Shown: positions 1 through 64,000 of the stretch, one piece after another
Layout of the letters: each line of letters opens with the position of its first letter
How positions within the stretch are numbered: the first letter of the stretch is position 1
Assembly (NCBI RefSeq): GCF_024623785.1
Contig: NZ_JANKBZ010000001.1
Span: forward strand, 620,001 to 684,000
DNA: 64,000 nt
Source: Archangium lipolyticum
GTDB lineage: Bacteria; Myxococcota; Myxococcia; Myxococcales; Myxococcaceae
Direction: 5' to 3'
The notes under the pieces: model-generated
What the model was told of the DNA's origin: nothing
The model's database searches: none
The model's input: the letters and a program-made list of their open reading frames with translations, nothing else
Position numbers and translations under genes: made by a program

Positions 1-790
1 GCAGCGTGGTGAAGAGGAAGGCCGGCAGGTGCTGCAGGGGGTGGTAACCGGGCGCGGCCAGGTGCTCTCCGGGACCGAGGCCAAAGGTGAGCAATCCATC
101 CACCAGCGCCCCACGCCAGGCATCCTCCGCGGTGAGCAGCGCCGGAGTCCCCGACGGCTCCACCAGTGGCGAGAAGAGCAACCCCACCGGCTCGCCCGGC
201 TTGTAGGTATGCGAGGTGAAGGCTGGGGAGGCCTGGCCCTTGCTCTGCAACAGTTGCTTCTCGAAGCCCTCCAACAGCAGCGCCTGGTGCGGCTCGGCGG
301 CGATGTGGTCCGGTGCGAGCGCTTCCAGGCGGCGCGCGATGAAGCGCCGGCCCTGGGGCAGCAGGAAGCTGATGCACGCCCCCAGGCCCAGGGCGGCCAC
401 GAGTGAGATGAGCAGCTCGCTCCCAACGGGATAGAGCAGGCACACCTTGGCCCCGGCCTTGACGCCCTGCCGGGCCCACTCGGTGGCCCGCCGCGAAGCC
501 TGCTCGTGCAGTTGCTTGTAGCCCAGTACCTGCCAACCGCTCCGCCGGTCGTAGCTGCGCAGGGCCACGCGGTCCGTGTTGCCATGGCGGACGACGAGAT
601 CGTGGAAGAAATCGTAGTGCTGGCCCGCGCGGCTCTTGAGGGGAGCGCCACGGCCCACATGGACCACGGCCAGGGCATTGGCGAACCCTTCTGGATCCTG
701 CCAACTCTCGTACTGCCAGACCGGCACCCCTGAATCGGCGGGGGTGCCAGTCTCAAGCAGCTCGAGGATCTTCCTGACGTCGAAGACCAT
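1..790 (-). CDS. AMP-binding (ANL superfamily) acyl-adenylate ligase-like protein, truncated by left edge
   Basis: The frame is open from an ATG at 790 to the window edge (about 263 residues), so the C-terminal half is not visible. Residues ~70-150 read like the N-terminal subdomain of acyl-CoA synthetases and adenylation domains: RVALRSYD, then YKQLHEQASRRATEWARQG, then an aliphatic segment ending CISFLLPQGRR. Where the family carries its phosphate-binding loop (A3, TSGTTGxPKG type) this protein has SPLVEPSGTPALLTAED (residues ~207-223): SGT is kept but the PKG part is not, so normal adenylation activity is uncertain. It starts only four bases after the stop of the large repeat lipoprotein at 795-5963, so the two are almost certainly co-transcribed and probably translationally coupled. 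The substrate cannot be guessed. The family assignment is fairly safe; activity is an open question. Confidence 0.75.
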   Translation of the reverse strand, partial: MVFDVRKILELLETGTPADSGVPVWQYESWQDPEGFANALAVVHVGRGAPLKSRAGQHYDFFHDLVVRHGNTDRVALRSYDRRSGWQVLGYKQLHEQASRRATEWARQGVKAGAKVCLLYPVGSELLISLVAALGLGACISFLLPQGRRFIARRLEALAPDHIAAEPHQALLLEGFEKQLLQSKGQASPAFTSHTYKPGEPVGLLFSPLVEPSGTPALLTAEDAWRGALVDGLLTFGLGPGEHLAAPGYHPLQHLPAFLFTTL

Positions 791-794
791 CCGA

Positions 795-3700
795 CTACTC
801 ACGCCTCCGCCGCCGCGAGCCCAAGCGCACCAGCGTCACCAGCGCCACCAACGCGGCAACCCCTGTCTGGTTACCGCCCAGAGCGCACCCTCCCCCACCA
901 CTCCACTGCTGCTTGCGGCCATAGCCCGCCACCGGAATGATCGCATCGGCCACGGTGTCTCCCTGCAGCGAAATCCGCACCTCGTTCTCCACTAGGCCCG
1001 CTTCCGTGGGGGCGAAGCCCACCGTGAAGGTGGCGACACCGCTCGGCGGGAGGGGGACCTCCAGCGCTTTCGCCTCCAGCACGAAGGGCGGACCTTCGCC
1101 CTTTAGCGCCACCAACACCTTTTGCGGATGAGCGGACAGGTTGGTGATGGTGACCTCCTTGCTCGGCATTGGCTTACCTACCTCCACCTTGCCGAAGTCC
1201 AGGCTCTCTGGCTCGACGCCGAGGATGCGCTTCACCGCTCGGCCCTTGAGTTGGAGATTCGCCTCCCCCAGCCACGCTGGCTTCTTGGTGCCAAAGTTCA
1301 AGGTGATATCCGACGTGGTCTCCGACTGGGGTTTGTAACCCACCGTCACGGAGTAGCGCTCGCGAGCACTGAGCTTCCTGTTTTCCAGACTGGACCAGAC
1401 ATAATCGAAGGACTCGCCGGTGCTTCGCAACACCACTGGATTGCCGAGCTCGATCTCATCATCGCTCAGGTTGTTGATGGTGAAAGTCAGTGGGCGCGCT
1501 TCGCCCCCAGCACGAACCGCACCAAAGTCCAGCGAAGAAGGCGTGATGGAGAGCACAGCGGGGATGCCCGAACCCTGCAGTTCTACCTCGATCGGATGCA
1601 GAGCCTGGTCAGTGAAGGTGATCCTCAGCTTGCCCTTCACCTCGCCTTCGACCTGAGGCTTGATGCGCACGCCTACGTCCAGCTTATTGATGCCCGTAGC
1701 CGTACCACCATCTTGTCCTTCGGATTTGCCCTGCAGGTCGCGCGGCAGGGTGAGAGCAGGATCCCGCTCGAACGGTCCCTCCGTGGTGATCGACCTGATG
1801 CTGACAACTTCCTTGCGATTGTTGGTGATGGTCAGGGTGCGCCAGTTCGAATTGCTGTTGACGAGCTGGTTCCCAAAACTCAGTGGGCTCGGTTCGGCAT
1901 GGATCTGATGACGGACTCCCGTGCCTCTCAGACCAATGGGCACGTTGGGCGCGTCCACGTTGTTGGTACTCACCATTAGATTGGCCAGGAATGTCCGTTC
2001 CTCAGATGGCTTGAACGTCACAGACACCAACAGAGAGGCCCCGCGAGCAAGGGTCACGGCCGAATCGGGCTTCGCCAGGGCAAAGGAGGCCATGTCCGGC
2101 CCACCCAATGTAATGGAGTTCACGGTGAGCGGACCGCTGCCCGTATTGGTGATTTTGAGGGTGGCTTCCGAGGGGCTGCCTACCAGCACGTCCCCAAAGC
2201 TCAGATTGGTAGGATCCAGCTTCAAACCTGGCACGGTGCCCTCGCCCCAAAGGTGAGCCTCCGCGTGCCCACCATCCGCCGTTCGGGCGTTTGAGTAGAT
2301 GATGGCCCGGGCCTCGCGCGCGCCCACTTGCCGAGGCTTGAACTCGATCGGTACGGTGAGCGTCGAGCCAGCATCTACCGCCTGCTGGAAGGTCATTTCG
2401 GTCTTGAAGTCCAGTGCCATTCCCGCATCACTTCCCTCCACATCCGTGAAAGCGATGTTCGCGACGTACAGGGTCTTCTCACCCACGTTGTTGATGCCGA
2501 TGTTCTGGACTGTGGCCGTACCCACGTTGGACTGACCAAACGGAACTTGATCGGGCACCAGGACCACGGCCGCGGCGACTCCAGTACCCGATAGAGGCAG
2601 TGGCAGCATGGGTGACGAGAAGGAATCACTTTCGATCACGGTGGAAGTGAAGAAAGTACCGCGCTGACGGGGTTTGAAGGTAACCGTGAGCGGCCACTCT
2701 TGTGGAGAACCCGTGTCAGGAGCCGGACCCAACGTCAGCGTGCCTCCGTCCGCGGGCAGTCCCGAAACAGAGAACGAGCTATCCTCGGGTTGTCTCACTC
2801 TGCGGATCGTCAGAGAAGCCTTCCCTGTGTTGCTGATGCGCACTTGCGCCTGTGCAGTAGCGGTACCATCCACATCCACAGGAGGGTCGACGAAGGCCAG
2901 GAAGCTGGGCTCCACTTTGATCTGACCAGCGACGCCCGTGCCCGTCATGGGCGGATTAACCCACGTGGTCGCGGAACTGCTGTTGATGAAGAGAGTGCCC
3001 GTCGCCGGGCCCAATTCCTTCGGAGTGAAGGTCACCTTCACGACCTCCGCTTGACCTGGATTGAGCGTCAGACCGCCATCCAGACCGGCATCAACATTGA
3101 ATACCGAAGGCTCCACGACCTTGAAGACGCTGTCGTCAGAGGAGAAGAGTTGATAGACAAACAGTGGAGCCTGACCTTGATTCTTGATAGTCAACGCTTG
3201 GACACCACTGGTCTCACCGACACGTTGATTATTGAATTTGAAATCCGCAGGCGAGATACCCAATTTCGCAACAGTGCCGTAGCCAGAGAGCCCCACGTTC
3301 AACTCTGGAACTTCGCCGCCGGGATCGGTGATGATGATTCCTCCATCCGCAGCCCCCTCTTGCGACGGATTGAAAACCACATCAAACGTGTAGGGCGTGT
3401 GCCTGCTTATTGCGACAGGCGGCCGCCTGCCATTGGGATAGCGCAAACTGAACGGTCCTCTGACGGACGGCTCGCTCAACATCACCGTGGCATTGCCTGA
3501 ATTGAAGACGGTAACGGACTTCGCCGAGCTCGATGTTCCTACCGGGATGTCTCCAAACGTGAGACTCTTGGGGTCGACCGACAATTGCGAGTAGGCGCCA
3601 AACCCTTGCAGCGGAAGAGTCATCCCACCGTCCGCACTGTTCAACGCGTTCGTCTGGATGGAGAAGGTGCCATTGTATATCATCTCCTTCACCTCCGGCG

Positions 3701-5963
3701 TAAAGGACAACACGAAGTCGTAGTGCTGGTCACGCTCAATGGTCCATGAGGCCGCCCCCTGATAGAAAAACCACCCGCTGGATGTTCCCCCGTCGGGAAT
3801 CGGAGAAACATGGACAACCTTGGGCGATTGGAAAGTAAGAGGAAGCCCGCCGGTATTGGCGAGCCTCACCATCACCTGGGAGGTAGTGTTCACTCGCACG
3901 CCCTCGAAGTTAATATTTGTGAGGGGCGTCCCGGCATCATCCAGCGCCAACCTGAATTCGCCCCTGACAACAGCGCCTCTCCCCTTGAGTCCCACTGAGG
4001 AGTTCGGGCTGAATTCGGGATCGGCATTGCTGTTCCAGGTCAAAGCCCCGGTGAACGAATCTACGCTCGTGGGATTGAAGGCCACATCAATGCGTTTGGT
4101 TTCCCTGGAACCAAGCACAAACTGAGTGGGTGTTCCGGCAGGAGTGGAGAATGGCGCACTCGGCTTGGACAGGCCCGAGAACCTGATGGGCGCCGTGCCA
4201 CGGTTGATGAAACTGACCGTAGCCGTCCCACCGTCCCCATCTATTCTCACGGGACCAAAGTCGATAAGACCATTGCTCGGTTCCATCCTGAACGCGGCTA
4301 CCCCTTCGCCGGAAACTTTCTCCACACGACCGAGGCTCACGCCCCCGTCGTCTCTGAACTCGAGTGGAACCTCTTGTAGCCCCACATTGTCGGGGTTGAA
4401 CGTCACCGTCAAATCCCGAGTTCCACCGTCCATGGTCATGTTGAACAAACCATACGGTGCAATGGTAAAGGACGTGCCGGGGATGGCTTGGGGGACAACG
4501 ACGGGGAGAGTGCCGTCACCGGAGACGCTCAACTGCACCGTATCGGACACTGGCGTGTCTCCCACGATACGCTTTCCAAAGGCCAGCAAGGGCTTGCTCA
4601 CCACCAACCGGGGATCCACGCCGGTACCCTCAAGGTCAACTGTGACGTCGGGCCTTCCGTCTGTGGCGCTGGTCCTCAGGGTGAGAGAGCCCGTTGCTGG
4701 CCCCGCGGCTGTAGGATTGAACACCACCTTCAAATCTGCGCCTTCGCCCGCATTCAAGGTGAAAGGGTTGGGGCCCGGAAGGGGGGACAATGCGAAGGGC
4801 CCCACGAGAGGAGGGATTGAGACAATCAAGGAAGCGTTGCCAGCGTTTTGTACCCGCACGGTCTTGGGCTGGCTGGCGATCCGCGCACGCTGCTCGCCGA
4901 ATTTGAGACGCAGCGGCTCCGGCACACTATCAGTTCCATCGGTGTCCACATCATTGATATACTGCACCCCAAAGCCTTTGAGTTCAACGATAGTATCCCC
5001 GCCACTCCCGGCATTCGTGGCGTCGCTGTCGATGGTGAGGAAGCGGCTGACTGCCCCGAGGGCACTAGGCTTGAACGTCAATTCGATATCGTAAGAGCTA
5101 TGCGGATCGATCACGAATCCCTGACCCGCGTCTCTACTCGGCGTAACGATGGTGAAGGGCGTGCTGCTGCTGAGACTGAGGCCAGAGACGTTGAGGGGCC
5201 CGTCCGAGTCGTTGTGCACCGTCAGCGTCCGGGTGGGAGCACTCGTCAGGTTTTGCTTCTGTTTGCCAAAATCAAGCTCAGGCGCAACCCGGATGCTGCC
5301 TCTTCGTTTCGCGAGGGACAGGGAGAGCTCGACATGGGAGACACAATAGTAATTTGTGCTGGGCTTGAGCGTGAGCCTGTTGATGCCCGCGTCTCCAGCT
5401 CCGTATCTGTAGCCACTGCCACCGTCGAGAGGTGCGGAGACAACCGGATCGCAGGCCCCCCCCCCATCAAAACAAGCGCCACAGACTCCACCCAACCTAC
5501 CGCAACTGCGGTTCACCGCAGCGAAAGAGCCGAGCGAAACGCCACCATCACTCGATGAACCACCATTCAATTCGACCGTGATGTTTGTCGACGCATCCAA
5601 AGCACTCACACTGGCGCCATACACCTTCGCCCGGACCCCCACCACCATGGAATCGGATGGGACAAGGTCATCGAAGCTCTTCGTCCAACCGCTCACCCCA
5701 GCATCCCCCGGACAGGCATAGGAACTACCACCATCGGGAAGGCCGTTACACTCCAGGCAGCTGCTACCGGTGGTGCCGGGAGGAGCACTATTCCCGTCCC
5801 ATGTCAGGAGGTGCTCCACGGTCGAGGCGTCCGGGGTCGAGGCGTCGAGCGCCGTGAAGCTCTTCCCCAGCGAGTCCGCTGATGCCGCCCCCCTCGGCTC
5901 ATTGCGCCCACAGGCGACCAGGACGCCAAGCCACAGCAAGATCAGGATCTTCGAACGGAGCAC
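795..5963 (-). CDS. Giant lipoprotein with about 13 ASH/HYDIN-like (choice-of-anchor D type) repeats and MYXO-CTERM-like tail
   Basis: This is a 1722-residue surface protein. A GTG start at 5963 is preceded by AGGTGAGG. The N-terminus MLRSKILILLWLGVLVACGR is a lipoprotein signal with lipobox LVAC. After about 220 residues of unique, cysteine-containing sequence come about 13 tandem repeats of roughly 100-125 residues. Each opens with a variant of LDFGxxxVG, continues with xVxIxNxGxxxL and a VxFxP strand, and closes with LxGxG; this is the immunoglobulin-like ASH/HYDIN pattern. The extreme C-terminus is Gly-rich with one Cys (GGGGCALGG), then a hydrophobic helix and RRRRR, resembling the MYXO-CTERM sorting tail of myxobacterial surface proteins. 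Having both a lipobox and a sorting tail is unusual. Function is unknown; a structural or adhesive role is inferred from architecture only. The gene is divergent from the beta-helix lipoprotein at 6254. Confidence 0.9.
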   Translation of the reverse strand: MLRSKILILLWLGVLVACGRNEPRGAASADSLGKSFTALDASTPDASTVEHLLTWDGNSAPPGTTGSSCLECNGLPDGGSSYACPGDAGVSGWTKSFDDLVPSDSMVVGVRAKVYGASVSALDASTNITVELNGGSSSDGGVSLGSFAAVNRSCGRLGGVCGACFDGGGACDPVVSAPLDGGSGYRYGAGDAGINRLTLKPSTNYYCVSHVELSLSLAKRRGSIRVAPELDFGKQKQNLTSAPTRTLTVHNDSDGPLNVSGLSLSSSTPFTIVTPSRDAGQGFVIDPHSSYDIELTFKPSALGAVSRFLTIDSDATNAGSGGDTIVELKGFGVQYINDVDTDGTDSVPEPLRLKFGEQRARIASQPKTVRVQNAGNASLIVSIPPLVGPFALSPLPGPNPFTLNAGEGADLKVVFNPTAAGPATGSLTLRTSATDGRPDVTVDLEGTGVDPRLVVSKPLLAFGKRIVGDTPVSDTVQLSVSGDGTLPVVVPQAIPGTSFTIAPYGLFNMTMDGGTRDLTVTFNPDNVGLQEVPLEFRDDGGVSLGRVEKVSGEGVAAFRMEPSNGLIDFGPVRIDGDGGTATVSFINRGTAPIRFSGLSKPSAPFSTPAGTPTQFVLGSRETKRIDVAFNPTSVDSFTGALTWNSNADPEFSPNSSVGLKGRGAVVRGEFRLALDDAGTPLTNINFEGVRVNTTSQVMVRLANTGGLPLTFQSPKVVHVSPIPDGGTSSGWFFYQGAASWTIERDQHYDFVLSFTPEVKEMIYNGTFSIQTNALNSADGGMTLPLQGFGAYSQLSVDPKSLTFGDIPVGTSSSAKSVTVFNSGNATVMLSEPSVRGPFSLRYPNGRRPPVAISRHTPYTFDVVFNPSQEGAADGGIIITDPGGEVPELNVGLSGYGTVAKLGISPADFKFNNQRVGETSGVQALTIKNQGQAPLFVYQLFSSDDSVFKVVEPSVFNVDAGLDGGLTLNPGQAEVVKVTFTPKELGPATGTLFINSSSATTWVNPPMTGTGVAGQIKVEPSFLAFVDPPVDVDGTATAQAQVRISNTGKASLTIRRVRQPEDSSFSVSGLPADGGTLTLGPAPDTGSPQEWPLTVTFKPRQRGTFFTSTVIESDSFSSPMLPLPLSGTGVAAAVVLVPDQVPFGQSNVGTATVQNIGINNVGEKTLYVANIAFTDVEGSDAGMALDFKTEMTFQQAVDAGSTLTVPIEFKPRQVGAREARAIIYSNARTADGGHAEAHLWGEGTVPGLKLDPTNLSFGDVLVGSPSEATLKITNTGSGPLTVNSITLGGPDMASFALAKPDSAVTLARGASLLVSVTFKPSEERTFLANLMVSTNNVDAPNVPIGLRGTGVRHQIHAEPSPLSFGNQLVNSNSNWRTLTITNNRKEVVSIRSITTEGPFERDPALTLPRDLQGKSEGQDGGTATGINKLDVGVRIKPQVEGEVKGKLRITFTDQALHPIEVELQGSGIPAVLSITPSSLDFGAVRAGGEARPLTFTINNLSDDEIELGNPVVLRSTGESFDYVWSSLENRKLSARERYSVTVGYKPQSETTSDITLNFGTKKPAWLGEANLQLKGRAVKRILGVEPESLDFGKVEVGKPMPSKEVTITNLSAHPQKVLVALKGEGPPFVLEAKALEVPLPPSGVATFTVGFAPTEAGLVENEVRISLQGDTVADAIIPVAGYGRKQQWSGGGGCALGGNQTGVAALVALVTLVRLGSRRRRRE

Positions 5964-6253
5964 TTGCGCCTCACCTCTTCAAGAGCGGTAGTATCCCACT
6001 CGGATGTAAGCTTACCGTCAACTGCCACCAGGAGCACAAGAGCGGCCACACCGCGGGTGTGCTCGCACTGAAGCCCTCGTTGGCGTAAATATCTGGAATC
6101 ACGGGGACTAAAGTATTGGCGGTAAGCTGACCCCTGAACCAAACTCGCTCCCCCTCGGAGGGAGCGCAGCTCGCGCGCCGCCACAGCCTCCACCCATGTC
6201 CCCCTCCTCATACCAATCCGTCCTATCATCCAGTCCAAAGGAGTTCAGCGTTC

Positions 6254-8308
6254 ATGAGTCTCAAAAAGACATCCCTCTGTTTCTCAACCCTGCTGGTGCT
6301 CAGCGGGTGCGACACCGAACCCGAATTCAAGGCGGTCACTGTAAAGTGTGACCCCGTGCCGGCCACCAGGCCCTCGCAGTGCACGGCCAGCGCCACGGAC
6401 CAGGACGGCAATCCGTTCACTGTCTCCGGCTACACCTGGACATCGAGCGACGAGTCCGTGGCGAAGGTGGACTCGACGGGCAAGGTCACCACCTTCACCC
6501 CGGGAACCGCGACCATCAGCGCGAGCGCCACCGCCGACGGAATCACCCACCAAGGGCAGGCCACACTCACGGTCACCGAGCCCCAGCCCACCCTCCACAC
6601 CGCCCCCATCACCACGAATGAGACCTGGCGCGAGACGGAAAACCCACATGTGGTGACCGGCTCCATTCAGGTCGGCGGAGCCAGTACCCCCACGCTCACC
6701 TTGGAGCCGGGGGTGCAGATCCGCTTCAACCAGGACTCCGAACTCCGCTTCACGCAAGGAGCACTGCGAGCGATGGGGACTCAGGAGGCACCGATCCACA
6801 TGGTGGCGAACCAGAGCGTGTCCACCAAGGGCTATTGGCGCGGCGTGGCGTTCACCACGGCGGGGAGTTCCTCGGAGCTCAACCATGTCACGCTGAGCGA
6901 CTGCGGGCGTGACACGGGAGAGGGCGCCTGCATCGCCATGAAGAACCAAGCGGCGCCGGTACTTCGCAACGTAACGGTACGCAATAGCAGCATCGTCGGA
7001 GTGAGGGCGGCCGATGATGGCAGCGGTTTCGGGGCCGGGTCGACCCTGCTCAGCGTCTCGGACAGTGGGAGCTACGCCGTAGCCATCGGAGCCAACCAAG
7101 CTGGCACGCTGCCGACTGGCGGCAGTTTCACGGGCAATTCCAACAACACAGTCGAGCTCCGGGGCAATGTCTCGCGTACGCAGACCTGGCCGAACCTGGG
7201 TATCCCCTACGTCGTGAATGATATTGTCAATGTCCAGGGTGTCACCAGCCCCACACTCACCATCGCTGCAGGGTCGGTGCTGCACTTCGGGCCCGCCTTC
7301 GGGTTGTACGTCGGCGACACAGCTCCGGGAAGCCTGGTACTGGATGGCACCGCGACCTCCCCCGTCCTCCTCACTGCGGACGCGGCCACTCCCGACCGCG
7401 GACATTGGGAGGGCGTGCACCTGTGGAGCCAGACGTCCAACACCACCCGCCTGTCCTACACCACGATCGAGTACGCCGGCTTCAGCAGTCGAATCGGTGC
7501 CGGTATGGGCAACCTGAACGTGTACGGGGACAACGCCGGTGGCGGCGCGCGCCCTGTCATCAACAACGTCATCTTGCGGAAGAGCGGCGAGTATGGTGCC
7601 GATCTGAAGAATGGCGGAGCGTTCGGTCCGGGCTCCACCGCACTGTCCGTGATCGACGACAACGGCGTCGCCATGCGCATGGACGCCAACTCCGTCGGCA
7701 CACTCCCCACAGGCACCGCCATCAGGGGCAACCAGGAGAACGGGTTGCTGATCGCCTCGGGAAACGTGCTCACCACCCAGACGTGGCCCAACCTCGGGGC
7801 TGACGCCTACTATACGTTCAGCAACTCCGCATCCATCAATGTGGGTTCCGAGTCCAACCCGACGCTGACCCTGGACCCCGGCGCGACGCTACTGTTCCCT
7901 CGCAACAGTGAGCTCAAGGTCGGTGGGAATGGCCAACCCGGTAAGCTGATCGCGGTAGGAACCGTGGCTTCGCCGATCCGATTCCGTTGGATCAGCTACG
8001 GTTCCACCTCGCGCTGGCGCGGGCTGCACTTCTGGCAGGCCAGTGGGAGCAAGCTCGACCATGTGATCGTCACCGAAGCTGGAAGTCTGGGCACCAACGG
8101 CTTCGGTATGGGCAACGTGAACGTGCACCAGGAGATTGGCGGATTCATCACCAACAGCACGTTCAGCGATTCGTCCGGCTGCGGCATCTCTCGGAGCAAT
8201 GGCAGCTATACCGGCAGCACCGCAGTGACGACGAACTTCACCCTGTTCGAGTACAACAACACCTTCGCCAACAATGTCGGCGGAAGTCAGTGCACCATCA
8301 GCAACTGA
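6254..8308 (+). CDS. Lipoprotein with BIG2-like domain and three-module parallel beta-helix
   Basis: A 684-residue secreted lipoprotein. The ATG at 6254 has a strong ribosome site AAAGGAG at 6237-6243. The signal peptide ends in lipobox VLSGC. Residues ~25-115 form a bacterial Ig-like (BIG2) domain with the typical YTWTSSDESVAKVDSTGKV strand pattern and ATISA ending. The rest consists of three similar modules of about 190-200 residues, each with a PTLTLxPG element, a WRGxxF/L element, a long run of short beta-helix turns and a TLPTG motif; QTWPNLG marks the start of modules two and three (near residues 310 and 509). This looks like a right-handed beta-helix. No catalytic residues were recognised, so a binding or adhesion role is only an inference. 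It is divergent from the ASH-repeat lipoprotein, with 290 bases between them. Confidence 0.85.
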   Translation: MSLKKTSLCFSTLLVLSGCDTEPEFKAVTVKCDPVPATRPSQCTASATDQDGNPFTVSGYTWTSSDESVAKVDSTGKVTTFTPGTATISASATADGITHQGQATLTVTEPQPTLHTAPITTNETWRETENPHVVTGSIQVGGASTPTLTLEPGVQIRFNQDSELRFTQGALRAMGTQEAPIHMVANQSVSTKGYWRGVAFTTAGSSSELNHVTLSDCGRDTGEGACIAMKNQAAPVLRNVTVRNSSIVGVRAADDGSGFGAGSTLLSVSDSGSYAVAIGANQAGTLPTGGSFTGNSNNTVELRGNVSRTQTWPNLGIPYVVNDIVNVQGVTSPTLTIAAGSVLHFGPAFGLYVGDTAPGSLVLDGTATSPVLLTADAATPDRGHWEGVHLWSQTSNTTRLSYTTIEYAGFSSRIGAGMGNLNVYGDNAGGGARPVINNVILRKSGEYGADLKNGGAFGPGSTALSVIDDNGVAMRMDANSVGTLPTGTAIRGNQENGLLIASGNVLTTQTWPNLGADAYYTFSNSASINVGSESNPTLTLDPGATLLFPRNSELKVGGNGQPGKLIAVGTVASPIRFRWISYGSTSRWRGLHFWQASGSKLDHVIVTEAGSLGTNGFGMGNVNVHQEIGGFITNSTFSDSSGCGISRSNGSYTGSTAVTTNFTLFEYNNTFANNVGGSQCTISN

Positions 8309-8338
8309 CGGCGCCGCGCTGAAGGCGCCGCTCCTCGA

Positions 8339-8369
8339 CCCCTACCGCCATACCGGGCGGCAGGGGTTT
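8339..8369 (+). terminator. Rho-independent terminator candidate after beta-helix lipoprotein
   Basis: An 11-base stem (8339-8349 with 8356-8366, one mismatch) and six-base loop is followed by TTT. A shorter GGCGCC/GGCGCC pair lies just upstream at about 8310-8329. The position, 30 bases after the stop codon, fits termination of the 6254 transcript. Confidence 0.6.
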
Positions 8370-8488
8370 GGTGGAACGCCCTCACCGCAGTAGGATTAAC
8401 GCCAAGCAGTTCGTTCCAGGGAGAGGCCCATCCTGCGCTCCCGGGGCCACCTCTCGCCTCGCTTCCCCGGAACAGTCAAAGAGAACAC

Positions 8489-9961
8489 ATGCACCTACAT
8501 TCATCCATCCGGGGAGCAGTGGCCGCGACGCTGCTGGTGTGCCCACTCGCGTCAGCCCAGACCACCGAGCAGTTGCCGGGCTTCGAGCTGGAGCGGCTGG
8601 AGACGAACGTGGGGCGCGGCACGCTGCTGGTCGGCAACGGCGAGCTGATGGTTCCCGGGGGCCTGAGCATCAGCCTGATAGGGCACTATCAGCGCCTGCC
8701 CCTGCGGCTGAATGATGGGGAGCAGGACCTGGACGTGGTGCGCGACAGGGCGACCGCACTGCTTGCCGCCAGCTACGGCGTCCAGCCGTGGCTCGAGCTG
8801 AGCGCCCAGGTGCCGTTCGTGCTCTGGCAGCACGGGGACGACCCCACCCTGGCGGGCCTGAGCGAGCTGGCCATCCAGGGCGTGGGTACCCCCGTGCTCC
8901 AGGCCCGACTGGGGCTGCTGTCCCAGCGCAAAGGGTATCCCGTGAACCTGTCGGCCGACCTGGGCGCGGGGCTGCCACTGGGTACCAAGCAGGCCCTGGC
9001 GGGAGATGCGGGACCGCGCTTTCACGCGCGGATGGTGGTCGGGACGACCGTGGGCTGGCTGCAACCCTCGCTCGAGGCGGGCGTGCTGTTCCGCCCGCCC
9101 ATTCTCATGGAGGCCGTCGGACTGGAGGACAAACGAGCGACGAGCGCCGAGGTGCGCCTTGGCGCCGCGCTGTCCACGACGGGTACGGGTCTTCGCGGAG
9201 AGTTGGGCACGCGGGCTACGCTCTCTCCCCAACTGTCGATGGATGTGCTCGGCGGGGTGCGCTTCCCCCTGCTGATCGGGCTGGATGCCTTCGTCCTGGG
9301 TGGCCCCAGCTTCGGTACAGCCCTGGGGACGCCTCGCTTCCGCGTGCTCGCTGGCGTCGCCTTCCGCAGCGAACCTCCTCCCAGGATCACTGACCTGGAT
9401 CCAATCAAAGATGCAACTCTCCAGCTCGACCTGGACAAATCCTCGCCCCCACAACGAGAGGATCGAATCCGGCCGGTCGGTACCTGGGAGCTCAACGCCC
9501 TCAGCCGTGGCGATCCACAGGAGACCTCGAACGAGGATCCTCGGGAGCCGTTGCGACCCTATCAGCCCAGCCCTCGGGAGCGGATCGTGTTGCGAGGAGA
9601 AATTCATTTCGCCCAGGGCAGTTGGGAGCTGCCGAACGAGGTGGCACTGCTGGACCAGGTTGTCCTGCGGTTTTCGGAACAGACCAGGAAGAGCACCATC
9701 ATCATCGAGGGACATGCGGACCGTGAGAGCACCGACATGTCCAACATGACCATGTCTCTGCACCGCGCCCAGGCGGTGTGGCGCTATCTGAAAAACCAGG
9801 GTATCCATTGGACGCAGGTGCAAATCCGTGGCTTCAGCTCGGACTGGCCAGTGAGCCCCAGACCCGCCACCGAGCAGGAGCGCCAGCTCAACCGCCGAGT
9901 CGAGGTGCTCGTCGTCACGGAGACCGCGGCGCCAATCACCACCCAGGCGCCGGCCCCATAA
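8489..9961 (+). CDS. Outer-membrane beta-barrel protein with C-terminal OmpA-like peptidoglycan-binding domain
   Basis: A 490-residue envelope protein. The N-terminus is a signal peptide cleaved after SAQ (no lipobox). Residues ~40-300 alternate short amphipathic strands rich in Gly, Leu and aromatics (for example VQPWLELSAQVPFVLW and LSADLGAGLPLG), as in outer-membrane barrels of myxobacteria. A charged linker rich in Asp, Pro and Arg leads to an OmpA/MotB-type domain at ~365-475: IHFAQGSWEL, then IIIEGHADRESTD, then LHRAQAVWRYLKNQGI, then LNRRVEVLV, which are the hallmarks of the family that anchors the outer membrane to peptidoglycan. The gene stands alone between two candidate terminators. 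The specific physiological role is unknown. Confidence 0.85.
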   Translation: MHLHSSIRGAVAATLLVCPLASAQTTEQLPGFELERLETNVGRGTLLVGNGELMVPGGLSISLIGHYQRLPLRLNDGEQDLDVVRDRATALLAASYGVQPWLELSAQVPFVLWQHGDDPTLAGLSELAIQGVGTPVLQARLGLLSQRKGYPVNLSADLGAGLPLGTKQALAGDAGPRFHARMVVGTTVGWLQPSLEAGVLFRPPILMEAVGLEDKRATSAEVRLGAALSTTGTGLRGELGTRATLSPQLSMDVLGGVRFPLLIGLDAFVLGGPSFGTALGTPRFRVLAGVAFRSEPPPRITDLDPIKDATLQLDLDKSSPPQREDRIRPVGTWELNALSRGDPQETSNEDPREPLRPYQPSPRERIVLRGEIHFAQGSWELPNEVALLDQVVLRFSEQTRKSTIIIEGHADRESTDMSNMTMSLHRAQAVWRYLKNQGIHWTQVQIRGFSSDWPVSPRPATEQERQLNRRVEVLVVTETAAPITTQAPAP

Positions 9962-9981
9962 CACGCTCCCCTGCTCTCGCT

Positions 9982-10024
9982 CCCGGGCCGGGGACCGCGG
10001 CGTGTCGCCGCGTGAAAGCCCGGG
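9982..10024. terminator. Nested GC hairpin between convergent genes, bidirectional terminator candidate
   Basis: The outer arms CCCGGGC (9982-9988) and GCCCGGG (10018-10024) enclose a perfect seven-base stem CGCGGCG/CGCCGCG (9996-10002 with 10006-10012) with a three-base loop. It lies in the 70-base gap between the convergent genes ending at 9961 and 10032. There is no long T tract, so the terminator role is inferred from position and stability. Confidence 0.5.
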
Positions 10025-10031
10025 ACAATCT

Positions 10032-11030
10032 TCAGCTCCGGGGCGGAACGACGCCAATCCGGACGAGGAACCGGGCCTTCCGCTCCAGTTCCCGCTGCAG
10101 ATCATGCAAGTGCCGGGTGCTGTCGCGCACGGGCACACTGGCGGGCGTGCTCACCGGGGGCGTAGGCATGAGAGGCGGAGGATTCATGATCGCCCGCTGT
10201 TCCGGCACTGGCCGCAGAGCCTCCCGCTCTGTCGGCACGCTCCGGGCCTTCCCGACCAGCGCCTGCCGTACCGGGAGCGGTGGCACGCGCTCATCGACCG
10301 CACGGCCGTAGAGCCACGCACCGCACCGCCAAAGCACGTCGTAACGCTGGTTCAACAGCGTCCAGAACCGATCGCGGATCTCGACAACCTTGACGAGGGA
10401 CGACGCTGCCCTGTCGCTCTCGACCCCTTGCTGCCCGAGCATCACGCGCAGCTTCCCGACGAGATGCTCCGCCTCGACGAGATCAGGCGCAGCCACCGGT
10501 GAGCGACCGGCAATCCGCGTCTCATTCCTTCGCAACAACGCGACGAGCGCCAAGCAATCGTCCAGGGCATCGTACTGCCCGCGGAGCCAGACCTCGTCCA
10601 CGTCGGCATCTGGAAGGAGGCGAGCCTCTGCGAGGGCGTCGGCGGCCTTGCGCAGCTTGCGGCGCAGGTGTTGCGCCCGCTCGAACAGCTTCCCGAACGA
10701 GGCGGCCTCGAGCTCGCGGTCAACCTGCAGCGCGGCGAAGGCCAACCCCTGGACAAGTCGCGGGAGCATCGAGAGCTCCACGACGTTCACGTTGGGCAGT
10801 CTGCCAACGACCACCGTCCCGCTGCCCAGCACGTTCTCCACACCCTGCATTACGCTCTGGTAGGTGAGCGCGATGTCGGCGCAGCACTCCTCTATGAATC
10901 CTGGCTCGATGGCCTTCGCATCGGCAAGGAACGCGTCATAGGCGGCCTGAGAGCCTATGCTTTCGAGTTCGGCGGCGTCCGCCGATGGGGTCTCCGATGC
11001 CTCCGCCCTGCTGACGTCGTCCTCTGCCAT
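10032..11030 (-). CDS. Hypothetical helical cytoplasmic protein
   Basis: A 332-residue protein that I do not recognise. It has no signal peptide or membrane segment. The first ~30 residues are acidic and Ala/Ser/Glu-rich. The body is predicted to be mostly alpha-helical, with charged heptad-like stretches (for example VDRELEAASFGKLFERAQ, and a run of LRRKLRKAADALAEARLL). Residues ~260-300 are Pro/Arg-rich and probably disordered. Cysteines occur as an adjacent pair (EECCAD) and singly (WRCGAW, DDCLAL). It is convergent with the OmpA-like gene and divergent from the RCC1 gene, so it looks monocistronic. Coding status is supported by ordinary composition, absence of a better overlapping frame, and a clean ATG; function is unknown. 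Confidence 0.7.
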   Translation of the reverse strand: MAEDDVSRAEASETPSADAAELESIGSQAAYDAFLADAKAIEPGFIEECCADIALTYQSVMQGVENVLGSGTVVVGRLPNVNVVELSMLPRLVQGLAFAALQVDRELEAASFGKLFERAQHLRRKLRKAADALAEARLLPDADVDEVWLRGQYDALDDCLALVALLRRNETRIAGRSPVAAPDLVEAEHLVGKLRVMLGQQGVESDRAASSLVKVVEIRDRFWTLLNQRYDVLWRCGAWLYGRAVDERVPPLPVRQALVGKARSVPTEREALRPVPEQRAIMNPPPLMPTPPVSTPASVPVRDSTRHLHDLQRELERKARFLVRIGVVPPRS

Positions 11031-11401
11031 GCGGGCAGATTATCGAGCGCTCTCCAGTGCTGCAATGCACCGCCTCCCCCGAGGAACTCAGAGAGCCAGG
11101 CCAGGTGGAATTCACCCGTCAGTTCTCCGTGGCCAGAGTGAGGATGGAGAAAAAGGACGGCCAGTGTAAGCAGCCTCACCCACGTCAAATTGGACGATGA
11201 GGCTCACACAGCTCCAGTAGGTCACACGAAGCTCGGCCGCTGTCCTGGCGCTCAAGAACAACCCATTGGCGGACTGACGGAAGGAGCGCCGACCCCAGCC
11301 GGGTACAAGACCGCAACTCGCACTGGGACCCGCCCCCTTCGATGCAGAGGCGCACCCAGCGGAGTGCAAGCGTTTCTAGTGCCCCAGGGAGGGGACAAAT
11401 C
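11031..11401. other. 371-base divergent intergenic region
   Basis: This region lies between the starts of the hypothetical gene (leftward) and the RCC1 gene (rightward), so it must hold both promoters. A seven-base inverted repeat, AGCCTCA at 11172-11178 with TGAGGCT at 11098+100 (11198-11204), could be an operator. Small frames here on both strands lack ribosome sites and family resemblance, and I do not call them. No convincing -35/-10 pair was identified. Confidence 0.4.
11386..11394 (+). promoter_or_regulatory. Ribosome binding site fixing the start of the RCC1 gene
   Basis: AGGGAGGGG ends seven bases before the ATG at 11402. The reading frame is open further upstream to an ATG at 11342, but the 11402 start gives a clean lipoprotein signal directly at the N-terminus, so it is preferred. 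Confidence 0.7.
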
Positions 11402-14400
11402 ATGAAGTGGAAGCATGGGGGGAGTGTCTGGGCCGCGCTGATGTGCGCCCTGATGGCCGTGGCCTGTGGACAGCCCGAGGTGGGGCTGCGTGGCACGGAA
11501 GAGCAGTCCATGCCGGAGCTGAGCGCCACCTCGGCGGCGCTGACGGCAACGGCCAGCTACGACTCGACCTTGAAAGTGCCTCGATGCATCGGGGTGGCTT
11601 CGGGCTGTGACTCGGGCAGCCTCGTCAACGGCCGTGGACCGATGGGGCCTGAGCTCAACGCGCCCAACACCCTAGGCGGCACTTGCGCCGACGGTACCGC
11701 TGGCGCCTACCACAACGACGAGTCGCTGGAGCGGGTGAAGGTCTACACCACCGATGGCACCGACCTGGCGCCCGGCAAGCAGGTGACCATCGAAGTCGAT
11801 GTGTGGGCATGGTCAGGGTACACGTCGGACGCGCTGGACCTGTATTACGCGGCGGACGCGAGCAACCCGAACTGGAACTTCATCACCACCCTGGTGCCGA
11901 CCGGGGCCGGTGCGCAGACACTGCGAGTGAATTACATGCTGCCGACGGGCGGCAGCACCCAGGCCGTGCGCGCGGCCTTCCGATATACGGGCTCGGCGGG
12001 CACCTGCACGAGTAGTTCCTATGATGACCGGGACGATCTGGCCTTCGCGGTGGCCAGTGTACCCCAGCGGCAGCCCTCGATCCTGGCTGCTGGATACTTC
12101 CACAACCTGAAGGTGAACCTGGATGGGACTGTCTGGGCCTGGGGCAACAACGCCAACGGCCAGCTCGGGAACGGGACGACCATCCAGAGCACCAAGCCAG
12201 TGCGGGTGCTGGGGCTCGACAACGTGGAATCCATCGCCGCAGGTGATCACCATAACCTGGCGCTCAAGAAGGACGGCACCGTGTGGGCCTGGGGCAACAA
12301 CACCAACGGCCAGCTCGGCGACGGCACCACCACGAACAGAACCACACCGGTGCAGGTCGCGGGGCTCACGAACGTGGTGGCCCTCTCCGCGAAGAACGTG
12401 CATTCACTGGCGCTGAAGCAGGATGGAACCGTGTGGGCCTGGGGCAACAACACCAACGGCCAGCTCGGCGATGGTACCACCACCCCGAGCACCACGCCGG
12501 TGCAGGTCGCAGGGCTCTCGGGCGTGGTGGACGTTGCAGCGGGTTGGAGGTTCTCGCTGGCATTGAAGCAAGATGGGACCGTGTGGGCCTGGGGCGACAA
12601 CTCCTATGGCCAGCTCGGTAATGGCACCAACACCCCGAGCACCACGCCGGTGCAGGTCGCGGGGCTCTCGGGAGTCACGGTCCTCGTTGCCAGCCACTTC
12701 CACTCACTGGCACTGAAGCAGGATGGGACCGTATGGGCCTGGGGCTACAACTACGCTGGCCAGCTCGGCGATGGTACCGTCACGACAAGAGCCACGCCGG
12801 TGCCGGTGTCCGGCTTGTCTGGCGTCACGAGTATCGGCGCGAAAATCACTCATTCGCTAGCGGTGAGGAACGATGGAACCGTGTGGGCCTGGGGCGACAA
12901 TTACCAGGGCCAGCTCGGCGATGGTACCACCACCGGACGCACCACGCCGGTGCAGGTCGCGGGGCTCTCGGGCGCGGTGTCCGTCCAAGCTGGTTGCAGC
13001 CACTCCCTGGCACTCAAGCAGGACGGCTCCATCTGGGCCTGGGGCGACAACTCCTACGGCCAGCTCGGCGATGGCACCAACACCATGCGATCCTCTCCGG
13101 TGATGGTGCCCCCCGAGATCGAGATTCGCAAGGTGGCGGCCGGGTATTCCCACAGTCTGAAGCTGAACTGGGACGGAACCATCTGGGCATGGGGACTCAA
13201 TGATTCTGGGCAGCTCGGAAACAGCACGACCATCCAGAGCACCAAGCCGGTGAGAGTGCTGGGGCTCGACAACGTGGAGTCCATCGCTGCGGGTGATCAC
13301 CATAACCTGGCGCTCAAGAAGGACGGCACCGTGTGGGCCTGGGGCTACAACTCGCACGGTCAGCTCGGCGACGGCACCACTACGAACAGAACCACGCCCG
13401 TGCAGGTCGTGGGGCTCACGAACGTGGTGGCCCTCTCCGCGAAGAACATGCATTCGCTGGCCGTGAAGAAGGATGGAACCGTGTGGGCCTGGGGCAACAA
13501 CGACAACGGTCAGCTCGGCGACAGCACCACTACGAACAGAACCACGCCCGTGCAGGTCGCGGGGCTCTCTGGCGTAATGAGCGTTGCAGCGGGTTGGTGG
13601 TCCTCGCTGGCGCTGAAGCAGAACGGGACCGTCTGGGCCTGGGGCGATAACTCCTACGGCCAGCTCGGCGATGGCACCACCACGGATAGAACCACGCCGG
13701 TACAGCTCGTGGGACTGTCGAGAGCCGCCGCCATCGCGTCCGGCCACTACCATGCGCTGGCGCTGAAGCAGGACAGGACCGTGTGGGCCTGGGGCCACAA
13801 CCCCAATAGCCAGCTCGGCGACGGCACCACCATGGATAGAACCACGCCGGTGCCGGTGTCCGGCTTGTCTGACGTCACGAGCATCGAAGCAGACCTCACC
13901 CATTCACTGGCGCTGAAGCAGGATGGAACCGTGTGGGCCTGGGGCCACAACTCCAATGGCCAGATCGGCGACGGCACCACCATCGGACGCACCACGCCGG
14001 TGCAGGTCGCGGGGCTCTCGGGTGCGGTGTCCGTCCAGGCTGGCGGCCTACATTCCCTCGCTCTCAAGCAGGACGGCAGTGTATGGACCTGGGGCTTCAA
14101 CTATTACGGCCAGCTCGGTGATGGCGCTCGCACTGATCGCAGCTCCCCGGTAATGGTGCCCTCCACGATCGAGATCGAGCCGCTCACCTACAGCACCTCC
14201 AATACCAACAGCGCCCAGCAGAACACCGCCAACCGGACCGTCACCCTGAATGCAGGGGACCTCCTGCAGGTGGGCACCTGCAACCTGATGGGGGCATCGG
14301 CCACGGGCGACACCTACCTTAGCCTGGTTGGCACTGACGGCACCCAGGTGGCTTACAACGATGACAACTGCAATGGAGTGGCCTCCTTCATCCAGTACAT

Positions 14401-14497
14401 CGCCCCCACCACGGGGACCTACGAGCTGCGCGCGGGCTGCTTCTCCAGCAACAGCTGCAGCGGCACCGTGGTCTTCAAGGTGACTCCGGGTAGCTGA
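11402..14497 (+). CDS. RCC1-repeat lipoprotein: two seven-bladed propellers plus C-terminal PPC domain
   Basis: A 1031-residue secreted lipoprotein. The signal peptide ends at lipobox MAVAC. Residues ~55-220 form a beta-rich domain with conserved cysteines (CIGVASGCDSG and GGTCADGTAGAYHNDE), of a kind seen beside catalytic or propeller domains in myxobacterial exoproteins. Residues ~227-925 hold fourteen RCC1 repeats of 50 residues, each with a HSLALKQDGTVWAWG core and a GQLGDGTT turn. Seven repeats make one propeller, so this is two propellers, the second a copy of the first. The last ~95 residues resemble a bacterial pre-peptidase C-terminal (PPC) domain (LNAGDLLQVGTC and then YELRAGCFS). 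There is no protease domain. Extracellular binding is inferred; the ligand is unknown. A strong terminator follows at 14550. Confidence 0.9.
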   Translation: MKWKHGGSVWAALMCALMAVACGQPEVGLRGTEEQSMPELSATSAALTATASYDSTLKVPRCIGVASGCDSGSLVNGRGPMGPELNAPNTLGGTCADGTAGAYHNDESLERVKVYTTDGTDLAPGKQVTIEVDVWAWSGYTSDALDLYYAADASNPNWNFITTLVPTGAGAQTLRVNYMLPTGGSTQAVRAAFRYTGSAGTCTSSSYDDRDDLAFAVASVPQRQPSILAAGYFHNLKVNLDGTVWAWGNNANGQLGNGTTIQSTKPVRVLGLDNVESIAAGDHHNLALKKDGTVWAWGNNTNGQLGDGTTTNRTTPVQVAGLTNVVALSAKNVHSLALKQDGTVWAWGNNTNGQLGDGTTTPSTTPVQVAGLSGVVDVAAGWRFSLALKQDGTVWAWGDNSYGQLGNGTNTPSTTPVQVAGLSGVTVLVASHFHSLALKQDGTVWAWGYNYAGQLGDGTVTTRATPVPVSGLSGVTSIGAKITHSLAVRNDGTVWAWGDNYQGQLGDGTTTGRTTPVQVAGLSGAVSVQAGCSHSLALKQDGSIWAWGDNSYGQLGDGTNTMRSSPVMVPPEIEIRKVAAGYSHSLKLNWDGTIWAWGLNDSGQLGNSTTIQSTKPVRVLGLDNVESIAAGDHHNLALKKDGTVWAWGYNSHGQLGDGTTTNRTTPVQVVGLTNVVALSAKNMHSLAVKKDGTVWAWGNNDNGQLGDSTTTNRTTPVQVAGLSGVMSVAAGWWSSLALKQNGTVWAWGDNSYGQLGDGTTTDRTTPVQLVGLSRAAAIASGHYHALALKQDRTVWAWGHNPNSQLGDGTTMDRTTPVPVSGLSDVTSIEADLTHSLALKQDGTVWAWGHNSNGQIGDGTTIGRTTPVQVAGLSGAVSVQAGGLHSLALKQDGSVWTWGFNYYGQLGDGARTDRSSPVMVPSTIEIEPLTYSTSNTNSAQQNTANRTVTLNAGDLLQVGTCNLMGASATGDTYLSLVGTDGTQVAYNDDNCNGVASFIQYIAPTTGTYELRAGCFSSNSCSGTVVFKVTPGS
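12079..14175 (+). repeat. 1050-bp direct duplication of a seven-repeat RCC1 propeller unit
   Basis: The block at about 12079-13128 is repeated at 13129-14175 with an exact 1050-base register: catccagagcaccaagcc occurs at 12181 and 13231, and the SSPVMVP-coding segment lies at about 13091 and 14141. Corresponding blades across the two blocks match better than neighbouring blades do (for example both second blades carry TNRTTPVQV and GLTNVVALSAKN). This indicates duplication of the whole propeller rather than blade-by-blade growth. Confidence 0.85.
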
Positions 14498-14549
14498 GCC
14501 CCAGGGCAGTCCGGGATTCCGCCTCCGGGTCATCCGGCGGAACGCCTCG

Positions 14550-14584
14550 ATCCCTGCCTCCCTCCCGGGACGGCAGGGATTTTC
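14550..14584 (+). terminator. Strong rho-independent terminator after the RCC1 gene
   Basis: A perfect nine-base stem, ATCCCTGCC (14550-14558) with GGCAGGGAT (14572-14580), a 13-base loop, and then TTTC. It lies 53 bases after the RCC1 stop and may also serve the convergent ATP-grasp gene ending at 14688. Confidence 0.8.
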
Positions 14585-14687
14585 ATTCGCGGACCGCGCT
14601 GAAACGAACAGGCCCAGCACGCAGGGCGAGTTGCCCACCGCCGTGCCGGGCCGTGTCGGAGGTCTCCCCCGGGACTTCAGTCAGGTC

Positions 14688-16886
14688 TCAGGCCTTCATC
14701 TCCATGCGAGGAGGCGCTTCACCGGAGGACGAGGAGGAACCCGAGCCACTCACGGCAACAGCCCCCACCTTCTCCTCGGCCAGCGTGGCCTTGTCGATCG
14801 CGGCCTTCTCCATCGACAGCTTCATCAGAGCGCTCTCGTCGGCGGCGCGACGGGCCTCGCGCTCCTTGTAGCGGCGGATCGCCGGGGCCATGATCTCCCC
14901 AATGAGCCCCCGGTAGTCCATGCCCGCCCCCTGCGCGATCAGCACCAGGTCGCTCCACCCCGGCGTCAGGCCCGGCAGCGGGTTGCACTCGATGAAGTAG
15001 ATACGGCCCTTGTCGTCCATGCGGAAGTCGATGCGCGCCACGTCCCGGCACCCCAGTGCCATGAACGAGCCTCGCGCCGCCGCCCGCAGCTTCTCCAACA
15101 GCGCCGGCTCGATCTTCGCTGGCGCATCGTACCGGATGCGATCGTTCCAATCCAGCTTGTGCTGGAAGCTGTAGATGGGCGTCCGGTCCTCCTTGTCCAG
15201 GAAGACGATCTCCATCGGCGGCAGCACGCGCGGACGCCGCTCGCCCAAGAGGCCCACCGTGAACTCGCGCCCGCCGATGTACTCCTCGATCAGCGCCGGC
15301 TGCTGGTACTTGGTGACGATCTCCTTCACCACATCCCGCAGCTCCGCCTCGTTGTGGCACACGCTCTTGCTCACCACGCCCTTCGAGGAGCCCTCGGCCA
15401 CCGGCTTCACGATCAGCGGGAAGCTGGTGAACTGCTTGTCCAGCCGCTCCTTGCCCGTGTGCATGAGCTGGAAGTTCGGCGTGTGGATTCCCGCCTGGCG
15501 GACGATCTTCTTCGCCAGCGCCTTGTCCAACGCGATGGAGAGCGTGGCTGGATCGCTTCCCGTGTACGGGATGTCCAGCAGCTCCAGCATCGCCGGCACC
15601 TGGCTCTCGCGGTTGCGGCCCTTGAAGCCCTCCGCGATGTTGAACACGATGTCCAACGGCGTGCTCGCCAGCACGCTCGGAAGCTCCGCCGTGGCCTCCA
15701 GATCCACCACCTCGTGGCCCCACGAGGCAATCGCCTCACGGATGGCCTGCAGCGTGGTCGGCGAGTCGTACTCGGCCTCGCTGTCCTCCAACGCCGAGCC
15801 GTCCGCCGCCACCGGCTTCACGCGCTTCACGTTGTAGGTGAAGCCCACGCGCAGCGGTCCCGACTTGCGCGCCGGCTTGCCCTGGCGCTTGCCATCCTTG
15901 ATCTTGTAGCGCCGCGCCGCGCTCTGGATGATGGCGCTCACCACCCCGTCCAGGTGGATGCCCTCCAGCGCCGCCGCCGCGTAGATGCCCGCTCCCTGCT
16001 CCAGGCTGGGCAGCGCGTTGAGCTCCAGGAAGTACGGCACGCCCGCGTCGCTCAGCCGGAAGTCGATCCGCCCCAGGTCCCTGCAGTCGAGCACCTGGAA
16101 GATCTTCTTCGACATGTTGCGCATCTCCTCGGCCACCTTCGGAGAAAGTCTGGCCGGGGCGCGCACCTTCACCGCGCTGTCCTTCTTCGTCTTCAGCTCG
16201 TAATCGTAGATGGCGTACTTGCGTCCGGCGATGGCCGCCGGATCGATGTCGTACTCGGTCGGGCTGAGCACGCCGTCATGATCGTTCTGCACCGCCGCCA
16301 GGTACGGGACGGTGATGTCCGTGCCGCTGATGAACTCCTCCACCAGCACGCCCGCCGGGTAGCGCGCCAGCGCCTGCGTCACCTTCTCGCGCGCCTGCTC
16401 CACCGTCTCGGCCACCGAGTCCTGCGTGATGCCCTTGGACGAGCCCTCGAAGTTGGGCTTGATGATGACCGGGAAGCGCAGGTCCTCGACCTTGAGCTCG
16501 TTGAGCTTCTCCACGAACTGCCAGCCCGGCGTGCGGATGCCGTGCTTGGACAGCACCAGCTTGGTGAGCTGCTTGTCCAACGTCACCGCCAGCGCGTAGG
16601 CGTCCGAGCCCGTGTAGGCGAACCCGAGCTCCTCGAAGAGCGCCGGATAGAAGGCCTCGCGGAAGCGGCCACGGCGGCCCTCGGCTATGTTGAAGATGAG
16701 ATCCGGGCTGTACGCCTCGAGCCGGGCGACGGTGCGCGAGGCGGGTCCACTCACCTCGAAGCGCTCCAGCCGGTGGCCGAGCCGCTCGATGGCCGCCGCC
16801 AGCGTGTTCACCGTCTCCTGCGTGTCGAACTCCGCCTCGTCTTCCGAGTCGGACAGCTTGAGGTTGTAGGTCAGCGCGATGCGCAA
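14688..16886 (-). CDS. Tandem-fused D-Ala-D-Ala-ligase-like ATP-grasp protein
   Basis: A predicted 732-residue protein starting at TTG (16886), with AAGGGG six bases upstream; the frame is open further upstream, but that part overlaps the RDD gene and reads as an artefact. Two homologous ATP-grasp modules follow one another (residues ~1-340 and ~355-700). Each has an LRxxxTYN opening, a FNIAEG motif, YTGSD, a DK-x4-K/DK-x3-KK lid motif, a glycine-rich loop (EGSSKG), RIDFR, and a metal-binding E-x-N (YFLELNALP and YFIECNPLP). Both modules therefore look competent to bind ATP and Mg. The family joins a carboxylate to an amine, as in D-alanyl-D-alanine ligase. The tail is Ser/Gly-rich and disordered. 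The true Ddl role is doubtful; a peptide or cell-wall ligase with two different steps is possible. It overlaps the RDD gene stop by 16 bases, implying coupled translation. Confidence 0.85.
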   Translation of the reverse strand: MRIALTYNLKLSDSEDEAEFDTQETVNTLAAAIERLGHRLERFEVSGPASRTVARLEAYSPDLIFNIAEGRRGRFREAFYPALFEELGFAYTGSDAYALAVTLDKQLTKLVLSKHGIRTPGWQFVEKLNELKVEDLRFPVIIKPNFEGSSKGITQDSVAETVEQAREKVTQALARYPAGVLVEEFISGTDITVPYLAAVQNDHDGVLSPTEYDIDPAAIAGRKYAIYDYELKTKKDSAVKVRAPARLSPKVAEEMRNMSKKIFQVLDCRDLGRIDFRLSDAGVPYFLELNALPSLEQGAGIYAAAALEGIHLDGVVSAIIQSAARRYKIKDGKRQGKPARKSGPLRVGFTYNVKRVKPVAADGSALEDSEAEYDSPTTLQAIREAIASWGHEVVDLEATAELPSVLASTPLDIVFNIAEGFKGRNRESQVPAMLELLDIPYTGSDPATLSIALDKALAKKIVRQAGIHTPNFQLMHTGKERLDKQFTSFPLIVKPVAEGSSKGVVSKSVCHNEAELRDVVKEIVTKYQQPALIEEYIGGREFTVGLLGERRPRVLPPMEIVFLDKEDRTPIYSFQHKLDWNDRIRYDAPAKIEPALLEKLRAAARGSFMALGCRDVARIDFRMDDKGRIYFIECNPLPGLTPGWSDLVLIAQGAGMDYRGLIGEIMAPAIRRYKEREARRAADESALMKLSMEKAAIDKATLAEEKVGAVAVSGSGSSSSSGEAPPRMEMKA

Positions 16887-17503
16887 GGCTTTCCCCTTCT
16901 GGACTTCTCGATAGTGCGGCGACGGCGAACCCGCGCCGCGGACAAGAATCTTCCCGGGACGCGAGCGGCCGTCACGGGCGTGCGTGCTGCAACGGTTGCT
17001 CCGGCGACGACCTTCCCATCCACCACCTGCGTCTGCGCCCAGGTATCGCCGAGCCGCCAGCCGAGCGGATCCCTCACCACGCGCAGGGCCTCCACTCCAC
17101 CGATGACCACCAGCCCGGCCATGCACGCCACCGCTCCCAGCGGCGGCGGCATCATCCCCAGCAGCACGATGAGCGCCAGCGGCGCGTTGCGCAGGGTGCT
17201 GTCCCGGTGGCGTGCCGCGGAGCGCGTGGGCAGGTGCATCACCTTCACACCGAAGATGCGTTTCCCCACGCTCTGCCCCTGGAGCATTCCATCGGCCAGC
17301 AGCAGGAAGAGCAGCGCCACCACGCCACCGGCGGCGCCACATACCACGTAGAGACCCCACGCCACCGCCACGTCCACGATGCGCGCGCCCAGCCGCATCC
17401 ACAGCGAGGCCTTGGGATAGGGCGAGCCCAGCTCCTCGCCGTTGGGCACCACGCGCAGGCCAGGACGGCGGGGAGAGGAGAAGACGGGTTGGGGAGAGCT
17501 CAC
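16871..17503 (-). CDS. RDD-family integral membrane protein
   Basis: A 210-residue protein with an RDD domain. The defining Arg (RLGARIVDVAVAW) and second-helix Asp (LLLADGMLQGQSVGKRIFGVKV) surround two long hydrophobic segments, and a further hydrophobic stretch occurs at ~110-140. The N-terminal ~35 residues are soluble. The C-terminal ~45 residues are Arg/Ala-rich, and that part overlaps the start of the ATP-grasp gene. RDD proteins are poorly characterised membrane proteins, sometimes transport-related. The ATG at 17503 overlaps the stop of the DUF4177-like gene (ATGA), so the three genes 18048-14688 form a tight unit. Confidence 0.85.
   Translation of the reverse strand: MSSPQPVFSSPRRPGLRVVPNGEELGSPYPKASLWMRLGARIVDVAVAWGLYVVCGAAGGVVALLFLLLADGMLQGQSVGKRIFGVKVMHLPTRSAARHRDSTLRNAPLALIVLLGMMPPPLGAVACMAGLVVIGGVEALRVVRDPLGWRLGDTWAQTQVVDGKVVAGATVAARTPVTAARVPGRFLSAARVRRRRTIEKSRRGKPCASR
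16893..16898 (-). promoter_or_regulatory. Ribosome binding site supporting the TTG start of the ATP-grasp gene
   Basis: On the minus strand AAGGGG lies six bases before TTG at 16886. No ATG or GTG is nearby in frame at the expected N-terminus of the first ATP-grasp module, so the TTG start is chosen. Confidence 0.55.
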
Positions 17504-18048
17504 TCTTCGGGCTCCAGGATGAGGCCCCGCTCGGGGCGCTCCGGCTCGTCCAGGCCCGCCAGCTGCGCGAGCCGCTCGTGGGCGCTCACCATGCCCGGCG
17601 GCCGTTGGTAGGAGTACGAGGAGGACGCGGCCGCGTTGCCCGTGAAGTCCGGCGATGACACCAGCTGGGACGTGGGCGAGCCCGTCTCGGACATCTGCCG
17701 CAGCCGGCCTCTGGCGCCCTCGAGGTCATGCGTGGCCGGTTCTCCCTCGCGGGTGAAGAACACGAAGGCCATGGCCGGACGCTTGGAGGACTCGCGCATG
17801 GCGAACTGCACACCGTCCAGGGTCCAACCCTTGGAGCTCCATTCATTCACGGTGCGTTCGAGCGTCCCCTCGTCGACGGTGGACAGCTCGACGACCTTGT
17901 ACTGGAGCGGGCCCGCGACACGCGCGGTGGCCCCGGGCACCGAGGCACGGGCGGCACCCGGGCGCTTGCCAGCGCGCAGGGGGCGCTGGGTCGCGGTCCG
18001 GGGTGCCGCCGGTCTAGGTGGGGGCCGCTTCTTCTTCTTGGTGGCCAT
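17500..18048 (-). CDS. DUF4177-like small protein with basic disordered N-terminus
   Basis: A 182-residue protein starting MATKKKKRPPPRP. The first ~55 residues are Lys/Arg/Pro/Ala-rich and probably disordered. Residues ~58-110 match the DUF4177 pattern: LQYKVVELSTVDEGTLERTV followed by WSSKGWTLDGVQF and a strand MAFVFFTRE. This is a compact alpha-beta fold without known function. The acidic C-terminus contains LAQLAGLDEPERPERG. A longer frame begins at 18099, but the 18048 ATG gives the natural start. The stop overlaps the RDD start by four bases. It may belong to the hemB transcript, 81 bases downstream of hemB and behind a GC-rich hairpin. Confidence 0.75.
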   Translation of the reverse strand: MATKKKKRPPPRPAAPRTATQRPLRAGKRPGAARASVPGATARVAGPLQYKVVELSTVDEGTLERTVNEWSSKGWTLDGVQFAMRESSKRPAMAFVFFTREGEPATHDLEGARGRLRQMSETGSPTSQLVSSPDFTGNAAASSSYSYQRPPGMVSAHERLAQLAGLDEPERPERGLILEPEE

Positions 18049-18074
18049 GGCCGATTCTCGAAGGTGGATCTTTG

Positions 18075-18117
18075 CCCCCGATCGGGGGGGTGAGCGCAAG
18101 CCCCCCCTGGGGGATCG
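18075..18117 (-). terminator. G/C hairpin cluster between hemB and the DUF4177-like gene
   Basis: The stretch contains a perfect palindrome CCCCCGATCGGGGG (18075-18088), then a seven-G run (18084-18090) that can pair with seven C (18101-18107) across a ten-base loop, then TGGGGGATC. Alternative pairings are possible, as in an attenuator. There is no T tract, so whether it ends, attenuates or merely processes the hemB transcript cannot be told. Confidence 0.4.
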
Positions 18118-18129
18118 CCCTCCGAACCG

Positions 18130-19101
18130 TCAACCGAGCAGCTTCGCGGCTTCGAGCGAGTGGTAGGTGATGATGAGGTCCGAGCCCGCGCGCTTGATGG
18201 AGGTGAGAATCTCCAGCATCAGGCGATCTCCGTCGACCCACCCGTTCTGGGCGGCGGCCTTCACCATGGAGTACTCGGCGGACACGTTGTAGGCCACCAC
18301 CGGCACGTCGACGCGCTCGCGCACCCGGTGGATGACGTCCAGGTAGGACAGCGCGGGCTTCACCATGATCATGTCCGCGCCCTCCTCCATGTCCAGGTCC
18401 ACCTCCTTGAGGGCCTCGCGCACGTTGCCCGGATCCATCTGGTGGGTGCGGCGATCGCCGAACTGGGGCGTGCTCTGGGCCGCCTCGCGGAAGGGCCCGT
18501 AGAAGCCCGAGGCGTACTTGGCCGCATAGGAGAGGATGGGCACCTCGGTGAGCTTCACCTCGTCCAGCGCCGAGCGGATGGCGGCCACGCGCCCGTCCAT
18601 CATGTCCGAGGGGGCGATGATGTCCGCGCCGGCCTGGGCGCACGTCACCGCCATCTGCGCCAGCAGCGGCAGCGTGGCGTCATTGGCGACATGGCCGCCC
18701 TCGATGACACCGCAGTGGCCATGGTCGGTGTACTCGCACAGACACACGTCCACGATGACGAGCATGTCCGGGATGGCGTTCTTGATCTCCCGGACGGCGC
18801 GCTGGACGATGCCCTCGCGCGCGTACGCCTGCGAGCCCCGGGCATCCTTGTGATCCGGGATGCCGAACAGGAGCACCGCGGGCACTCCGAGCGCCTTGGC
18901 CTGCTTCGCCTCGGCGACGGCGTGCTCCAGCGAGAGGTTGAAGACGCCCGGCATGGAGGAGATGGGACGGCGGATGTCCCGGCCCTCCACGACGAACAGC
19001 GGATAGATGAAGTCCGAGGGGGCGAGCGTGGTCTCTCGCACCATCTCACGAAGGACCGCCGAACGGCGCAGGCGGCGCGGGCGATGAATCGGATATGCCA
19101 T
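18130..19101 (-). CDS. hemB: Delta-aminolevulinic acid dehydratase (porphobilinogen synthase)
   Basis: A 323-residue enzyme that condenses two molecules of 5-aminolevulinate to porphobilinogen in haem and corrin synthesis, in the cytosol. The ATG at 19101 gives [13 protein letters not shown], the usual family start; the frame is open upstream but that part is unlike the family. The zinc-type cysteine triad is visible ([12 protein letters not shown]), as are the two active-site lysines in the [13 protein letters not shown] and [10 protein letters not shown] motifs. The length is normal. It is followed on the same strand by the DUF4177/RDD/ATP-grasp genes. This is a confident assignment. Confidence 0.97.
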
Positions 19102-19159
19102 GGGCCGACGGTATAAACCGACGGCGGCGCCCTGGAAGCATTTCGATGTCCGAGACTGC

Positions 19160-19369
19160 CTAGACAGTAGCCTGGCGCCAGCCCTCGTTCTGCCAGCCGC
19201 GCTCACGGGACAGGCGAGCGGCCCGGCGCTCGGCGAGGTCCGCCTCGTGGAGAGCACGGGCATAGCGCGTCCGGGACGCCTCGGAACCGTCCCTCAGCCC
19301 CCGCTCCGCATCCGCCAACTCCTGGCGCGCCGCTCGCAGCTCCTGCTCCATCAGATCAATCGTCAACAT
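19160..19369 (-). CDS. Small charged helical protein, hypothetical
   Basis: A 69-residue frame, almost entirely predicted helix and rich in Ala, Arg and Glu ([18 protein letters not shown] and then [18 protein letters not shown]). The ATG at 19369 is preceded by GGAGGAGG at nine bases, which is the main reason to accept it as a gene. It has a coiled-coil-like heptad character and no signal peptide. It sits 58 bases upstream of hemB on the same strand and could share its transcript. I do not recognise a family; the alternative is a chance frame in GC-rich DNA. Confidence 0.55.
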
Positions 19370-19609
19370 GTATCAGTGCCTCCTCCGCCAGGGGGTTGTG
19401 CACACCCCAGGCCACACCTGCCCTCCCCCCAAAAGGGCGAAACCTGGGCGCGCGATGGCCCGGAAGTCACTGAAACCCTGAAAAAAGGTGCGAAGGTTTC
19501 TTCCCGGGTGCGCAGCGGACCACGCGACTCGGCCAGACGTGGGCTCGTCGGGTCGCCCGCGTGGCGTGCGAGGCAATGGACACACCGGCTCCGTCGTAGA
19601 GTTGCCATC

Positions 19610-20521
19610 GTGCCAGCCATCGAAGTCATCGGACTCCGCAAGACCTACCGGCGTGCCTTCGGGCGCCGGGGTCATGAGGCCCTGCGGGGTGTGGACCTGT
19701 CCGTGCCGGAAGGCAGTGCGTTCGGGCTGATCGGCCCCAACGGCGCGGGAAAGACGACGTTCATCAAGAGCATCCTCGGCATCGTCCAGCCCTCGGAGGG
19801 GACGGTGCGGGTGCTCGGCGGTTCGCCCGAGGATCCGCGCATCCGGGCCCGCATCGGCTACCTGCCCGAGCGCCTGCACCTGCCGGGCTCGTGGGCGGCA
19901 CCGGCCTTCCTCGCCACCGTGGCGCGGCTCAAGGAGCTGAAGCCGGACCCGGCCGCGAACCTGCGGCTGCTGGAGCGCGTGGGACTGGCGGACGCGCTGG
20001 GCCGGAAGATTGGCGGCTACTCCAAGGGCATGCGCCAGCGGCTGGGGCTCGCGGCGGCGCTGCTGGGCAACCCCGCCCTGCTCATCCTCGACGAGCCCAC
20101 CGACGGCATCGATCCCATGGGCCGCGTGGAGGTGCGGCGCATCCTCCAGGAGGAGGTGCAGCGCGGCACCACCCTCTTCCTCAACTCGCACCTGCTGGCG
20201 GAGACCGAGCGCGTCTGCGATCGGGTGGCCATCCTCGCCGAGGGCAAGGTGCTGCGCGAGGGGCGGTTGGACGAGCTGTCGCGCGGCGGAGCACGGTGGG
20301 CGGTGCGCTTCGCGCCGGGAGCGGACGCGGGCGCGCTGGCCTCGGCGGGCTTTACGGCGGCGGGCACCGAGGGGCAGTACCACGTGGAGACCTCGGACGT
20401 GGCGGGGCTGAACGCGGCGCTGGACAAGGCGCGAGCGGCCGGGGCGCTCCTGGTGGAGCTCAAGCGGGACGGGCAGGACCTGGAGGCCGTGCTGGCCTCG
20501 GCCATGGGGGTGGCGGCATGA
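19610..20521 (+). CDS. ABC-2 type transporter ATP-binding protein
   Basis: A 303-residue cytosolic ATPase of an ABC exporter. A GTG start at 19610 gives PAIEVIGLRKTYRR, the usual beginning of these subunits; a longer upstream frame is rejected. Walker A GPNGAGKTT, the Q-loop region, an ABC signature variant YSKGMRQR, Walker B LLILDEPTDGID and the H-loop NSHLL are all present. The C-terminal ~75 residues form the regulatory domain common to ABC-2 ATPases. Its stop overlaps the permease start (ATGA), so the two are translationally coupled. Substrate unknown. Confidence 0.93.
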   Translation: MPAIEVIGLRKTYRRAFGRRGHEALRGVDLSVPEGSAFGLIGPNGAGKTTFIKSILGIVQPSEGTVRVLGGSPEDPRIRARIGYLPERLHLPGSWAAPAFLATVARLKELKPDPAANLRLLERVGLADALGRKIGGYSKGMRQRLGLAAALLGNPALLILDEPTDGIDPMGRVEVRRILQEEVQRGTTLFLNSHLLAETERVCDRVAILAEGKVLREGRLDELSRGGARWAVRFAPGADAGALASAGFTAAGTEGQYHVETSDVAGLNAALDKARAAGALLVELKRDGQDLEAVLASAMGVAA

Positions 20522-21354
20522 GGAGCGTGCTGGGAATCGCGGGCTACGTGTTGCGCGAAGCGGCTTCTCGCAAGTTCATCCTGGCCTTCCTGTTGGGCGT
20601 CACGGGCGTGCTGGTGATGCTCTCGTTGAGCCTGCGCATCGAGGTGGTGGACGGAGCCCTGGCGGCCTCGCGGCTGTTCGGCGAGATGCTGGACAACGAC
20701 ATCGTCGCGGTGGACGTGGCGCTGCGGCCCGTGTTCATGGCGGCGGCGGCCATCGTCTTCTACGGGGGCATCCTGTTCGGCATCGTCTCATGCTCGGACT
20801 TCGCGCCGAGCCTGCTGTCGCCGGGCCGTATCGAGCACCTGCTCGCCCTGCCCTTGCGGCGCTGGCACATCCTGGCTGGCACGTTCCTCGGGGTGATGAC
20901 GCTGGCGATGAGCGGCGCGCTGTACGGCTCGGTGGGGCTGGTGCTCATCTTCGGGGTGAAGACGGGGTACTGGACGGTGGGGCCGGTGGTCGCGGCGCTG
21001 CTGGCCTGCGTGAGTTTCGCGTCGGTGTACGCGGTGATGCTGACGACGGCCACGCTGGTGCGCAGCGCGGCGCTATGCGCGGGGCTCGGCGGCATCACCC
21101 TGGTGGCGGGCATCCTCGCCGGCTACCGGACGAACATCGCCCCCTTCCTCGAGGAGGGGCTGAGCCGGGAGTCCTTCAAGGCGGTGACGCTGATGCTGCC
21201 CCGGCTGTCGTCGCTGGCCCAGGCGAGCATGGACCTGGCGGCCTCGGCGCCGCTGAGGGTGCAGTCGCTGCCGATGTTGCTGGGCGGCGTGCTGGTGTTC
21301 GGCCTGGGTGTGCTGGCCCTGGGCTTCTGGTGGTTCGAGGGGAGGGATTACTGA
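20518..21354 (+). CDS. ABC-2 type transporter permease
   Basis: A 278-residue membrane protein with about six hydrophobic segments (for example FILAFLLGVTGVLVMLSLSL and then MAAAAIVFYGGILFGIVS). A conserved cytoplasmic loop contains the SPGRIEHLLALPLRRWHILAG stretch, where the family has its coupling helix (xLxxPxxR). It pairs with the preceding ATPase to form an exporter, probably a dimer of each. The start overlaps the ATPase stop by four bases, and its own stop overlaps the next gene (TGATG). Substrate unknown. Confidence 0.9.
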   Translation: MRSVLGIAGYVLREAASRKFILAFLLGVTGVLVMLSLSLRIEVVDGALAASRLFGEMLDNDIVAVDVALRPVFMAAAAIVFYGGILFGIVSCSDFAPSLLSPGRIEHLLALPLRRWHILAGTFLGVMTLAMSGALYGSVGLVLIFGVKTGYWTVGPVVAALLACVSFASVYAVMLTTATLVRSAALCAGLGGITLVAGILAGYRTNIAPFLEEGLSRESFKAVTLMLPRLSSLAQASMDLAASAPLRVQSLPMLLGGVLVFGLGVLALGFWWFEGRDY

Positions 21355-22469
21355 TGCAGCGGCGTCGTGGACTGTGGCTGGTGTTCGCGGTGGTGCTGTT
21401 CGGCCTCGCCGCGTGGCTGATGCTGTCCGGGCAGGGCGAGGAGGAGGCCCCTCGCCCTCAGAAGGTGGCATTCCCGAACCGGCTGCGGAAGGAGGAGCGC
21501 GAGCGCATGGAGCGCCGGCGGACGTACGTAATGCCGACGCCCGTGGACGCGGGGACGGAGGAGAAGAAGCCGGTGCAGCCGAGCGATCCCGTGCTGGCCG
21601 CGCTGCCCCGGGGCAAGGGGAAGACGGCGATGGTCATCGAGGCCAACGCCCTCCGTCACTCACCCATCGGAGAGCTGCTGCTGGAGTGCATGATGCGCCG
21701 GGGCGGCAATGACCTGGAGCGCTTCAAGGAAGAGACGGGCGTGGACCCGTTGAAGGACCTGGACCGGCTGGTCATCACGGATGACGGGGTGATCGTCTCG
21801 GGGAACTTCGGGGACAAGCGCCTGAAGGACATGCTGTCCGGGCGCGGCGCCACGAACTACGACTACGGCGACGAGGCGCGCATCTTCGAGCCCAACTTCG
21901 AGCGGGACCTGCCGGATGGCGGAGTGGCGCGGCGGAACGGGCCTCAGGTGGCGATGTGGAACGACCAGATGCTCGTGTTCGGCAGATCGCCGGACGGGGT
22001 GAAGCAGGTCATCGACCGGGTGGAGGGGCGCGGGCCGAACGAGCCGCCCGTCATCTCCGAGGGCAGCACGTACGGGGAGATGTACGGCGTGGTGTCCGTG
22101 GAGCAGCTCAAGAAGATGTTCCCGCCGGACCAGCATGAGCTGGCGATGAAGCTGGCCGAGGTGGCGGAGAACGTGGAGCTGCACATGGACGCGCGCTCGG
22201 ACTTCGCCATGACGGCCCAGGTGCGGGGCGCGGACGAGGCCAAGGTGACGGACCTGGGCAAGTCGCTCGGCGGGGCGCTGTCCCTGGCGCGCATGAAGGC
22301 GCAGGCCGAGGGCGAGACCGAGCTGGCGCAGCTCCTGGACTTCGCGAAGGTGAAGCCGGACGGCGACTCGTTCAAGCTGGAGCTCGCGGTGCCGCTCGAG
22401 GTCATCAAGCAGCAGCTCGCGTTCTGCCGCGAGGAGCCGCCCGCTCCCCCTACTCCACCATCGCGCTGA
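21354..22469 (+). CDS. Membrane-anchored hypothetical protein coupled to the ABC transporter
   Basis: A 371-residue protein with one N-terminal transmembrane segment (LWLVFAVVLFGLAAWLML) and a large extracytoplasmic domain. The juxtamembrane region is charged and Pro-rich (about residues 25-85). The domain that follows has alternating strands and helices, with TAMVIEANALRHSPIGELLL, LVITDDGVIVSGNF and PQVAMWNDQMLVFGRS. I do not recognise the family. The start overlaps the permease stop, so it is the third gene of the transporter operon and may be an accessory or substrate-handling subunit. Its 3' end overlaps the convergent methyltransferase gene by 20 bases. Confidence 0.8.
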   Translation: MQRRRGLWLVFAVVLFGLAAWLMLSGQGEEEAPRPQKVAFPNRLRKEERERMERRRTYVMPTPVDAGTEEKKPVQPSDPVLAALPRGKGKTAMVIEANALRHSPIGELLLECMMRRGGNDLERFKEETGVDPLKDLDRLVITDDGVIVSGNFGDKRLKDMLSGRGATNYDYGDEARIFEPNFERDLPDGGVARRNGPQVAMWNDQMLVFGRSPDGVKQVIDRVEGRGPNEPPVISEGSTYGEMYGVVSVEQLKKMFPPDQHELAMKLAEVAENVELHMDARSDFAMTAQVRGADEAKVTDLGKSLGGALSLARMKAQAEGETELAQLLDFAKVKPDGDSFKLELAVPLEVIKQQLAFCREEPPAPPTPPSR

Positions 22470-23247
22470 CCTCGCGGGAGAAGGCCTGCTCGTCATCGGC
22501 GTGGATGACGAGCGGGGGCATCACGGTCAGCCCCGTGGGCGCCCTCTTCACCGCGTGCATCAACACCAGCTTCGCGGGCCTCCCCGCGCGTGAATGCACC
22601 ATGCGCGCGGTCCTCGGCTCCAGCTTCTCCGCGCGCAACACGGCCATCAGCTCGGACAACCGCGAGGCCGGATACACCACACAGAAGCTCCCCCGGCACC
22701 GCAGCAGATACGCCGCCGCTCGCGCGACGTCCCGGAGCTCGCACGAGATCTCGTGCCGCGCCAGGGCCTTCTCCATGTCCGTGCTGATCCTCCCCTGCTC
22801 CCGTCCCCGGTAGGGCGGATTGCACAGCACGTGGGAGAAGCTCGCCTTCGCGAACAGCCGGTCCACGCAGCGGATGTCCCCCCGGACCAGCGACACCTCC
22901 CGCTCGCAGCGGTTGAGGTGCACGTTGCGCTCGGCGAGCGAATACAGGCGCGGTTGCAGCTCCAGCCCGGTGATGCTCTCGCAGCCCAACCGCCGCGTCA
23001 GGATGAGCGGGATGATCCCACACCCCGTCCCCAGGTCCATCAACCGCCCCCGCACCGCCCCGGCCTCGTACACGGCGAAGTGCGCGAGCAGCACGGGATC
23101 CAACGTGAAGCGATAACCCCGGCGCCGTTGGAACACCCTCACCTCTCCGCCACAGACTGAATCGAGCGTCTCTCCGGGACCGGGCCGGAACTCGAGCGGC
23201 GTGCGCTGGGGCCACTCCAGCGCTGCTTCTGTCAGCAGGATGCCCAC
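22450..23247 (-). CDS. Class I SAM-dependent methyltransferase, TrmN6/YfiC-like
   Basis: A 265-residue protein from GTG at 23247 (MGILLTEAALEW), starting eight bases after the DUF1015-like stop. Motif I is LMDLGTGCGIIPLIL and the catalytic amino-methyltransferase motif is NPPY (SHVLCNPPYRGREQ), which marks N6-adenine or glutamine methylation. The order and length match the tRNA1(Val) adenine-37 N6-methyltransferase family, which modifies tRNA in the cytosol. The exact substrate cannot be fixed from sequence alone; a related protein or rRNA methyltransferase is possible. It is the last gene of a leftward group and its end overlaps the preceding rightward gene. Confidence 0.8.
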   Translation of the reverse strand: MGILLTEAALEWPQRTPLEFRPGPGETLDSVCGGEVRVFQRRRGYRFTLDPVLLAHFAVYEAGAVRGRLMDLGTGCGIIPLILTRRLGCESITGLELQPRLYSLAERNVHLNRCEREVSLVRGDIRCVDRLFAKASFSHVLCNPPYRGREQGRISTDMEKALARHEISCELRDVARAAAYLLRCRGSFCVVYPASRLSELMAVLRAEKLEPRTARMVHSRAGRPAKLVLMHAVKRAPTGLTVMPPLVIHADDEQAFSREVSAMVE

Positions 23248-23255
23248 CCCAGTCC

Positions 23256-24401
23256 CTAGGCCTCCGGGTCGAGGAACAGCAGTCCCGCCGGCGGCGCGGG
23301 CTCCACGCGCAACGTCTTGGGCGGCAACGTCTGCGCCGCCTCCATCACCGCGCGCACCTCCCACAGCGGTGGCGGGTTGAGCGCGAAGCCCGCCTGGAAC
23401 ATCCCCCCGTGGACGCCTCGCACCAGCGACTCCACCCCCTGCACCGCGAACACCTGCGGATGTCCCGGCTCCTCGGGGTCCTTGATGCCCAGCACCGTTC
23501 GCAGCACCAGCGCGTTCAGCAACGCCAGATCCAGGCTCCGGAGCGTCGGGCTGCGCGGCGCTCCCTTCAGGTGCGCCAGATCCAACCCCTGCCGGAAGCG
23601 CAGGATCTTCCCCCGCCCCTCGGGCAGCACCAGCAACACCGCGTGGTGTCCTCGCACCAGCGTGGCCAGCCGCTCGTTCGCCGCGGCGATGCCCCGAGGC
23701 GTCGTGAGCGGCTCGTCCAGGTCATACACGCGCGCGTACGCCGTCACGAGCGCCAGGAACGTGTCCTCGTCGAAGGTGTCCAGCCCCTGGATGGCACGGT
23801 GCACCGGCTCGAAGTGCAGCCCTGGATCCGACAGCGGCACCACGGCCGCCAGGCTCGGCCTGCGCTCGTCCAGCTCGGCCAGGGGGCGCAGGGGCGCCTC
23901 GTCGAGCACCGCCTGGATGCGCCGGGCCACCGGCGAGGGCTCGATGCGCCTCAGCGCCACCGGGGAGTCCTCGAACGTCCCCTGCCAGACGGAGATGCTG
24001 CGCTCGGCCGCCTCCGCCAGGAGACCTCGGAGCACCCCATGGTCGTCCGCCGCCAGGGTGACCGTCGGCTCCACCTGCGCGGAGCGGGGCCGGTACGGCT
24101 CCACCTCCAGCGGCTCGGCCGCGTCCGGCGCGAGCGCGCACAAGAGGAAGCGCACCGGTGGTCCTCCAAGCCGCCCCGCCGAGCTGTACACCTCGGCCAG
24201 GTACAGCGCCGGGCGAGCGTCGCGTAGCACGGAGCCCGCGGCCCTCAACCGCCCCAGCTCCGCCGTCGGGTCCACCCGATCCAGCAACGGCCGGATGAAC
24301 GAGGACCGGGGCGGCGCATTGAAGGGACAGCCATCGTCATCGGCCGACAGGTGCGACTCGAGAGACGGAAGCAGTGCGGAAAAGGGGAGGACACGCGCCA
24401 T
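23256..24401 (-). CDS. DUF1015-like protein, diverged
   Basis: A 381-residue protein from ATG at 24401 (MARVLPFSALLPS); a GTG at 24419 is an alternative start. The N-terminal PF motif, the mid-protein AAVVPLSDPGLHFEPVHRAI and the C-terminal GFALNPPPLWEVRAVMEAA, PPKTLRVEPAPPAGLLF resemble conserved blocks of DUF1015 proteins, where they read ILPTHR and then FLLxPxxVxQV, MPxKSTxFxPKxxxGL. Several usual residues differ, so it is a divergent member. Function of the family is unknown; it is cytosolic by sequence. It lies eight bases upstream of the methyltransferase gene and is likely co-transcribed with it. Confidence 0.65.
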   Translation of the reverse strand: MARVLPFSALLPSLESHLSADDDGCPFNAPPRSSFIRPLLDRVDPTAELGRLRAAGSVLRDARPALYLAEVYSSAGRLGGPPVRFLLCALAPDAAEPLEVEPYRPRSAQVEPTVTLAADDHGVLRGLLAEAAERSISVWQGTFEDSPVALRRIEPSPVARRIQAVLDEAPLRPLAELDERRPSLAAVVPLSDPGLHFEPVHRAIQGLDTFDEDTFLALVTAYARVYDLDEPLTTPRGIAAANERLATLVRGHHAVLLVLPEGRGKILRFRQGLDLAHLKGAPRSPTLRSLDLALLNALVLRTVLGIKDPEEPGHPQVFAVQGVESLVRGVHGGMFQAGFALNPPPLWEVRAVMEAAQTLPPKTLRVEPAPPAGLLFLDPEA

Positions 24402-24467
24402 ATCCACGAAAATGGACACGCGCTCACCCCGCCGCCATGGAAGGCCCTCGAATGCCCGGCAGGCGGG

Positions 24468-25517
24468 CTACCACCAATCGTTGCGGTAGGCCTTCGAAGG
24501 GGCCGTGCTCCCCACCATCGCCGGGGGACGCTCGGCCGCCTCCTCCCAGAGCAGGCTCACCGTGGTGATGGCGGCCGCCGAGCCGAGCAGGCCCAGCACG
24601 TAGGGCGTGGACTGATCGAACCCACCCAGCACCAGCGCGGACAGCACCAGCACCACCGCGCCCACGCCGGCGCCGAAGGCATTGGCCCGGAGTATCTGGG
24701 AGGTGGTCGGGTTGTATTTCATCGTGGCCAGCGCGAGCGCCGTCGCGCCGATTCCGGGTGCCATCAAGAGCGTGTCCGTCCAGGTCTTCCCGGCGATCTT
24801 CGAGCCGGAGAAATGGACGACGGCCATCAGCAGCGCGGCGTAGGCGAGGCCCCACGCGCCGCCCGAGGCCACCAGCAGGCCATGGTTGTAGGGCATCTGG
24901 CCACCGCCGACCGTCGCGGTGATCCACGCGGCCAGCTCCGCGCCGATGAAGGCGGACCAGGTCAGCACGCCCGTGTCGCGAGAGAACAGGTCCATGAAGC
25001 CGGCGAGGAACATGCCGCCGATGACGGAGTTGCCGATGCCAAAGTAGCCCAGCGGCCTGTCGACCCAGTTGTTGAACTGCCACCAGGCCGACGAGCCGAA
25101 GCCGAGCCCCGCGCCGATGAGCGTGCCCGCCAGCATGGCCTCTCGGGAGCTGCGCTCGAAGCTGAAGCCGCTGGCGAACCCCTGGGTGAAGAAGCCCCCC
25201 ATGGCGCCCATGAGGGAGTGGTGCAGGATGAAGGTGAGGCTGCCCGGCCCGGAGAGGAACGCGCCGTAGCGGACCTGGCCATCGAGCATCACGCCGTCGT
25301 TGGACGAGGCGGGAGAAGAAGCCGGGGACCGCGGCATGGCGTCGGGGGGCAGCTGCCCCTCCTGGGTGAACGGAGCCTGGGGCTCGGTGCGCGGCCAGGC
25401 CGTGTCCGGCTGCTGCACGGGCACATCGGAGCCGTACGACGATTGCGCACGGGCGGCACCCGGCGCGAAGAGAAGGACGATGACGGTGAGGGATAGCCAG
25501 CGGGTCAGCGAGGACAC
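24468..25517 (-). CDS. Multi-pass membrane protein, hypothetical
   Basis: A 349-residue protein. The GTG at 25517 is chosen because AAGGAG lies eight bases upstream and the start leads straight into a signal peptide (VIVLLFAPGAARAQ). After a Pro/Ser-rich extracytoplasmic stretch (residues ~25-75) there are about eight hydrophobic segments, many Gly/Ala-rich (for example AMLAGTLIGAGLGFG, IGGMFLAGFMDLF, VGAVVLVLSALVLGG). The C-terminus ends near a Trp pair. No family was recognised; a myxobacterial-specific inner-membrane protein is likely. It lies between the DUF1015-like gene (same strand, 66 bases away) and the rightward small protein at 25695. Confidence 0.75.
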   Translation of the reverse strand: MSSLTRWLSLTVIVLLFAPGAARAQSSYGSDVPVQQPDTAWPRTEPQAPFTQEGQLPPDAMPRSPASSPASSNDGVMLDGQVRYGAFLSGPGSLTFILHHSLMGAMGGFFTQGFASGFSFERSSREAMLAGTLIGAGLGFGSSAWWQFNNWVDRPLGYFGIGNSVIGGMFLAGFMDLFSRDTGVLTWSAFIGAELAAWITATVGGGQMPYNHGLLVASGGAWGLAYAALLMAVVHFSGSKIAGKTWTDTLLMAPGIGATALALATMKYNPTTSQILRANAFGAGVGAVVLVLSALVLGGFDQSTPYVLGLLGSAAAITTVSLLWEEAAERPPAMVGSTAPSKAYRNDWW

Positions 25518-25525
25518 TCGAGACA

Positions 25526-25531
25526 CTCCTT
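25526..25531 (-). promoter_or_regulatory. Ribosome binding site selecting the GTG start at 25517
   Basis: On the minus strand AAGGAG lies eight bases before GTG at 25517. Upstream in-frame TTG (25559) and ATG (25556) codons would place 13-14 extra residues ahead of the signal peptide and have no such site. Confidence 0.65.
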
Positions 25532-25694
25532 GTCCAGACACGGCGGCATCAAACATCAACCCGCGTCCGTTTCACGGGGAATCTCATTTGTTGACTTCCT
25601 CGCTCCTGGCGGCGAGACCCGGGTTCCCTTCCCGCCCGGGCCTCATTAGACCCCTGGGCGGAAACATTCACGCAACGAACCCCAGGAGCGCCAC

Positions 25695-26015
25695 ATGGGC
25701 ACGATGAAGTTCGAGGTCCCCCACTCCCTTCCCAAGGACGAGGTCAAGAAGCGCGTCGAGCAGCTTCTCAAGTACTGGGTCGACAAGTACGGCGTGAAGG
25801 CGGACTGGCAGGGTGACGGCGCGAAGATCATCGGCAAGGTGATGGGCATCAACCTCGATGCCAACTTCACCATCACCGACGGCGCCATCCAGGGCGAGGG
25901 CACCGACCCCGGCATGCTCCTGCGTGGCCAGGCCAAGTCCTACCTGCAGAAGAAGTTCAGCACCGTGCTCGACCCGAGCAAGAGCATCGACGACGTGGGC
26001 AAGGGCCTCGCGTAG
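25695..26015 (+). CDS. Polyhydroxyalkanoic-acid-system-like small protein
   Basis: A 106-residue cytosolic protein with AGGAG upstream of ATG 25695. The sequence FEVPHSLPKDEVKKRVEQLL, followed by strand-rich ADWQGDGAKIIGKVMGINLD and GAIQGEGTDPGMLLRG, fits the small family annotated as polyhydroxyalkanoic acid system protein (PHA_gran_rgn). Despite the name, family members occur in bacteria without PHA clusters, and no PHA gene lies nearby. Its stop TAG abuts the stop of the convergent frzF gene with no base between. Confidence 0.75.
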   Translation: MGTMKFEVPHSLPKDEVKKRVEQLLKYWVDKYGVKADWQGDGAKIIGKVMGINLDANFTITDGAIQGEGTDPGMLLRGQAKSYLQKKFSTVLDPSKSIDDVGKGLA

Positions 26016-27746
26016 TTACGCGTGTCCCGGCCCTTCCTCCAGCGCGGCGAGCGCATAGCGCGCCGCGCGGGAGATGGCGTCCGCCGAGTCCGGCAGCTCC
26101 GGATAGTGGCCGGCCAGCGGACGCTGGGGGAAGCGCAGCTGCGCGATGGCGTTGCGGTAGCTGCGCCGCGCCGCCTCGTGATCCTTCAGCCGCTCGTGCA
26201 CCTGCGCCATCAGGTAGTGCCCGATGGCCAGCGAGGGCTCCAGGAAGAGCGCCTTGCCCAGCTCCGAGCGGGCCTCGGTGAGCTCTCCGGCCTGTAGCGC
26301 CGCCAGTCCGCCGAACACCCGCGCCTCCACGCACAGCGGCTCGCGGTTGATGGCCTGCGCGAAGGCCTCGCGCGCGTCCACGATGCGGCCCGTCAGCGAA
26401 TAGAGGTTGCCCACCGTGAGCAGCGCGTCCAGGTGGCCCGGCTCGTCGATCAGGAGCTGCTCCACCGTGGACACCGCGGACACGAAGTCCCCGCGCTCCA
26501 TCATCCGCACGGCCGCGTTCAGCCGCTCACCCGGTGACAGCATCAGTGACCATGCCGGCATTTCGCTCGTGCGCGTGCGCGGCGGCTCGGCGCCCACCGC
26601 GGACGTCTCCATCGTCCTGCGCGGCATCCCGGCGCCCACCGCGGACGTCTCCATCGTCCTGCGCGGCGGCTCGGAGGCGATGGCCGCGGGGCCCGGCTCG
26701 GGAGCCTTCGCCACGGGCATGTCCAGCGTCCTGCGCTGCGCCGCGCTTCCCGTGGACGCATCGAGCGTCTTCTGCAGGGCCCGCGTGGGCGTCAGGTTCG
26801 ACATCGACTCCCGAGGCCGTGCGGAGCCCGCGGACCCGGGCTCGGACGGACGCTCCCGCACCGCCGGCAGCGAGCCGATGGTCATCGCCTTCGGGCCCGT
26901 CCCGGGAGCGCGCGGCTCCAGCGGCTTCTCGGGCCGCCGGTAGACGAACGCCCCATCCACCTCCACCATCTCGAAACGGTCGTAGACCTTGAAGAGGCTC
27001 TCCGAGTAGCCCAGCAACAGCAGGGCCCCGGGCCGCAGCGCCGTGAGGAAGCGATCCATCAGCGCGCGGATGGTGGGCAGGTCGAAGTAGATGATGACGT
27101 TGCGGCAGAGGATGAGATCCAACGACTCCGGCTTGACCTTCTCGAAGACGGGCACGGCGAGGTTCTGCCCGTCGAAGCGGACGTAGTCCTTCAGCGAGGA
27201 GACGACCTCGTAGCCTTCATCCACCGGCCGGAAGAAGCGCTGCTTGCGCTCGCTCTGCATGCCGGCGAGGCGGCGCGACGAGAAGCGCCCCTGCTTCGCG
27301 GCCTCCACGGCGGCGAGGTTCAGGTCGGTGGCCCACAGGTCCACCTCGATGGGCAGCGCGCCCAGCTCGGCCAGCACCATGGCCAGGCTGTAGGGCTCCT
27401 CGCCGGTGGCGCACCCCGCGGACCAGATGGACACCCGGCGGGTTTCCCGCCGCGCCCGCCACAGCGCGTCCGGGAGGATGCGGCCCTCGAGCGCCTTGAA
27501 CTGCTTGGGATCCCGGAAGAACTCCGTGTGGCCCACCGTGACGAGCGGCAGCAGCGCGCGCAGCTCGTCCTCCACGGTCTTCAGGCGCCGCACGTACTCC
27601 TCGGCGTCCTGGATGCCCACCACGGGCATGCGCGTGGACAGCGCCAACCGGAGGCTGTGATAGCCATCCGGAGTGATCTTCAACCCCGCCCGCTCCAGCA
27701 GGAGGGCGGCCAGTTGCTGCAGGGCCCTGGAGGTCACCGTCAGCAT
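26016..27746 (-). CDS. frzF: FrzF: CheR-type receptor methyltransferase with C-terminal TPR-like repeats
   Basis: A predicted 576-residue protein from ATG 27746. The N-terminal ~270 residues are a CheR methyltransferase, with the SAM loop [19 protein letters not shown] and the motif [12 protein letters not shown]; it methylates glutamates of the FrzCD receptor. A disordered linker (residues ~280-420) contains repeated [11 protein letters not shown]-like units. The C-terminal ~150 residues are helical repeats of TPR type ([20 protein letters not shown] and then [14 protein letters not shown]). CheR plus TPR is the architecture of Myxococcus FrzF. It overlaps frzG by seven bases and is the last gene of the frzA-frzF operon. 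The upstream open frame beyond 27746 is an artefact. Confidence 0.92.
26588..26671 (-). repeat. Two 42-bp direct repeats in the frzF linker
   Basis: Units 26588-26629 and 26630-26671 share about 37 identical bases from cggcgcccaccgcggacgtc onward, and encode two copies of a [11 protein letters not shown]-containing 14-residue unit. More diverged relatives ([18 protein letters not shown]) lie further toward the N-terminal side, so the linker has grown by slippage or unequal exchange. Confidence 0.8.
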
Positions 27747-28750
27747 GTTCCCACCCACTGGACGAGCATCGGGGCGATGCGATCGAGCGGCAGCACCTCT
27801 TCGGCCGCGCCGAGCCGCACGGCCTCCTTCGGCATTCCGTAGACCACGCAGGTCGCCTTGTTCTGCGCGATGGTGCGACCGCCCCGCTCGCGGATTTCCT
27901 TCAATCCCCGGGCACCGTCCCGGCCCATGCCGGTGAGGATGACGCCCAGGGTGCGCGTCCCGAAGGCCTCCGCCGCCGACGTGAGCAGCACGTCGCACGA
28001 GGGCCGGAAGCCGCGCACGGGCGGGCTCGGCTCCAACGACAGCACCCCCTTGGGCCGCACCATCAGGTGCGAACCGGAGCGCGCGATGTAGACGGTGCCG
28101 GGCACCATCTCCTCGCCATCATTGGCCTCCACCACGCGCAGCGGCGACTCGGAGCCGAGCCACTGCGCCAGCCCCTCGGTGAAGCCCTGGCTGATGTGCT
28201 GGCAGATGCACACGGGCGCGGGGAAGTCCTTCGGCAACATCTTCAACACCACGGAGAGCGCCTTGGGCCCGCCGAGCGACGAGGCGATGGCCACCAGCGG
28301 ATAGGGAGCCTCGGTGGGCGGAGGCCGCACGTCACGGGCCTTCTGGACGTGCACCGGGCGCGACACGCGCACCTCGGCGAGCAGCATCAGCTTGCGGCCC
28401 ACCGTCTGCCAGAAGTCGATGCCGGGCTCGGCGGGCCGCTCCACCACTTCCACGGCCCCCAGGGCGAGCGCCTGGAAGGCGTCCGCGCCGGAGAGCACGC
28501 CCGGGTGGAGCGCGACTACCGGCACCGGCCGCTCCGCCATCACCCGCCCGATCGCCTTGAGCGCCTCGGGGCCGGACAGGTCGATCAGGGCCACGTCCGG
28601 ATGCAGGCGCTGCACGTGCTCCAGGGCTTCGGAGAACTCGCAGACGGCGCCGGCGGGGGCGAGCACCACCCCGTCGAACAACCCCCGCGAGGCTCCCCGA
28701 AGAACCTCTCCCACGAGCAACACGCGATATGCGGACGCGCCGGCCTCCAA
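27740..28750 (-). CDS. frzG: FrzG: CheB-type methylesterase with degenerate receiver
   Basis: A 336-residue protein from TTG 28750, with GGAAGGGGG just upstream. The C-terminal catalytic domain (residues ~145-330) carries the CheB triad regions: the Ser in [11 protein letters not shown], the His in [10 protein letters not shown], and the Asp in [10 protein letters not shown]. The N-terminal ~125 residues have a receiver-like fold pattern with Asp57 in VALIDLSG, but the acidic pair normally at the beginning (VDDS) reads VGEV, so classical phosphorylation is unlikely. It removes methyl groups from FrzCD, opposing FrzF. It begins 19 bases after the frzE stop and overlaps frzF by seven bases. Confidence 0.92.
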
Positions 28751-28769
28751 GCAACCCCCTTCCGGTCCC

Positions 28770-31088
28770 TCAGGTCAGACGATCGATGGTCTGAGCCAGA
28801 CTCTCCACGCCCAGCTCGCCCTTGACCAGGTACGCATCCGCGCCCGCCTCGGCGCCGCGCCGTCTGTCCTCCGGCGACGCGAGCGAGGAGAGGATGATGA
28901 CCGGGATACGGGCCAGCCCCGCGGTCGTCTTGAGCCGCCGCGTGAACGAGAAGCCGTCCAGCCTTGGCATCTGCACGTCCGTGAGGATGAGATCGTACGC
29001 CTGGGACTGGGCCCGGAGGTAGCCCTCCTCGCCGTCCTGGGCCTCGTCCACGGAGTGACCCAGGGCCTTGACGAGCGCGGACTCGGTGGCCCGCGCGATG
29101 GGCGAGTCGTCCACCAGCAGCACCCGGAGGCGCTTGGCGGACTGGGACTGGGTGACGGGCCGCGCCATGCGGCGCACCTCCGTCATGATGTCCGGCACGT
29201 GCAGGAGCACGGCGATGCGGCCGTCCTCCAGCGCGGCGGTGCCGGCGATGAACGAGGCTCCCTTGAGGAACTCGCCACCGCAGGGCTTCACCGCCACCTC
29301 GCGCTCGTCCACGAAGCCGTCCACCACCAGCGCGGCGAAGTCATCGCCGTGACGCACCACCACGGCGGGCGGCTTGTCGAAGCGGTTGCCTCCGTTGACG
29401 CCCAGCAGCGGCCCCAGGCCCACCAGCGCGGTGGGCTTGCCCCGGTGCTTCACCGCCAGGGTGCCGAAGACCTCCATCCGGTCCTCCGGCTTCACGCGCA
29501 TCACCGCCACCACGTCGGCGGCGGGCATGCCGTAGACGTCATCGCCCAGGCGCACCAGCAGCACCTTCATCAACGCCAGCGACTGCGGCAGGCGCAGGGT
29601 GATGGAGGAGCCCCGGCCCTGGCGGCTGACGATGCCCACCGAGCCACCCAGCGACTCCACCTTCTTCTTCACGACGTCCATGCCCACGCCGCGGCCGGAG
29701 ATGTCGGTGATCTCCTCGCGGGTGGAGAAGCCGGCGCGGAAGACGAGCTCGATGGCCTCGCGCTCGGAGATGGCGGCGGCCTGCTGCTCCGTCAACAGGC
29801 GCTTGCGCACGGCCACCTCCCGCAGCTTCTGCGGGTCCATGCCGCGGCCGTCGTCGGATACCTCGATGCTGAGCATGTCGCCGTCGGCACGCACGCGGAT
29901 GCTCAACCGGCCCGCGGCGGGCTTGCCGAGCATGCGGCGCTCGTCGGGCGACTCCAGACCATGGTCCACGCCGTTGCGCAGCAGGTGCACCAGGGCGTCG
30001 CGCACGTCGCCGAGCATGGAGCGATCCACGCCGAGGTCGGCGTTCTCGATGACGAGATCCACCTCCTTGGCCTGGGCGCGCGCGATGTCGCGCACGGCAC
30101 GCGGGAAGGCATCGAACACGGTGGACAGCGGCACGAGGCGCGCCTCGGCCACGTGGTCCGCCATCATGGCCAGGTTGCCATGAAGCGTCTCGATGCCGTC
30201 CCCGTTGCGGCGCACGAAGCGGAACGCGTCGTCGCGCAGCATGTGCAGGTCGCTCTCGATGCGCTCGAGATCGTTGCGCAGCACGTTGGGAACGTGGACC
30301 TGCTCGGCCAGCCGCAGGAAGCGGTCGCCCAGGCGCGAGAAGCGCTGGAGCAGGGCCTCGACCTCGGAGGCGCGCAGACGGCCGCGCGCGCTCTCCACCA
30401 GCAGGTCACCGGCGAGCAGGCCGAGCGAGTCGAGCACCTCGACGTTCACCCGGATGCTGCGATCGGCGAGGGCCTTGGTGGTGTGCCCCTCCTCGTGCGC
30501 GTGCTCGGGCTTGTGGCCGCGAGGAGGCGCGGAGGGAGGTGCCGCCGGCGCGGGCGGCGGGGCTGGAGGCGGCGCGTAGATGGGCTCCGACAGATCCGGA
30601 GCCGCCTCCACCACCTCTACAACCTCGTGCACCACGGGCGCCGGAGGCACCGCGGGCACGGCGGTCTGCGAGGCCGACTTGACGCCACCGATGGGCGGAA
30701 TCGGATGGCCGGAGGCGGCGGAGAGCGCCTCGACCATCTCCTGTGAGGCCGGGGTGCCCGACTGGGCCCCCTCGGAATCCTCCAGGAGGTCGGAGATGGT
30801 GTCGCAGGCGCGCAGCAGCAGGTCCGTCGCCACCTCGGTGGCGGCCCGCCCGTCGCGCTCGGCGCGCAACACGTCCTCGGCCGCGTGCGCGAGCTGGCCG
30901 ATGGCGGCCAGACCCAGCATGCGGGCCTCGCCCTTCATCGTGTGCAGCTCGCGCGCGACCTCGTCCGCCGCCTGATCCGCGGTGGGCTTCTCGAGATCGA
31001 GTACGCCCAGCTGGATCTTCTGGAGACGGTCGGCGCTGACCTCCTGGAACTTCGTCAGGAGGGATCTCTTGAGGGACTCGGTGTCCAT
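28770..31088 (-). CDS. frzE: FrzE: CheA-CheY hybrid histidine kinase
   Basis: A 772-residue protein from ATG 31088. The Hpt domain holds the phospho-accepting histidine at residue 49 (ELHTMKGEARML), the position I recall for M. xanthus FrzE. A Pro/Ala-rich linker (~105-200) is followed by the dimerisation and ATPase domains, with N-box HLLRNGVDHGLE, G1 SDDGRGMD and G2 GRGVGMDVV. A CheW-like coupling domain (~500-640) and a C-terminal receiver follow; the receiver starts ~654 and its phospho-Asp is ~704 (LILTDVQMPR). It autophosphorylates under FrzCD/FrzA control and passes phosphate to its own receiver and to FrzZ. It is separated from frzCD by 57 bases and from frzG by 19. Confidence 0.95.
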   Translation of the reverse strand: MDTESLKRSLLTKFQEVSADRLQKIQLGVLDLEKPTADQAADEVARELHTMKGEARMLGLAAIGQLAHAAEDVLRAERDGRAATEVATDLLLRACDTISDLLEDSEGAQSGTPASQEMVEALSAASGHPIPPIGGVKSASQTAVPAVPPAPVVHEVVEVVEAAPDLSEPIYAPPPAPPPAPAAPPSAPPRGHKPEHAHEEGHTTKALADRSIRVNVEVLDSLGLLAGDLLVESARGRLRASEVEALLQRFSRLGDRFLRLAEQVHVPNVLRNDLERIESDLHMLRDDAFRFVRRNGDGIETLHGNLAMMADHVAEARLVPLSTVFDAFPRAVRDIARAQAKEVDLVIENADLGVDRSMLGDVRDALVHLLRNGVDHGLESPDERRMLGKPAAGRLSIRVRADGDMLSIEVSDDGRGMDPQKLREVAVRKRLLTEQQAAAISEREAIELVFRAGFSTREEITDISGRGVGMDVVKKKVESLGGSVGIVSRQGRGSSITLRLPQSLALMKVLLVRLGDDVYGMPAADVVAVMRVKPEDRMEVFGTLAVKHRGKPTALVGLGPLLGVNGGNRFDKPPAVVVRHGDDFAALVVDGFVDEREVAVKPCGGEFLKGASFIAGTAALEDGRIAVLLHVPDIMTEVRRMARPVTQSQSAKRLRVLLVDDSPIARATESALVKALGHSVDEAQDGEEGYLRAQSQAYDLILTDVQMPRLDGFSFTRRLKTTAGLARIPVIILSSLASPEDRRRGAEAGADAYLVKGELGVESLAQTIDRLT

Positions 31089-31145
31089 GCCAGGAGAGCA
31101 TCAGGACGGAGCGGAAATCCGCCCCGCCTCGCCCCTCCCCCCTTA

Positions 31146-32369
31146 TCAGTCGGCCTTGAAGCGCTTGATGAGCTCCGCCAGCCGTCCGGCGAGCTGCGTC
31201 AGCTCGGCGGCGGCACCCGTGGCCTGCTTTGAAGCCTGGGTGGTCTGGCGCGTCACGTCCTCGATCTCCGCCATGGAGGCCACCACCTGCTCGGTGGCGG
31301 TGCGCTGCTGCTGGGTGGCGAGGTTGATGACGCGAGCCGCGTCACTCGTCTCCTGCACGCCGGCGAGGATGCCCTCGACGGCCTGCGCCGCCACCGCGCC
31401 CAGCTTCTCACCCGACTCCGTGGCCTCCTTGGAAGCCTCCGCGGCGGTGCCGGCGGCGGCCGTGGCCTCGCGGATCTCGGTGATCAGGTTCTTGATCTCC
31501 TTGGTGGACTCCATGACGTTCTCCGCCAGGCGGCGCATCTCGGCCGCCACGATGGAGAAGCCCTTGCCCGCCTCACCGGCGCGGCTGCCCTCGAGGGCGG
31601 CGTTGAGCGCGAGCAGGTCCGAGCGGTCGGCGATCTCGTCGATCACCTCGACCACCGTGCCGATGCGCTCCACGCGCTTGGACAGCTTGGTGATGGAGTC
31701 GGCCACCGCGACGCCGTCGCTGCGGATCTGCTGCATGGCCTGGATGAACTCGCCGATGGCGCCCCGGCCCGCGCGAGCGGCACCCAGGGTCTCCTCGGCC
31801 ACGCGCGCCACGCTGCCGGCGTTCTCGGCGATCTGCGCCGAGGCGTGCTTGAGCTCTTCCATCGTGGCCGTGGTCTCGTGGATGGCCGCGGCCTGCTCGG
31901 TGGAGCTCGTCTCGTGCTGCGTGGAGGCGGCGAGCACCTGGTTGGCGGACGAGGACAGGCGCAGGGCCGCCTCGTTGATCTCCCGCACGAAGGTGCGCAG
32001 CGTCTCGATCACCTTGCCGAAACCCTCGAGGAGGGGCCCGAGCTGGGCGTCCTCGGTGGAGGTGTTCCACTGGGCCAGGTCACCCTCGCGCACCAGGGTG
32101 ATGAGGGCGTCGATGGCCTGATCGATCTCCTGGGCGGCCACCTGCTTGCGGCGCTCGGAGGAGGCGAAGCGCTCGAGGAGCTGGTTGAAGAGGTTGGCCA
32201 GGTCGGCGGCATCCTCCTCCATGGCATTCTTGGCAACGCGCGCGTCGAGGTTGCCCGCCAACACCGCGATCACGGTGTCGGTGAGGGGCTTGAGGGAGCC
32301 GGCCTTCTTGCTACGAGGGGCGGCGCCCTCCGTCGCGACCACTTCGTTCTTCGTGTCAGCAGGGGACAT
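31146..32369 (-). CDS. frzCD: FrzCD: cytoplasmic chemoreceptor (methyl-accepting protein)
   Basis: A 407-residue soluble receptor from ATG 32369. There is no transmembrane or periplasmic segment. Residues 1-~130 are unusual for a receptor and helical. The remaining ~270 residues are the MCP signalling coiled coil, with the hairpin tip motif VVEVIDEIADRSDLLALN followed by an ALEGSRAGEAGKGFSIVAAE stretch, the FrzCD variant of the canonical tip, and Ala/Gln/Glu-rich methylation-helix segments such as SSTEQAAAIHETTATMEEL. It senses unknown internal cues and controls FrzE. The length is close to the about 417 residues I recall for M. xanthus. It lies five bases after frzB and 57 before frzE. Confidence 0.95.
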   Translation of the reverse strand: MSPADTKNEVVATEGAAPRSKKAGSLKPLTDTVIAVLAGNLDARVAKNAMEEDAADLANLFNQLLERFASSERRKQVAAQEIDQAIDALITLVREGDLAQWNTSTEDAQLGPLLEGFGKVIETLRTFVREINEAALRLSSSANQVLAASTQHETSSTEQAAAIHETTATMEELKHASAQIAENAGSVARVAEETLGAARAGRGAIGEFIQAMQQIRSDGVAVADSITKLSKRVERIGTVVEVIDEIADRSDLLALNAALEGSRAGEAGKGFSIVAAEMRRLAENVMESTKEIKNLITEIREATAAAGTAAEASKEATESGEKLGAVAAQAVEGILAGVQETSDAARVINLATQQQRTATEQVVASMAEIEDVTRQTTQASKQATGAAAELTQLAGRLAELIKRFKAD

Positions 32370-32374
32370 TGCCG

Positions 32375-32755
32375 TCAGTGCCTTCCTTGATCATTCAAGG
32401 TTTCAACAAGATCGATGAGCATCACGGGGCGGTCCTTCTCGTCGAGGAACACGCCCACCGTATAGGGAGCGGCGAAGACCACGGAGGGCAGCCGCCGCAG
32501 GGCCACGATGGGGACGGGGCGTACGCCCCGGATGGTGTCCACCTTCAGGTGGCCCTCCCCCTCGGGAGTGTCGAAGACGAGCGCGCGATTGCCGCGCTTG
32601 AGAGGACCGAGCCCCTCGAGCTCCAGATCATCCGGATGGGAGCGGTCGATGCGCAGGACCTGCGAGGCGTCGGTCCCGTAGACGATGTCGCCGACCTCGA
32701 AGAAGAGGACGTCGACCTCGTTGAGCTCGGCCGACGGATCGTCGTAGCCGATCAT
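32375..32755 (-). CDS. frzB: FrzB: short CheW-like coupling protein
   Basis: A 126-residue protein from ATG 32755 (MIGYDDPSAELNEVDVLFFE). It keeps a shortened CheW pattern: VDVLFFEVGDIVYGTDASQVL, a strand-rich middle with GVRPVPIVALRRLPSVVF, and a hydrophobic RPVMLIDLVETL end. It is smaller and more divergent than FrzA, as expected for FrzB, which in M. xanthus is not interchangeable with FrzA. The start overlaps the frzA stop (ATGA), and it lies five bases ahead of frzCD. A long frame covering this gene and its opposite-phase neighbour is an artefact. Confidence 0.88.
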   Translation of the reverse strand: MIGYDDPSAELNEVDVLFFEVGDIVYGTDASQVLRIDRSHPDDLELEGLGPLKRGNRALVFDTPEGEGHLKVDTIRGVRPVPIVALRRLPSVVFAAPYTVGVFLDEKDRPVMLIDLVETLNDQGRH

Positions 32756-33267
32756 CGCACCACCGCCCGCTGCCGGGCGCTCTGCAGCAACTTGGCGAAG
32801 TTGAGGAAGGCCACCGCGTCCTGATGCGAGGCGCCCTCGGCCACACCAAGCAGGTGCTCGGCAGCCGCATCCCCACCCAGGGGAGGAGGAAGGATGTCGG
32901 CCACGGCGACCCGGCGCAGGCCGAGCACCGCGTCCGCCACCACCCCCACGCGGTAGTTGCCGCTGGTGCCGATGAAGAGCCGGGTCCTGGGTCCGACGCG
33001 GGACTCCCCCTTGCCAAGGAAGCGAAGCAGATCCATCACGGGGAGTACCTCGCCGCGATGGCCGGTAACACCCAGGAGGAAGGAGGGTGTCCGGGGAAGA
33101 GGGGTCAGGAGCCCGGTACGAATGACCTCGAGGACATTCTCGCTGGGAACTCCGAGGCGGAGTTCGCCCGCGCGGAAGCAGAAGAATTCCTGCTCCGGCC
33201 GGGCCTGGCCTGCGATGGCGCGGTCGGGCGCCTTCCGGAGCGCACGCTGGAGGGGAGTGGTGGTCAA
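32752..33267 (-). CDS. frzA: FrzA: CheW-like coupling protein
   Basis: A 171-residue protein. The only plausible start is a TTG at 33267: there is no ATG or GTG between the upstream in-frame stop and the CheW domain, which begins at about residue 26 (QEFFCFRAGELRLGVPSENV). Further CheW marks are PLPRTPSFLLGVTGHRGEVL and VMDLLRFLG, then VGVVADAVLGL. It couples FrzCD to FrzE. No good ribosome site precedes the TTG; a promoter-like pair lies immediately upstream, which would put the transcript start close to the codon. It is the first gene of the operon, divergent from frzZ, and overlaps frzB by four bases. Confidence 0.92.
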   Translation of the reverse strand: MTTTPLQRALRKAPDRAIAGQARPEQEFFCFRAGELRLGVPSENVLEVIRTGLLTPLPRTPSFLLGVTGHRGEVLPVMDLLRFLGKGESRVGPRTRLFIGTSGNYRVGVVADAVLGLRRVAVADILPPPLGGDAAAEHLLGVAEGASHQDAVAFLNFAKLLQSARQRAVVR

Positions 33268-33273
33268 GGCGCC

Positions 33274-33304
33274 AAAGTATCCGGAGGCTAGCGAAGAGGG
33301 TCAA
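33274..33304 (-). promoter_or_regulatory. Candidate sigma-70 promoter of the frzA-frzF operon
   Basis: On the minus strand TTGACC (33299-33304) and TACTTT (33274-33279) are separated by 19 bases; GATACT at 17 bases is an alternative -10. The predicted transcription start falls near 33267, the frzA start codon. The assignment is by eye only. Confidence 0.35.
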
Positions 33305-33375
33305 GGGTGGACCGAATCACATGGTCCGGGCAGTCTCAACGGTGTAGGGTGACTGCCGTATTAGTGAGGAGGCAG

Positions 33376-34935
33376 ATGTCTCGCGTACTGGTCATCGATG
33401 ATAGCCCGATGCTGGTGGAACTCACGGTCCGGGCTCTTGGCTCGGCTGGCTACCAGGCCACCGGGGCGACGGACCTGGCGAGCCTCGATCAGAAGCTCAC
33501 CGAGGGACCGTTCGCGCTCATCCTCATGGACGTGAACATGCCGGAGATGTTCGGCGACGACGTCGTCGAGTACCTCCGGACCCAGAAAAAGGTCACCTCC
33601 AAGCTCGTGCTCTACTCGGACATCTCCGAGGAGGAGCTGGCCGCCAAGACCCGGAACTCGGGCGCGGATGGTTACATCCTCAAGGGCGGCGGTCTGGAGG
33701 CGGTGATCGCCGGCATCATGCGGATCCTCGGAGCCCCCACGGTGGGTGCGGCCACCCCCGCACGTCCCGTCGCGGCTCCCGCCCACCCGGCTGCCCGGCC
33801 GGCGGCGACCGCTGGGGCTCCCCGCCCGCCAGCAGTGGCGCCCGCGACTCGCGCGCCGGGCACCCCCACCGCTCCCCGGCCCGCCGTTCCTGGAGCGCCT
33901 CAGACTCCTGGCGCCGCTCCGCCGCGTGTCGCTTCCCCAACACAAGGCCAGGCGGTTCCCGGCGCGCGTGCGCCCGTCGCGGGACAGGTGGGCCAGCCCC
34001 GTCCGGTGGGGCAACCTCCCGCCGCGGGAGCCCACCCTGCTCCCGGCGCGGCTGCTCATCCGACGACGGCGGCTCCTCGTGCGCCCGTCGCGGGACAGGT
34101 GGGCCAGCCCCGTCCGCTGGCGCAGACTCCCGGCGCGGCTGCTCATCCGACCGCGGCGGCTCCTCGTGCGCCCGTCGCGGGACAGGTGGGCCAGCCCCGT
34201 CCGCTGGCGCAGACTCCCGGCGCGGCCGCTCATCCGACCGCGACGGCTCCTCGCGCTCCCGCGCCCGCGGGCACGTCGCAGGCCGCTCCTCCAGCAGCGC
34301 AGACACCGGCGAGGCCCGTGACTCCGGCGGCGGCGCATCCCACGGCGCCAGCGGCGCACCCGGCTCCGGCACATGCGGCCCCCACCGCGGCGACGCATGC
34401 GGCTCCTCCCGCCGCGCGCAGCCCGGCTCCCTCGACGCCTCCGGCATCTCCGCCGGCCGCGCCCGCGCAGGCTCCGGCGGCGCCCTCCCCCGCCGCGCCC
34501 GCCGCGACGGGTGGCTTCCCCTCGGCGGCGAAGATGGCGGCGGCCGCTGGACGCAAGCCCCGCATCCTCATCGTCGACGACAGCGAGATGACGGCGCGCA
34601 TCATCGAAGCGGACCTGGTGACCAAGGGCTTCGAGGTGCACATCGCCGACTCCGCCGACAAGGCGACGAAGATCATCCTCAAGAAGCAGACGCGTCCGGA
34701 TCTGGTCCTGCTGGACGTGCGCATGCCCAACGTGAACGGCGAGCAGTTCTGCCGGTTCATCAAGAGCAACAGCCTCTTCAAGGGCATCAAGGTGCTGCTG
34801 TGCTCCGGTGAGAACGTGGAGGAGCTGCAGCGCATCTGCCGCGAGGCCGGCGCCGACGGCTATGTGCCGAAGGACGCCGTGCTGGGCAACCTGGTGGCGA
34901 AGGAGCTCAACCCCACCGTCACGAGCAACGAGTAG
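33376..34935 (+). CDS. frzZ: FrzZ: double-receiver response regulator with greatly expanded Ala/Pro linker
   Basis: A 519-residue protein from ATG 33376, with GAGGAGG at 33366-33372. Receiver 1 (residues 1-~120) has DD near the start and the phospho-Asp at 52 (LILMDVNMPE), matching the Asp52 I recall for M. xanthus FrzZ. Receiver 2 (~396-519) has DDSEM and phospho-Asp ~447 (LVLLDVRMPN). Between them is a ~270-residue disordered linker of Ala, Pro, Gly, Arg, His and Thr with tandem repeats. M. xanthus FrzZ is about 290 residues with a short linker, as I recall it, so the extra length here is linker. FrzZ takes phosphate from FrzE and is an output of reversal control at the cell pole. It is divergent from frzA. 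Confidence 0.95.
   Translation: MSRVLVIDDSPMLVELTVRALGSAGYQATGATDLASLDQKLTEGPFALILMDVNMPEMFGDDVVEYLRTQKKVTSKLVLYSDISEEELAAKTRNSGADGYILKGGGLEAVIAGIMRILGAPTVGAATPARPVAAPAHPAARPAATAGAPRPPAVAPATRAPGTPTAPRPAVPGAPQTPGAAPPRVASPTQGQAVPGARAPVAGQVGQPRPVGQPPAAGAHPAPGAAAHPTTAAPRAPVAGQVGQPRPLAQTPGAAAHPTAAAPRAPVAGQVGQPRPLAQTPGAAAHPTATAPRAPAPAGTSQAAPPAAQTPARPVTPAAAHPTAPAAHPAPAHAAPTAATHAAPPAARSPAPSTPPASPPAAPAQAPAAPSPAAPAATGGFPSAAKMAAAAGRKPRILIVDDSEMTARIIEADLVTKGFEVHIADSADKATKIILKKQTRPDLVLLDVRMPNVNGEQFCRFIKSNSLFKGIKVLLCSGENVEELQRICREAGADGYVPKDAVLGNLVAKELNPTVTSNE
33970..34254 (+). repeat. Tandem repeats encoding the frzZ linker
   Basis: The 35-base core beginning gcgcccgtcgcgggacaggt starts at 33970, 34081 and 34168. 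The spacing is 111 and then 87 bases; the last two units are near-identical 87-base (29-residue) repeats with the pattern PRAPVAGQVGQPRPLAQTPG followed by AAAHPTAAA. The first unit is a longer variant. Surrounding linker sequence is lower-order Ala/Pro-rich. Confidence 0.9.
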
Positions 34936-34974
34936 CGCCGCACCCGACAGCGAGCCGGGCGGGCCCGAAAGGGC

Positions 34975-36300
34975 TCAGCCCCGGCTTCCCGCCGCGTTCT
35001 GCCGCTCGTCGAGCCCGCGCGCGAAGTTCCCGATGACCAGGCCGGGCCGGGCCGCCTTGAGCCGGCGCAGCAGCTCGCGGATGCCGACGGGCTCTCCACC
35101 CGCGCCCCGGTCTCGCGCCACCTCCAGGTACTGGATGGGATCGATGCACAGCGAGCGCGTCTGCACCTGGTCCACCTTGTACTTCTTCACCAGCCGCTCC
35201 AGCGCCTTCACCTCGCCCTCGCGATCCGTGACGCCCGGGAAGAGCAGCAGGTTGAGCGCGAGGTACGCGCCGCGCTCGCGCGCCAGGGCGATGGACGCCT
35301 CCACGTCCTCCCAGCCGTACTTCACCGGCTTGTAGTAGGCCTCGTAGAGCTCCTTCGTCGCCGAGTTGAGCGACACGCGGATGGCGTCCAGCCCCGCGTC
35401 GAAGAGCGCCTCGAGTCCCTTGGTGAGGCTCGCGTTGGTGTTGATGTTGATGGAGCCGCGCGAGGTGCGCTCGCGCATGTAGCGGATGGCCTCGGCGATG
35501 AACTTCCACCGGGTGAGCGGCTCGCCCTCGCAGCCCTGGCCGAAGCTGACCATGGTGCGCCCCGGAGCGTTCTCCAGGTGGTACAGGCCGATCTTCCCCA
35601 TCTCCTCGCCGGAGGGCCCGTCGTTCATGCGCTCGTGCGAGGCGGGAGGTCCGTCCGCCGGCTGATCCGAGATGCACCCCACGCAGCGCGCGTTGCACAT
35701 CACCGAGGCGGGGATGGCGCCCTCGTCGCGCACGTAGAAGATGTTCTGCGAGGTGAAGCACCGGTACAGCAGCGCGCATGTGGTGAGCTGCTTGAGGACG
35801 CGGTTGTCGGGGAAGCGCGCCAGGTGCGCGTCCACGATCTTCTTCAGCTCCGGGGTGGAGTAGTTCTCGGGGTCCCAGTGCGAGCGCTTGTCGGTGTGGA
35901 TGGCCCAGGCCACGGGACCGTCCTCGCCCCAGGCCGCGGCGGTATAGGCCCACTGGGGAAGCACCGGACCCTCCGCCTTCACCTCTCCAGGGAGGAAGGT
36001 GCGGGTGTAGCCCGGGGGTAGCAACGCGCCCACCGCGCTGGGCACGAAGGTCTTCCCGTTCATCTTCATCTCGCGCACCAGCTCCAGCTCACCCGTCTCG
36101 GGGTGGATGCCCACGGGCAGACGGCCCGGCAGGTGGACGAGCCGGCCAGCGGACGGCAAGGGGATGGGCTTGTCCTGCGGGGGAACGAGCTCTTCCCCAC
36201 TGCGTAGGGTAGCCAACAGATAGGGGTGCTCCATCACCCGCCCCTTGGGGTCCGCGAACAAGAGCTTCGGTGCCAAAGTCATGACCTCGTTAACTATCAC
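34975..36300 (-). CDS. Radical SAM protein
   Basis: A predicted 441-residue protein from GTG 36300, chosen because AAAGGA lies ten bases upstream; an ATG at 36282 is the alternative. The iron-sulphur motif is CNARCVGC (CX3CX2C), about residue 220. A following SFGQGCEGEPLTRWKFIAEA stretch and ININTNASL, DAIRVSLNSA fit the radical SAM barrel. It differs from the anaerobic ribonucleotide reductase activase type by having a ~200-residue N-terminal region of its own. The reaction is unknown. It lies between frzZ (convergent, 39 bases) and ald (divergent), at a place that in the M. xanthus frz region is, as I recall, also occupied by a radical SAM gene. Confidence 0.85.
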   Translation of the reverse strand: MIVNEVMTLAPKLLFADPKGRVMEHPYLLATLRSGEELVPPQDKPIPLPSAGRLVHLPGRLPVGIHPETGELELVREMKMNGKTFVPSAVGALLPPGYTRTFLPGEVKAEGPVLPQWAYTAAAWGEDGPVAWAIHTDKRSHWDPENYSTPELKKIVDAHLARFPDNRVLKQLTTCALLYRCFTSQNIFYVRDEGAIPASVMCNARCVGCISDQPADGPPASHERMNDGPSGEEMGKIGLYHLENAPGRTMVSFGQGCEGEPLTRWKFIAEAIRYMRERTSRGSININTNASLTKGLEALFDAGLDAIRVSLNSATKELYEAYYKPVKYGWEDVEASIALARERGAYLALNLLLFPGVTDREGEVKALERLVKKYKVDQVQTRSLCIDPIQYLEVARDRGAGGEPVGIRELLRRLKAARPGLVIGNFARGLDERQNAAGSRG

Positions 36301-36365
36301 TGGCGGGCGGTCCTTTCGACGCGGCGCGCATTCACGAGCCGTACGGCTCCTTGCCCGAGCGCGTC

Positions 36366-36395
36366 TTGACCTCACTCGAAGCCCCTGCCTAGGGT
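36366..36395 (+). promoter_or_regulatory. Candidate sigma-70 promoter for alanine dehydrogenase
   Basis: TTGACC (36366-36371), an 18-base spacer, and TAGGGT (36390-36395) keep the most conserved -35 and -10 positions. The predicted start is near 36402, giving a short leader before the GTG at 36444. By eye only. Confidence 0.45.
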
Positions 36396-36443
36396 CCGCC
36401 CGCTTTTGCGTCCCTTATTGCGGACATTTCGGAGGCATCTCAA

Positions 36444-37574
36444 GTGATCGTCGGAGTTCCCAAGGAGATCAAGACCCGCGAGTACCGTGTCGGCATGGTT
36501 CCGGCGGGCGTCCGTGCTCTCACCAGCGCGGGCCACACGGTTCTGGTCGAGACGAACGCCGGCGTCGGCTCCGGCATCCCCGACTCGGAATATCAGCGCG
36601 TCGGTGCGCAGATCGTCCAGACCGCGGACGAGGTGTGGAAGCGCGCGGAGATGATCGTCAAGGTGAAGGAGCCCATCGCGCCCGAGTACGAGCGCATCCA
36701 GGAAGGGCAGATCATCTATACGTACTTCCACCTGGCCGGCGTGGACCCCGAGCTCACGCGCACGCTGGTGAAGAAGAAGGCCGCGGCCGTGGCCTACGAG
36801 ACGATCCAGCTGGACGACGGCTCGCTGCCGCTGCTCAAGCCGATGTCCGAGGTGGCCGGCAAGATGGCCATCCAGGTCGGCGCCGCGTGCCTGGAGAAGG
36901 CGCACGGTGGCAAGGGCATCCTGCTGGGCGGCGTGCCCGGTGTGCGCCGCGGCCGCGTGGCCATCCTCGGCGGTGGCGTGGTCGGCACCTGCGCGGCGAA
37001 GGTCGCCGTGGGCATGGGCGCCGAGGTCACCCTGCTCGACATCAACCTCGAGCGCCTCACCTACCTGGATGACGTGTTCCTCGGCCGCGTGGCCACGCTG
37101 GCCTCCGACACCGAGAGCATCGCCAAGAGCGTGCGCGAGGCGGACCTCGTGGTCGGCGGCGTGCTCATCCCCGGTGGCAAGGCGCCCAAGCTCGTCTCCG
37201 AGGCCCTCATCGCCGAGATGAGCCCCGGCTCCGTGGTGGTGGACGTGGCGGTGGATCAGGGCGGCTGCATCGAGACGTGCGTGCCCACCACCCACGACAA
37301 CCCCACCTTCGTGAAGCACGGCGTGGTGCACTACTGCGTGGCCAACATGCCCGGCGCGGTGCCCCAGACGTCCACCTTCGCCCTCACCAACACCACCCGG
37401 CCCTACGCCCGGAAGATCGCCGACCTGGGCCTCGTCGAGGCCATCAAGTCCGACAAGGCGCTGGCCCGCGGCCTCAACACCTACAACGGCCACGTCACCT
37501 ACGAGGCCGTCGCCAAGGACCTCGGCTACAACTACGTGTCCATCACCGACGCCATCGGCGCCAAGGGCCGGTAG
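36444..37574 (+). CDS. ald: Alanine dehydrogenase
   Basis: A 376-residue enzyme that interconverts L-alanine and pyruvate with NAD and ammonia, in the cytosol. A GTG start is preceded by GGAGG at eight bases. The family opening [18 protein letters not shown], the substrate-binding Lys in KVKEP, the active-site His in YTYFHLAG, the NAD fold [16 protein letters not shown], and catalytic Asp in VAVDQGGC are all visible; length is normal. In M. xanthus an alanine dehydrogenase gene (aldA) lies near frz and affects development, as I recall, so the neighbourhood looks conserved. The gene is monocistronic, with its own promoter and terminator candidates. Confidence 0.97.
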
Positions 37575-37646
37575 TCAACGCTGCGACACCCCCGGCGGAG
37601 GGGTTGCCCTTCAAAATCCAGGAATAATTCCCTCCGCCAGCTGTCT

Positions 37647-37697
37647 CCCACCCGCCGGGGCAGCCGTGCAAACGGCGCCGGTGGGCTTTGTGTTGTT
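37647..37697 (+). terminator. Terminator candidate after ald
   Basis: A two-part hairpin: outer CCCACC (37647-37652) with GGTGGG (37680-37685) and inner GCCGT/ACGGC (37663-37667 with 37672-37676) around a GCAA loop, followed by the T-rich ctttgtgttgtt. The outer and inner stems are separated by unpaired bases, so folding energy should be computed. Confidence 0.5.
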
Positions 37698-37779
37698 GCC
37701 CAGTCTGTTCCCGTGCATACATTGCCGGGTAGGTAACGACTCAATCGCCTGTAATTTCGGGCCTCTGGAAGGCGGGAGC

Positions 37780-38439
37780 ATGCTGGACTTCAGGCAGAAC
37801 AACCGGACGAAAGCGGAATTCGAGGAACTGGCGCTGGCCCACCTCGACCCCCTGTACTCCGCGGCCCTGAGGCTGACGAAGAACGAGCGGGACGCCGAGG
37901 ACCTGGTGCAGGACACCTGCATGAGGGCCTACCGCTTTTTCGACAAGTTCGAGCGCGGCACCAACATCAAGGCCTGGCTCTTCAAGATCCTCACCAACAC
38001 CTTCATCAACCGCTACCGGCGCAAGGTGAAGGAGCGCAGCGTGGTGGAGGGCGTGGAGCGCGAGGCGGTGCACGAGCGCTTCGTGAGCCGGGACGCGACG
38101 GACTTCGCGGCCAACCCCGAGCAGTATTTCTTCGATCGCCTCCTGTCGGATGACGTGCTGCGCGCCATCGACGCGCTGCCCATCGACTTCCGGCTGGTGG
38201 TCATCCTCGCGGACCTGCAGGAGTTCTCCTACAAGGAGATCGCCGAGATCCTCGAGTGCCCCGTGGGCACGGTGATGAGCCGGCTGTTCCGCGGACGCAA
38301 GCTGCTGCAGAAGACGCTGCGCGAGTACGCCGAGGGCAGTGGCGTGCTGCGTCAGGAAAGTGGCGAGGCCGAGGGCGTGGCCGCCAACGCAACGCCCACG
38401 AGCCTCGATGATTATCGTCGCAGGAAGAAGGTGGGGTAG
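37780..38439 (+). CDS. rpoE1: ECF-family RNA polymerase sigma factor (RpoE1-like)
   Basis: A 219-residue sigma factor; the ATG at 37780 is preceded by GGAAGGCGGGAG. A longer GTG frame from 37666 reads as leader. Region 2 (residues ~20-85) has [20 protein letters not shown] and [17 protein letters not shown]; region 4 (~150-200) has [19 protein letters not shown] followed by [10 protein letters not shown]. The C-terminal tail is short and polar. It binds core polymerase and recognises a specific promoter set. It lies 66 bases ahead of a zinc-finger anti-sigma gene. The position between ald and frzS matches what I recall for rpoE1 of M. xanthus, a sigma factor connected to motility behaviour; the symbol rests on that synteny, not on a search. 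Confidence 0.9.
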
Positions 38440-38505
38440 GTCGAGGTTGTTGGGCCCGGTAATATTTCTTCACGGGTCCACGACCCCCGCCCACCCTGAG
38501 CGCTC

Positions 38506-39333
38506 ATGACCTGCCAGGAACTCGATTCAATCCTCTACCCGTACCTCGACGGTGAGTTTCAAGCCGAAGAGCGGCTGGAAGTGGAAGCGCACCTCACCGG
38601 ATGTGCCGAGTGCGCGCGGCGAGTGCACGAAGAGGCGCGGACGCTGCAGTCGCTGCGCCGGGCCGCGCGGCAGGCCATGGAGAAGCCCCGGGCCCCCGAC
38701 GCCCTGCGCGCCCGCATCCACGGCGGCATCCGCCAGCAGCAGCGTCAGGTGCAGCAGGCCCGGTGGCTGCGCATGAGCGCCGCGGCCCTGGTGCTGCTGA
38801 CGGCTGGCGGTACGTGGATGACCCTGCGGCCCGAGCGGGATGTGCGCTTCATGGAGGACGCCGCGCGGCGGCACGCCAAGAAGCTGCCGGCGGAGATCTC
38901 CGGTGACTCGCACGAGCACGTGGAGGCGTGGTTCGACGGGAAGCTGGATCACCGTGTCTCGGTGCCGCGGCTGCCCAACGCGAAGCTGGCGGGCGCGCGC
39001 ATCTCCAACGTGACGGATCGCCCCGCCGCCTATATCAGCTACGAGCGCAACACGGAGAAGGAGGGCTCTCCGGCCAGGCGCATCGGCCTGTTCGTCTTCG
39101 ACGACACGCACCGCGAGGTGCAGGCCCCTCCCCTGCCCTCCGTGCAGGTGGGCTCGAGCCTTGGCTACAACGTGGCCGTGTGGCGCGAGGGCGAGGTCGT
39201 CTACGAGCTGGTGACGGACCTCGACGAGACGGACATCCGCCGCATGCTCGCCGAGCAGGGTGCTACAGGTGGCAAGCCCTCGCGCCCGGTGTCGCCGGAC
39301 GTGGCCGCCATGCCCGTGTCGCTGCAGCCCTGA
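38506..39333 (+). CDS. Membrane-anchored zinc-finger anti-sigma factor
   Basis: A 275-residue protein. The N-terminus is a zinc-binding anti-sigma domain (ZAS type), with Cys3 and the H-x3-C-x2-C motif at His29, Cys33 and Cys36 (AHLTGCAEC). One transmembrane helix follows at about 88-107 (LRMSAAALVLLTAGGTWMTL). The ~165-residue C-terminal part would lie in the periplasm and is a mixed alpha-beta domain (for example HVEAWFDGKLDHRVSVPRLP). It should hold the sigma factor encoded 66 bases upstream inactive until a periplasmic signal releases it. The inducing signal is unknown. Confidence 0.88.
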   Translation: MTCQELDSILYPYLDGEFQAEERLEVEAHLTGCAECARRVHEEARTLQSLRRAARQAMEKPRAPDALRARIHGGIRQQQRQVQQARWLRMSAAALVLLTAGGTWMTLRPERDVRFMEDAARRHAKKLPAEISGDSHEHVEAWFDGKLDHRVSVPRLPNAKLAGARISNVTDRPAAYISYERNTEKEGSPARRIGLFVFDDTHREVQAPPLPSVQVGSSLGYNVAVWREGEVVYELVTDLDETDIRRMLAEQGATGGKPSRPVSPDVAAMPVSLQP

Positions 39334-39403
39334 GCGCTCGCGCGCGAGGGCTGCCTGCCCGCTCAGCAGACTGGACTGCCTGGAAATCCGACTGGACCGA
39401 AGA

Positions 39404-39432
39404 TTGACGGTCCCGGTAGGCACCGATAGCCT
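39404..39432 (+). promoter_or_regulatory. Candidate sigma-70 promoter for frzS
   Basis: TTGACG (39404-39409), 17 bases, and TAGCCT (39427-39432). Five of six -35 bases and the three most conserved -10 bases fit. It would start transcription near 39439, leaving a leader of about 74 bases before frzS. An inverted repeat CTGAGCG/CGCTCAG (39330-39336 with 39360-39366) lies just upstream, at the end of the anti-sigma gene. Confidence 0.4.
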
Positions 39433-39512
39433 CCCCGAGCGACTTTTCCAGAGCCGCCGTCCCACGCAGCGACGCGGGGCGCGCACGCCCTCTCCGGTCT
39501 GGCAGCCCTTAC

Positions 39513-41228
39513 ATGTCCAAGAACATCCTCATCGTCGAAAGTGACACCGCCCTCTCCGCGAACCTGCGTCAGGCCCTGGAGGCCCGCGGCTTCGCGGTGC
39601 AGGAGACCACCGACGGCAAGGGCAGCGTGGAGCAGATCCGCCGCGACCGGCCGGAGCTGGTGGTGCTCGCGGTGGATCTGTCGGCGGGCCAGAATGGCTA
39701 CCTCATCTGCGGCAAGCTGAAGAAGGACGACGATCTCAAGACGATCCCCATCGTCATCATCGGCAACCCGGACGGTTTCGCGCAGCACCGCAAGCTCAAG
39801 GCGCACGCGGACGACTACGTCGCCAAGCCGGTCAACCCCGACGAGCTGGTGGAGCGCGTGGGCACGCTGATCGGCTTCCCCGAGCTGCCCGCGGGTGAGG
39901 TCGTCGATGACGGTCTCGCCTTCGGCGGCCTGGACGGGCTGGGCGAGGAGCCGGTGCAGGGCGAGGAGCTCGCCATCGAGGGTGAGCCGCTGGAGAGCCA
40001 CGGCGACGAGCTGGCGCTGCTCGACAACGACAACCCCTTCGGGGATCCGCCCGTGACGGGCAGCCTCGAGGAGCCGGTGGAGGCTCCGCCGGAGCTGGGC
40101 TCGCCCGAGGACGACTTCTCCGGTCTGGACAGCCTGGACGGTGATTCCGACAACGCCCTGGATGATCTCAGCGCGGACAATGATCGGACGGTGGTGGGCT
40201 ACATGCCCCCGGCGCCCACTCCGGCTCCGACGCCCGCCCCGGCACCGGTGGCGCGCCCCTCCCTGACGACTCCGGCCGTGACGCGGCCGGCGGCGACTCC
40301 GGCACCTGCTCCGGCTCCGGTGGTGGCTCCCACGCCGGTCCGTCCCGCGATCGCCGTTCCCGCCACGCCCCGGGTCACGAGCACGCCAGCGGCCCCGGCC
40401 ATGTCCGCGGCGGACGCGGCCGAGCTGCGCAACCTGCGTGCCCGCGTGGTCGAGCTGGAGAGCGCCCTGGAGGACTCGCGCCACCAGGCCAGCACCGCGG
40501 AGTCCCGGGTGCAGGAGCTCGAGTCCGAGCTGGAGACCAAGATCACCGAGCTGGAGACGGCGAAGGCGTCCGTCGGCAAGAACGACTCCGCCACCCTGGC
40601 GCTGCGTGAGGCCTCCAACCGGAAGGATCGGGAGATCCTCCGGCTGAAGTCGGAGCTGAACCAGAAGGAGCAGGAGATCGTCGAGCAGCAGGATCGGCTG
40701 CTGGCGCTGGAGCAGCAGGCCAACGGGGCCTCGGACGAGATCGCCCGCCGGGACGCGGAGCTGAAGACGCTGAAGACGAAGGCGGATCAGCTGATGGCGG
40801 AGAGGCGCCGGGTGGAGCAGCAGCTGACGGCGGCCAAGGAGGAGGCGCGAGGCGCCACGGCCCGGGCGACGGCGATGCAGGCGGAGGTGGAGCAGTACCA
40901 GGCGCAGGCGGGCGAGGTGGAGGAGCTGAGGGCACGCGCGGATCAGCTGGACGCGGAGCTGGCGGCGGCGCGGAGCGAGGCGGACAGCCTGAGAGCGGAG
41001 CTGGACGCGGTGAAGGAGCAGTCGGGCCAGGAGGCGGACGAGCTGCGCAAGCGCATCGCGGAGATGGAGGAGTCGGTGGCGCGCAACGAGGATCGGGTGG
41101 CGCGGCTCTACGCGCGCATCAAGTCCGACGAGAAACTGCGCGAGAAGACGAAGAAGGCGTTGGCGATCGCCACGCAGCTCCTGGAGGAGCAGCCGGCGCT
41201 CGAGGACGACGAAGAAGCAGTGGCCTGA
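39513..41228 (+). CDS. frzS: FrzS: social-motility protein with pseudo-receiver and long coiled coil
   Basis: A 571-residue protein. Residues 1-~125 are a receiver-like domain, with Asp55 in VVLAVDLSAGQNGYLI but otherwise the atypical sequence of M. xanthus FrzS, where the domain acts without classical phosphorylation. An acidic stretch (~130-225) and a Pro/Ala-rich linker (~230-300) follow. The remaining ~260 residues are a strongly heptad-repeating coiled coil rich in Glu, Ala, Arg and Leu (for example ELESALEDSRHQASTAESRV). The C-terminal end is acidic. FrzS moves between poles and is needed for type IV pilus-based motility. It closes the frz island and ends shortly before a hairpin repeat element at 41257. 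Confidence 0.95.
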   Translation: MSKNILIVESDTALSANLRQALEARGFAVQETTDGKGSVEQIRRDRPELVVLAVDLSAGQNGYLICGKLKKDDDLKTIPIVIIGNPDGFAQHRKLKAHADDYVAKPVNPDELVERVGTLIGFPELPAGEVVDDGLAFGGLDGLGEEPVQGEELAIEGEPLESHGDELALLDNDNPFGDPPVTGSLEEPVEAPPELGSPEDDFSGLDSLDGDSDNALDDLSADNDRTVVGYMPPAPTPAPTPAPAPVARPSLTTPAVTRPAATPAPAPAPVVAPTPVRPAIAVPATPRVTSTPAAPAMSAADAAELRNLRARVVELESALEDSRHQASTAESRVQELESELETKITELETAKASVGKNDSATLALREASNRKDREILRLKSELNQKEQEIVEQQDRLLALEQQANGASDEIARRDAELKTLKTKADQLMAERRRVEQQLTAAKEEARGATARATAMQAEVEQYQAQAGEVEELRARADQLDAELAAARSEADSLRAELDAVKEQSGQEADELRKRIAEMEESVARNEDRVARLYARIKSDEKLREKTKKALAIATQLLEEQPALEDDEEAVA

Positions 41229-41256
41229 AAGGCCCCGCGAGTCGAACCCGCGTCAA

Positions 41257-41292
41257 GCCCCCTCTCCCTCTGGGAGAGGGCTGGGGTGAGGG
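41257..41292. repeat. CCCTCTCCC-GGGAGAGGG-type hairpin element, convergent terminator
   Basis: A perfect nine-base stem, CCCTCTCCC (41260-41268) with GGGAGAGGG (41272-41280), a three-base loop, and then ctggggtgaggg. This hairpin plus GGGGTGAGGG form is a repetitive intergenic element I recognise from many GC-rich proteobacterial genomes. Here it fills the 73-base gap between convergent frzS and the 41302 gene, and is likely a two-way terminator. Confidence 0.7.
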
Positions 41293-41301
41293 TCTACCGC
41301 C

Positions 41302-42443
41302 CTACTTGTCGTCGGACTTCTTGGGCTCTTCCTTCTTGGCCAGCATCTTCTTGGCCATGCCCTGGAGGCCCGAGGGGACGTTCTTGTCCCGGCTGAGCTC
41401 CTTGAGGTCGTTGTCACGCAGGGTGTTGAGGAACTTCATGCCCACGGAGAGCGGCAGCCGGGGGTTCTTCAGCAGCGTGATCTTGATCTTGTAGTTCTTC
41501 GTCCACTCGCGGTGGTTGTAGATGATGCGCAGCACTTCCTCGTTGATGGCCTTGTTGCCGGCGCAGCTGAGGACCTCGCCGTCGGTGATGCGGGGGCTGC
41601 GGATGACGGCGGTGCAGACGAGCTTGTTGCTGTCGCGGATGAGCAGGCCGCGAGCTTCCTTGTTGCCCAGGGTCGCGAGCTTGATCTTCTGGGCGATGCT
41701 CATCTTCATGATGCGCTGGGTGAGGCTGAGCTTCTTGGCCTCGGGCATGGGAGCGGCGGCCTCGTCCTTCTCCTGGGCCACGTCCTCCTGGAACTCCTTG
41801 AGGATCTCCTCGGCGGTGGGGCCGGGATCCGGGGGAGCGGCGACGGCCTGGGGCCCGAGGATGCGGACGCGGGCGGCCTGCATCTGAGGCACGTCGGTGA
41901 TCGTCATGCCGCTGCGCACGGCGAAGTCGCAGACGTTGTCGATGAGCGCGGGGCTGGCGTTGGGGTTGGTGCAGAGGTTGCGGATGATGTTCTCGTGGCG
42001 CAGGACGCGCAGCTGGTTCTGCCCGATGAGCTCGGCGAGCTTCGGGCCGCAGTCACGAGACACCTCGGCCACGGCCTCGTCGGGCGTGGCGGAGTTGAGG
42101 ACGAGCATCTCCGCGAGGGCGTCCCGGGAGCGCAGCAGCGTGAGGAACCAGCCCAGCACGGGGGCGGGGACGTTCTCGTCGCGCAGACCGGCGGAGAAGC
42201 GATCCGGGAGGGCGGCGGCCGTCTTGGCGGCGGTCTCGCGAACGCCGGCGTCCGGGTCGAACGTGAGCATGAAGAGGGCGCCGAGCATGTCCGCGGGCGC
42301 CAGCGGCACCATGGCCTTGGCGGCCATCATCCGCAGGGGCGGAGGCGCGGCCGGGTCCACATGCTTGCGCATGTTGGGCGGGAGGAAGTCGGCGGTGAGG
42401 GGACAGCCGCCAGCGGCCGTGGGAGAGGTCTGGGGTGCGGTGC

Positions 42444-42447
<4 letters not shown>
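41302..42447 (-). CDS. Helical repeat (HEAT-like) cytoplasmic protein, hypothetical
   Basis: A 381-residue protein. Residues ~30-210 are short paired helices resembling a solenoid (for example [20 protein letters not shown], then [16 protein letters not shown], then [20 protein letters not shown]). A Pro/Glu-rich acidic linker lies at ~205-245, and a second helical part at ~250-365 ([20 protein letters not shown] and then [20 protein letters not shown]). The end is Lys/Glu-rich. The early [18 protein letters not shown] segment is characteristic but not assigned to a known family by me. The start overlaps the coaX stop by four bases, so it is the end of the hom/birA/coaX-side leftward block. 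Function unknown. Confidence 0.8.
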
Positions 42448-43214
<767 letters not shown>

Positions 43215-43229
43215 GGCTCGCCACTCAGT

Positions 43230-44234
43230 CTAGCGGGGCCGAAGCTGCTCCACATCCCCGGCGAGTACACGCTCCAGCGAGCCCTCCGCCGTCCGCACCA
43301 GGAGTGCACCCGAGGCGTCGATGTCTTCAGCCACACCGCGCAATTCCGACCGGTCGGTACGCACCAGCACCTCCTGACGCAGCGTGGAGGACAGCTCCTT
43401 CCAGCGCTGGCGCACCGGGTCGAAACCCACCTCGTGGTGCAGATCCAACCACTCCTCCAGGCGGCCCCAGAGGGAGGCGGTGAAGAGGGCGCGGTTGACA
43501 CGCCGGCCCAGTGCCTGGGAGAGCGAGGTGGCGGTGGTGGCCACCTCGGGCGGGAAGTCCTCGGCGCCCGCGTTGAGGTTCACCCCGATGCCGAGCACCA
43601 CGAAGTGCACCCGCTCGGGCTCCGCGGACAGCTCGGTGAGGATGCCCGCCACCTTGCGGCCGCCAATCTGCACATCGTTGGGCCACTTGATGAGGGCCTC
43701 GGCGTCCGTCTCGCGCAGCGCCTCGGCCAGGGCCACGGCGGCCACCAGGGTGAGCTCGGGGGCCCGCTGGGGTGGCAGCTCCGGCCGGAGGATGGCGGAG
43801 AAGTACAGGTTCAGTCCCTTGGGCGACACCCAGACGCGGCCCCGGCGGCCCCTGCCGGCCGTCTGCTGCTCGGTGATGACCACCTCGCCATGCTCCGCCC
43901 CGTCCGCGGCCAGCCGGAAGGCGGCCTCGTTGGTGGAGGGCAGCGACTCGTGGAAGTGGATGCTCTGCCCGAGGTGGTGCGTGGACAACAGCGGCGACAG
44001 CTCCAGCGGCGTGAGCCGATCCGGCACGTCCACCAGCCGGTAGCCCCGCGCGGGCACGGCGTCGATGCGGTAGCCCTTGCCGCGCAGCGCCTGCACGTGC
44101 TTCCACACGGCGGTGCGCGACAGCCCCAGCTTGGAGGAGAGCGCCTCCCCCGAGGTGTACTCGTCACGCCCGTCCGCGAGGAAGCCGAGGATGAGCTCCT
44201 CCTGCGTCTGCTCGGCGTTCTCGGCGACTCCCAT
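43230..44234 (-). CDS. birA: Bifunctional biotin-protein ligase / biotin repressor
   Basis: A 334-residue protein. An N-terminal winged-helix domain (residues ~10-70; GEALSSKLGLSRTAVWKHVQ) suggests DNA binding in addition to catalysis. The ligase domain has the biotinyl-AMP loop GRGRRGRVW, KWPNDVQIGGRKVAGIL and GIGVNLN. It attaches biotin to the carboxylase carrier protein and, when biotin is plentiful, may repress biotin genes. The C-terminal domain (~285-334) is present. It is followed at 15 bases by coaX, and preceded by a hairpin separating it from hom. Confidence 0.95.
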   Translation of the reverse strand: MGVAENAEQTQEELILGFLADGRDEYTSGEALSSKLGLSRTAVWKHVQALRGKGYRIDAVPARGYRLVDVPDRLTPLELSPLLSTHHLGQSIHFHESLPSTNEAAFRLAADGAEHGEVVITEQQTAGRGRRGRVWVSPKGLNLYFSAILRPELPPQRAPELTLVAAVALAEALRETDAEALIKWPNDVQIGGRKVAGILTELSAEPERVHFVVLGIGVNLNAGAEDFPPEVATTATSLSQALGRRVNRALFTASLWGRLEEWLDLHHEVGFDPVRQRWKELSSTLRQEVLVRTDRSELRGVAEDIDASGALLVRTAEGSLERVLAGDVEQLRPR

Positions 44235-44294
44235 TCGAAGGCCCTCCCGGAAAAAGGGCCATCAGGGTAGGGACAGGCGGCCCGGCTTTCAACA

Positions 44295-44316
44295 GGCCCT
44301 CCGGTCGGAGAGGGCC
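44295..44316 (-). terminator. Hairpin between hom and birA
   Basis: GGCCCTC (44295-44301) with GAGGGCC (44310-44316), an eight-base loop, and only a weak T-containing tail (TGTTGAAAG on the minus strand). It lies in the 115-base gap after hom on the same strand as birA. It may be a weak terminator for hom. Confidence 0.35.
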
Positions 44317-44349
44317 CTCGCCTGGACGCCCGCCCGGTCTCCTATCGGC

Positions 44350-45666
44350 CTACAGCAATACCCCGGGCCCCTCCTCGATGCGGATGAGCTGGGTGGGCGC
44401 ACGTGTGCTGCTCAGCGAGTCGATCCACCGCACCGCGGCGATCACATCCGCCTCGCGCGTGTCGTGGGTGAAGACGACGATGGTGGCGTGGGTGTCCTGG
44501 GGACGCGGGGGGCGCTGGAGCACCGAATTGATGCTCACCCCCTTCTCACCCAGCACGCTGGCGATGCGGCCCAGCACACCCGGCTCGTCGCTGACGGAGA
44601 AGCGCAGGTACATGGGCCCGCGGCGCTCGCCGGAGGGCAGCAGGGGCACCTCCTGCACGTGCGGCGCACACGGCAGCGGCAGACGTCCGGAGACACCCGC
44701 CAGGAGGTTGCGGCAGGTGTCGATGATGTCCGACACCACCGCGCTGCCCGTGGGCATGTCCCCGGCACCGCGGCCCGAGTAGAGCGAGGCCCCGAGCGCC
44801 ACGGACTGGAGCAGCACCGCGTTGAAGGCACTGCGCACGTCCGCCAGGGGGCTCGCGGCGGGGATGAAGGCCGGGTGCACGCGCACGTCCATGCCGTCGG
44901 GAGCGCGGCGCGCCCGGGCGAGCAGCTTGAGGACATAGCCCGCCTCGCGTCCGTAGGAGATGTCCACGGGGGTGAGGCTGGTGATGCCCTCCACGAGGAT
45001 GGACTCGGGGGACACGCGCGCGGAGAAGGCCAGCGAGGCCAGCAGGCACAGCTTCTGCGCCGCGTCCATGCCGCTCACGTCGAACGTGGGATCGGCCTCC
45101 GCGTAGCCGAGCTCCTGCGCGCGCTTGAGCGCGTCCCCGTACGCGGCACCCTCGTCCGCCATGGCCGAGAGGATGAAGTTGGTGGTGCCGTTGACGATGC
45201 CGGTGAGCGACTCCACCCGATCCGACGCGAGCGCCTCGCGCAGCGTGCGGATGATGGGGATGCCACCACAGACGGCGCCCTCGAAGTGCACGTCCACCCC
45301 GCGCGCCAGCGCCTGCGAGAAGAGCGCCTCGCCATGCGAGGACAGCAGCGCCTTGTTCGCCGTCACCACGTGGCGGCCCGAGGCGATGGCCTGCTCGAGG
45401 TACTCGCGCGAGGGATCCAGTCCACCCATCAGCTCCACCACCACCGAGACCTCGGGATCATTCAGGATCGTCTTGATGTCCTGGGTGATGAGCGAGGCGG
45501 GCACGTCCTCGGGCCGCGACTTGCCCGGGGTGCGCACCAGCACGTGGCGCACGCGGACGCGCGCCCCCAGACGCCGCTCGATGTCCTTCGCGTGGTTGGC
45601 GAGGATCCGGTACGTCCCCAGTCCCACGTTGCCCAGTCCCAGCAGGGCGATGCCGATCTCCTTCAT
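44350..45666 (-). CDS. hom: Homoserine dehydrogenase with C-terminal ACT domain
   Basis: A 438-residue enzyme that reduces aspartate semialdehyde to homoserine, a branch point for threonine, methionine and isoleucine. The NAD(P) fold opens the protein (IGIALLGLGNVGLGTYRIL). Further marks are VVELMGGLDPSREYL, TANKALL, and the catalytic block GAVCGGIPIIRTL, GIVNGTTNFIL and EADPTFDVSG, with the conserved Lys/Asp set. The C-terminal ~90 residues form an ACT regulatory domain (LRFSVSDEPGVLGRIASVLG), so feedback by threonine is likely. It starts 17 bases after the stop of the small lipoprotein gene. Confidence 0.96.
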   Translation of the reverse strand: MKEIGIALLGLGNVGLGTYRILANHAKDIERRLGARVRVRHVLVRTPGKSRPEDVPASLITQDIKTILNDPEVSVVVELMGGLDPSREYLEQAIASGRHVVTANKALLSSHGEALFSQALARGVDVHFEGAVCGGIPIIRTLREALASDRVESLTGIVNGTTNFILSAMADEGAAYGDALKRAQELGYAEADPTFDVSGMDAAQKLCLLASLAFSARVSPESILVEGITSLTPVDISYGREAGYVLKLLARARRAPDGMDVRVHPAFIPAASPLADVRSAFNAVLLQSVALGASLYSGRGAGDMPTGSAVVSDIIDTCRNLLAGVSGRLPLPCAPHVQEVPLLPSGERRGPMYLRFSVSDEPGVLGRIASVLGEKGVSINSVLQRPPRPQDTHATIVVFTHDTREADVIAAVRWIDSLSSTRAPTQLIRIEEGPGVLL

Positions 45667-45683
45667 GTCCCTCTCCCCTGTTC

Positions 45684-46283
45684 TCAGTTCCCCGAGTCTC
45701 GCAGCTTATAGGATGCCAGCTCCAACCACGTCTGCGGCAGGCGCTCCCCGTTGGCCTTCTCGGCGGACACCTCCACGCGCACCAGTCCCACGCCCTCCGC
45801 GAAGGTGAACGCGTTCACCAGCGTGGTGCTCGCATCCACCCGGTTGCGCGCCTCCACCCGCACGCAGTGGTTGAACGAACCGGCCGGCGACTCACAGGGC
45901 ACTCCCGCCTGGAGGATGCGGTAGCGCTCGGTGGAGGACACGGACACCACGTTGGTCCACTGGGTGCCCTCGGAGAGCGGCCCGCGCAGCAGGTAGCGCT
46001 TTTGATCGCGCACGCCAAAGCCGTCCACGGTGAGCTGCCCACCCTGGCTGTCGTGGAAGTACCCGTCCTCCTCCTTGAGCACCTCCACGTCCACGGTCCG
46101 GTCCGTCCGGCCGTTGATCCGGTACGTCCAGCGGTTGCCCACCGCCAGCGGGTAGTACGCGGACAGGGACTCGGAGGGACGGGCCTCCCCGGACTCGGGC
46201 ACCTGCTGCCGGCTCGCGCATGCGCCAGCACCCACCAGCGCGGCCCCGAGCCCCAACCGTACGACGACAGACGAGAGCTTCAT
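45684..46283 (-). CDS. Small lipoprotein, hypothetical
   Basis: A 199-residue lipoprotein with signal MKLSSVVVRLGLGAALVGAG and a Cys at the lipobox (GAC). The mature part starts with a Ser/Pro/Glu-rich linker, then a beta-rich domain beginning YYPLAVGNRWTYRINGRTD, a start seen in many bacterial beta-barrel-like lipoproteins of unknown role. A later EGTQWTNVVSVSSTERYRI and GSFNHCVRVEARNRV form paired strands, with two cysteines (C in GVPCES and FNHC) that may bond. It is between two leftward genes: three bases after the HEAT lipoprotein and 17 before hom. Confidence 0.8.
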   Translation of the reverse strand: MKLSSVVVRLGLGAALVGAGACASRQQVPESGEARPSESLSAYYPLAVGNRWTYRINGRTDRTVDVEVLKEEDGYFHDSQGGQLTVDGFGVRDQKRYLLRGPLSEGTQWTNVVSVSSTERYRILQAGVPCESPAGSFNHCVRVEARNRVDASTTLVNAFTFAEGVGLVRVEVSAEKANGERLPQTWLELASYKLRDSGN

Positions 46284-46286
46284 GTG

Positions 46287-47198
46287 TCAGTGTTCCGCGC
46301 GGTCCGTGCCGCGCGCCTCCGGAGTGGCGAGCTTGTGTGCTGCGTAGAGCGTGTCCAGCGCCTGCTGCGCCGCGGCCTGGACGTCCGGCTGGTCGTGCCC
46401 CTGGGCCACCGTGAAGAGGTACGCCTCCGCCTCCGTGCCGCCGATCTCCCCGATGGCGAAGACCACCTCCTGCACGAAGCCGATCTCCCGATCCTTCACC
46501 AGCTCGATGAGCGCGGGAACGGCCGCGCGCGCCTTCATCTCCACCAGCGCCCCGATGGCCTGGCGCACCGTCTGCGCGTCCTCTTCCTGCAACTGGCGGA
46601 TGAGCAGCGGCGCCGCCGCGGGGTTGCGCCGGTCCGCGAGCACGCGCAGGGCGAACTCGCGCACCCGCTCGTCCTGGGACTGCAGATCAATCAGCAGCGC
46701 CGCGTCGTCCCGGTCCGCCGCCACCATCTGCAGCGAAGCGGCCTCGGCCACCTGGGCCAGGGCCCGCCGGAGTGCCTCGCGCAGGGCCTTGCGCCGGGCC
46801 TCCGGCTGCTTGCCCTCCACCCGCACCTCACCGATGCCCACCACCTGGTAGCGCTGAACGGACTCCGGCCCGCGCCGCTCCAGCGACAGCGAGGCCCCCA
46901 CCTCGGCGAAGGTGTACGTGCCACCATCCTTGAGCGACTCGCGCGTGAAGGGCAGCTCGAGCGAAAACGACCACGCCCCCTTCGCGCGCTTGCCCTCCTC
47001 GAGCAGCTCGAAGCGGCGGCTGTCGCGCAGCATGCCGGTGAAGAGCTCCTGGATGTCCGACGCGCTCCAGGCGAGCAGTCCGTTGTCCACCACCGTCGCG
47101 CCCTTGAGCGTGACGTGCTCCACCGGAAGGCGTGACTCCCGGGAACGGCAGGCGCCGAGCGACAGGGCCACCAGGACGATGAGCAGGCCGGGCTTCAT
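46287..47198 (-). CDS. HEAT-repeat lipoprotein, hypothetical
   Basis: A 303-residue lipoprotein with lipobox LGAC (MKPGLLIVLVALSLGACRS). Residues ~25-145 are a mixed alpha-beta domain, and residues ~150-285 are HEAT-like helical pairs (for example VREFALRVLADRRNPAAAPL then LLIRQLQEEDAQTVRQAIGA). HEAT repeats usually bind other proteins, here in the periplasm or at the outer membrane. It is three bases ahead of the 45684 lipoprotein, so the two should be co-expressed with hom. No function was recognised. Confidence 0.8.
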   Translation of the reverse strand: MKPGLLIVLVALSLGACRSRESRLPVEHVTLKGATVVDNGLLAWSASDIQELFTGMLRDSRRFELLEEGKRAKGAWSFSLELPFTRESLKDGGTYTFAEVGASLSLERRGPESVQRYQVVGIGEVRVEGKQPEARRKALREALRRALAQVAEAASLQMVAADRDDAALLIDLQSQDERVREFALRVLADRRNPAAAPLLIRQLQEEDAQTVRQAIGALVEMKARAAVPALIELVKDREIGFVQEVVFAIGEIGGTEAEAYLFTVAQGHDQPDVQAAAQQALDTLYAAHKLATPEARGTDRAEH

Positions 47199-47262
47199 AC
47201 CGGCCTACCCTAACCCACTCCCCACGCTCGCGCTCCCCTCACTCGAAGGGAGCCCGTGAACG

Positions 47263-49476
47263 TCAGGCCGTTCCGCCCTCCGGCGAGCCGCTCCCCGAGG
47301 GAGGAGGCTCATCGGAGGGCGCCGGCTCCGTCGAGGGCGCACGGGCCCCCTCGGCGACCGACTCCGCCTTCTCGGCGGCTACCCGGGCGTACTCCTCCGC
47401 GGCGGTGCGCTGGGCCTCGGCCGGCGCGGCGCTCTCGACGCTCGGGAAGGGCGTCTGCCACTCGGCGGCGGTCCTCATGCCCTCACCCGGGGTCGACGTG
47501 GCCTCGGACACGGAGGGCTCGGCTCCAACCCCGGCGGCGGTGGCGGCGGCCTCTGGAGAGGCCTCGGCGACGGCTCCGGCGATGACGGCCCCCTCGGCAG
47601 AGATCACCCCCGCGGCGGCGGCGGCTCCCTCGGCGGCGACGACGGCCTCACCCGGCGTTCCCGGGGTCGTCCCCGGTGCCCCCGGAGCGGCCTCGGCGCC
47701 CTCGGGTCCACGGCCACCCCGGCCGCGACGGCCCCGGCGGCGGCGGCGGCGGCGCTTGCGCTCACCCGCGGCCGCGCCCTCGCCCGGAGTGGCCCCCTCG
47801 GCGGGCTGGCCACCCACGAAGGCGTTCGCCGCCTCCAGATCCTCGTCCTCGCCCTCCTCGTCCTCACCCTCCTCGCCCTGCTCCTCCTCGGAGAGGCCCG
47901 TGGGGGCCGCGGCCTCGGTGGGCGCGACGGCGGGCGACGCGGGCTTCTCCGCGCCCTCGGCACGGGCCTGCTCACGGGCCATCCGCTCGCGGCGGCGCTC
48001 CTCGCGGCGTTCCTCACGCTCGCGCTGACGCTCCTCGCGGCGCTGCTCGCGACGCTTCTGGCCCTCCTCGTCGGCCTCGGCGGGCGCGGCGGCGGCGCGG
48101 GTCTCCGTCTCCTCGCCTCCCTCGTCCTCCTCGCGGGCCTGCTTCTCGCGCTGGCGCTCCTCGCGGCGCTTCTGGGCCTCGTCGGCCTCCAGCTTCGCCA
48201 CCTCGAAGAAGCGCTCGTCCAGGTCGTACAGCTCCACCGTGGTGACGGTCACCGCGGCCTTGGCCTCGAGGAACTTCTCGCCGAGCGCGTCACCGCACCA
48301 CAGCATCACCAGCGAGCCACTCGCCTGGGCCTCGGTGCGGGCGTCGCCGCGCACGTCCCCGGCGCACGCCAGCAGACCCACCTGGGCCGAGTAGTGGCCA
48401 AGGTCCTTGCGCAGCTCCTGCACCGCCTTGCGGTCCAGCGAAGGCGTGCCCTTGAGCATGCGGATGGCGAAGCGCAGGTCCACGCTGCCCTCGCGCTTGC
48501 GGGCGGTGAGCAGCGGGCCCTCCTTGGAGCGCTTGGCCACCTTCAGCTCGCGGAAGCCCAGCGCGTGCATCATCTTCACGACGGACTTCTCGAAGGTGCC
48601 CACGTCCAGCTCGCCGAGGCGCTTGCGCACCGCGCGAGCCACGGCCTTGCGCGCGTCCTTGAGCGCCGTGCGTGCCGTCGTCAGCAGCGCGGCATCGGCC
48701 TGGGCCTCGGGGCTGGCGGCGGCGGCCGCACCGGCCCTGGGCAGCACCGGGCGCCCGTCCTCGAGCGGAATCCCCAGCGCGGCGGCGAAGGCGGCCTGCA
48801 GCTCCAGCGGCGGCGCCTCGCTCGGCGCACCGGCGCGCTCCAGCGTCACCTCTCCGTTCGTGAGGGCGAACTGGGGCCGGCGGCCCGCGTCGATCCGGCG
48901 CTGGTTGTCCTCCAGCAGCGCGGTGAGCAGCCCCTCCACCGTGGTGTCCTCGGCGGCCAGCTCCTTGGTCTTGATCTGCTCCAGGAGCTGCTCCGGGCGC
49001 AGCGACTGCTCGCCCTCACTGAGGATTTCGAACACCACCTCCGGCATGGGCGGGAAGCGGCGGCGGCGGCCACCCCGACCCTCCTCCTCGTCCTCCCGGC
49101 GGCGCTGCTTGCGCTCACTGCCCCGGCCCGCGACCCGCACGTTGTCCGTGCGCGGCTCCGGGTGGCGCTCGGTCGGCCGCAAGGGCGGCAGACTGTCCTC
49201 TGGATGCGCCTCCATCACCCCCGTCTGGGCCAGCGCCTCGACATCCTCCGGCAGCGCCCAGTCGGCGAGCGCGAAGGTATCCTTGGCGGTGACCACCACC
49301 TTGCGATCGCGCGTCCGGCGGGCCATCGCCGCGAGCCGCGACAGCATCGTCAGCTCGGGCGTCTTACCCACGTGGGACAGCAGATTCTGGGCGATCGACT
49401 TCTCGGTGATCTCGAGGAAGGTGAGGGGACGTCCTTCGCTCTCCAGCACACGGAGGGCGGCCTCATAAAAAGTCAT
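47263..49476 (-). CDS. Double HARE-HTH protein with Mrr/restriction-endonuclease-like core and basic disordered tail
   Basis: A predicted 737-residue protein from ATG 49476, with GGGGA upstream; an extra eight-residue leader is excluded. Residues 1-~75 are a HARE winged helix (MTFYEAALRVLESEGRPLTF and on). Residues ~144-214 look like a second one. Residues ~290-425 resemble an Mrr-type nuclease fold: FEKSVVKMMHALGF, GSVDLRF with Asp333, a central region to Lys342, and VGLLACAGDVRGDARTEAQA with SLVMLW. The usual acidic-x-Lys pair reads IRMLKG, so activity is doubtful. After that come a Glu/Arg-rich helix (~430-520), an acidic stretch, a run of eight Arg with Gly/Arg repeats (~575-590), and a long Ala/Glu/Pro tail. 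HARE modules have been proposed to read modified DNA. A strong promoter precedes it. Confidence 0.8.
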   Translation of the reverse strand: MTFYEAALRVLESEGRPLTFLEITEKSIAQNLLSHVGKTPELTMLSRLAAMARRTRDRKVVVTAKDTFALADWALPEDVEALAQTGVMEAHPEDSLPPLRPTERHPEPRTDNVRVAGRGSERKQRRREDEEEGRGGRRRRFPPMPEVVFEILSEGEQSLRPEQLLEQIKTKELAAEDTTVEGLLTALLEDNQRRIDAGRRPQFALTNGEVTLERAGAPSEAPPLELQAAFAAALGIPLEDGRPVLPRAGAAAAASPEAQADAALLTTARTALKDARKAVARAVRKRLGELDVGTFEKSVVKMMHALGFRELKVAKRSKEGPLLTARKREGSVDLRFAIRMLKGTPSLDRKAVQELRKDLGHYSAQVGLLACAGDVRGDARTEAQASGSLVMLWCGDALGEKFLEAKAAVTVTTVELYDLDERFFEVAKLEADEAQKRREERQREKQAREEDEGGEETETRAAAAPAEADEEGQKRREQRREERQREREERREERRRERMAREQARAEGAEKPASPAVAPTEAAAPTGLSEEEQGEEGEDEEGEDEDLEAANAFVGGQPAEGATPGEGAAAGERKRRRRRRRGRRGRGGRGPEGAEAAPGAPGTTPGTPGEAVVAAEGAAAAAGVISAEGAVIAGAVAEASPEAAATAAGVGAEPSVSEATSTPGEGMRTAAEWQTPFPSVESAAPAEAQRTAAEEYARVAAEKAESVAEGARAPSTEPAPSDEPPPSGSGSPEGGTA

Positions 49477-49534
49477 CGGCGATTCCCCAATAAAATCCAA
49501 CGGTTACAAAAATGTAGGTCCGTATAGGCGGCGG

Positions 49535-49564
49535 ATGCTAGCCATCGCTATTCTGGCTTGTCAA
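49535..49564 (-). promoter_or_regulatory. Sigma-70 promoter of the HARE-HTH gene
   Basis: On the minus strand TTGACA (49559-49564, consensus), 18 bases, and TAGCAT (49535-49540). It gives a leader of about 50 bases, unusually AT-rich for this window. This is the best promoter by eye in the window. Confidence 0.6.
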
Positions 49565-49578
49565 CGAATGGGGAAGGG

Positions 49579-51765
49579 ATGATCCGCTTTCGCATCGGAC
49601 ATCGGTGGAAGCGCGAACCCGCGGACCCGCCGCACGATTCCGTCGCGCTCGAGCTTGACGGGGTGAATCTGCTGCCGGGCGCGGTCGAGGAATCGCTCGC
49701 GGAGACGGTCCCGGCGCTGGTGGAGGCCGTGGCCGCGCTGTACGCGGGAGGCCGGAGGCTCGCGCAGGTGTCGCTGGCGGAGGCGCACCTGGAGCTGGTG
49801 CTGCGACGTTCAGGAGCGGACATCGAGCTACAGGTGGCGAGCCTGTCGCGGCCGGCCCGGCTGCTGCGGCCGCCGTTGCGGGTGGACGCGGAGGAGCTGG
49901 CCGAGGCGGCCCGGGAGTGCGGCCAGGACTTCCTGGGGGAGCTCCGGCGGGTGGCCCCCCGGAGGCTGACCAAGGCCCACGAGCAGGGGCTGGAGCGGGC
50001 GCTGGGGCAGCTGGAGGGGGCGTTCCACCCCCCGGAGGAGCTGAAGCCCCAGCCCTTCACCCGGCGTGTGGCCCCCCCTACCCTGCCCGGCTTCGGCTTC
50101 GCGCTGGACGACCCGGATGACGTGCTGCGGCGCTCGGCGAGGGAGAAGGGCCCGGCGCTGGCCTCGCTGCTGTGCCCGGGAGAGGTGTGGCTGACGCTGC
50201 CGGAGCGCCCGGTGGCGTGGCGGGCACTGGGGCCGCCCTTCCTCACCGCGTTGGAGCTGGCGCGGCAGGCGGCGGACCTGGCCCGGGCGGTGGAGCTGGG
50301 CGAGCCGCGCTTCGCCTTCGAGCCCGCGGGCCTCCGGCCGGAGCTGACGTTGGACCTGAAGACGGGACAGGCCCGGCTGGGAGGAGCCACCTTCGCGTTG
50401 TCGGGAGAGGCCCTGGTGGCGGCGATGTACCACCTGGGGCAGGCCCTGGCGGTGGCGCTGTCCGAGCGGGAGCGGGCCCTGTCGAGCAACCCGTACCTGG
50501 TGGAGCTGAGGGATCGCTGCCAGGAGGGACTCTCGCACCTGCGCGGAGCGGTGCAGCCTCCCGAGGAGAGCGGTGCGGCGCTGGCGCGGACGGTGACGTC
50601 TCCGGGGGCCACCCGCCCACTGAAGGTGCCGGGGCGCCTGCGCCGCCTGCGCTTCCAGAACCTGTGGGAGCAACGCAAGCTGTCGGACGCGGACCAGGGG
50701 CGGCTGATGCTGGGGCGCCAGGGGCTGGTGTACTCGTCGCCGCGGATGGCATGCGCCTTCGATCGCAAGGGAGGCAAGCAGCTGTGGCGGCGGGCGGCGA
50801 CCCATGGCGTGGCGGCCTCGACGGACGGCTACAGCCTCGGGGCGAGCGCCGTGCGCATCTGCGGCTTCCAGGGAAAGGGAATCGGCGCGCGCTGGCTGCA
50901 CGACCACGACGGCATGCGCATCGGCCCGGTACTGCTGCGGCAGGACGGGCTGCTGCTCACGCTGTCGGATGATCGGGTCGCCCTGGCCTACAACGAGATG
51001 ACGGGCCGGGAGATGTGGCGCCTGGCGCCTCCGCGCACGCGGCGCAGCCACCTGGGAATCCAGGCCCACCGCGCGCTGCTGGCGACGGACTCGGGGTACC
51101 TGTACGGGTTGGATCTGGCGGATGGACAGGTGCGCTTCCGGGTGAGCGCGTCCCTGCCCTTCCTGGGCCCGCCGGTGCCCTGGGGCCGGCGCTTCGTGGC
51201 CATGCTGGGACAGGGCTCGCACTTCGCCCTGCTGCTGGCGGACGCGCATACCGGCGAGGCGGCCTGGACGTACGAGATGTCGCTCTCCCTGCCCTCGGCG
51301 CCGCTGCCGAGCGGAAAGCGGCTGTACGTGGCCGGAGAGCTCGAGGGCGAAGGCGTGCTGCTGTGCCTCGACGCGACGGGGCAGACGCGGTGGCAGCGGG
51401 CACTGCACATGGGACCAGGGCCGTTCGCGCTGGCGCGGCTGCCGGGCGGAGTGCTGGTGACGTCGGCGCTGGGCGCGGCGGCACGGCTGACCGAGGAGGG
51501 AGAAGTGGAGTGGCGCCTGGGCGCGGCGGGCGAGCAGCTCTCCCGGGCGCTGCCGCCCGTACTCTCACGAGGCGTCGTGCTGGTGGCGGGCGAGCGCGTA
51601 CGCGCGGTGGATCCGGACAGCGGCAACGTGCTCGCGGAGGTGCGGGCCGGAGCGGGGCTGATGGCGCTGCAGGCCGACGCCCAGCTCAACCTCTACTTCC
51701 TGGACGAGCTCGGGACGATCTCCGCGTACAAGCTCGTGTCGCACTTCGCGGTGGTGGAGAATTGA
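49579..51765 (+). CDS. Protein with N-terminal unknown domain and PQQ-like beta-propeller
   Basis: A predicted 728-residue protein. The ATG at 49579 gives MIRFRIGHRWKREP; a TTG at 49558 is possible, and GGGGAAGGG sits directly before the ATG. The first ~330 residues are helical and Leu/Ala/Glu-rich, and I do not recognise them. Residues ~370-720 contain repeated propeller strands of the PQQ-type pattern, such as ACAFDRKGGKQLWRRA, ALAYNEMTGREMWRL, YLYGLDLADGQVRFRV and LCLDATGQTRWQRAL. There is no signal peptide, so this propeller seems to be cytosolic, unlike most. It is divergent from the HARE-HTH gene (102 bases). Function unknown. Confidence 0.8.
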   Translation: MIRFRIGHRWKREPADPPHDSVALELDGVNLLPGAVEESLAETVPALVEAVAALYAGGRRLAQVSLAEAHLELVLRRSGADIELQVASLSRPARLLRPPLRVDAEELAEAARECGQDFLGELRRVAPRRLTKAHEQGLERALGQLEGAFHPPEELKPQPFTRRVAPPTLPGFGFALDDPDDVLRRSAREKGPALASLLCPGEVWLTLPERPVAWRALGPPFLTALELARQAADLARAVELGEPRFAFEPAGLRPELTLDLKTGQARLGGATFALSGEALVAAMYHLGQALAVALSERERALSSNPYLVELRDRCQEGLSHLRGAVQPPEESGAALARTVTSPGATRPLKVPGRLRRLRFQNLWEQRKLSDADQGRLMLGRQGLVYSSPRMACAFDRKGGKQLWRRAATHGVAASTDGYSLGASAVRICGFQGKGIGARWLHDHDGMRIGPVLLRQDGLLLTLSDDRVALAYNEMTGREMWRLAPPRTRRSHLGIQAHRALLATDSGYLYGLDLADGQVRFRVSASLPFLGPPVPWGRRFVAMLGQGSHFALLLADAHTGEAAWTYEMSLSLPSAPLPSGKRLYVAGELEGEGVLLCLDATGQTRWQRALHMGPGPFALARLPGGVLVTSALGAAARLTEEGEVEWRLGAAGEQLSRALPPVLSRGVVLVAGERVRAVDPDSGNVLAEVRAGAGLMALQADAQLNLYFLDELGTISAYKLVSHFAVVEN

Positions 51766-51824
51766 ACCCGGTACGAGGGGATGGAAACCTCGAGCGGAAG
51801 GGCCGCGCGTTGAGCCTCCGCGCG

Positions 51825-51859
51825 CCCTCTCCTCCCCACTCCTTCACCCCCGGGAGAGG
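51825..51859. terminator. Hairpin between convergent genes, related to the 41257 element
   Basis: CCTCTCC (51826-51832) pairs with GGAGAGG (51853-51859) across a 20-base loop. The arm sequence resembles the CCCTCTCCC/GGGAGAGGG element. It lies 60-94 bases after the PQQ-propeller gene in a convergent gap. Confidence 0.45.
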
Positions 51860-51906
51860 ACCATGAACGGCGGATATGCCTGGCGAGGCAAGAACTCCCC
51901 AACGGT

Positions 51907-53169
51907 TCAATCGCTGTGTGCCCGCGCGGGACCCAGTCCCCGCCCCGTGAGGGCACTCGGGGCCACCGAGAGCTGCTCCATGCTGTACTTCGGCAACGCG
52001 CGGAACAGCAGCCAGTCCCCGCTCTCCAGAGGCCCCTTCACCAGCTGCCCGGTGTCGCGCAGCTGCCGGCCGATGGGACTGGAGGTGTCTCCAAGCGCGA
52101 GTTGGAAACCCACCTGCTCCAGCCGTCCGTCGTCCAGCTTCGCCCGGCCTTCCACGTACACGCTGTCCTCGCGGAGGAAGACCCGTGAGGCCCCCTCCAC
52201 CCGGCCGTAGGAGTTGTCCGCGAGGATGAGCTCGAAGTCCTCCTCGCGGAGCACCGAGGGGCAATCCCCGCTCGGGGTGTGGCCCACCACCAGCCGATGG
52301 ATGCCCGAGCGCGCCAGCGTCTCGATGAGGGCCCGTGAGGGCAGGCCGGGATGGTTGACCTCATCGGCCATGCGCCCGTACACCACGCTGGCGGTATTGA
52401 TCCGCTTTCCCGGCGTGGGCGCCTGGTAGGCGATGACCGGCTCCCAGGCAGGAGTACCGCCCGGCTCGAAGCGCCCCTCGGCGAAAGCCTGGAGCTGCTC
52501 GCGGTACCAGCCGTTGAGGGCCTCTCCCCAGGCGTCCACGCCCTCCACCCGGCCTCGCGCCGGCACCACGCCCAGACTGTCCTCGTGCACACCACCGTGA
52601 ACGAAGAGCGTGTTGCCGATGCGGTGCACCAGCTGACAGGCGGTGAGGTAGTCGCGCAGCAGCCCCCCGGGACCGAGATCCTCGAGGAAGCTGTCCACCA
52701 CGTCCTCTTCACTTACCGGCCCGCCGGAGCGCTCCAGCTCTTCCTGGCGGAACTCGAAGGCCCCGCGTGCTCCCATGGTGTTCTCGAAGATCCACCGCAG
52801 GAGCACGGGCCGTGGGGCCTCGCGCATCTCCGCGGGGGTCCGCGCCAGGGGATGACCCCTCAGCTCGCGCACCAGGCGCAGCTTGTTGATGTCCCGGTTG
52901 CCCGCCAGCAGCACCACCTGTGACGGCTGCTGGCGCCAGGCCTCCAGGAGCGTCCGCACCACCCGGCGCCCATCCGGACCCCGGTCGATGGCATCCCCGC
53001 CGAAGACGAACGTCGAGCCCGGCCGCACCACCAACCGCTCCCCTTCGAGCGACACGTGGGGGTTGTCCTGGCAGAAGCTGGTCAGCTTCTCCCAGATCCC
53101 CTCCACGTCCGTGAGGTACGCGACCGGGTGGTCGGACCTGCTCGTTCCCCGTGGGGTCTTCGTCGTCAT
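51907..53169 (-). CDS. Calcineurin-like metallophosphoesterase
   Basis: A 420-residue cytosolic enzyme with the binuclear-metal motifs of the calcineurin-type phosphoesterases: first Asp in AYLTDVEG, GGDAIDRGPDG, GNRDINKL (the GN[HRD] motif), a His in FVHGGVHED, and GHTPSGDC late. The region between the second and third motifs carries an insertion of about 100 residues including DSFLEDLGPGGLLRDYL, and the C-terminal ~90 residues form an extra strand-rich part. A serine/threonine protein phosphatase or nucleotide phosphatase role is possible; the substrate is unknown. It is convergent with the PQQ-propeller gene. Confidence 0.88.
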   Translation of the reverse strand: MTTKTPRGTSRSDHPVAYLTDVEGIWEKLTSFCQDNPHVSLEGERLVVRPGSTFVFGGDAIDRGPDGRRVVRTLLEAWRQQPSQVVLLAGNRDINKLRLVRELRGHPLARTPAEMREAPRPVLLRWIFENTMGARGAFEFRQEELERSGGPVSEEDVVDSFLEDLGPGGLLRDYLTACQLVHRIGNTLFVHGGVHEDSLGVVPARGRVEGVDAWGEALNGWYREQLQAFAEGRFEPGGTPAWEPVIAYQAPTPGKRINTASVVYGRMADEVNHPGLPSRALIETLARSGIHRLVVGHTPSGDCPSVLREEDFELILADNSYGRVEGASRVFLREDSVYVEGRAKLDDGRLEQVGFQLALGDTSSPIGRQLRDTGQLVKGPLESGDWLLFRALPKYSMEQLSVAPSALTGRGLGPARAHSD

Positions 53170-53205
53170 GCGCCAAGGGTAACGGCAGGTCCGCCCTCCC
53201 GCGGA

Positions 53206-54111
53206 CTACTTCTTCTCGGCCTTCGAGGGATCGATCTCCTCCTCGGAGCGCTCGGTCACCTCGGCCCCCTCCCACTTCTCGCCCGCGCCCAGCCGCCAGT
53301 CGGTGGGCACGTCCAGCTTCCACACGTAGGTGGCCGCCGCATCCCCGCCCGACGTCGAACGCGAGCTCACGTTGAAGGTGATCTCCATCTTCTTCACCTC
53401 GTTGGGGATGAGATCGATGTCGTAGTGGCCCAGCACCATCTGCGGGGGGAACTCGGCGATGAAGCGCTCGGGGAAGTCCACCTTCATCGAGGGATCATCC
53501 GCGTTCATCTCGCCAATCAGCTTCCCCCGCTCGTCCGTGAGCTTCCACTGGGTCTTGAAGGAGGCGCTGGTCACCATCTTCTTCATCTTGCCGTCCTGGC
53601 GCTCCTCACGCTGGGCGCCCCAGAGCGCCAGCTGCAGGCGCACCTGCGGCTTGCCGAGCACCTGCACCACGTCCGAGGAGACCACGTCCAGGCGCATCCC
53701 CTTGTCCGTGGCCGTCCACTGCGGCTTGTAGTTGCCCTCGCGCATCTGGTCGAAGACCTTGCGCGTGTACTCATAGAAGGCCTTCTTGTCCTGGGCCCGC
53801 TCGTCCTTGTCGCCACGCTTCTCCAGCTCGCCCAGGTACGCGTCGAACTCCTTGCTCAGCTTGTAGCGGTTCTGGTGCGCGGAGATCTGCTCGAAGTACG
53901 TCTTGAAGAAGGGGGAGATCTCCTGCCGGTAGGACGCCTCATCGGGGTTGGTGCGGATCCAGCCCACGCGCTCCAGGTAGTCCTTCTGGATGCGGGTGAA
54001 GTCCGCCTCGCGTTGAGCCTCGGTCGCACGGGCACTGGCGCTGCGGTACGTCACCACGGCGGCGATCAGCACGCCGGCGATGAGCACGATGAGTCCGAAA
54101 TAACGCTTCAC
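53206..54111 (-). CDS. Membrane-anchored hypothetical protein
   Basis: A 301-residue protein from GTG 54111 (GGAG at ten bases). One N-terminal transmembrane segment (FGLIVLIAGVLIAAVVTY) anchors a large extracytoplasmic domain. Residues ~25-110 are charged and helical (ATEAQREADFTRIQKDYLER, ELEKRGDKDERAQDKKAFYE). The rest is strand-rich, with KTQWKLTDERGKLIGEMNAD and YDIDLIPNEVKKMEITFNVS. The C-terminus is acidic. I do not recognise a family. It lies on the same strand as the metallophosphatase, 36 bases upstream of it, so the two may be co-transcribed. Confidence 0.78.
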   Translation of the reverse strand: MKRYFGLIVLIAGVLIAAVVTYRSASARATEAQREADFTRIQKDYLERVGWIRTNPDEASYRQEISPFFKTYFEQISAHQNRYKLSKEFDAYLGELEKRGDKDERAQDKKAFYEYTRKVFDQMREGNYKPQWTATDKGMRLDVVSSDVVQVLGKPQVRLQLALWGAQREERQDGKMKKMVTSASFKTQWKLTDERGKLIGEMNADDPSMKVDFPERFIAEFPPQMVLGHYDIDLIPNEVKKMEITFNVSSRSTSGGDAAATYVWKLDVPTDWRLGAGEKWEGAEVTERSEEEIDPSKAEKK

Positions 54112-54167
54112 GCGGAGCTACTCCTCTCTCGGGAATGACGGCCGTAGTGATATGAGACCTCCCTCGC

Positions 54168-55202
54168 GTGTACCAGACCACCGGCAGCTACTCGTTACCG
54201 GTTGCACTTCCTCTAGAGGAGGGCGGCCTGCTGGGCGGGGCCCAGATCGCCTGGTCCGCCTACGGAGAGCGCTCGGACGACAATGTTGCCGTGCTGCTGC
54301 ACGACCTCTCCCACTCGCACCGGGCGCTGGGGCCGGTCGAGGACTCGGCCTACCAGCCCTCGGGCTGGGGCACGGAGCTCGTGGGCGAGGGCCGGCCGCT
54401 GGACACCTCCGCGATGCACGTGGTGGTGCCCAACCTGCTCGGTAGCCCCTTCGGTTCGACCTCGCCGGTGACGGTGGACACCCGCGTGGGCAGGGCCTAC
54501 GGCGCGGCGATGCCGACGATGACGGTGACGGACATGGCGCGCGCCGTGGCCGCGACGCTGCGCGGGATGAAGGTGGAGCGCGCGCGGACGCTGGTGGGCG
54601 TGGGGCTCGGCGGGCTGGTGGCCCTGCAACTGGCGGCGCTCTTCCCGGAGCTGATGGCGTCGGTGGTGGTGCTGGGCGCCGCGAGGACCCTGCCGGAGAC
54701 GCTGCGCGAGCGGCTCGGCTTCACGCGCCACCTGTTGCGCGCGGATCCGGACTTCCGCGAGGGCCAGTACGCACCGGGCGAGGGCCCGAGGAAGACGCTG
54801 CGCAAGCTGCGCCTGGAGTACCTGCGGCTGGTGAATGGAACCCGGGCGCTCGCCGCGGCGTACTCGGAGCCGGCCGCCGCCGAGCGGGTCCTGGAGGCCG
54901 ACGCGGACGCCTTCGCGGAGACGTTCGACGCGAACACCTGGGCGCTGTTGTGCACGGCCTACGTGGGAGGAGACGTCTCGGACAGCCTGGCGAAGGTGCG
55001 AGCGCCCGTCCTGCTGGTCGCCGCGGCGCAGGACGCGCTGGCTCCGCCGTCGCGCGTCCGGGACACGTACCACCTGCTCACCGCCGCCGGCATCCGGGCG
55101 CACTACCACGAGCTGCCCGAGCCGTGCGATCACGCGAGCCTGCTCACCCAGGCCAGACGCCTGCAGGGCCCGATGAGGGACTTCCTGCGCCGCCGGAGCT
55201 GA
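54168..55202 (+). CDS. MetX-like alpha/beta hydrolase with Gly in place of the nucleophilic Ser
   Basis: A 344-residue protein from GTG 54168. It follows the homoserine O-acyltransferase (MetX) pattern: VPNLLGSPFGSTSPVTVDT in the place of the NVLGGCxGSTGPSS loop, then YGAAMPTMTVTDMARAV. The nucleophile elbow, GGSxGG in MetX, reads VGVGLGGL, so the catalytic Ser (position ~146) is Gly (codon GGG). The Asp (AAAQDALAPP) and His (EPCDHASLL) of the triad are still present. It is either a pseudoenzyme or one that uses different chemistry. It has no signal peptide. It is divergent from the 53206 gene and monocistronic; no methionine gene lies nearby. Confidence 0.8.
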   Translation: MYQTTGSYSLPVALPLEEGGLLGGAQIAWSAYGERSDDNVAVLLHDLSHSHRALGPVEDSAYQPSGWGTELVGEGRPLDTSAMHVVVPNLLGSPFGSTSPVTVDTRVGRAYGAAMPTMTVTDMARAVAATLRGMKVERARTLVGVGLGGLVALQLAALFPELMASVVVLGAARTLPETLRERLGFTRHLLRADPDFREGQYAPGEGPRKTLRKLRLEYLRLVNGTRALAAAYSEPAAAERVLEADADAFAETFDANTWALLCTAYVGGDVSDSLAKVRAPVLLVAAAQDALAPPSRVRDTYHLLTAAGIRAHYHELPEPCDHASLLTQARRLQGPMRDFLRRRS

Positions 55203-55336
55203 ACCCTCTCCCCTGTCCGACGCCGGACGCGCCCTGTCCCGTCCGTGCGCGGCCGGATGCAGGCCCACCCCTCGGGGCGGATTGCGCGCGTGGCGGGCGA
55301 ACATGAGGTTGCGCCCCACTCGGCAGGAGGGCGTAC

Positions 55337-57736
55337 ATGGAGCAACACAGGGGAAGAGCCGCGTGGCTGGTCCGTTGGGGCGCGGCATTGCTCGGGACGC
55401 TGGCGTTCGCGTGTGGGCCGATGCCGGAGGAAGCAGAAGCACCGGACGTGGGGGAGCTGCTCACCACGGAGGCCGGGCTCTCCGGTGTCTCCAGCCCCTT
55501 CGACGTGACCCGGCCCGCCCTGGAGGCGCAGGCCTCGGGATTCATGGGGCTCTCCGTGGCCTTCGATGGAGACGTGTACCTGGTCGTCTGGGAGGACTCG
55601 CGCACCGGAGATGTCTTCGGCGCGCGCGTGAAGCCCAATGGCCGCGTTCTCGATCCGGCGGGCATCCCGCTCAACCTCGGAACCGGCCTGGATGGTGGCC
55701 GGCCTCGCGTGGCCCATGACGGCACCCGGTTCGTGGTCGTCTGGGTGAGTGGGGACGGCCTCATGGGCACCCACGTGGAGGGCGACGGCGACGTGCGCGA
55801 TTCCTTCGTCATCAGCTACAGCGACGAGATCGGCGGGCCCCCCGGCATCGCCTGCACGAAGAAGCTGTGCCTCGTGGCCTACACCGTCTCCGGGGATGAC
55901 GAGAACGTCGTCGCCGCCGCGCGCATCGACTCCAAGGGCAAGGTGCTCGGCCGGAGCTCGCTCTCCCCCGGGTACAACGATGCGTTCGATCCCGCCGTGG
56001 CCTGGGACGGCAGACAGTTCCTGGTCGTCTGGAGCGATGAGCGGGACGGCGACGAGGGGAACATCTACGGCAACCGCGTGCGCAAGGACGGCACGGTGTT
56101 GGACGACAGAGGCGTGACCCTCATCGCGGCCGCAGGTGAACAGGCCCTCCCCGATGTGATCTGGACCGGGAGGAACTTCCTCGTCGTCTGGGAGGACGAT
56201 CGCGGCGAGACGCGGGACATCTACGGCGCCCGGCTGCGGAGCGACCTGAAGGCGATCGAGACCACGGGCTTTCCCATCACCGACCATCCCGGGGCGCAGA
56301 CCGCCCCGCGCCTGGCTCACGGCGACGGTGAATCGCTCGTCGTCTGGGGCGACAACCTCGAGGAGGTGCTCCGCGCCCGTGGCGCTCGCGTCTCGGATGC
56401 TGGCGAGGTGTTGGATCCAACGGGCTTCACCCTTCCCTCCTTCGAGGGCTTCCCTCGGGCGAGCGAACCGGCGGTGGCCTCGAACGGCCGCCACTACTTC
56501 GTCACGTACAGCGCCCAGGCCGAGGGCGCCGATCCCTACGACCCGAACAACCACATCCTCGGCACCCGGGTGAGGCACGACACGACGGTTCTGGACTCGC
56601 CGCCCCTCCTGTTCACGCGCTCGGCCACGGCGCAGAAGGAGGCCGCCTCCGCGTATGGCGCCGGTCACTACCTGGTCGTCTGGCGGGAGGCACGTGCCAA
56701 CGAGCCCGTGCGCCTGCTGGCCACGCGCGTGCGCACCGATGGCCGCGCCCTCGGCCCGCCCATCGTGCTGCCCGCCAGGCCCGATTCGCGCAACACGTCG
56801 GTGGCCTTCGACGGAGCGTCCTTCCTGGTGGTCTGGGACGAGGACGGCACGGACGACCGCCGGGACGTTCGCGGCGCACGGGTGAGCAGCGCCGGCGTGC
56901 TGCTGGACGCCGTCAGCCTGCCCATCGCCGTGCTGGAGGACTCGGAGATCACTCCCGCCGTGGCCTCCTCCGGGGATGGCTTCCTCGTGGTCTGGGAGGA
57001 CGGGCGGAGCAGCGGCGTGTTCGGCGATGTCTCCGACCTCTACGGCACCCGCGTCAGCTCCGCGGGCGTGGTGTTGGATCCCGGCGGCTTCCTCATCGCG
57101 GGCACCCTCCTCACCGAGCAGACGCCCTCGGTCATCCACGCCGGGGGCCACTACCTCGTCACCTGGGTGCACTTCGACTTCACGAAGCTCGAGACGGAGA
57201 CGAGCATCCGCGGCGCGCGCGTGTCGGAGAGCGGCACGGTGCTCGACTCGCCGGGCTTCCTCATCGGCCCGGGCCCGTCCTTCGACGCGCCGCCCGCCCT
57301 CTCCTTCGACGGGACGAACGTGCTGGTGGCCTGGGCGGAGGGTCCGTTCATGGCCGGCACGCGGATCTCCGCGGCCCGCGTGAGCGGCGGCGGTGCCGTC
57401 CTGGACGCCGTGCCCCTCACCGTCGCCGAGGGTGAAACGCCCCGGACGCGGCCCACCGCCGCCTTCGATGGCTCGAACCATTGGCTGGTGTGGGAGGAGA
57501 AGGGGCAGTCCATTCCCGAGAACGAGCCCGTGGACCTGTACAGCGCGCGCATCCGGCCCGACGGCACGGTGCGAGACCCCGGAGGCCGGCCCATCGCCCG
57601 GCACGACGCGCCCGAGTACGAGCCCGTCGCCGTCTCCAACGGCGCCGGACGCACGGCGGTGTTCTACACGGAGTTCGTGACGGAAGAGGACGTGATGAAC
57701 ACCCGCATCCAGGGGCGGCGGCTCACGGGCCCCTGA
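55337..57736 (+). CDS. Propeller-type repeat lipoprotein (VVWED repeats)
   Basis: A 799-residue lipoprotein. The signal ends at lipobox FAC (GTLAFACGPM), and GGAGGGCG precedes the ATG. The mature protein is built of about 13-14 repeats of ~50-60 residues. Each has an FLVVWED-like core (FLVVWSDERDGDEGN and then FLVVWEDDRGETRDIYGARL), a GARV strand and a D/SGTVLD turn. This is the arrangement of a repeat beta-propeller; some repeats deviate (LVAYTVSG, YLVTWVHF), and seven-blade grouping would give two propellers. Secreted binding protein is the likely role; the ligand is unknown. It is convergent with udk. Confidence 0.85.
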   Translation: MEQHRGRAAWLVRWGAALLGTLAFACGPMPEEAEAPDVGELLTTEAGLSGVSSPFDVTRPALEAQASGFMGLSVAFDGDVYLVVWEDSRTGDVFGARVKPNGRVLDPAGIPLNLGTGLDGGRPRVAHDGTRFVVVWVSGDGLMGTHVEGDGDVRDSFVISYSDEIGGPPGIACTKKLCLVAYTVSGDDENVVAAARIDSKGKVLGRSSLSPGYNDAFDPAVAWDGRQFLVVWSDERDGDEGNIYGNRVRKDGTVLDDRGVTLIAAAGEQALPDVIWTGRNFLVVWEDDRGETRDIYGARLRSDLKAIETTGFPITDHPGAQTAPRLAHGDGESLVVWGDNLEEVLRARGARVSDAGEVLDPTGFTLPSFEGFPRASEPAVASNGRHYFVTYSAQAEGADPYDPNNHILGTRVRHDTTVLDSPPLLFTRSATAQKEAASAYGAGHYLVVWREARANEPVRLLATRVRTDGRALGPPIVLPARPDSRNTSVAFDGASFLVVWDEDGTDDRRDVRGARVSSAGVLLDAVSLPIAVLEDSEITPAVASSGDGFLVVWEDGRSSGVFGDVSDLYGTRVSSAGVVLDPGGFLIAGTLLTEQTPSVIHAGGHYLVTWVHFDFTKLETETSIRGARVSESGTVLDSPGFLIGPGPSFDAPPALSFDGTNVLVAWAEGPFMAGTRISAARVSGGGAVLDAVPLTVAEGETPRTRPTAAFDGSNHWLVWEEKGQSIPENEPVDLYSARIRPDGTVRDPGGRPIARHDAPEYEPVAVSNGAGRTAVFYTEFVTEEDVMNTRIQGRRLTGP

Positions 57737-57768
57737 GGCCCGCGGCCGCGATCACCCCTTCCCGTCCG

Positions 57769-58407
57769 TCACCGGGGCGGGGGGGGATGCAGCAGCCGGC
57801 CGCGCAGCGCTCCCACGATCATCCCGATGCCGATGTCGTTGTTGCCGCCCTGGGGGACGATGATGTCGGCGTGGTGCTTGGAGGGCTCGACGAAGCCCTT
57901 GTGCATGGGGCGCACGTGGCGCAGGTACTGGCCCACCACGCGGTCGAAGTCGTACCCGCGCTCGTGGATGTCGCGCTCCAGGCGCCGGATGATGCGCAGG
58001 TCGTCGTCGGTGTCCACGTAGATGCGCACGTTCATCTCGTCGCGCAGCGCCTTCATGTGGAGCACGAGGATGCCCTCGATGAGGATCATGTCCCCGGGGT
58101 CCACGCGCACCGTTTGATTCTTCTGACGCGTGGACGCGACGAAGTCGTAGACGGGCTTCTGGATGGGCCGGCCCGCCTTGAGCTCGCGCAGATGCTCCAC
58201 CATCAGGTCCGTGTCGAAGGCGTCCGGGTGGTCGAAGTTGACCTCCCGGCGCTCGGCGAGCGTCATGTCTTCCAGGTCCCGGTAGTACGAGTCCTGGTCG
58301 ATGAAGGCCACGCGGCAGTCGGCGAGTGCGTCGCGGACCTTCCGGGCGACCGTCGTCTTGCCGGAAGCGGTACCACCGGCGATGCCAACGACGAGGGGTG
58401 ACGACAT
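57769..58407 (-). CDS. udk: Uridine kinase
   Basis: A 212-residue enzyme that phosphorylates uridine and cytidine in pyrimidine salvage. It has the P-loop GGTASGKTT, DSYYRDLEDMTLAERREVNF (the substrate loop), FDHPDAFD, and VYDFVASTRQ, with a late KHHADIIVPQGGNNDIGI. Length is normal. It ends 32 bases from the convergent propeller lipoprotein. Confidence 0.95.
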   Translation of the reverse strand: MSSPLVVGIAGGTASGKTTVARKVRDALADCRVAFIDQDSYYRDLEDMTLAERREVNFDHPDAFDTDLMVEHLRELKAGRPIQKPVYDFVASTRQKNQTVRVDPGDMILIEGILVLHMKALRDEMNVRIYVDTDDDLRIIRRLERDIHERGYDFDRVVGQYLRHVRPMHKGFVEPSKHHADIIVPQGGNNDIGIGMIVGALRGRLLHPPPPR

Positions 58408-58712
58408 GGGCGCGAACTACCCTAGAGGGAGGGGCGGGCGCAAGGCTCCGTCGAAAACCCGACAGAACGGGTGCTCTCTCCTCCAAGGGTCTGGTGCTCG
58501 ACGGGCTTCCCTCCTCCATCCGGTAGTTCACGATTCCACTGTCAGTCTCAGAACTCGAACCGACCCGGGTGGATGAGTCAGGTTTCTCGGTTCCAGTGGC
58601 AAAGTTAAACTTCACTCGGAGCAAAGCTTCTTCGACTGCCCGCCATCGAGGCTCCCCGGTCCGTGCCCCCCACAGGCGCGCCCGGCCTTCACCTCTCTCG
58701 TTGGGGGCAGAC
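58408..58712. other. 305-base divergent intergenic region
   Basis: This lies between udk (leftward) and the GLSLN-repeat lipoprotein (rightward), so it holds both promoters. A short inverted repeat ACCCG/CGGGT (58457-58461 with 58468-58472) is present. An AT-richer stretch, agttaaacttcactcgg, lies about 100 bases before the 58713 start, but no convincing promoter pair was found. A frame open from 58569 into the lipoprotein has no ribosome site. Confidence 0.4.
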
Positions 58713-59684
58713 ATGAATACCGGCTCTGTCGAGGTTTCTCGTCGTCTCGAGGCTGGATCTGGAAAGGGGACCTGGGGGTGGGTGCTCCCGAGCACCGCGC
58801 TCCTGCTGGCGGCGGTGAGCGCCTGTGGTCCGGCGGAAGGGTCGCTCGAGCCCCTGGCCTCGCGGGAACAGGCCCAGGAGATGGACACCAACAATGGCCT
58901 GTCGCTCAACGGGCTTTCACTCAACGGCCTGTCGCTCAACGGGCTCTCGCTCAACGGCCTGTCCCTGGAGGGCCTGTCCTCCCCCGAGTTCGATTCCTGG
59001 TTCCGGACGAACCCGGAGCTCAACGACCTGGTGATGAAGTACGTCGTCCTCTGCGCCGTGCCGGCCGGGGTGCGGCGCACCTACACGAATACCCATACGG
59101 GCGAGATCTATGTCTGGACGGGGAAGCTGGGACTCGCGCCGGACTGGAGCAACGGCTCGCCCGTCACCGTCACCGAGCAGCGGATCGTCTCCGCGTGCCT
59201 GGCGGCCCACGCCAACAAGTACGGAATCAACATCCCCATCTCCGTGCAGGGGCTGAGCGCCACGGGCGTGCCCATCCCCGTCTCCACCGCGGAGCTGCTG
59301 CTGTTCTCGGAGAAGGAGGCCTGCTTCTTCGGCAACCTCTTCACCCAGGAGTCCATCTACGTCGGCAATGACGGGCGCCCGCTCAACGACCGGGAGAGCA
59401 CCGCGCGCGCCTGCGCCCTCTCCACCCGGAGCAACCTGGTGAGCCAGGAGTGCCCCCCGATGGTCCGCGTGGAGGCGGACTGCTCGAGGTTCTGCACCCT
59501 GGATGCCTCGCGGAGGTTCTACGTGTCGTGCACCTACGGCGGCATCACCTGGCCGACCATCACGACGCGGATGCTCCGCAGGGACATCTACACCTGCGGA
59601 GACGGCGTCTGTCAGCGCACCGAGTCGTGTGGAACGGGCGAGTCGTATGACAACTGCGGCAGGGATTGCGGCCCCTGCCCCTGA
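58713..59684 (+). CDS. Lipoprotein with GLSLN pentapeptide repeats and cysteine-rich C-terminus
   Basis: A 323-residue protein from ATG 58713; a longer upstream frame is rejected. A signal with lipobox AVSAC follows an unusually long ~25-residue N-region. Shortly after the Cys come five GLSLN/E pentapeptides. The middle part starts FDSWFRTNPELNDLVMKYV and contains paired cysteines (VLCAVPAG, SACLAAHANKYG, EACFFGN). The C-terminus has a Cys-rich module, CGDGVCQRTESCGTGESYDN then CGRDCGPCP, a pattern I have seen in secreted myxobacterial proteins. No enzymatic motif was seen. It ends three bases from the convergent MNIO gene, and the cysteines make it a conceivable but unproven substrate or partner. 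Confidence 0.8.
   Translation: MNTGSVEVSRRLEAGSGKGTWGWVLPSTALLLAAVSACGPAEGSLEPLASREQAQEMDTNNGLSLNGLSLNGLSLNGLSLNGLSLEGLSSPEFDSWFRTNPELNDLVMKYVVLCAVPAGVRRTYTNTHTGEIYVWTGKLGLAPDWSNGSPVTVTEQRIVSACLAAHANKYGINIPISVQGLSATGVPIPVSTAELLLFSEKEACFFGNLFTQESIYVGNDGRPLNDRESTARACALSTRSNLVSQECPPMVRVEADCSRFCTLDASRRFYVSCTYGGITWPTITTRMLRRDIYTCGDGVCQRTESCGTGESYDNCGRDCGPCP
58896..58970 (+). repeat. Five 15-bp repeats encoding GLSLN/GLSLE
   Basis: Units start at 58896, 58911, 58926, 58941 and 58956; the first four encode GLSLN and the fifth GLSLE, followed by a partial GLS. Codon use alternates (ggcctgtcgctcaac, gggctttcactcaac), so DNA identity is also about 30-base periodic. Confidence 0.85.
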
Positions 59685-59687
59685 GCC

Positions 59688-61334
59688 TCACCCGCGCCGC
59701 AGCAGGCCGCGAGCGAGCCCCTCCGCCAGCAGCGCGGAGGGCACGGCCTCCACCGGCTGGGGAGCCCGCGCGAGCGAGCGCAACACCTCCAGCAACGACG
59801 GGGGCACCGTCAACACCTCGGGTCCCCTCCCCCTGCGCCGCACGACGAAGCTCCACGGGCCCGGAGCCGGACGCCGGGCCACCTGCGCGAGCGCCTCCAG
59901 GCCGCTCACGTCCAGCACCTCGCACGCCCAGGCCCTCCCCGTGAGGTGACGGCGCAGGGACTTCGCGGCGAAGACGAGCTCGGTGAGATCCGCGGGGAAG
60001 GTGCCCACGCGCACGTCCTCGGCCAGCCCCACCTGCCCCGGAGCGGGCGCGGCGAGGGGGCGCATCATGAAGACGTTGGGCAGGAAGGTCTCGAAGGAGA
60101 CCGCCGCCGCCACGCCCTCGTCCGGGTGCTCGCGTAGGCGGCGCCGCGTCCAGGCCGCGAAGGCGTGCCCCGGCGAGCGGCCCAGGCCCTCGAAGAGCTC
60201 GCGGAACTCCCGGGAGGCGGTGAAGGCGCGCAGATCGTCCCGCGTGCCCGCGAGCAGCAACCGGGAGATGGGCCAGTCGCGATCGAGCGTCTCGGCCACC
60301 ACCGCGAGCCGGAAGTCCGTCTCCGCGCGAGCCCCCTCCGTGTCCCCTCCGGTCTCCGGCTTCGCGCCATAGCCGGTCTCGTAGAGGGACCAGGGCTGGC
60401 TCTCCCCCGTGAAGGCCGGCGCGGGCTCCGTCACCGGGGTGAGCGCGAGCGGAGGCCGGGGCGCCGAGGGCACCAGCTTTCGCAGGCGGCGCAGCGTGAG
60501 GAGGGCCACCTCGAGCGGGTGCCCGTCTCCCTCGAAGGTGACGGCGCGCAGCGAGGGGCAGCGCGGCAGCAGCGACTCCAGCAGGCCGAAGAGCTCCTCG
60601 CGCACGGGCTGGGTGTGGTCGTCCACGTAGTAGCCCCGCCCGCCCCGGCGGGTGATGACGCCACCGGCGATGTGGATCTCGATGACCTTGTCGAGCGGGA
60701 AGCCGTCGAGTCCCGCCTCCAGGGGCAGTCGAGCGGCGAGCTGGTAGCTGAGCAGGTGCCCCAGATCGAGCAGCATCGGCAGACCGGTGCGCGCGTGCAC
60801 GCGGGCCATGAAGTCGAGCACGTGCAGCTCACCGCGCTTCGCGAAGGCGGCGGGGTTCTCCAGCGCGAGCGGGACGGACAGGTGGGACTGGACGTGGAGC
60901 GCGTGCGCCACGGAGTCGCGGACACCGGCCTCGGTGAAGGGCGGCGTGAAGTAGAGGTAGCCCGGGAACGGCTGTCCTCCCGAGTGCCACCAGCCGATGT
61001 CGTTGCCCACCCAGGCGCTGCCCACGGCGCGCGCGTGCGCGTCCAGGTCCGCGAGCACCTTGCCGGGCTCCAGCTCGGGGCCGTAGAGGTTGAGGTGCAC
61101 GGGGTGGAAGAGCACCGGCACGTCCTGGCGGCGCTCCCACATCTGGGGGAAGAGCGAGGCCTGCGCCCGCGTCTCGTCGAGCGACAGGGGGGCGCTGTAC
61201 TCCACGAAGTCGAAGAGGCCGGGCGACTCGGCGAGCAACCGGTAGGGATGCGGCTGATCCGCCGCGTCGAGGTTGCTGCTGAGGCCCAACCCCCGCCAGG
61301 GGAGCTGCCAGGCTGCCGCGTCAGGAAGGCTCAT
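59688..61334 (-). CDS. DUF692 (MNIO)-type multinuclear iron oxidase fused to an unrecognised C-terminal domain
   Basis: A 548-residue protein. Residues ~10-290 are a DUF692 TIM barrel with likely metal ligands at His77, His80 (FHPVHLNLYG), Asp112, Glu159-Asn160 (LALENPAA), Asp190, His193 (MLLDLGHLL), His221 (EIHIAGG), Asp239, His240, Glu268. DUF692 enzymes include MbnB and modify cysteines or C-termini of ribosomal peptides. Residues ~330-548 are helical and strand-mixed, with FRELFEGLGRSPGHAFAAWT and FLPNVFMMRPL. The end, VPPSLLEVLRSLARAPQPVE followed by ALLAEGLARGLL, vaguely resembles a small winged-helix or PqqD-like binding unit. The substrate peptide is not visible next to it. It is divergent from the dipeptidase-like gene at 61430. 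Confidence 0.82.
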   Translation of the reverse strand: MSLPDAAAWQLPWRGLGLSSNLDAADQPHPYRLLAESPGLFDFVEYSAPLSLDETRAQASLFPQMWERRQDVPVLFHPVHLNLYGPELEPGKVLADLDAHARAVGSAWVGNDIGWWHSGGQPFPGYLYFTPPFTEAGVRDSVAHALHVQSHLSVPLALENPAAFAKRGELHVLDFMARVHARTGLPMLLDLGHLLSYQLAARLPLEAGLDGFPLDKVIEIHIAGGVITRRGGRGYYVDDHTQPVREELFGLLESLLPRCPSLRAVTFEGDGHPLEVALLTLRRLRKLVPSAPRPPLALTPVTEPAPAFTGESQPWSLYETGYGAKPETGGDTEGARAETDFRLAVVAETLDRDWPISRLLLAGTRDDLRAFTASREFRELFEGLGRSPGHAFAAWTRRRLREHPDEGVAAAVSFETFLPNVFMMRPLAAPAPGQVGLAEDVRVGTFPADLTELVFAAKSLRRHLTGRAWACEVLDVSGLEALAQVARRPAPGPWSFVVRRRGRGPEVLTVPPSLLEVLRSLARAPQPVEAVPSALLAEGLARGLLRRG

Positions 61335-61429
61335 GGGGCATCAACCCTACAGCCTGCACGGGCCATTCTCAGTGCCCGAATGCGGCAATCTTCCCGGCCC
61401 TCCGGCATGCTCGCGGCCGGGGTGACGAG

Positions 61430-62659
61430 ATGACCGCACGTGGTACGTGGAGCTGTCTGCTGGCGTTGATGGGAAGCCTGGGATGCGCCGGCATCCAGCA
61501 GGTACCGGAAGCACCACCCCCCGAGGTGCCACCCCAGGTGATCAGGGCCGATCTCCACGTGCACGTGACCATGCGCGAAGCACTCCGGCCCTTCTTCCAG
61601 GGAGAGCCGGGAGATGGAGTGCTGGCGGGCTCGCACGCGGAGCGCCTCGTCAACCAGGTGGATCCGGCGGCGCTGCGGCGGGCGGGAGTGCGGTTGATCC
61701 TCGCGACGGTCTGGCCGCCTCCGGCCACCCGTCCCGGCCGGAGCGCGCTGGGCGAGGCGCTCCACCAGCTCGAGGAGCTGGAGGCCTTCGCCCGGAGGAG
61801 CCCGGACTTCGTGCTGGCGCACAGCGCCGAGGAGGCACGGCGGGAGCTCGCGCGCGGGCAGCTGGTGCTGGTTCCCGCCATCGAGGGCGGTGAGGGCATC
61901 CGGCGCGTGGAGGACGTGGATCTGCTTCACGCGGCGGGAGCGAGGTCCATCACCCTCGTGCATTTCTTCGACAACCCGCTGGCGGACGCCGCGGATGACC
62001 AGTTCGGCCCGCTGGTGGGAGGCCTCACCAATGGGCGGGAGGGCGGTCTCACGCCGCTCGGAGTGGAAGCGGTCCGGAGGATGATCCAGCTCGGCATCCT
62101 CATCGACGTGGCCCACGCCAGCGACAAGGCGATCGAGGACGTGCTCGCCATCACCGAGCCCGCGGGCGTGCCGATCCTCTACTCACACACCGGAGCGGGA
62201 TGGGCCGAGACGCGCTGCCTGAGCACGCCGCTCGCCCAGCGGATCGGCCGGAGCGGAGGACTGATCGGAATCGGACTCTTCCGCTCTCCATTCCAGGAGG
62301 TCCCCCTCACCGAGCGCTGGGAGGGCTTCCAGCCGGGGACCTGTGATGACGACGTCGCGCACTGGCTCCACTACGTCCGGCACACGAGCCCCGAGGCCGT
62401 CATGCTCGGCAGCGACTTCAGCAGCGTCATCCTCCGCGCCAGCCCGGGAGGCGCCTGCGCGCGCGGCATGCGCCACGCGGGAGATCTGCCCGCGCTGTTC
62501 GCCGCGCTGGAGGCCCGTGGCATCACGCGCGACAACCTCGACAGCTCGGGAGAACGGGTGCTGCGTCTGCTCGAAGCAGTCGAGGTCCGCTCAGACCCCG
62601 GGGTCCGTCAGTCGGCCCGGAAACTTTCTCCGCCACGGGACGACCTCTTCCCCGATTGA
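61430..62659 (+). CDS. Membrane dipeptidase-like (M19 family) lipoprotein
   Basis: A 409-residue lipoprotein (lipobox LGC in LMGSLGCAG). The amidohydrolase barrel carries metal motifs of the M19 renal dipeptidases: DLHVHV, VPAIEGGEG, IDVAHASD, YSHTGAG, and GSDFSSVIL. HxH replaces the more usual HxD first motif. The family cleaves dipeptides, some with D-residues, in the periplasm or at the outer membrane. The C-terminal ~35 residues are Arg/Ser/Pro-rich. It is divergent from the MNIO gene with 95 bases between. Confidence 0.85.
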   Translation: MTARGTWSCLLALMGSLGCAGIQQVPEAPPPEVPPQVIRADLHVHVTMREALRPFFQGEPGDGVLAGSHAERLVNQVDPAALRRAGVRLILATVWPPPATRPGRSALGEALHQLEELEAFARRSPDFVLAHSAEEARRELARGQLVLVPAIEGGEGIRRVEDVDLLHAAGARSITLVHFFDNPLADAADDQFGPLVGGLTNGREGGLTPLGVEAVRRMIQLGILIDVAHASDKAIEDVLAITEPAGVPILYSHTGAGWAETRCLSTPLAQRIGRSGGLIGIGLFRSPFQEVPLTERWEGFQPGTCDDDVAHWLHYVRHTSPEAVMLGSDFSSVILRASPGGACARGMRHAGDLPALFAALEARGITRDNLDSSGERVLRLLEAVEVRSDPGVRQSARKLSPPRDDLFPD

Positions 62660-62778
62660 GGAAAAGACCCATGACACGGTGTGGCATATGATCGCCGGGT
62701 CCCTCCCCACCCCGGTGTACATCGCCAGCCGGGAAGCGCTGCTTGCTTCCAGGGATCGGCTGCCCTAACTGGCCCGCC

Positions 62779-63225
62779 ATGCTCGCTCACTCGGTCGTGA
62801 ATGGAACCAGGACCTGGACCACCCCGAACGGGGAGCAGCAGCTCTGGACACCCGCGCCTCACGTCATCGTGACGAAGTTCCAGGGCGCGATGTACGACGC
62901 CCACCTCGCCCACCTCGCCATGGTGACCATCGAGGGGCTGGTCGCCTCCCAACCCAAGATGGACATCTTCCACGACTGGGAGGGCATGGAGCTCTACGCG
63001 ACCGAGGCGCGCACGCTGATGACGGATCGCGCCGTGCCGCTCGCGCCCCGGATCAACTCGCTCGGCGTGCTGTTCGGCTCGAAGGTGGTCCGGATGGGCG
63101 TGTCGATGGCCAGCCTCAAGCTGGGCGGCATCTCCCTGTACAAGAGCCGCGAGGACTTCGAGCAGGCCGTGCGCCAGGCCGTGGAGTCCAAGCCCGGCAC
63201 GTTCAAGCCGAAACCACGGGAGTGA
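62779..63225 (+). CDS. Small alpha-beta protein, hypothetical
   Basis: A predicted 148-residue protein from ATG 62779 (MLAHSVVNGTRTWTTPNGE); a TTG at 62743 with GGGAAG upstream is an alternative start. The alternating strand-helix pattern (VIVTKFQGAMYDAHLAHLAM, then KMDIFHDWEGMELYATEARTL, then VLFGSKVVRMGVSMASLKLG) is reminiscent of STAS or SpoIIAA-like single-domain proteins, but identification is not firm. No signal peptide. It follows the M19 gene by about 120 bases and is convergent with the SpoIID-like gene. Confidence 0.7.
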   Translation: MLAHSVVNGTRTWTTPNGEQQLWTPAPHVIVTKFQGAMYDAHLAHLAMVTIEGLVASQPKMDIFHDWEGMELYATEARTLMTDRAVPLAPRINSLGVLFGSKVVRMGVSMASLKLGGISLYKSREDFEQAVRQAVESKPGTFKPKPRE

Positions 63226-63241
63226 GCGCCCAAGAGGAGCG

Positions 63242-64000
63242 CTACCCGCCCTCCCCACCACGGCCATAGGCCTGGTCGAGGATGCGCTCGGCGCCGAGGC
63301 CACTCGACTTCGCCGCCTCCACGTCGAGCCCCTCTCCGTGCCCCTCGCCCCGCCCCTCGAACGAGACCTGCCCGTCCTCGAAGACGGCGGTGCGTGGGCA
63401 GGAGGGCAGCTTCAGCGCGGAGCGCAACACCTCGCAGGGTTGGGACTCGGCGGCATCGAACACCGCGCCGTCCTCGCGCTTCGTGCGCACGTAGTGCACG
63501 CGGCCGTCCGCGAAGCGTACGGATGTCACCCCACGCCCCAACAGGGACTCCACCCGCGAGCGCGGGCGAGACTCGCGCCACGGCTCCTGTCCTCCTCGGG
63601 AGAACAGCAGCCACTCGCGCCAGCGGAGCGGAGCTGCCTGGAGCGCCCGCTCCTCCTCGGGCCGCACGCGCACGGTTCCGAGGAAGGCCTGGCAGTGCGT
63701 CGTATCGCAGACCGGACGGCCCGGGTGCCTGCTGCCCGCGTGCCGCTCGTTGTGCGCCGCCACGCGCGCGAGCGCCACCCTCGCCTCACCCTGGAGTGAT
63801 GCGTCCTCCGCCGCCACGACTCCCGCCGTGTATTGCAGGCGCGTGGTGCGGAAGACGAAGTCCGAGCCCCGCCGCGCCTTGAGGGCATTCGGGCCGATGG
63901 GGACTCCGGCGGGCGGCGTGTAGGGCGGCGGACGGGACTCCGTGAAGATGCCGGCGTAGTCGCGGCCGGCCGGCGCGTCGGGGAAGCGCACCCGCCAGGG
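63242..64000 (-). CDS. SpoIID/LytB-domain protein, N-terminus beyond right edge
   Basis: The frame is open to the window edge (about 252 residues visible), so the start is not in the window; a GTG at 63991 is probably internal. The fragment starts RFPDAPAGRDYAGIF and contains TAGVVAAEDASLQGEARVAL, ARVAAHNERHAGSRHPGRPV and CDTTHCQAFLG. The latter matches the SpoIID signature around its catalytic or structural Cys/Asp region, where the family reads like VCDTTHCQVYxG. SpoIID proteins process or degrade peptidoglycan glycan strands. The C-terminal ~50 residues are less conserved. Confidence 0.7.
   Translation of the reverse strand, partial: PWRVRFPDAPAGRDYAGIFTESRPPPYTPPAGVPIGPNALKARRGSDFVFRTTRLQYTAGVVAAEDASLQGEARVALARVAAHNERHAGSRHPGRPVCDTTHCQAFLGTVRVRPEEERALQAAPLRWREWLLFSRGGQEPWRESRPRSRVESLLGRGVTSVRFADGRVHYVRTKREDGAVFDAAESQPCEVLRSALKLPSCPRTAVFEDGQVSFEGRGEGHGEGLDVEAAKSSGLGAERILDQAYGRGGEGG

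Follow-up and report, generated by a model that had tools for sequence, protein, structure and literature searches.

In a stretch of 64,000 nucleotides of the Archangium lipolyticum genome, referred to here as the window, a single gene encodes an MNIO (DUF692) enzyme whose barrel is continued by about 220 additional C-terminal residues. This fusion is conserved among Myxococcota, the proposed iron ligands are invariant, and two of them define an Asp112/His193 (D/H) type. The best reading of the C-terminal region is that of a built-in partner. Taken as a whole, the enzyme is rather probably a self-contained MNIO with a fused partner that hydroxylates a non-Cys residue of a substrate encoded elsewhere. 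The N-terminal barrel would hold the multi-iron site, and the C-terminal ~220 residues would represent a partner protein, with one helical half and one half of the RiPP-recognition-element kind, that was joined to the enzyme by fusion. This C-terminal half of the chain would grip the leader segment of a substrate supplied in trans and feed it into the barrel, where iron, O2, and a reductant would serve to hydroxylate a C-H bond.

The gene and its distribution

The gene, its parts, and the neighbours that recur around it are the following:

59688..61334, minus strand: MNIO gene with C-terminal extension, 548 aa (ORF, PF05114, orthologs, alignment)
60465..61307, minus strand: MNIO barrel, residues ~10-290 (PF05114 at 32-271, invariant positions, ligand mapping)
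60345..60464, minus strand: variable linker, residues ~291-330 (alignment gapped and weakly conserved)
60045..60344, minus strand: first part of the extension, residues ~331-430, putatively helical (helices in low-confidence models, core RLAV..LD..(W/F)P conserved)
59691..60044, minus strand: part resembling a recognition element, residues ~431-548 (model of the C-terminal region, Foldseek, VIA)
58569..59684, plus strand: convergent lipoprotein-like gene with NGLSL repeats (neighbour)
57769..58407, minus strand: uridine kinase, syntenic neighbour (conserved neighbourhood)
53206..54111, minus strand: T301, with a hydrophobic N-terminus, an old syntenic neighbour found phylum-wide (neighbourhoods, profile search)

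The ORF starts with ATG and is no chance reading frame, because it is conserved at full length in a 49-row alignment. PF05114 (DUF692) matches residues 32-271 with 96.4 bits (cut-off 25), and all NCBIfam equivalogs remain below their cut-offs (ApyH 83.2 of 400 bits, BufB 78.6 of 310, HvfB 40.8 of 360, ChrH 28.3 of 600). Among the sequences of solved structures, TglH, 3bww (an HvfB homolog), and MbnB are matched by the barrel. The first-pass annotation, made from the letters of the window, had described one gene carrying a DUF692 barrel plus a large extra domain, and the 548-aa protein with its ~220 C-terminal residues confirms this. Its further statement that neither a partner gene nor a small-peptide gene lies adjacent holds for the same strand on both flanks: no same-strand gene of partner size or for a small peptide adjoins the MNIO gene in the window. 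A divergent M19 dipeptidase gene (61430-62659, plus strand) is located 95 bp upstream. On the downstream side, the convergent NGLSL-repeat gene, of which that annotation made no mention, ends only 3 bp from the MNIO gene. In the ortholog neighbourhoods examined, no shared small-peptide gene was noticed beside the enzyme, with a gene finder whose minimum of 40 aa could let shorter peptide genes escape.

Orthologs of the fused MNIO are present in 76 of 195 Myxococcota genomes, each scoring at least 323 bits; in one of them, G142, the gene runs into the end of a contig. Searching with a C-terminal profile (A1, built from 26 members) finds a clear match in 75 of 193 Myxococcota genomes, one per genome and always in the frame of the enzyme, 74 of these at E <= 4.5e-52 and the one in G142 being cut off. 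Ten further genomes contain weak C-terminal fragments only (E 0.003 or worse), and a few carriers have an extra fragment of this kind; clear matches in the 193 genomes searched are confined to the fused enzyme. No relatives of the enzyme were found in a scan of viral contigs. A plasmid search returned 16 records with a match to the barrel, in all of which less than 80% of the protein is covered; one of the 16 carries the annotation of a 533-aa MNIO fusion.

The C-terminal region

Sequence comparison places the region close to no known family. From residue ~308 on, the window protein has no Pfam match and one weak NCBIfam match (E 0.15); the C-terminal regions of 26 members gave scattered weak single-member Pfam matches with no family of note, PF09836 (DUF2063, the PME-type 1 partner) being missing from the matches at E <= 5, and the PDB sequences contained no match. 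In hhalign, the C-terminal profile aligns collinearly with DUF2063 partners over 167 columns, which is not counted as evidence because P is 0.096 and the rank 15 of 188, below unrelated families. This 188-row list contains three partners twice and one control without the C-terminal profile. The strong DUF2063 score of one partner group was due to L076, which is a true DUF2063 fusion, and the group was rebuilt without it. Scores of the C-terminal profile against the separate partners of relatives, the extension of the L066 type, and the Streptomyces fusion L169 are at background level.

Structure prediction is more informative in kind than in score. A full-length prediction with the four closest sequences reached a mean pLDDT of 41, and its useful result is the match of the barrel to MNIOs. 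Prediction of the last 224 residues, for which three relatives were used, gave a mean pLDDT of 48, with 73-91 over the last 34 residues (~515-548) and 43-57 over the preceding twenty; the C-terminal end is modelled as strand-strand-helix-helix-strand. When this model was compared with 350,542 PDB chains by Foldseek, the best match was TglI (8hci_A, E 1.2), followed at rank 5 by TglI again (8hi7_A) and at rank 38 of the 43 matches at E <= 10 by NGO1945 (3dee). Most of the 43 are unrelated, with IpaD and the proteasome among the best, and none reaches E <= 0.001. Chain A of 8hci and 8hi7 was assigned to TglI, since chains B and D match the barrel, and TglI is named in structure 8hi7 (PMC12452194, in section 18). 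VIA returned Z values of 6.5 for TigE, 6.3 for NGO1945, 5.6 for MINA53, 5.0-5.5 for MccB (six entries), 5.0 and 4.9 for TglI, and 4.5 and 4.4 for ThcOx. Twelve of these 13 best rows are MNIO partners or RiPP enzymes, MINA53 being the exception; Z values in this range (4.4-6.5) can occur by chance, and a poor model underlies them. The matches mostly span residues ~430-548. TigE is presumably a RiPP enzyme, and the matched parts of TigE, MccB, and ThcOx are taken here to be recognition elements. The matched part of NGO1945 is a recognition element as well (PMC12452194, in section 18).

Weighted by the agreement in kind among the matches and not by any single score, the model suggests a weak but specific fold likeness of residues ~431-548 to MNIO partners. 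The helical part (~331-430) would occupy the place of the DUF2063-like half of such a partner. The remark of the first-pass annotation that the tail vaguely resembles a peptide-recognition unit was right in kind, with the restriction that the part after W494 is mostly missing in 8 of 48 complete rows. Its idea of a built-in partner gains from the TglI-like matches of the model but not from the sequence profiles, which cannot tell partner families from background. Resemblance to an unrelated domain, which it had named as the outcome speaking against this idea, did not emerge: TglI as best Foldseek match and the twelve partner or RiPP rows of VIA favour the partner, though with a mean pLDDT of 48, mostly unrelated proteins among the 43 matches, and E values short of significance.

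An unlikely alternative regards the region as a structural or regulatory domain, e.g. a DNA-binding winged helix, attached to an enzyme whose substrate would be a small molecule or a single fixed protein. The sequence searches without partner homology, the orthologs lacking the tail, and the maintenance of the gene across genera with no attached precursor noticed are all compatible with it, as are the winged-helix regulators further down in the VIA ranking (MtrA, Z 4.0). The top structural matches, in contrast, are MNIO partners and domains of RiPP enzymes, and a partner-sized gene is found at the same place in four near relatives. In these relatives with separate genes (L057, whose enzyme shows 35% identity, L063, L064, and L065; G186, scoring above the genome of L065, was left out), a gene of 216-303 aa directly follows the MNIO gene in four of four cases, and each time a start codon in its frame overlaps the MNIO stop by 4 bp. 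Such an overlap would offer a ready route from an enzyme-partner pair to a fused protein.

Judged from their sequences, MNIO-partner fusions that arose independently exist elsewhere in the phylum. L076 joins a BufB-type MNIO (372.5 bits) to DUF2063 (71.3 bits), and the C-terminus of the L066 enzyme matches ApyI at E 2.3e-6 with 27.1 bits, below the cut-off of 200. As an observation in its own right, L066:5331-9150 and also L067 and L077 encode ~600-aa MNIOs that carry the His/Asn ligand pair treated below (H/N type) and a sub-threshold ApyI-like C-terminal part; in L066, a glycosyltransferase gene ending in a PqqD domain (PF05402, 30.5 bits) adjoins the MNIO gene. An engineered HvfB-HvfC fusion yields more product than the two proteins do when co-expressed, and the active iron state needs the partner (PMC13419390, in part).

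Iron ligands and predicted chemistry

The proposed ligands H77, D112, E159, D190, H193, H221, D238, H240, and E268 are invariant in 49 of 49 rows, and so is H80. For PbsC, a published model (no structure) lists the ligands H97/D133/E178, H216/D260/H262, and D213/H247/E290 (PMC12257519, in section 19). Their counterparts are H77/D112/E159, H193/D238/H240, and D190/H221/E268, a mapping that rests on motif order and rough spacing relative to the published ligand list. D112 and H193 agree with the modelled D133 and H216 of PbsC, whereas TglH, MbnB (7dz9), and 3bww have His and Asn at these two places; the window enzyme thus lacks the His/Asn pair typical of Cys-oxidising MNIOs (MbnB, TglH, 3bww, BufB). 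A shortage of conserved ligands, raised beforehand as an objection to the enzyme, was not encountered: all nine invariant positions are present, two of them (D112, H193) being of the PbsC and not of the MbnB type.

Among 27 MNIOs chosen from the loci at hand, 18 are of the D/H type (10 from the fused family, 8 others), nine of the H/N type, and none is mixed. From the genome to which the window belongs, the H/N set takes in the bufferin, TIGR04222, and ChrH-like enzymes. In one alignment, Trp or Arg stands opposite E268 in 6 of 7 H/N rows, which is taken for a one-residue alignment shift. A tree calculated without positions 112, 193, and 268 needs one change between the two types, with support of 66/78; the one-change topology appears in 68% of 200 bootstrap trees, and several branches are long.

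Further MNIO loci occur in the same genome (G000). L001:767-2668 (C18) is a bufferin-type locus with an 81-aa Cys-containing ORF, an MNIO, and a DUF2063 partner. L069:8095-9417 (C2) encodes a ChrH-like MNIO with 235 bits against an equivalog cut-off of 600, preceded by a 52-aa ORF whose CPACGM motif is like the ChrA-type core CPxCGxG, and is possibly a ChrH-type locus. L068:7121-10830 (C43) contains two D/H MNIO genes in tandem, separated by a partner-like gene of 214 aa; genes for an arginase-family protein (PF00491, 112 bits) and a GNAT acetyltransferase precede them. An arginase gene beside D/H MNIOs recalls the pbs cluster, where PbsC adjoins an arginase gene.

Two D/H relatives from other bacteria also lie in RiPP-like clusters. 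Piscinibacter H5 has as neighbours a carbamoyltransferase, a TfuA protein, and a peptide of 57 aa with the C-terminal end ...LSNKARQKPW, a std-like arrangement; the comparison with std was made through this relative of StdE. Streptomyces H1 is a 533-aa protein clustered with YcaO and with a 53-aa FPFR-repeat peptide. The Streptomyces locus L169:1644-10344, on a plasmid of Streptomyces europaeiscabiei, combines the 533-aa MNIO with genes for YcaO, MBL-fold, acyl-protein synthase, and acyl-CoA reductase proteins; its 53-aa peptide carries four FPFR repeats, and it looks like an uncharacterised RiPP cluster.

PbsC together with PbsD ortho-hydroxylates Phe, and StdDE bis-hydroxylates homocitrulline (PMC13174530, in part). 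From the D/H ligands shared with PbsC and with the std-like and pbs-like relatives, the window enzyme is predicted, by analogy, to carry out C-H hydroxylation at a non-Cys residue, the substrate having its gene elsewhere. The D/H type is no general mark of hydroxylases, because PesH and PflD hydroxylate Asp although both are without the third-iron-binding motif (PMC13060819, in part). For the self-contained hydroxylase as a whole, the 4-bp overlaps and the arginase gene lean in favour, and the small confidently modelled part and the sub-threshold ApyI match lean against.

The same fused architecture could instead serve to oxidise Cys in a metal-binding peptide, giving thiooxazole or oxazolone, in the manner of the bufferin and methanobactin enzymes. 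Most predicted MNIO substrates are bufferins or related proteins that contain Cys (PMC12452194, in section 17). A DoxX-like gene is the divergent neighbour in 3 of 4 g3 loci (one of these genes reaches 23.3 bits, the PF07681 cut-off being 23.6), and doxX occurs in many bufferin clusters (PMC12452194, in part). Cys oxidation is nevertheless distinctly improbable, given that Asp112/His193 replaces the His/Asn of TglH, MbnB, and 3bww throughout the fused family (49/49 rows), that the D/H type stands apart on the tree, if with weak support (66/78), and that no Cys-rich small gene adjoins the enzyme in the window.

Neighbourhood and known systems

Neighbours were counted in 25 ortholog loci with broad flanks, the window itself and the loci L048 and L051 (short contigs or flanks) being excluded. 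Near the enzyme, T301 is found in 19 of the 25 and the uridine kinase in 16; a MacAB-TolC-like exporter lies upstream in 7, and also in the partial contig L048, with one opposite-strand gene in between in L054 and L078. The NGLSL lipoprotein is a neighbour in 5, all of them g1 or g6 loci. T301 was rejected as a substrate, being present in 150 of 193 Myxococcota genomes, many without the enzyme, and the exporter was considered as a part of the system but in G110 (L162) stands next to T301 with the enzyme missing. Since the two adjoin there in the absence of the enzyme and T301 is phylum-wide, both look like older neighbours, the exporter probably so. No substrate was found among the neighbouring candidates; the occurrence of exporter, T301, and repeat lipoprotein does not follow that of the MNIO gene.

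The protein encoded at 58569-59684 (plus strand) shows NGLSLNGLSLNGLS repeats, a Cys-rich end, and no Pfam or NCBIfam match; matches to its family number 8 in the genome of the window and up to at least 12 in relatives. That its repeats are the substrate, modified before export, is highly improbable: it adjoins the enzyme here and in 5 of the 25 ortholog loci, and other MNIO substrates have repeated motifs and lipoprotein signals (PMC12452194 and PMC12636315, in part), but with 8 family matches in its own genome most sit away from the enzyme, the family was not found in the carriers G060, G070, G103, G104, G140, and G153, and it occurs in genomes without a match to the C-terminal domain, e.g. 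G024 and G033.

The self-contained hydroxylase with a substrate in trans is of interest since most MNIOs depend on a separate partner and an engineered fusion already serves for their study; a fusion that is natural and conserved would give a ready single-protein system. That it has been conserved although no precursor is evident points to a substrate from outside the classical clusters, and the Asp112/His193 type would provide a rule, open to testing, by which uncharacterised MNIOs could be sorted according to their chemistry. A bolder version, which is doubtful at present, is a single-copy, one-chain MNIO hydroxylase, Myxococcaceae-wide, that places a so far unseen hydroxyl modification on a cellular or exported protein, with the His-to-Asp and Asn-to-His switch marking non-Cys chemistry. 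If true, it would amount to a housekeeping use of a RiPP-type enzyme. No account of the Myxococcota fusion or of the two-ligand switch was found in the open-access literature searched, which did not extend to the data tables of the RRE survey PMC12710340.

With TglH/TglI, HvfB/HvfC, PbsC/PbsD, and StdE/StdD, MNIOs with PME-type partner proteins, the window enzyme shares the barrel family and iron ligands, and its extra region may be partner-like in fold. It differs from pairs of the TglH/TglI type in that the partner-like region is on the same chain, no precursor was noticed alongside, and the gene is a widely conserved single-copy gene outside an evident cluster. All nine modelled ligands of PbsC, including D133 and H216, have counterparts in order and rough spacing, but PbsC has a separate partner, PbsD, and precursors in its cluster. 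Precedents for the fused architecture are MovX, ChrH, and the engineered HvfBC fusion. ChrH likewise bears a C-terminal helical bundle on an MNIO, which is a separate polypeptide in cyanobacteria; this bundle measures ~7.8 kDa (PMC12636315, in part), the window protein scores 28.3 bits of the 600 required for ChrH, and its ligand type differs from that of the ChrH-like enzymes of L003 and L069. MovX is also a stand-alone MNIO with a C-terminal recognition-element (winged-helix) domain (PMC13419390 and PMC12452194, in part). Compared with MovX by description, the extension of the window enzyme comprises ~220 residues and its helical half precedes the recognition-like half, and MovX has a known precursor, MovA, with which it forms a pair.
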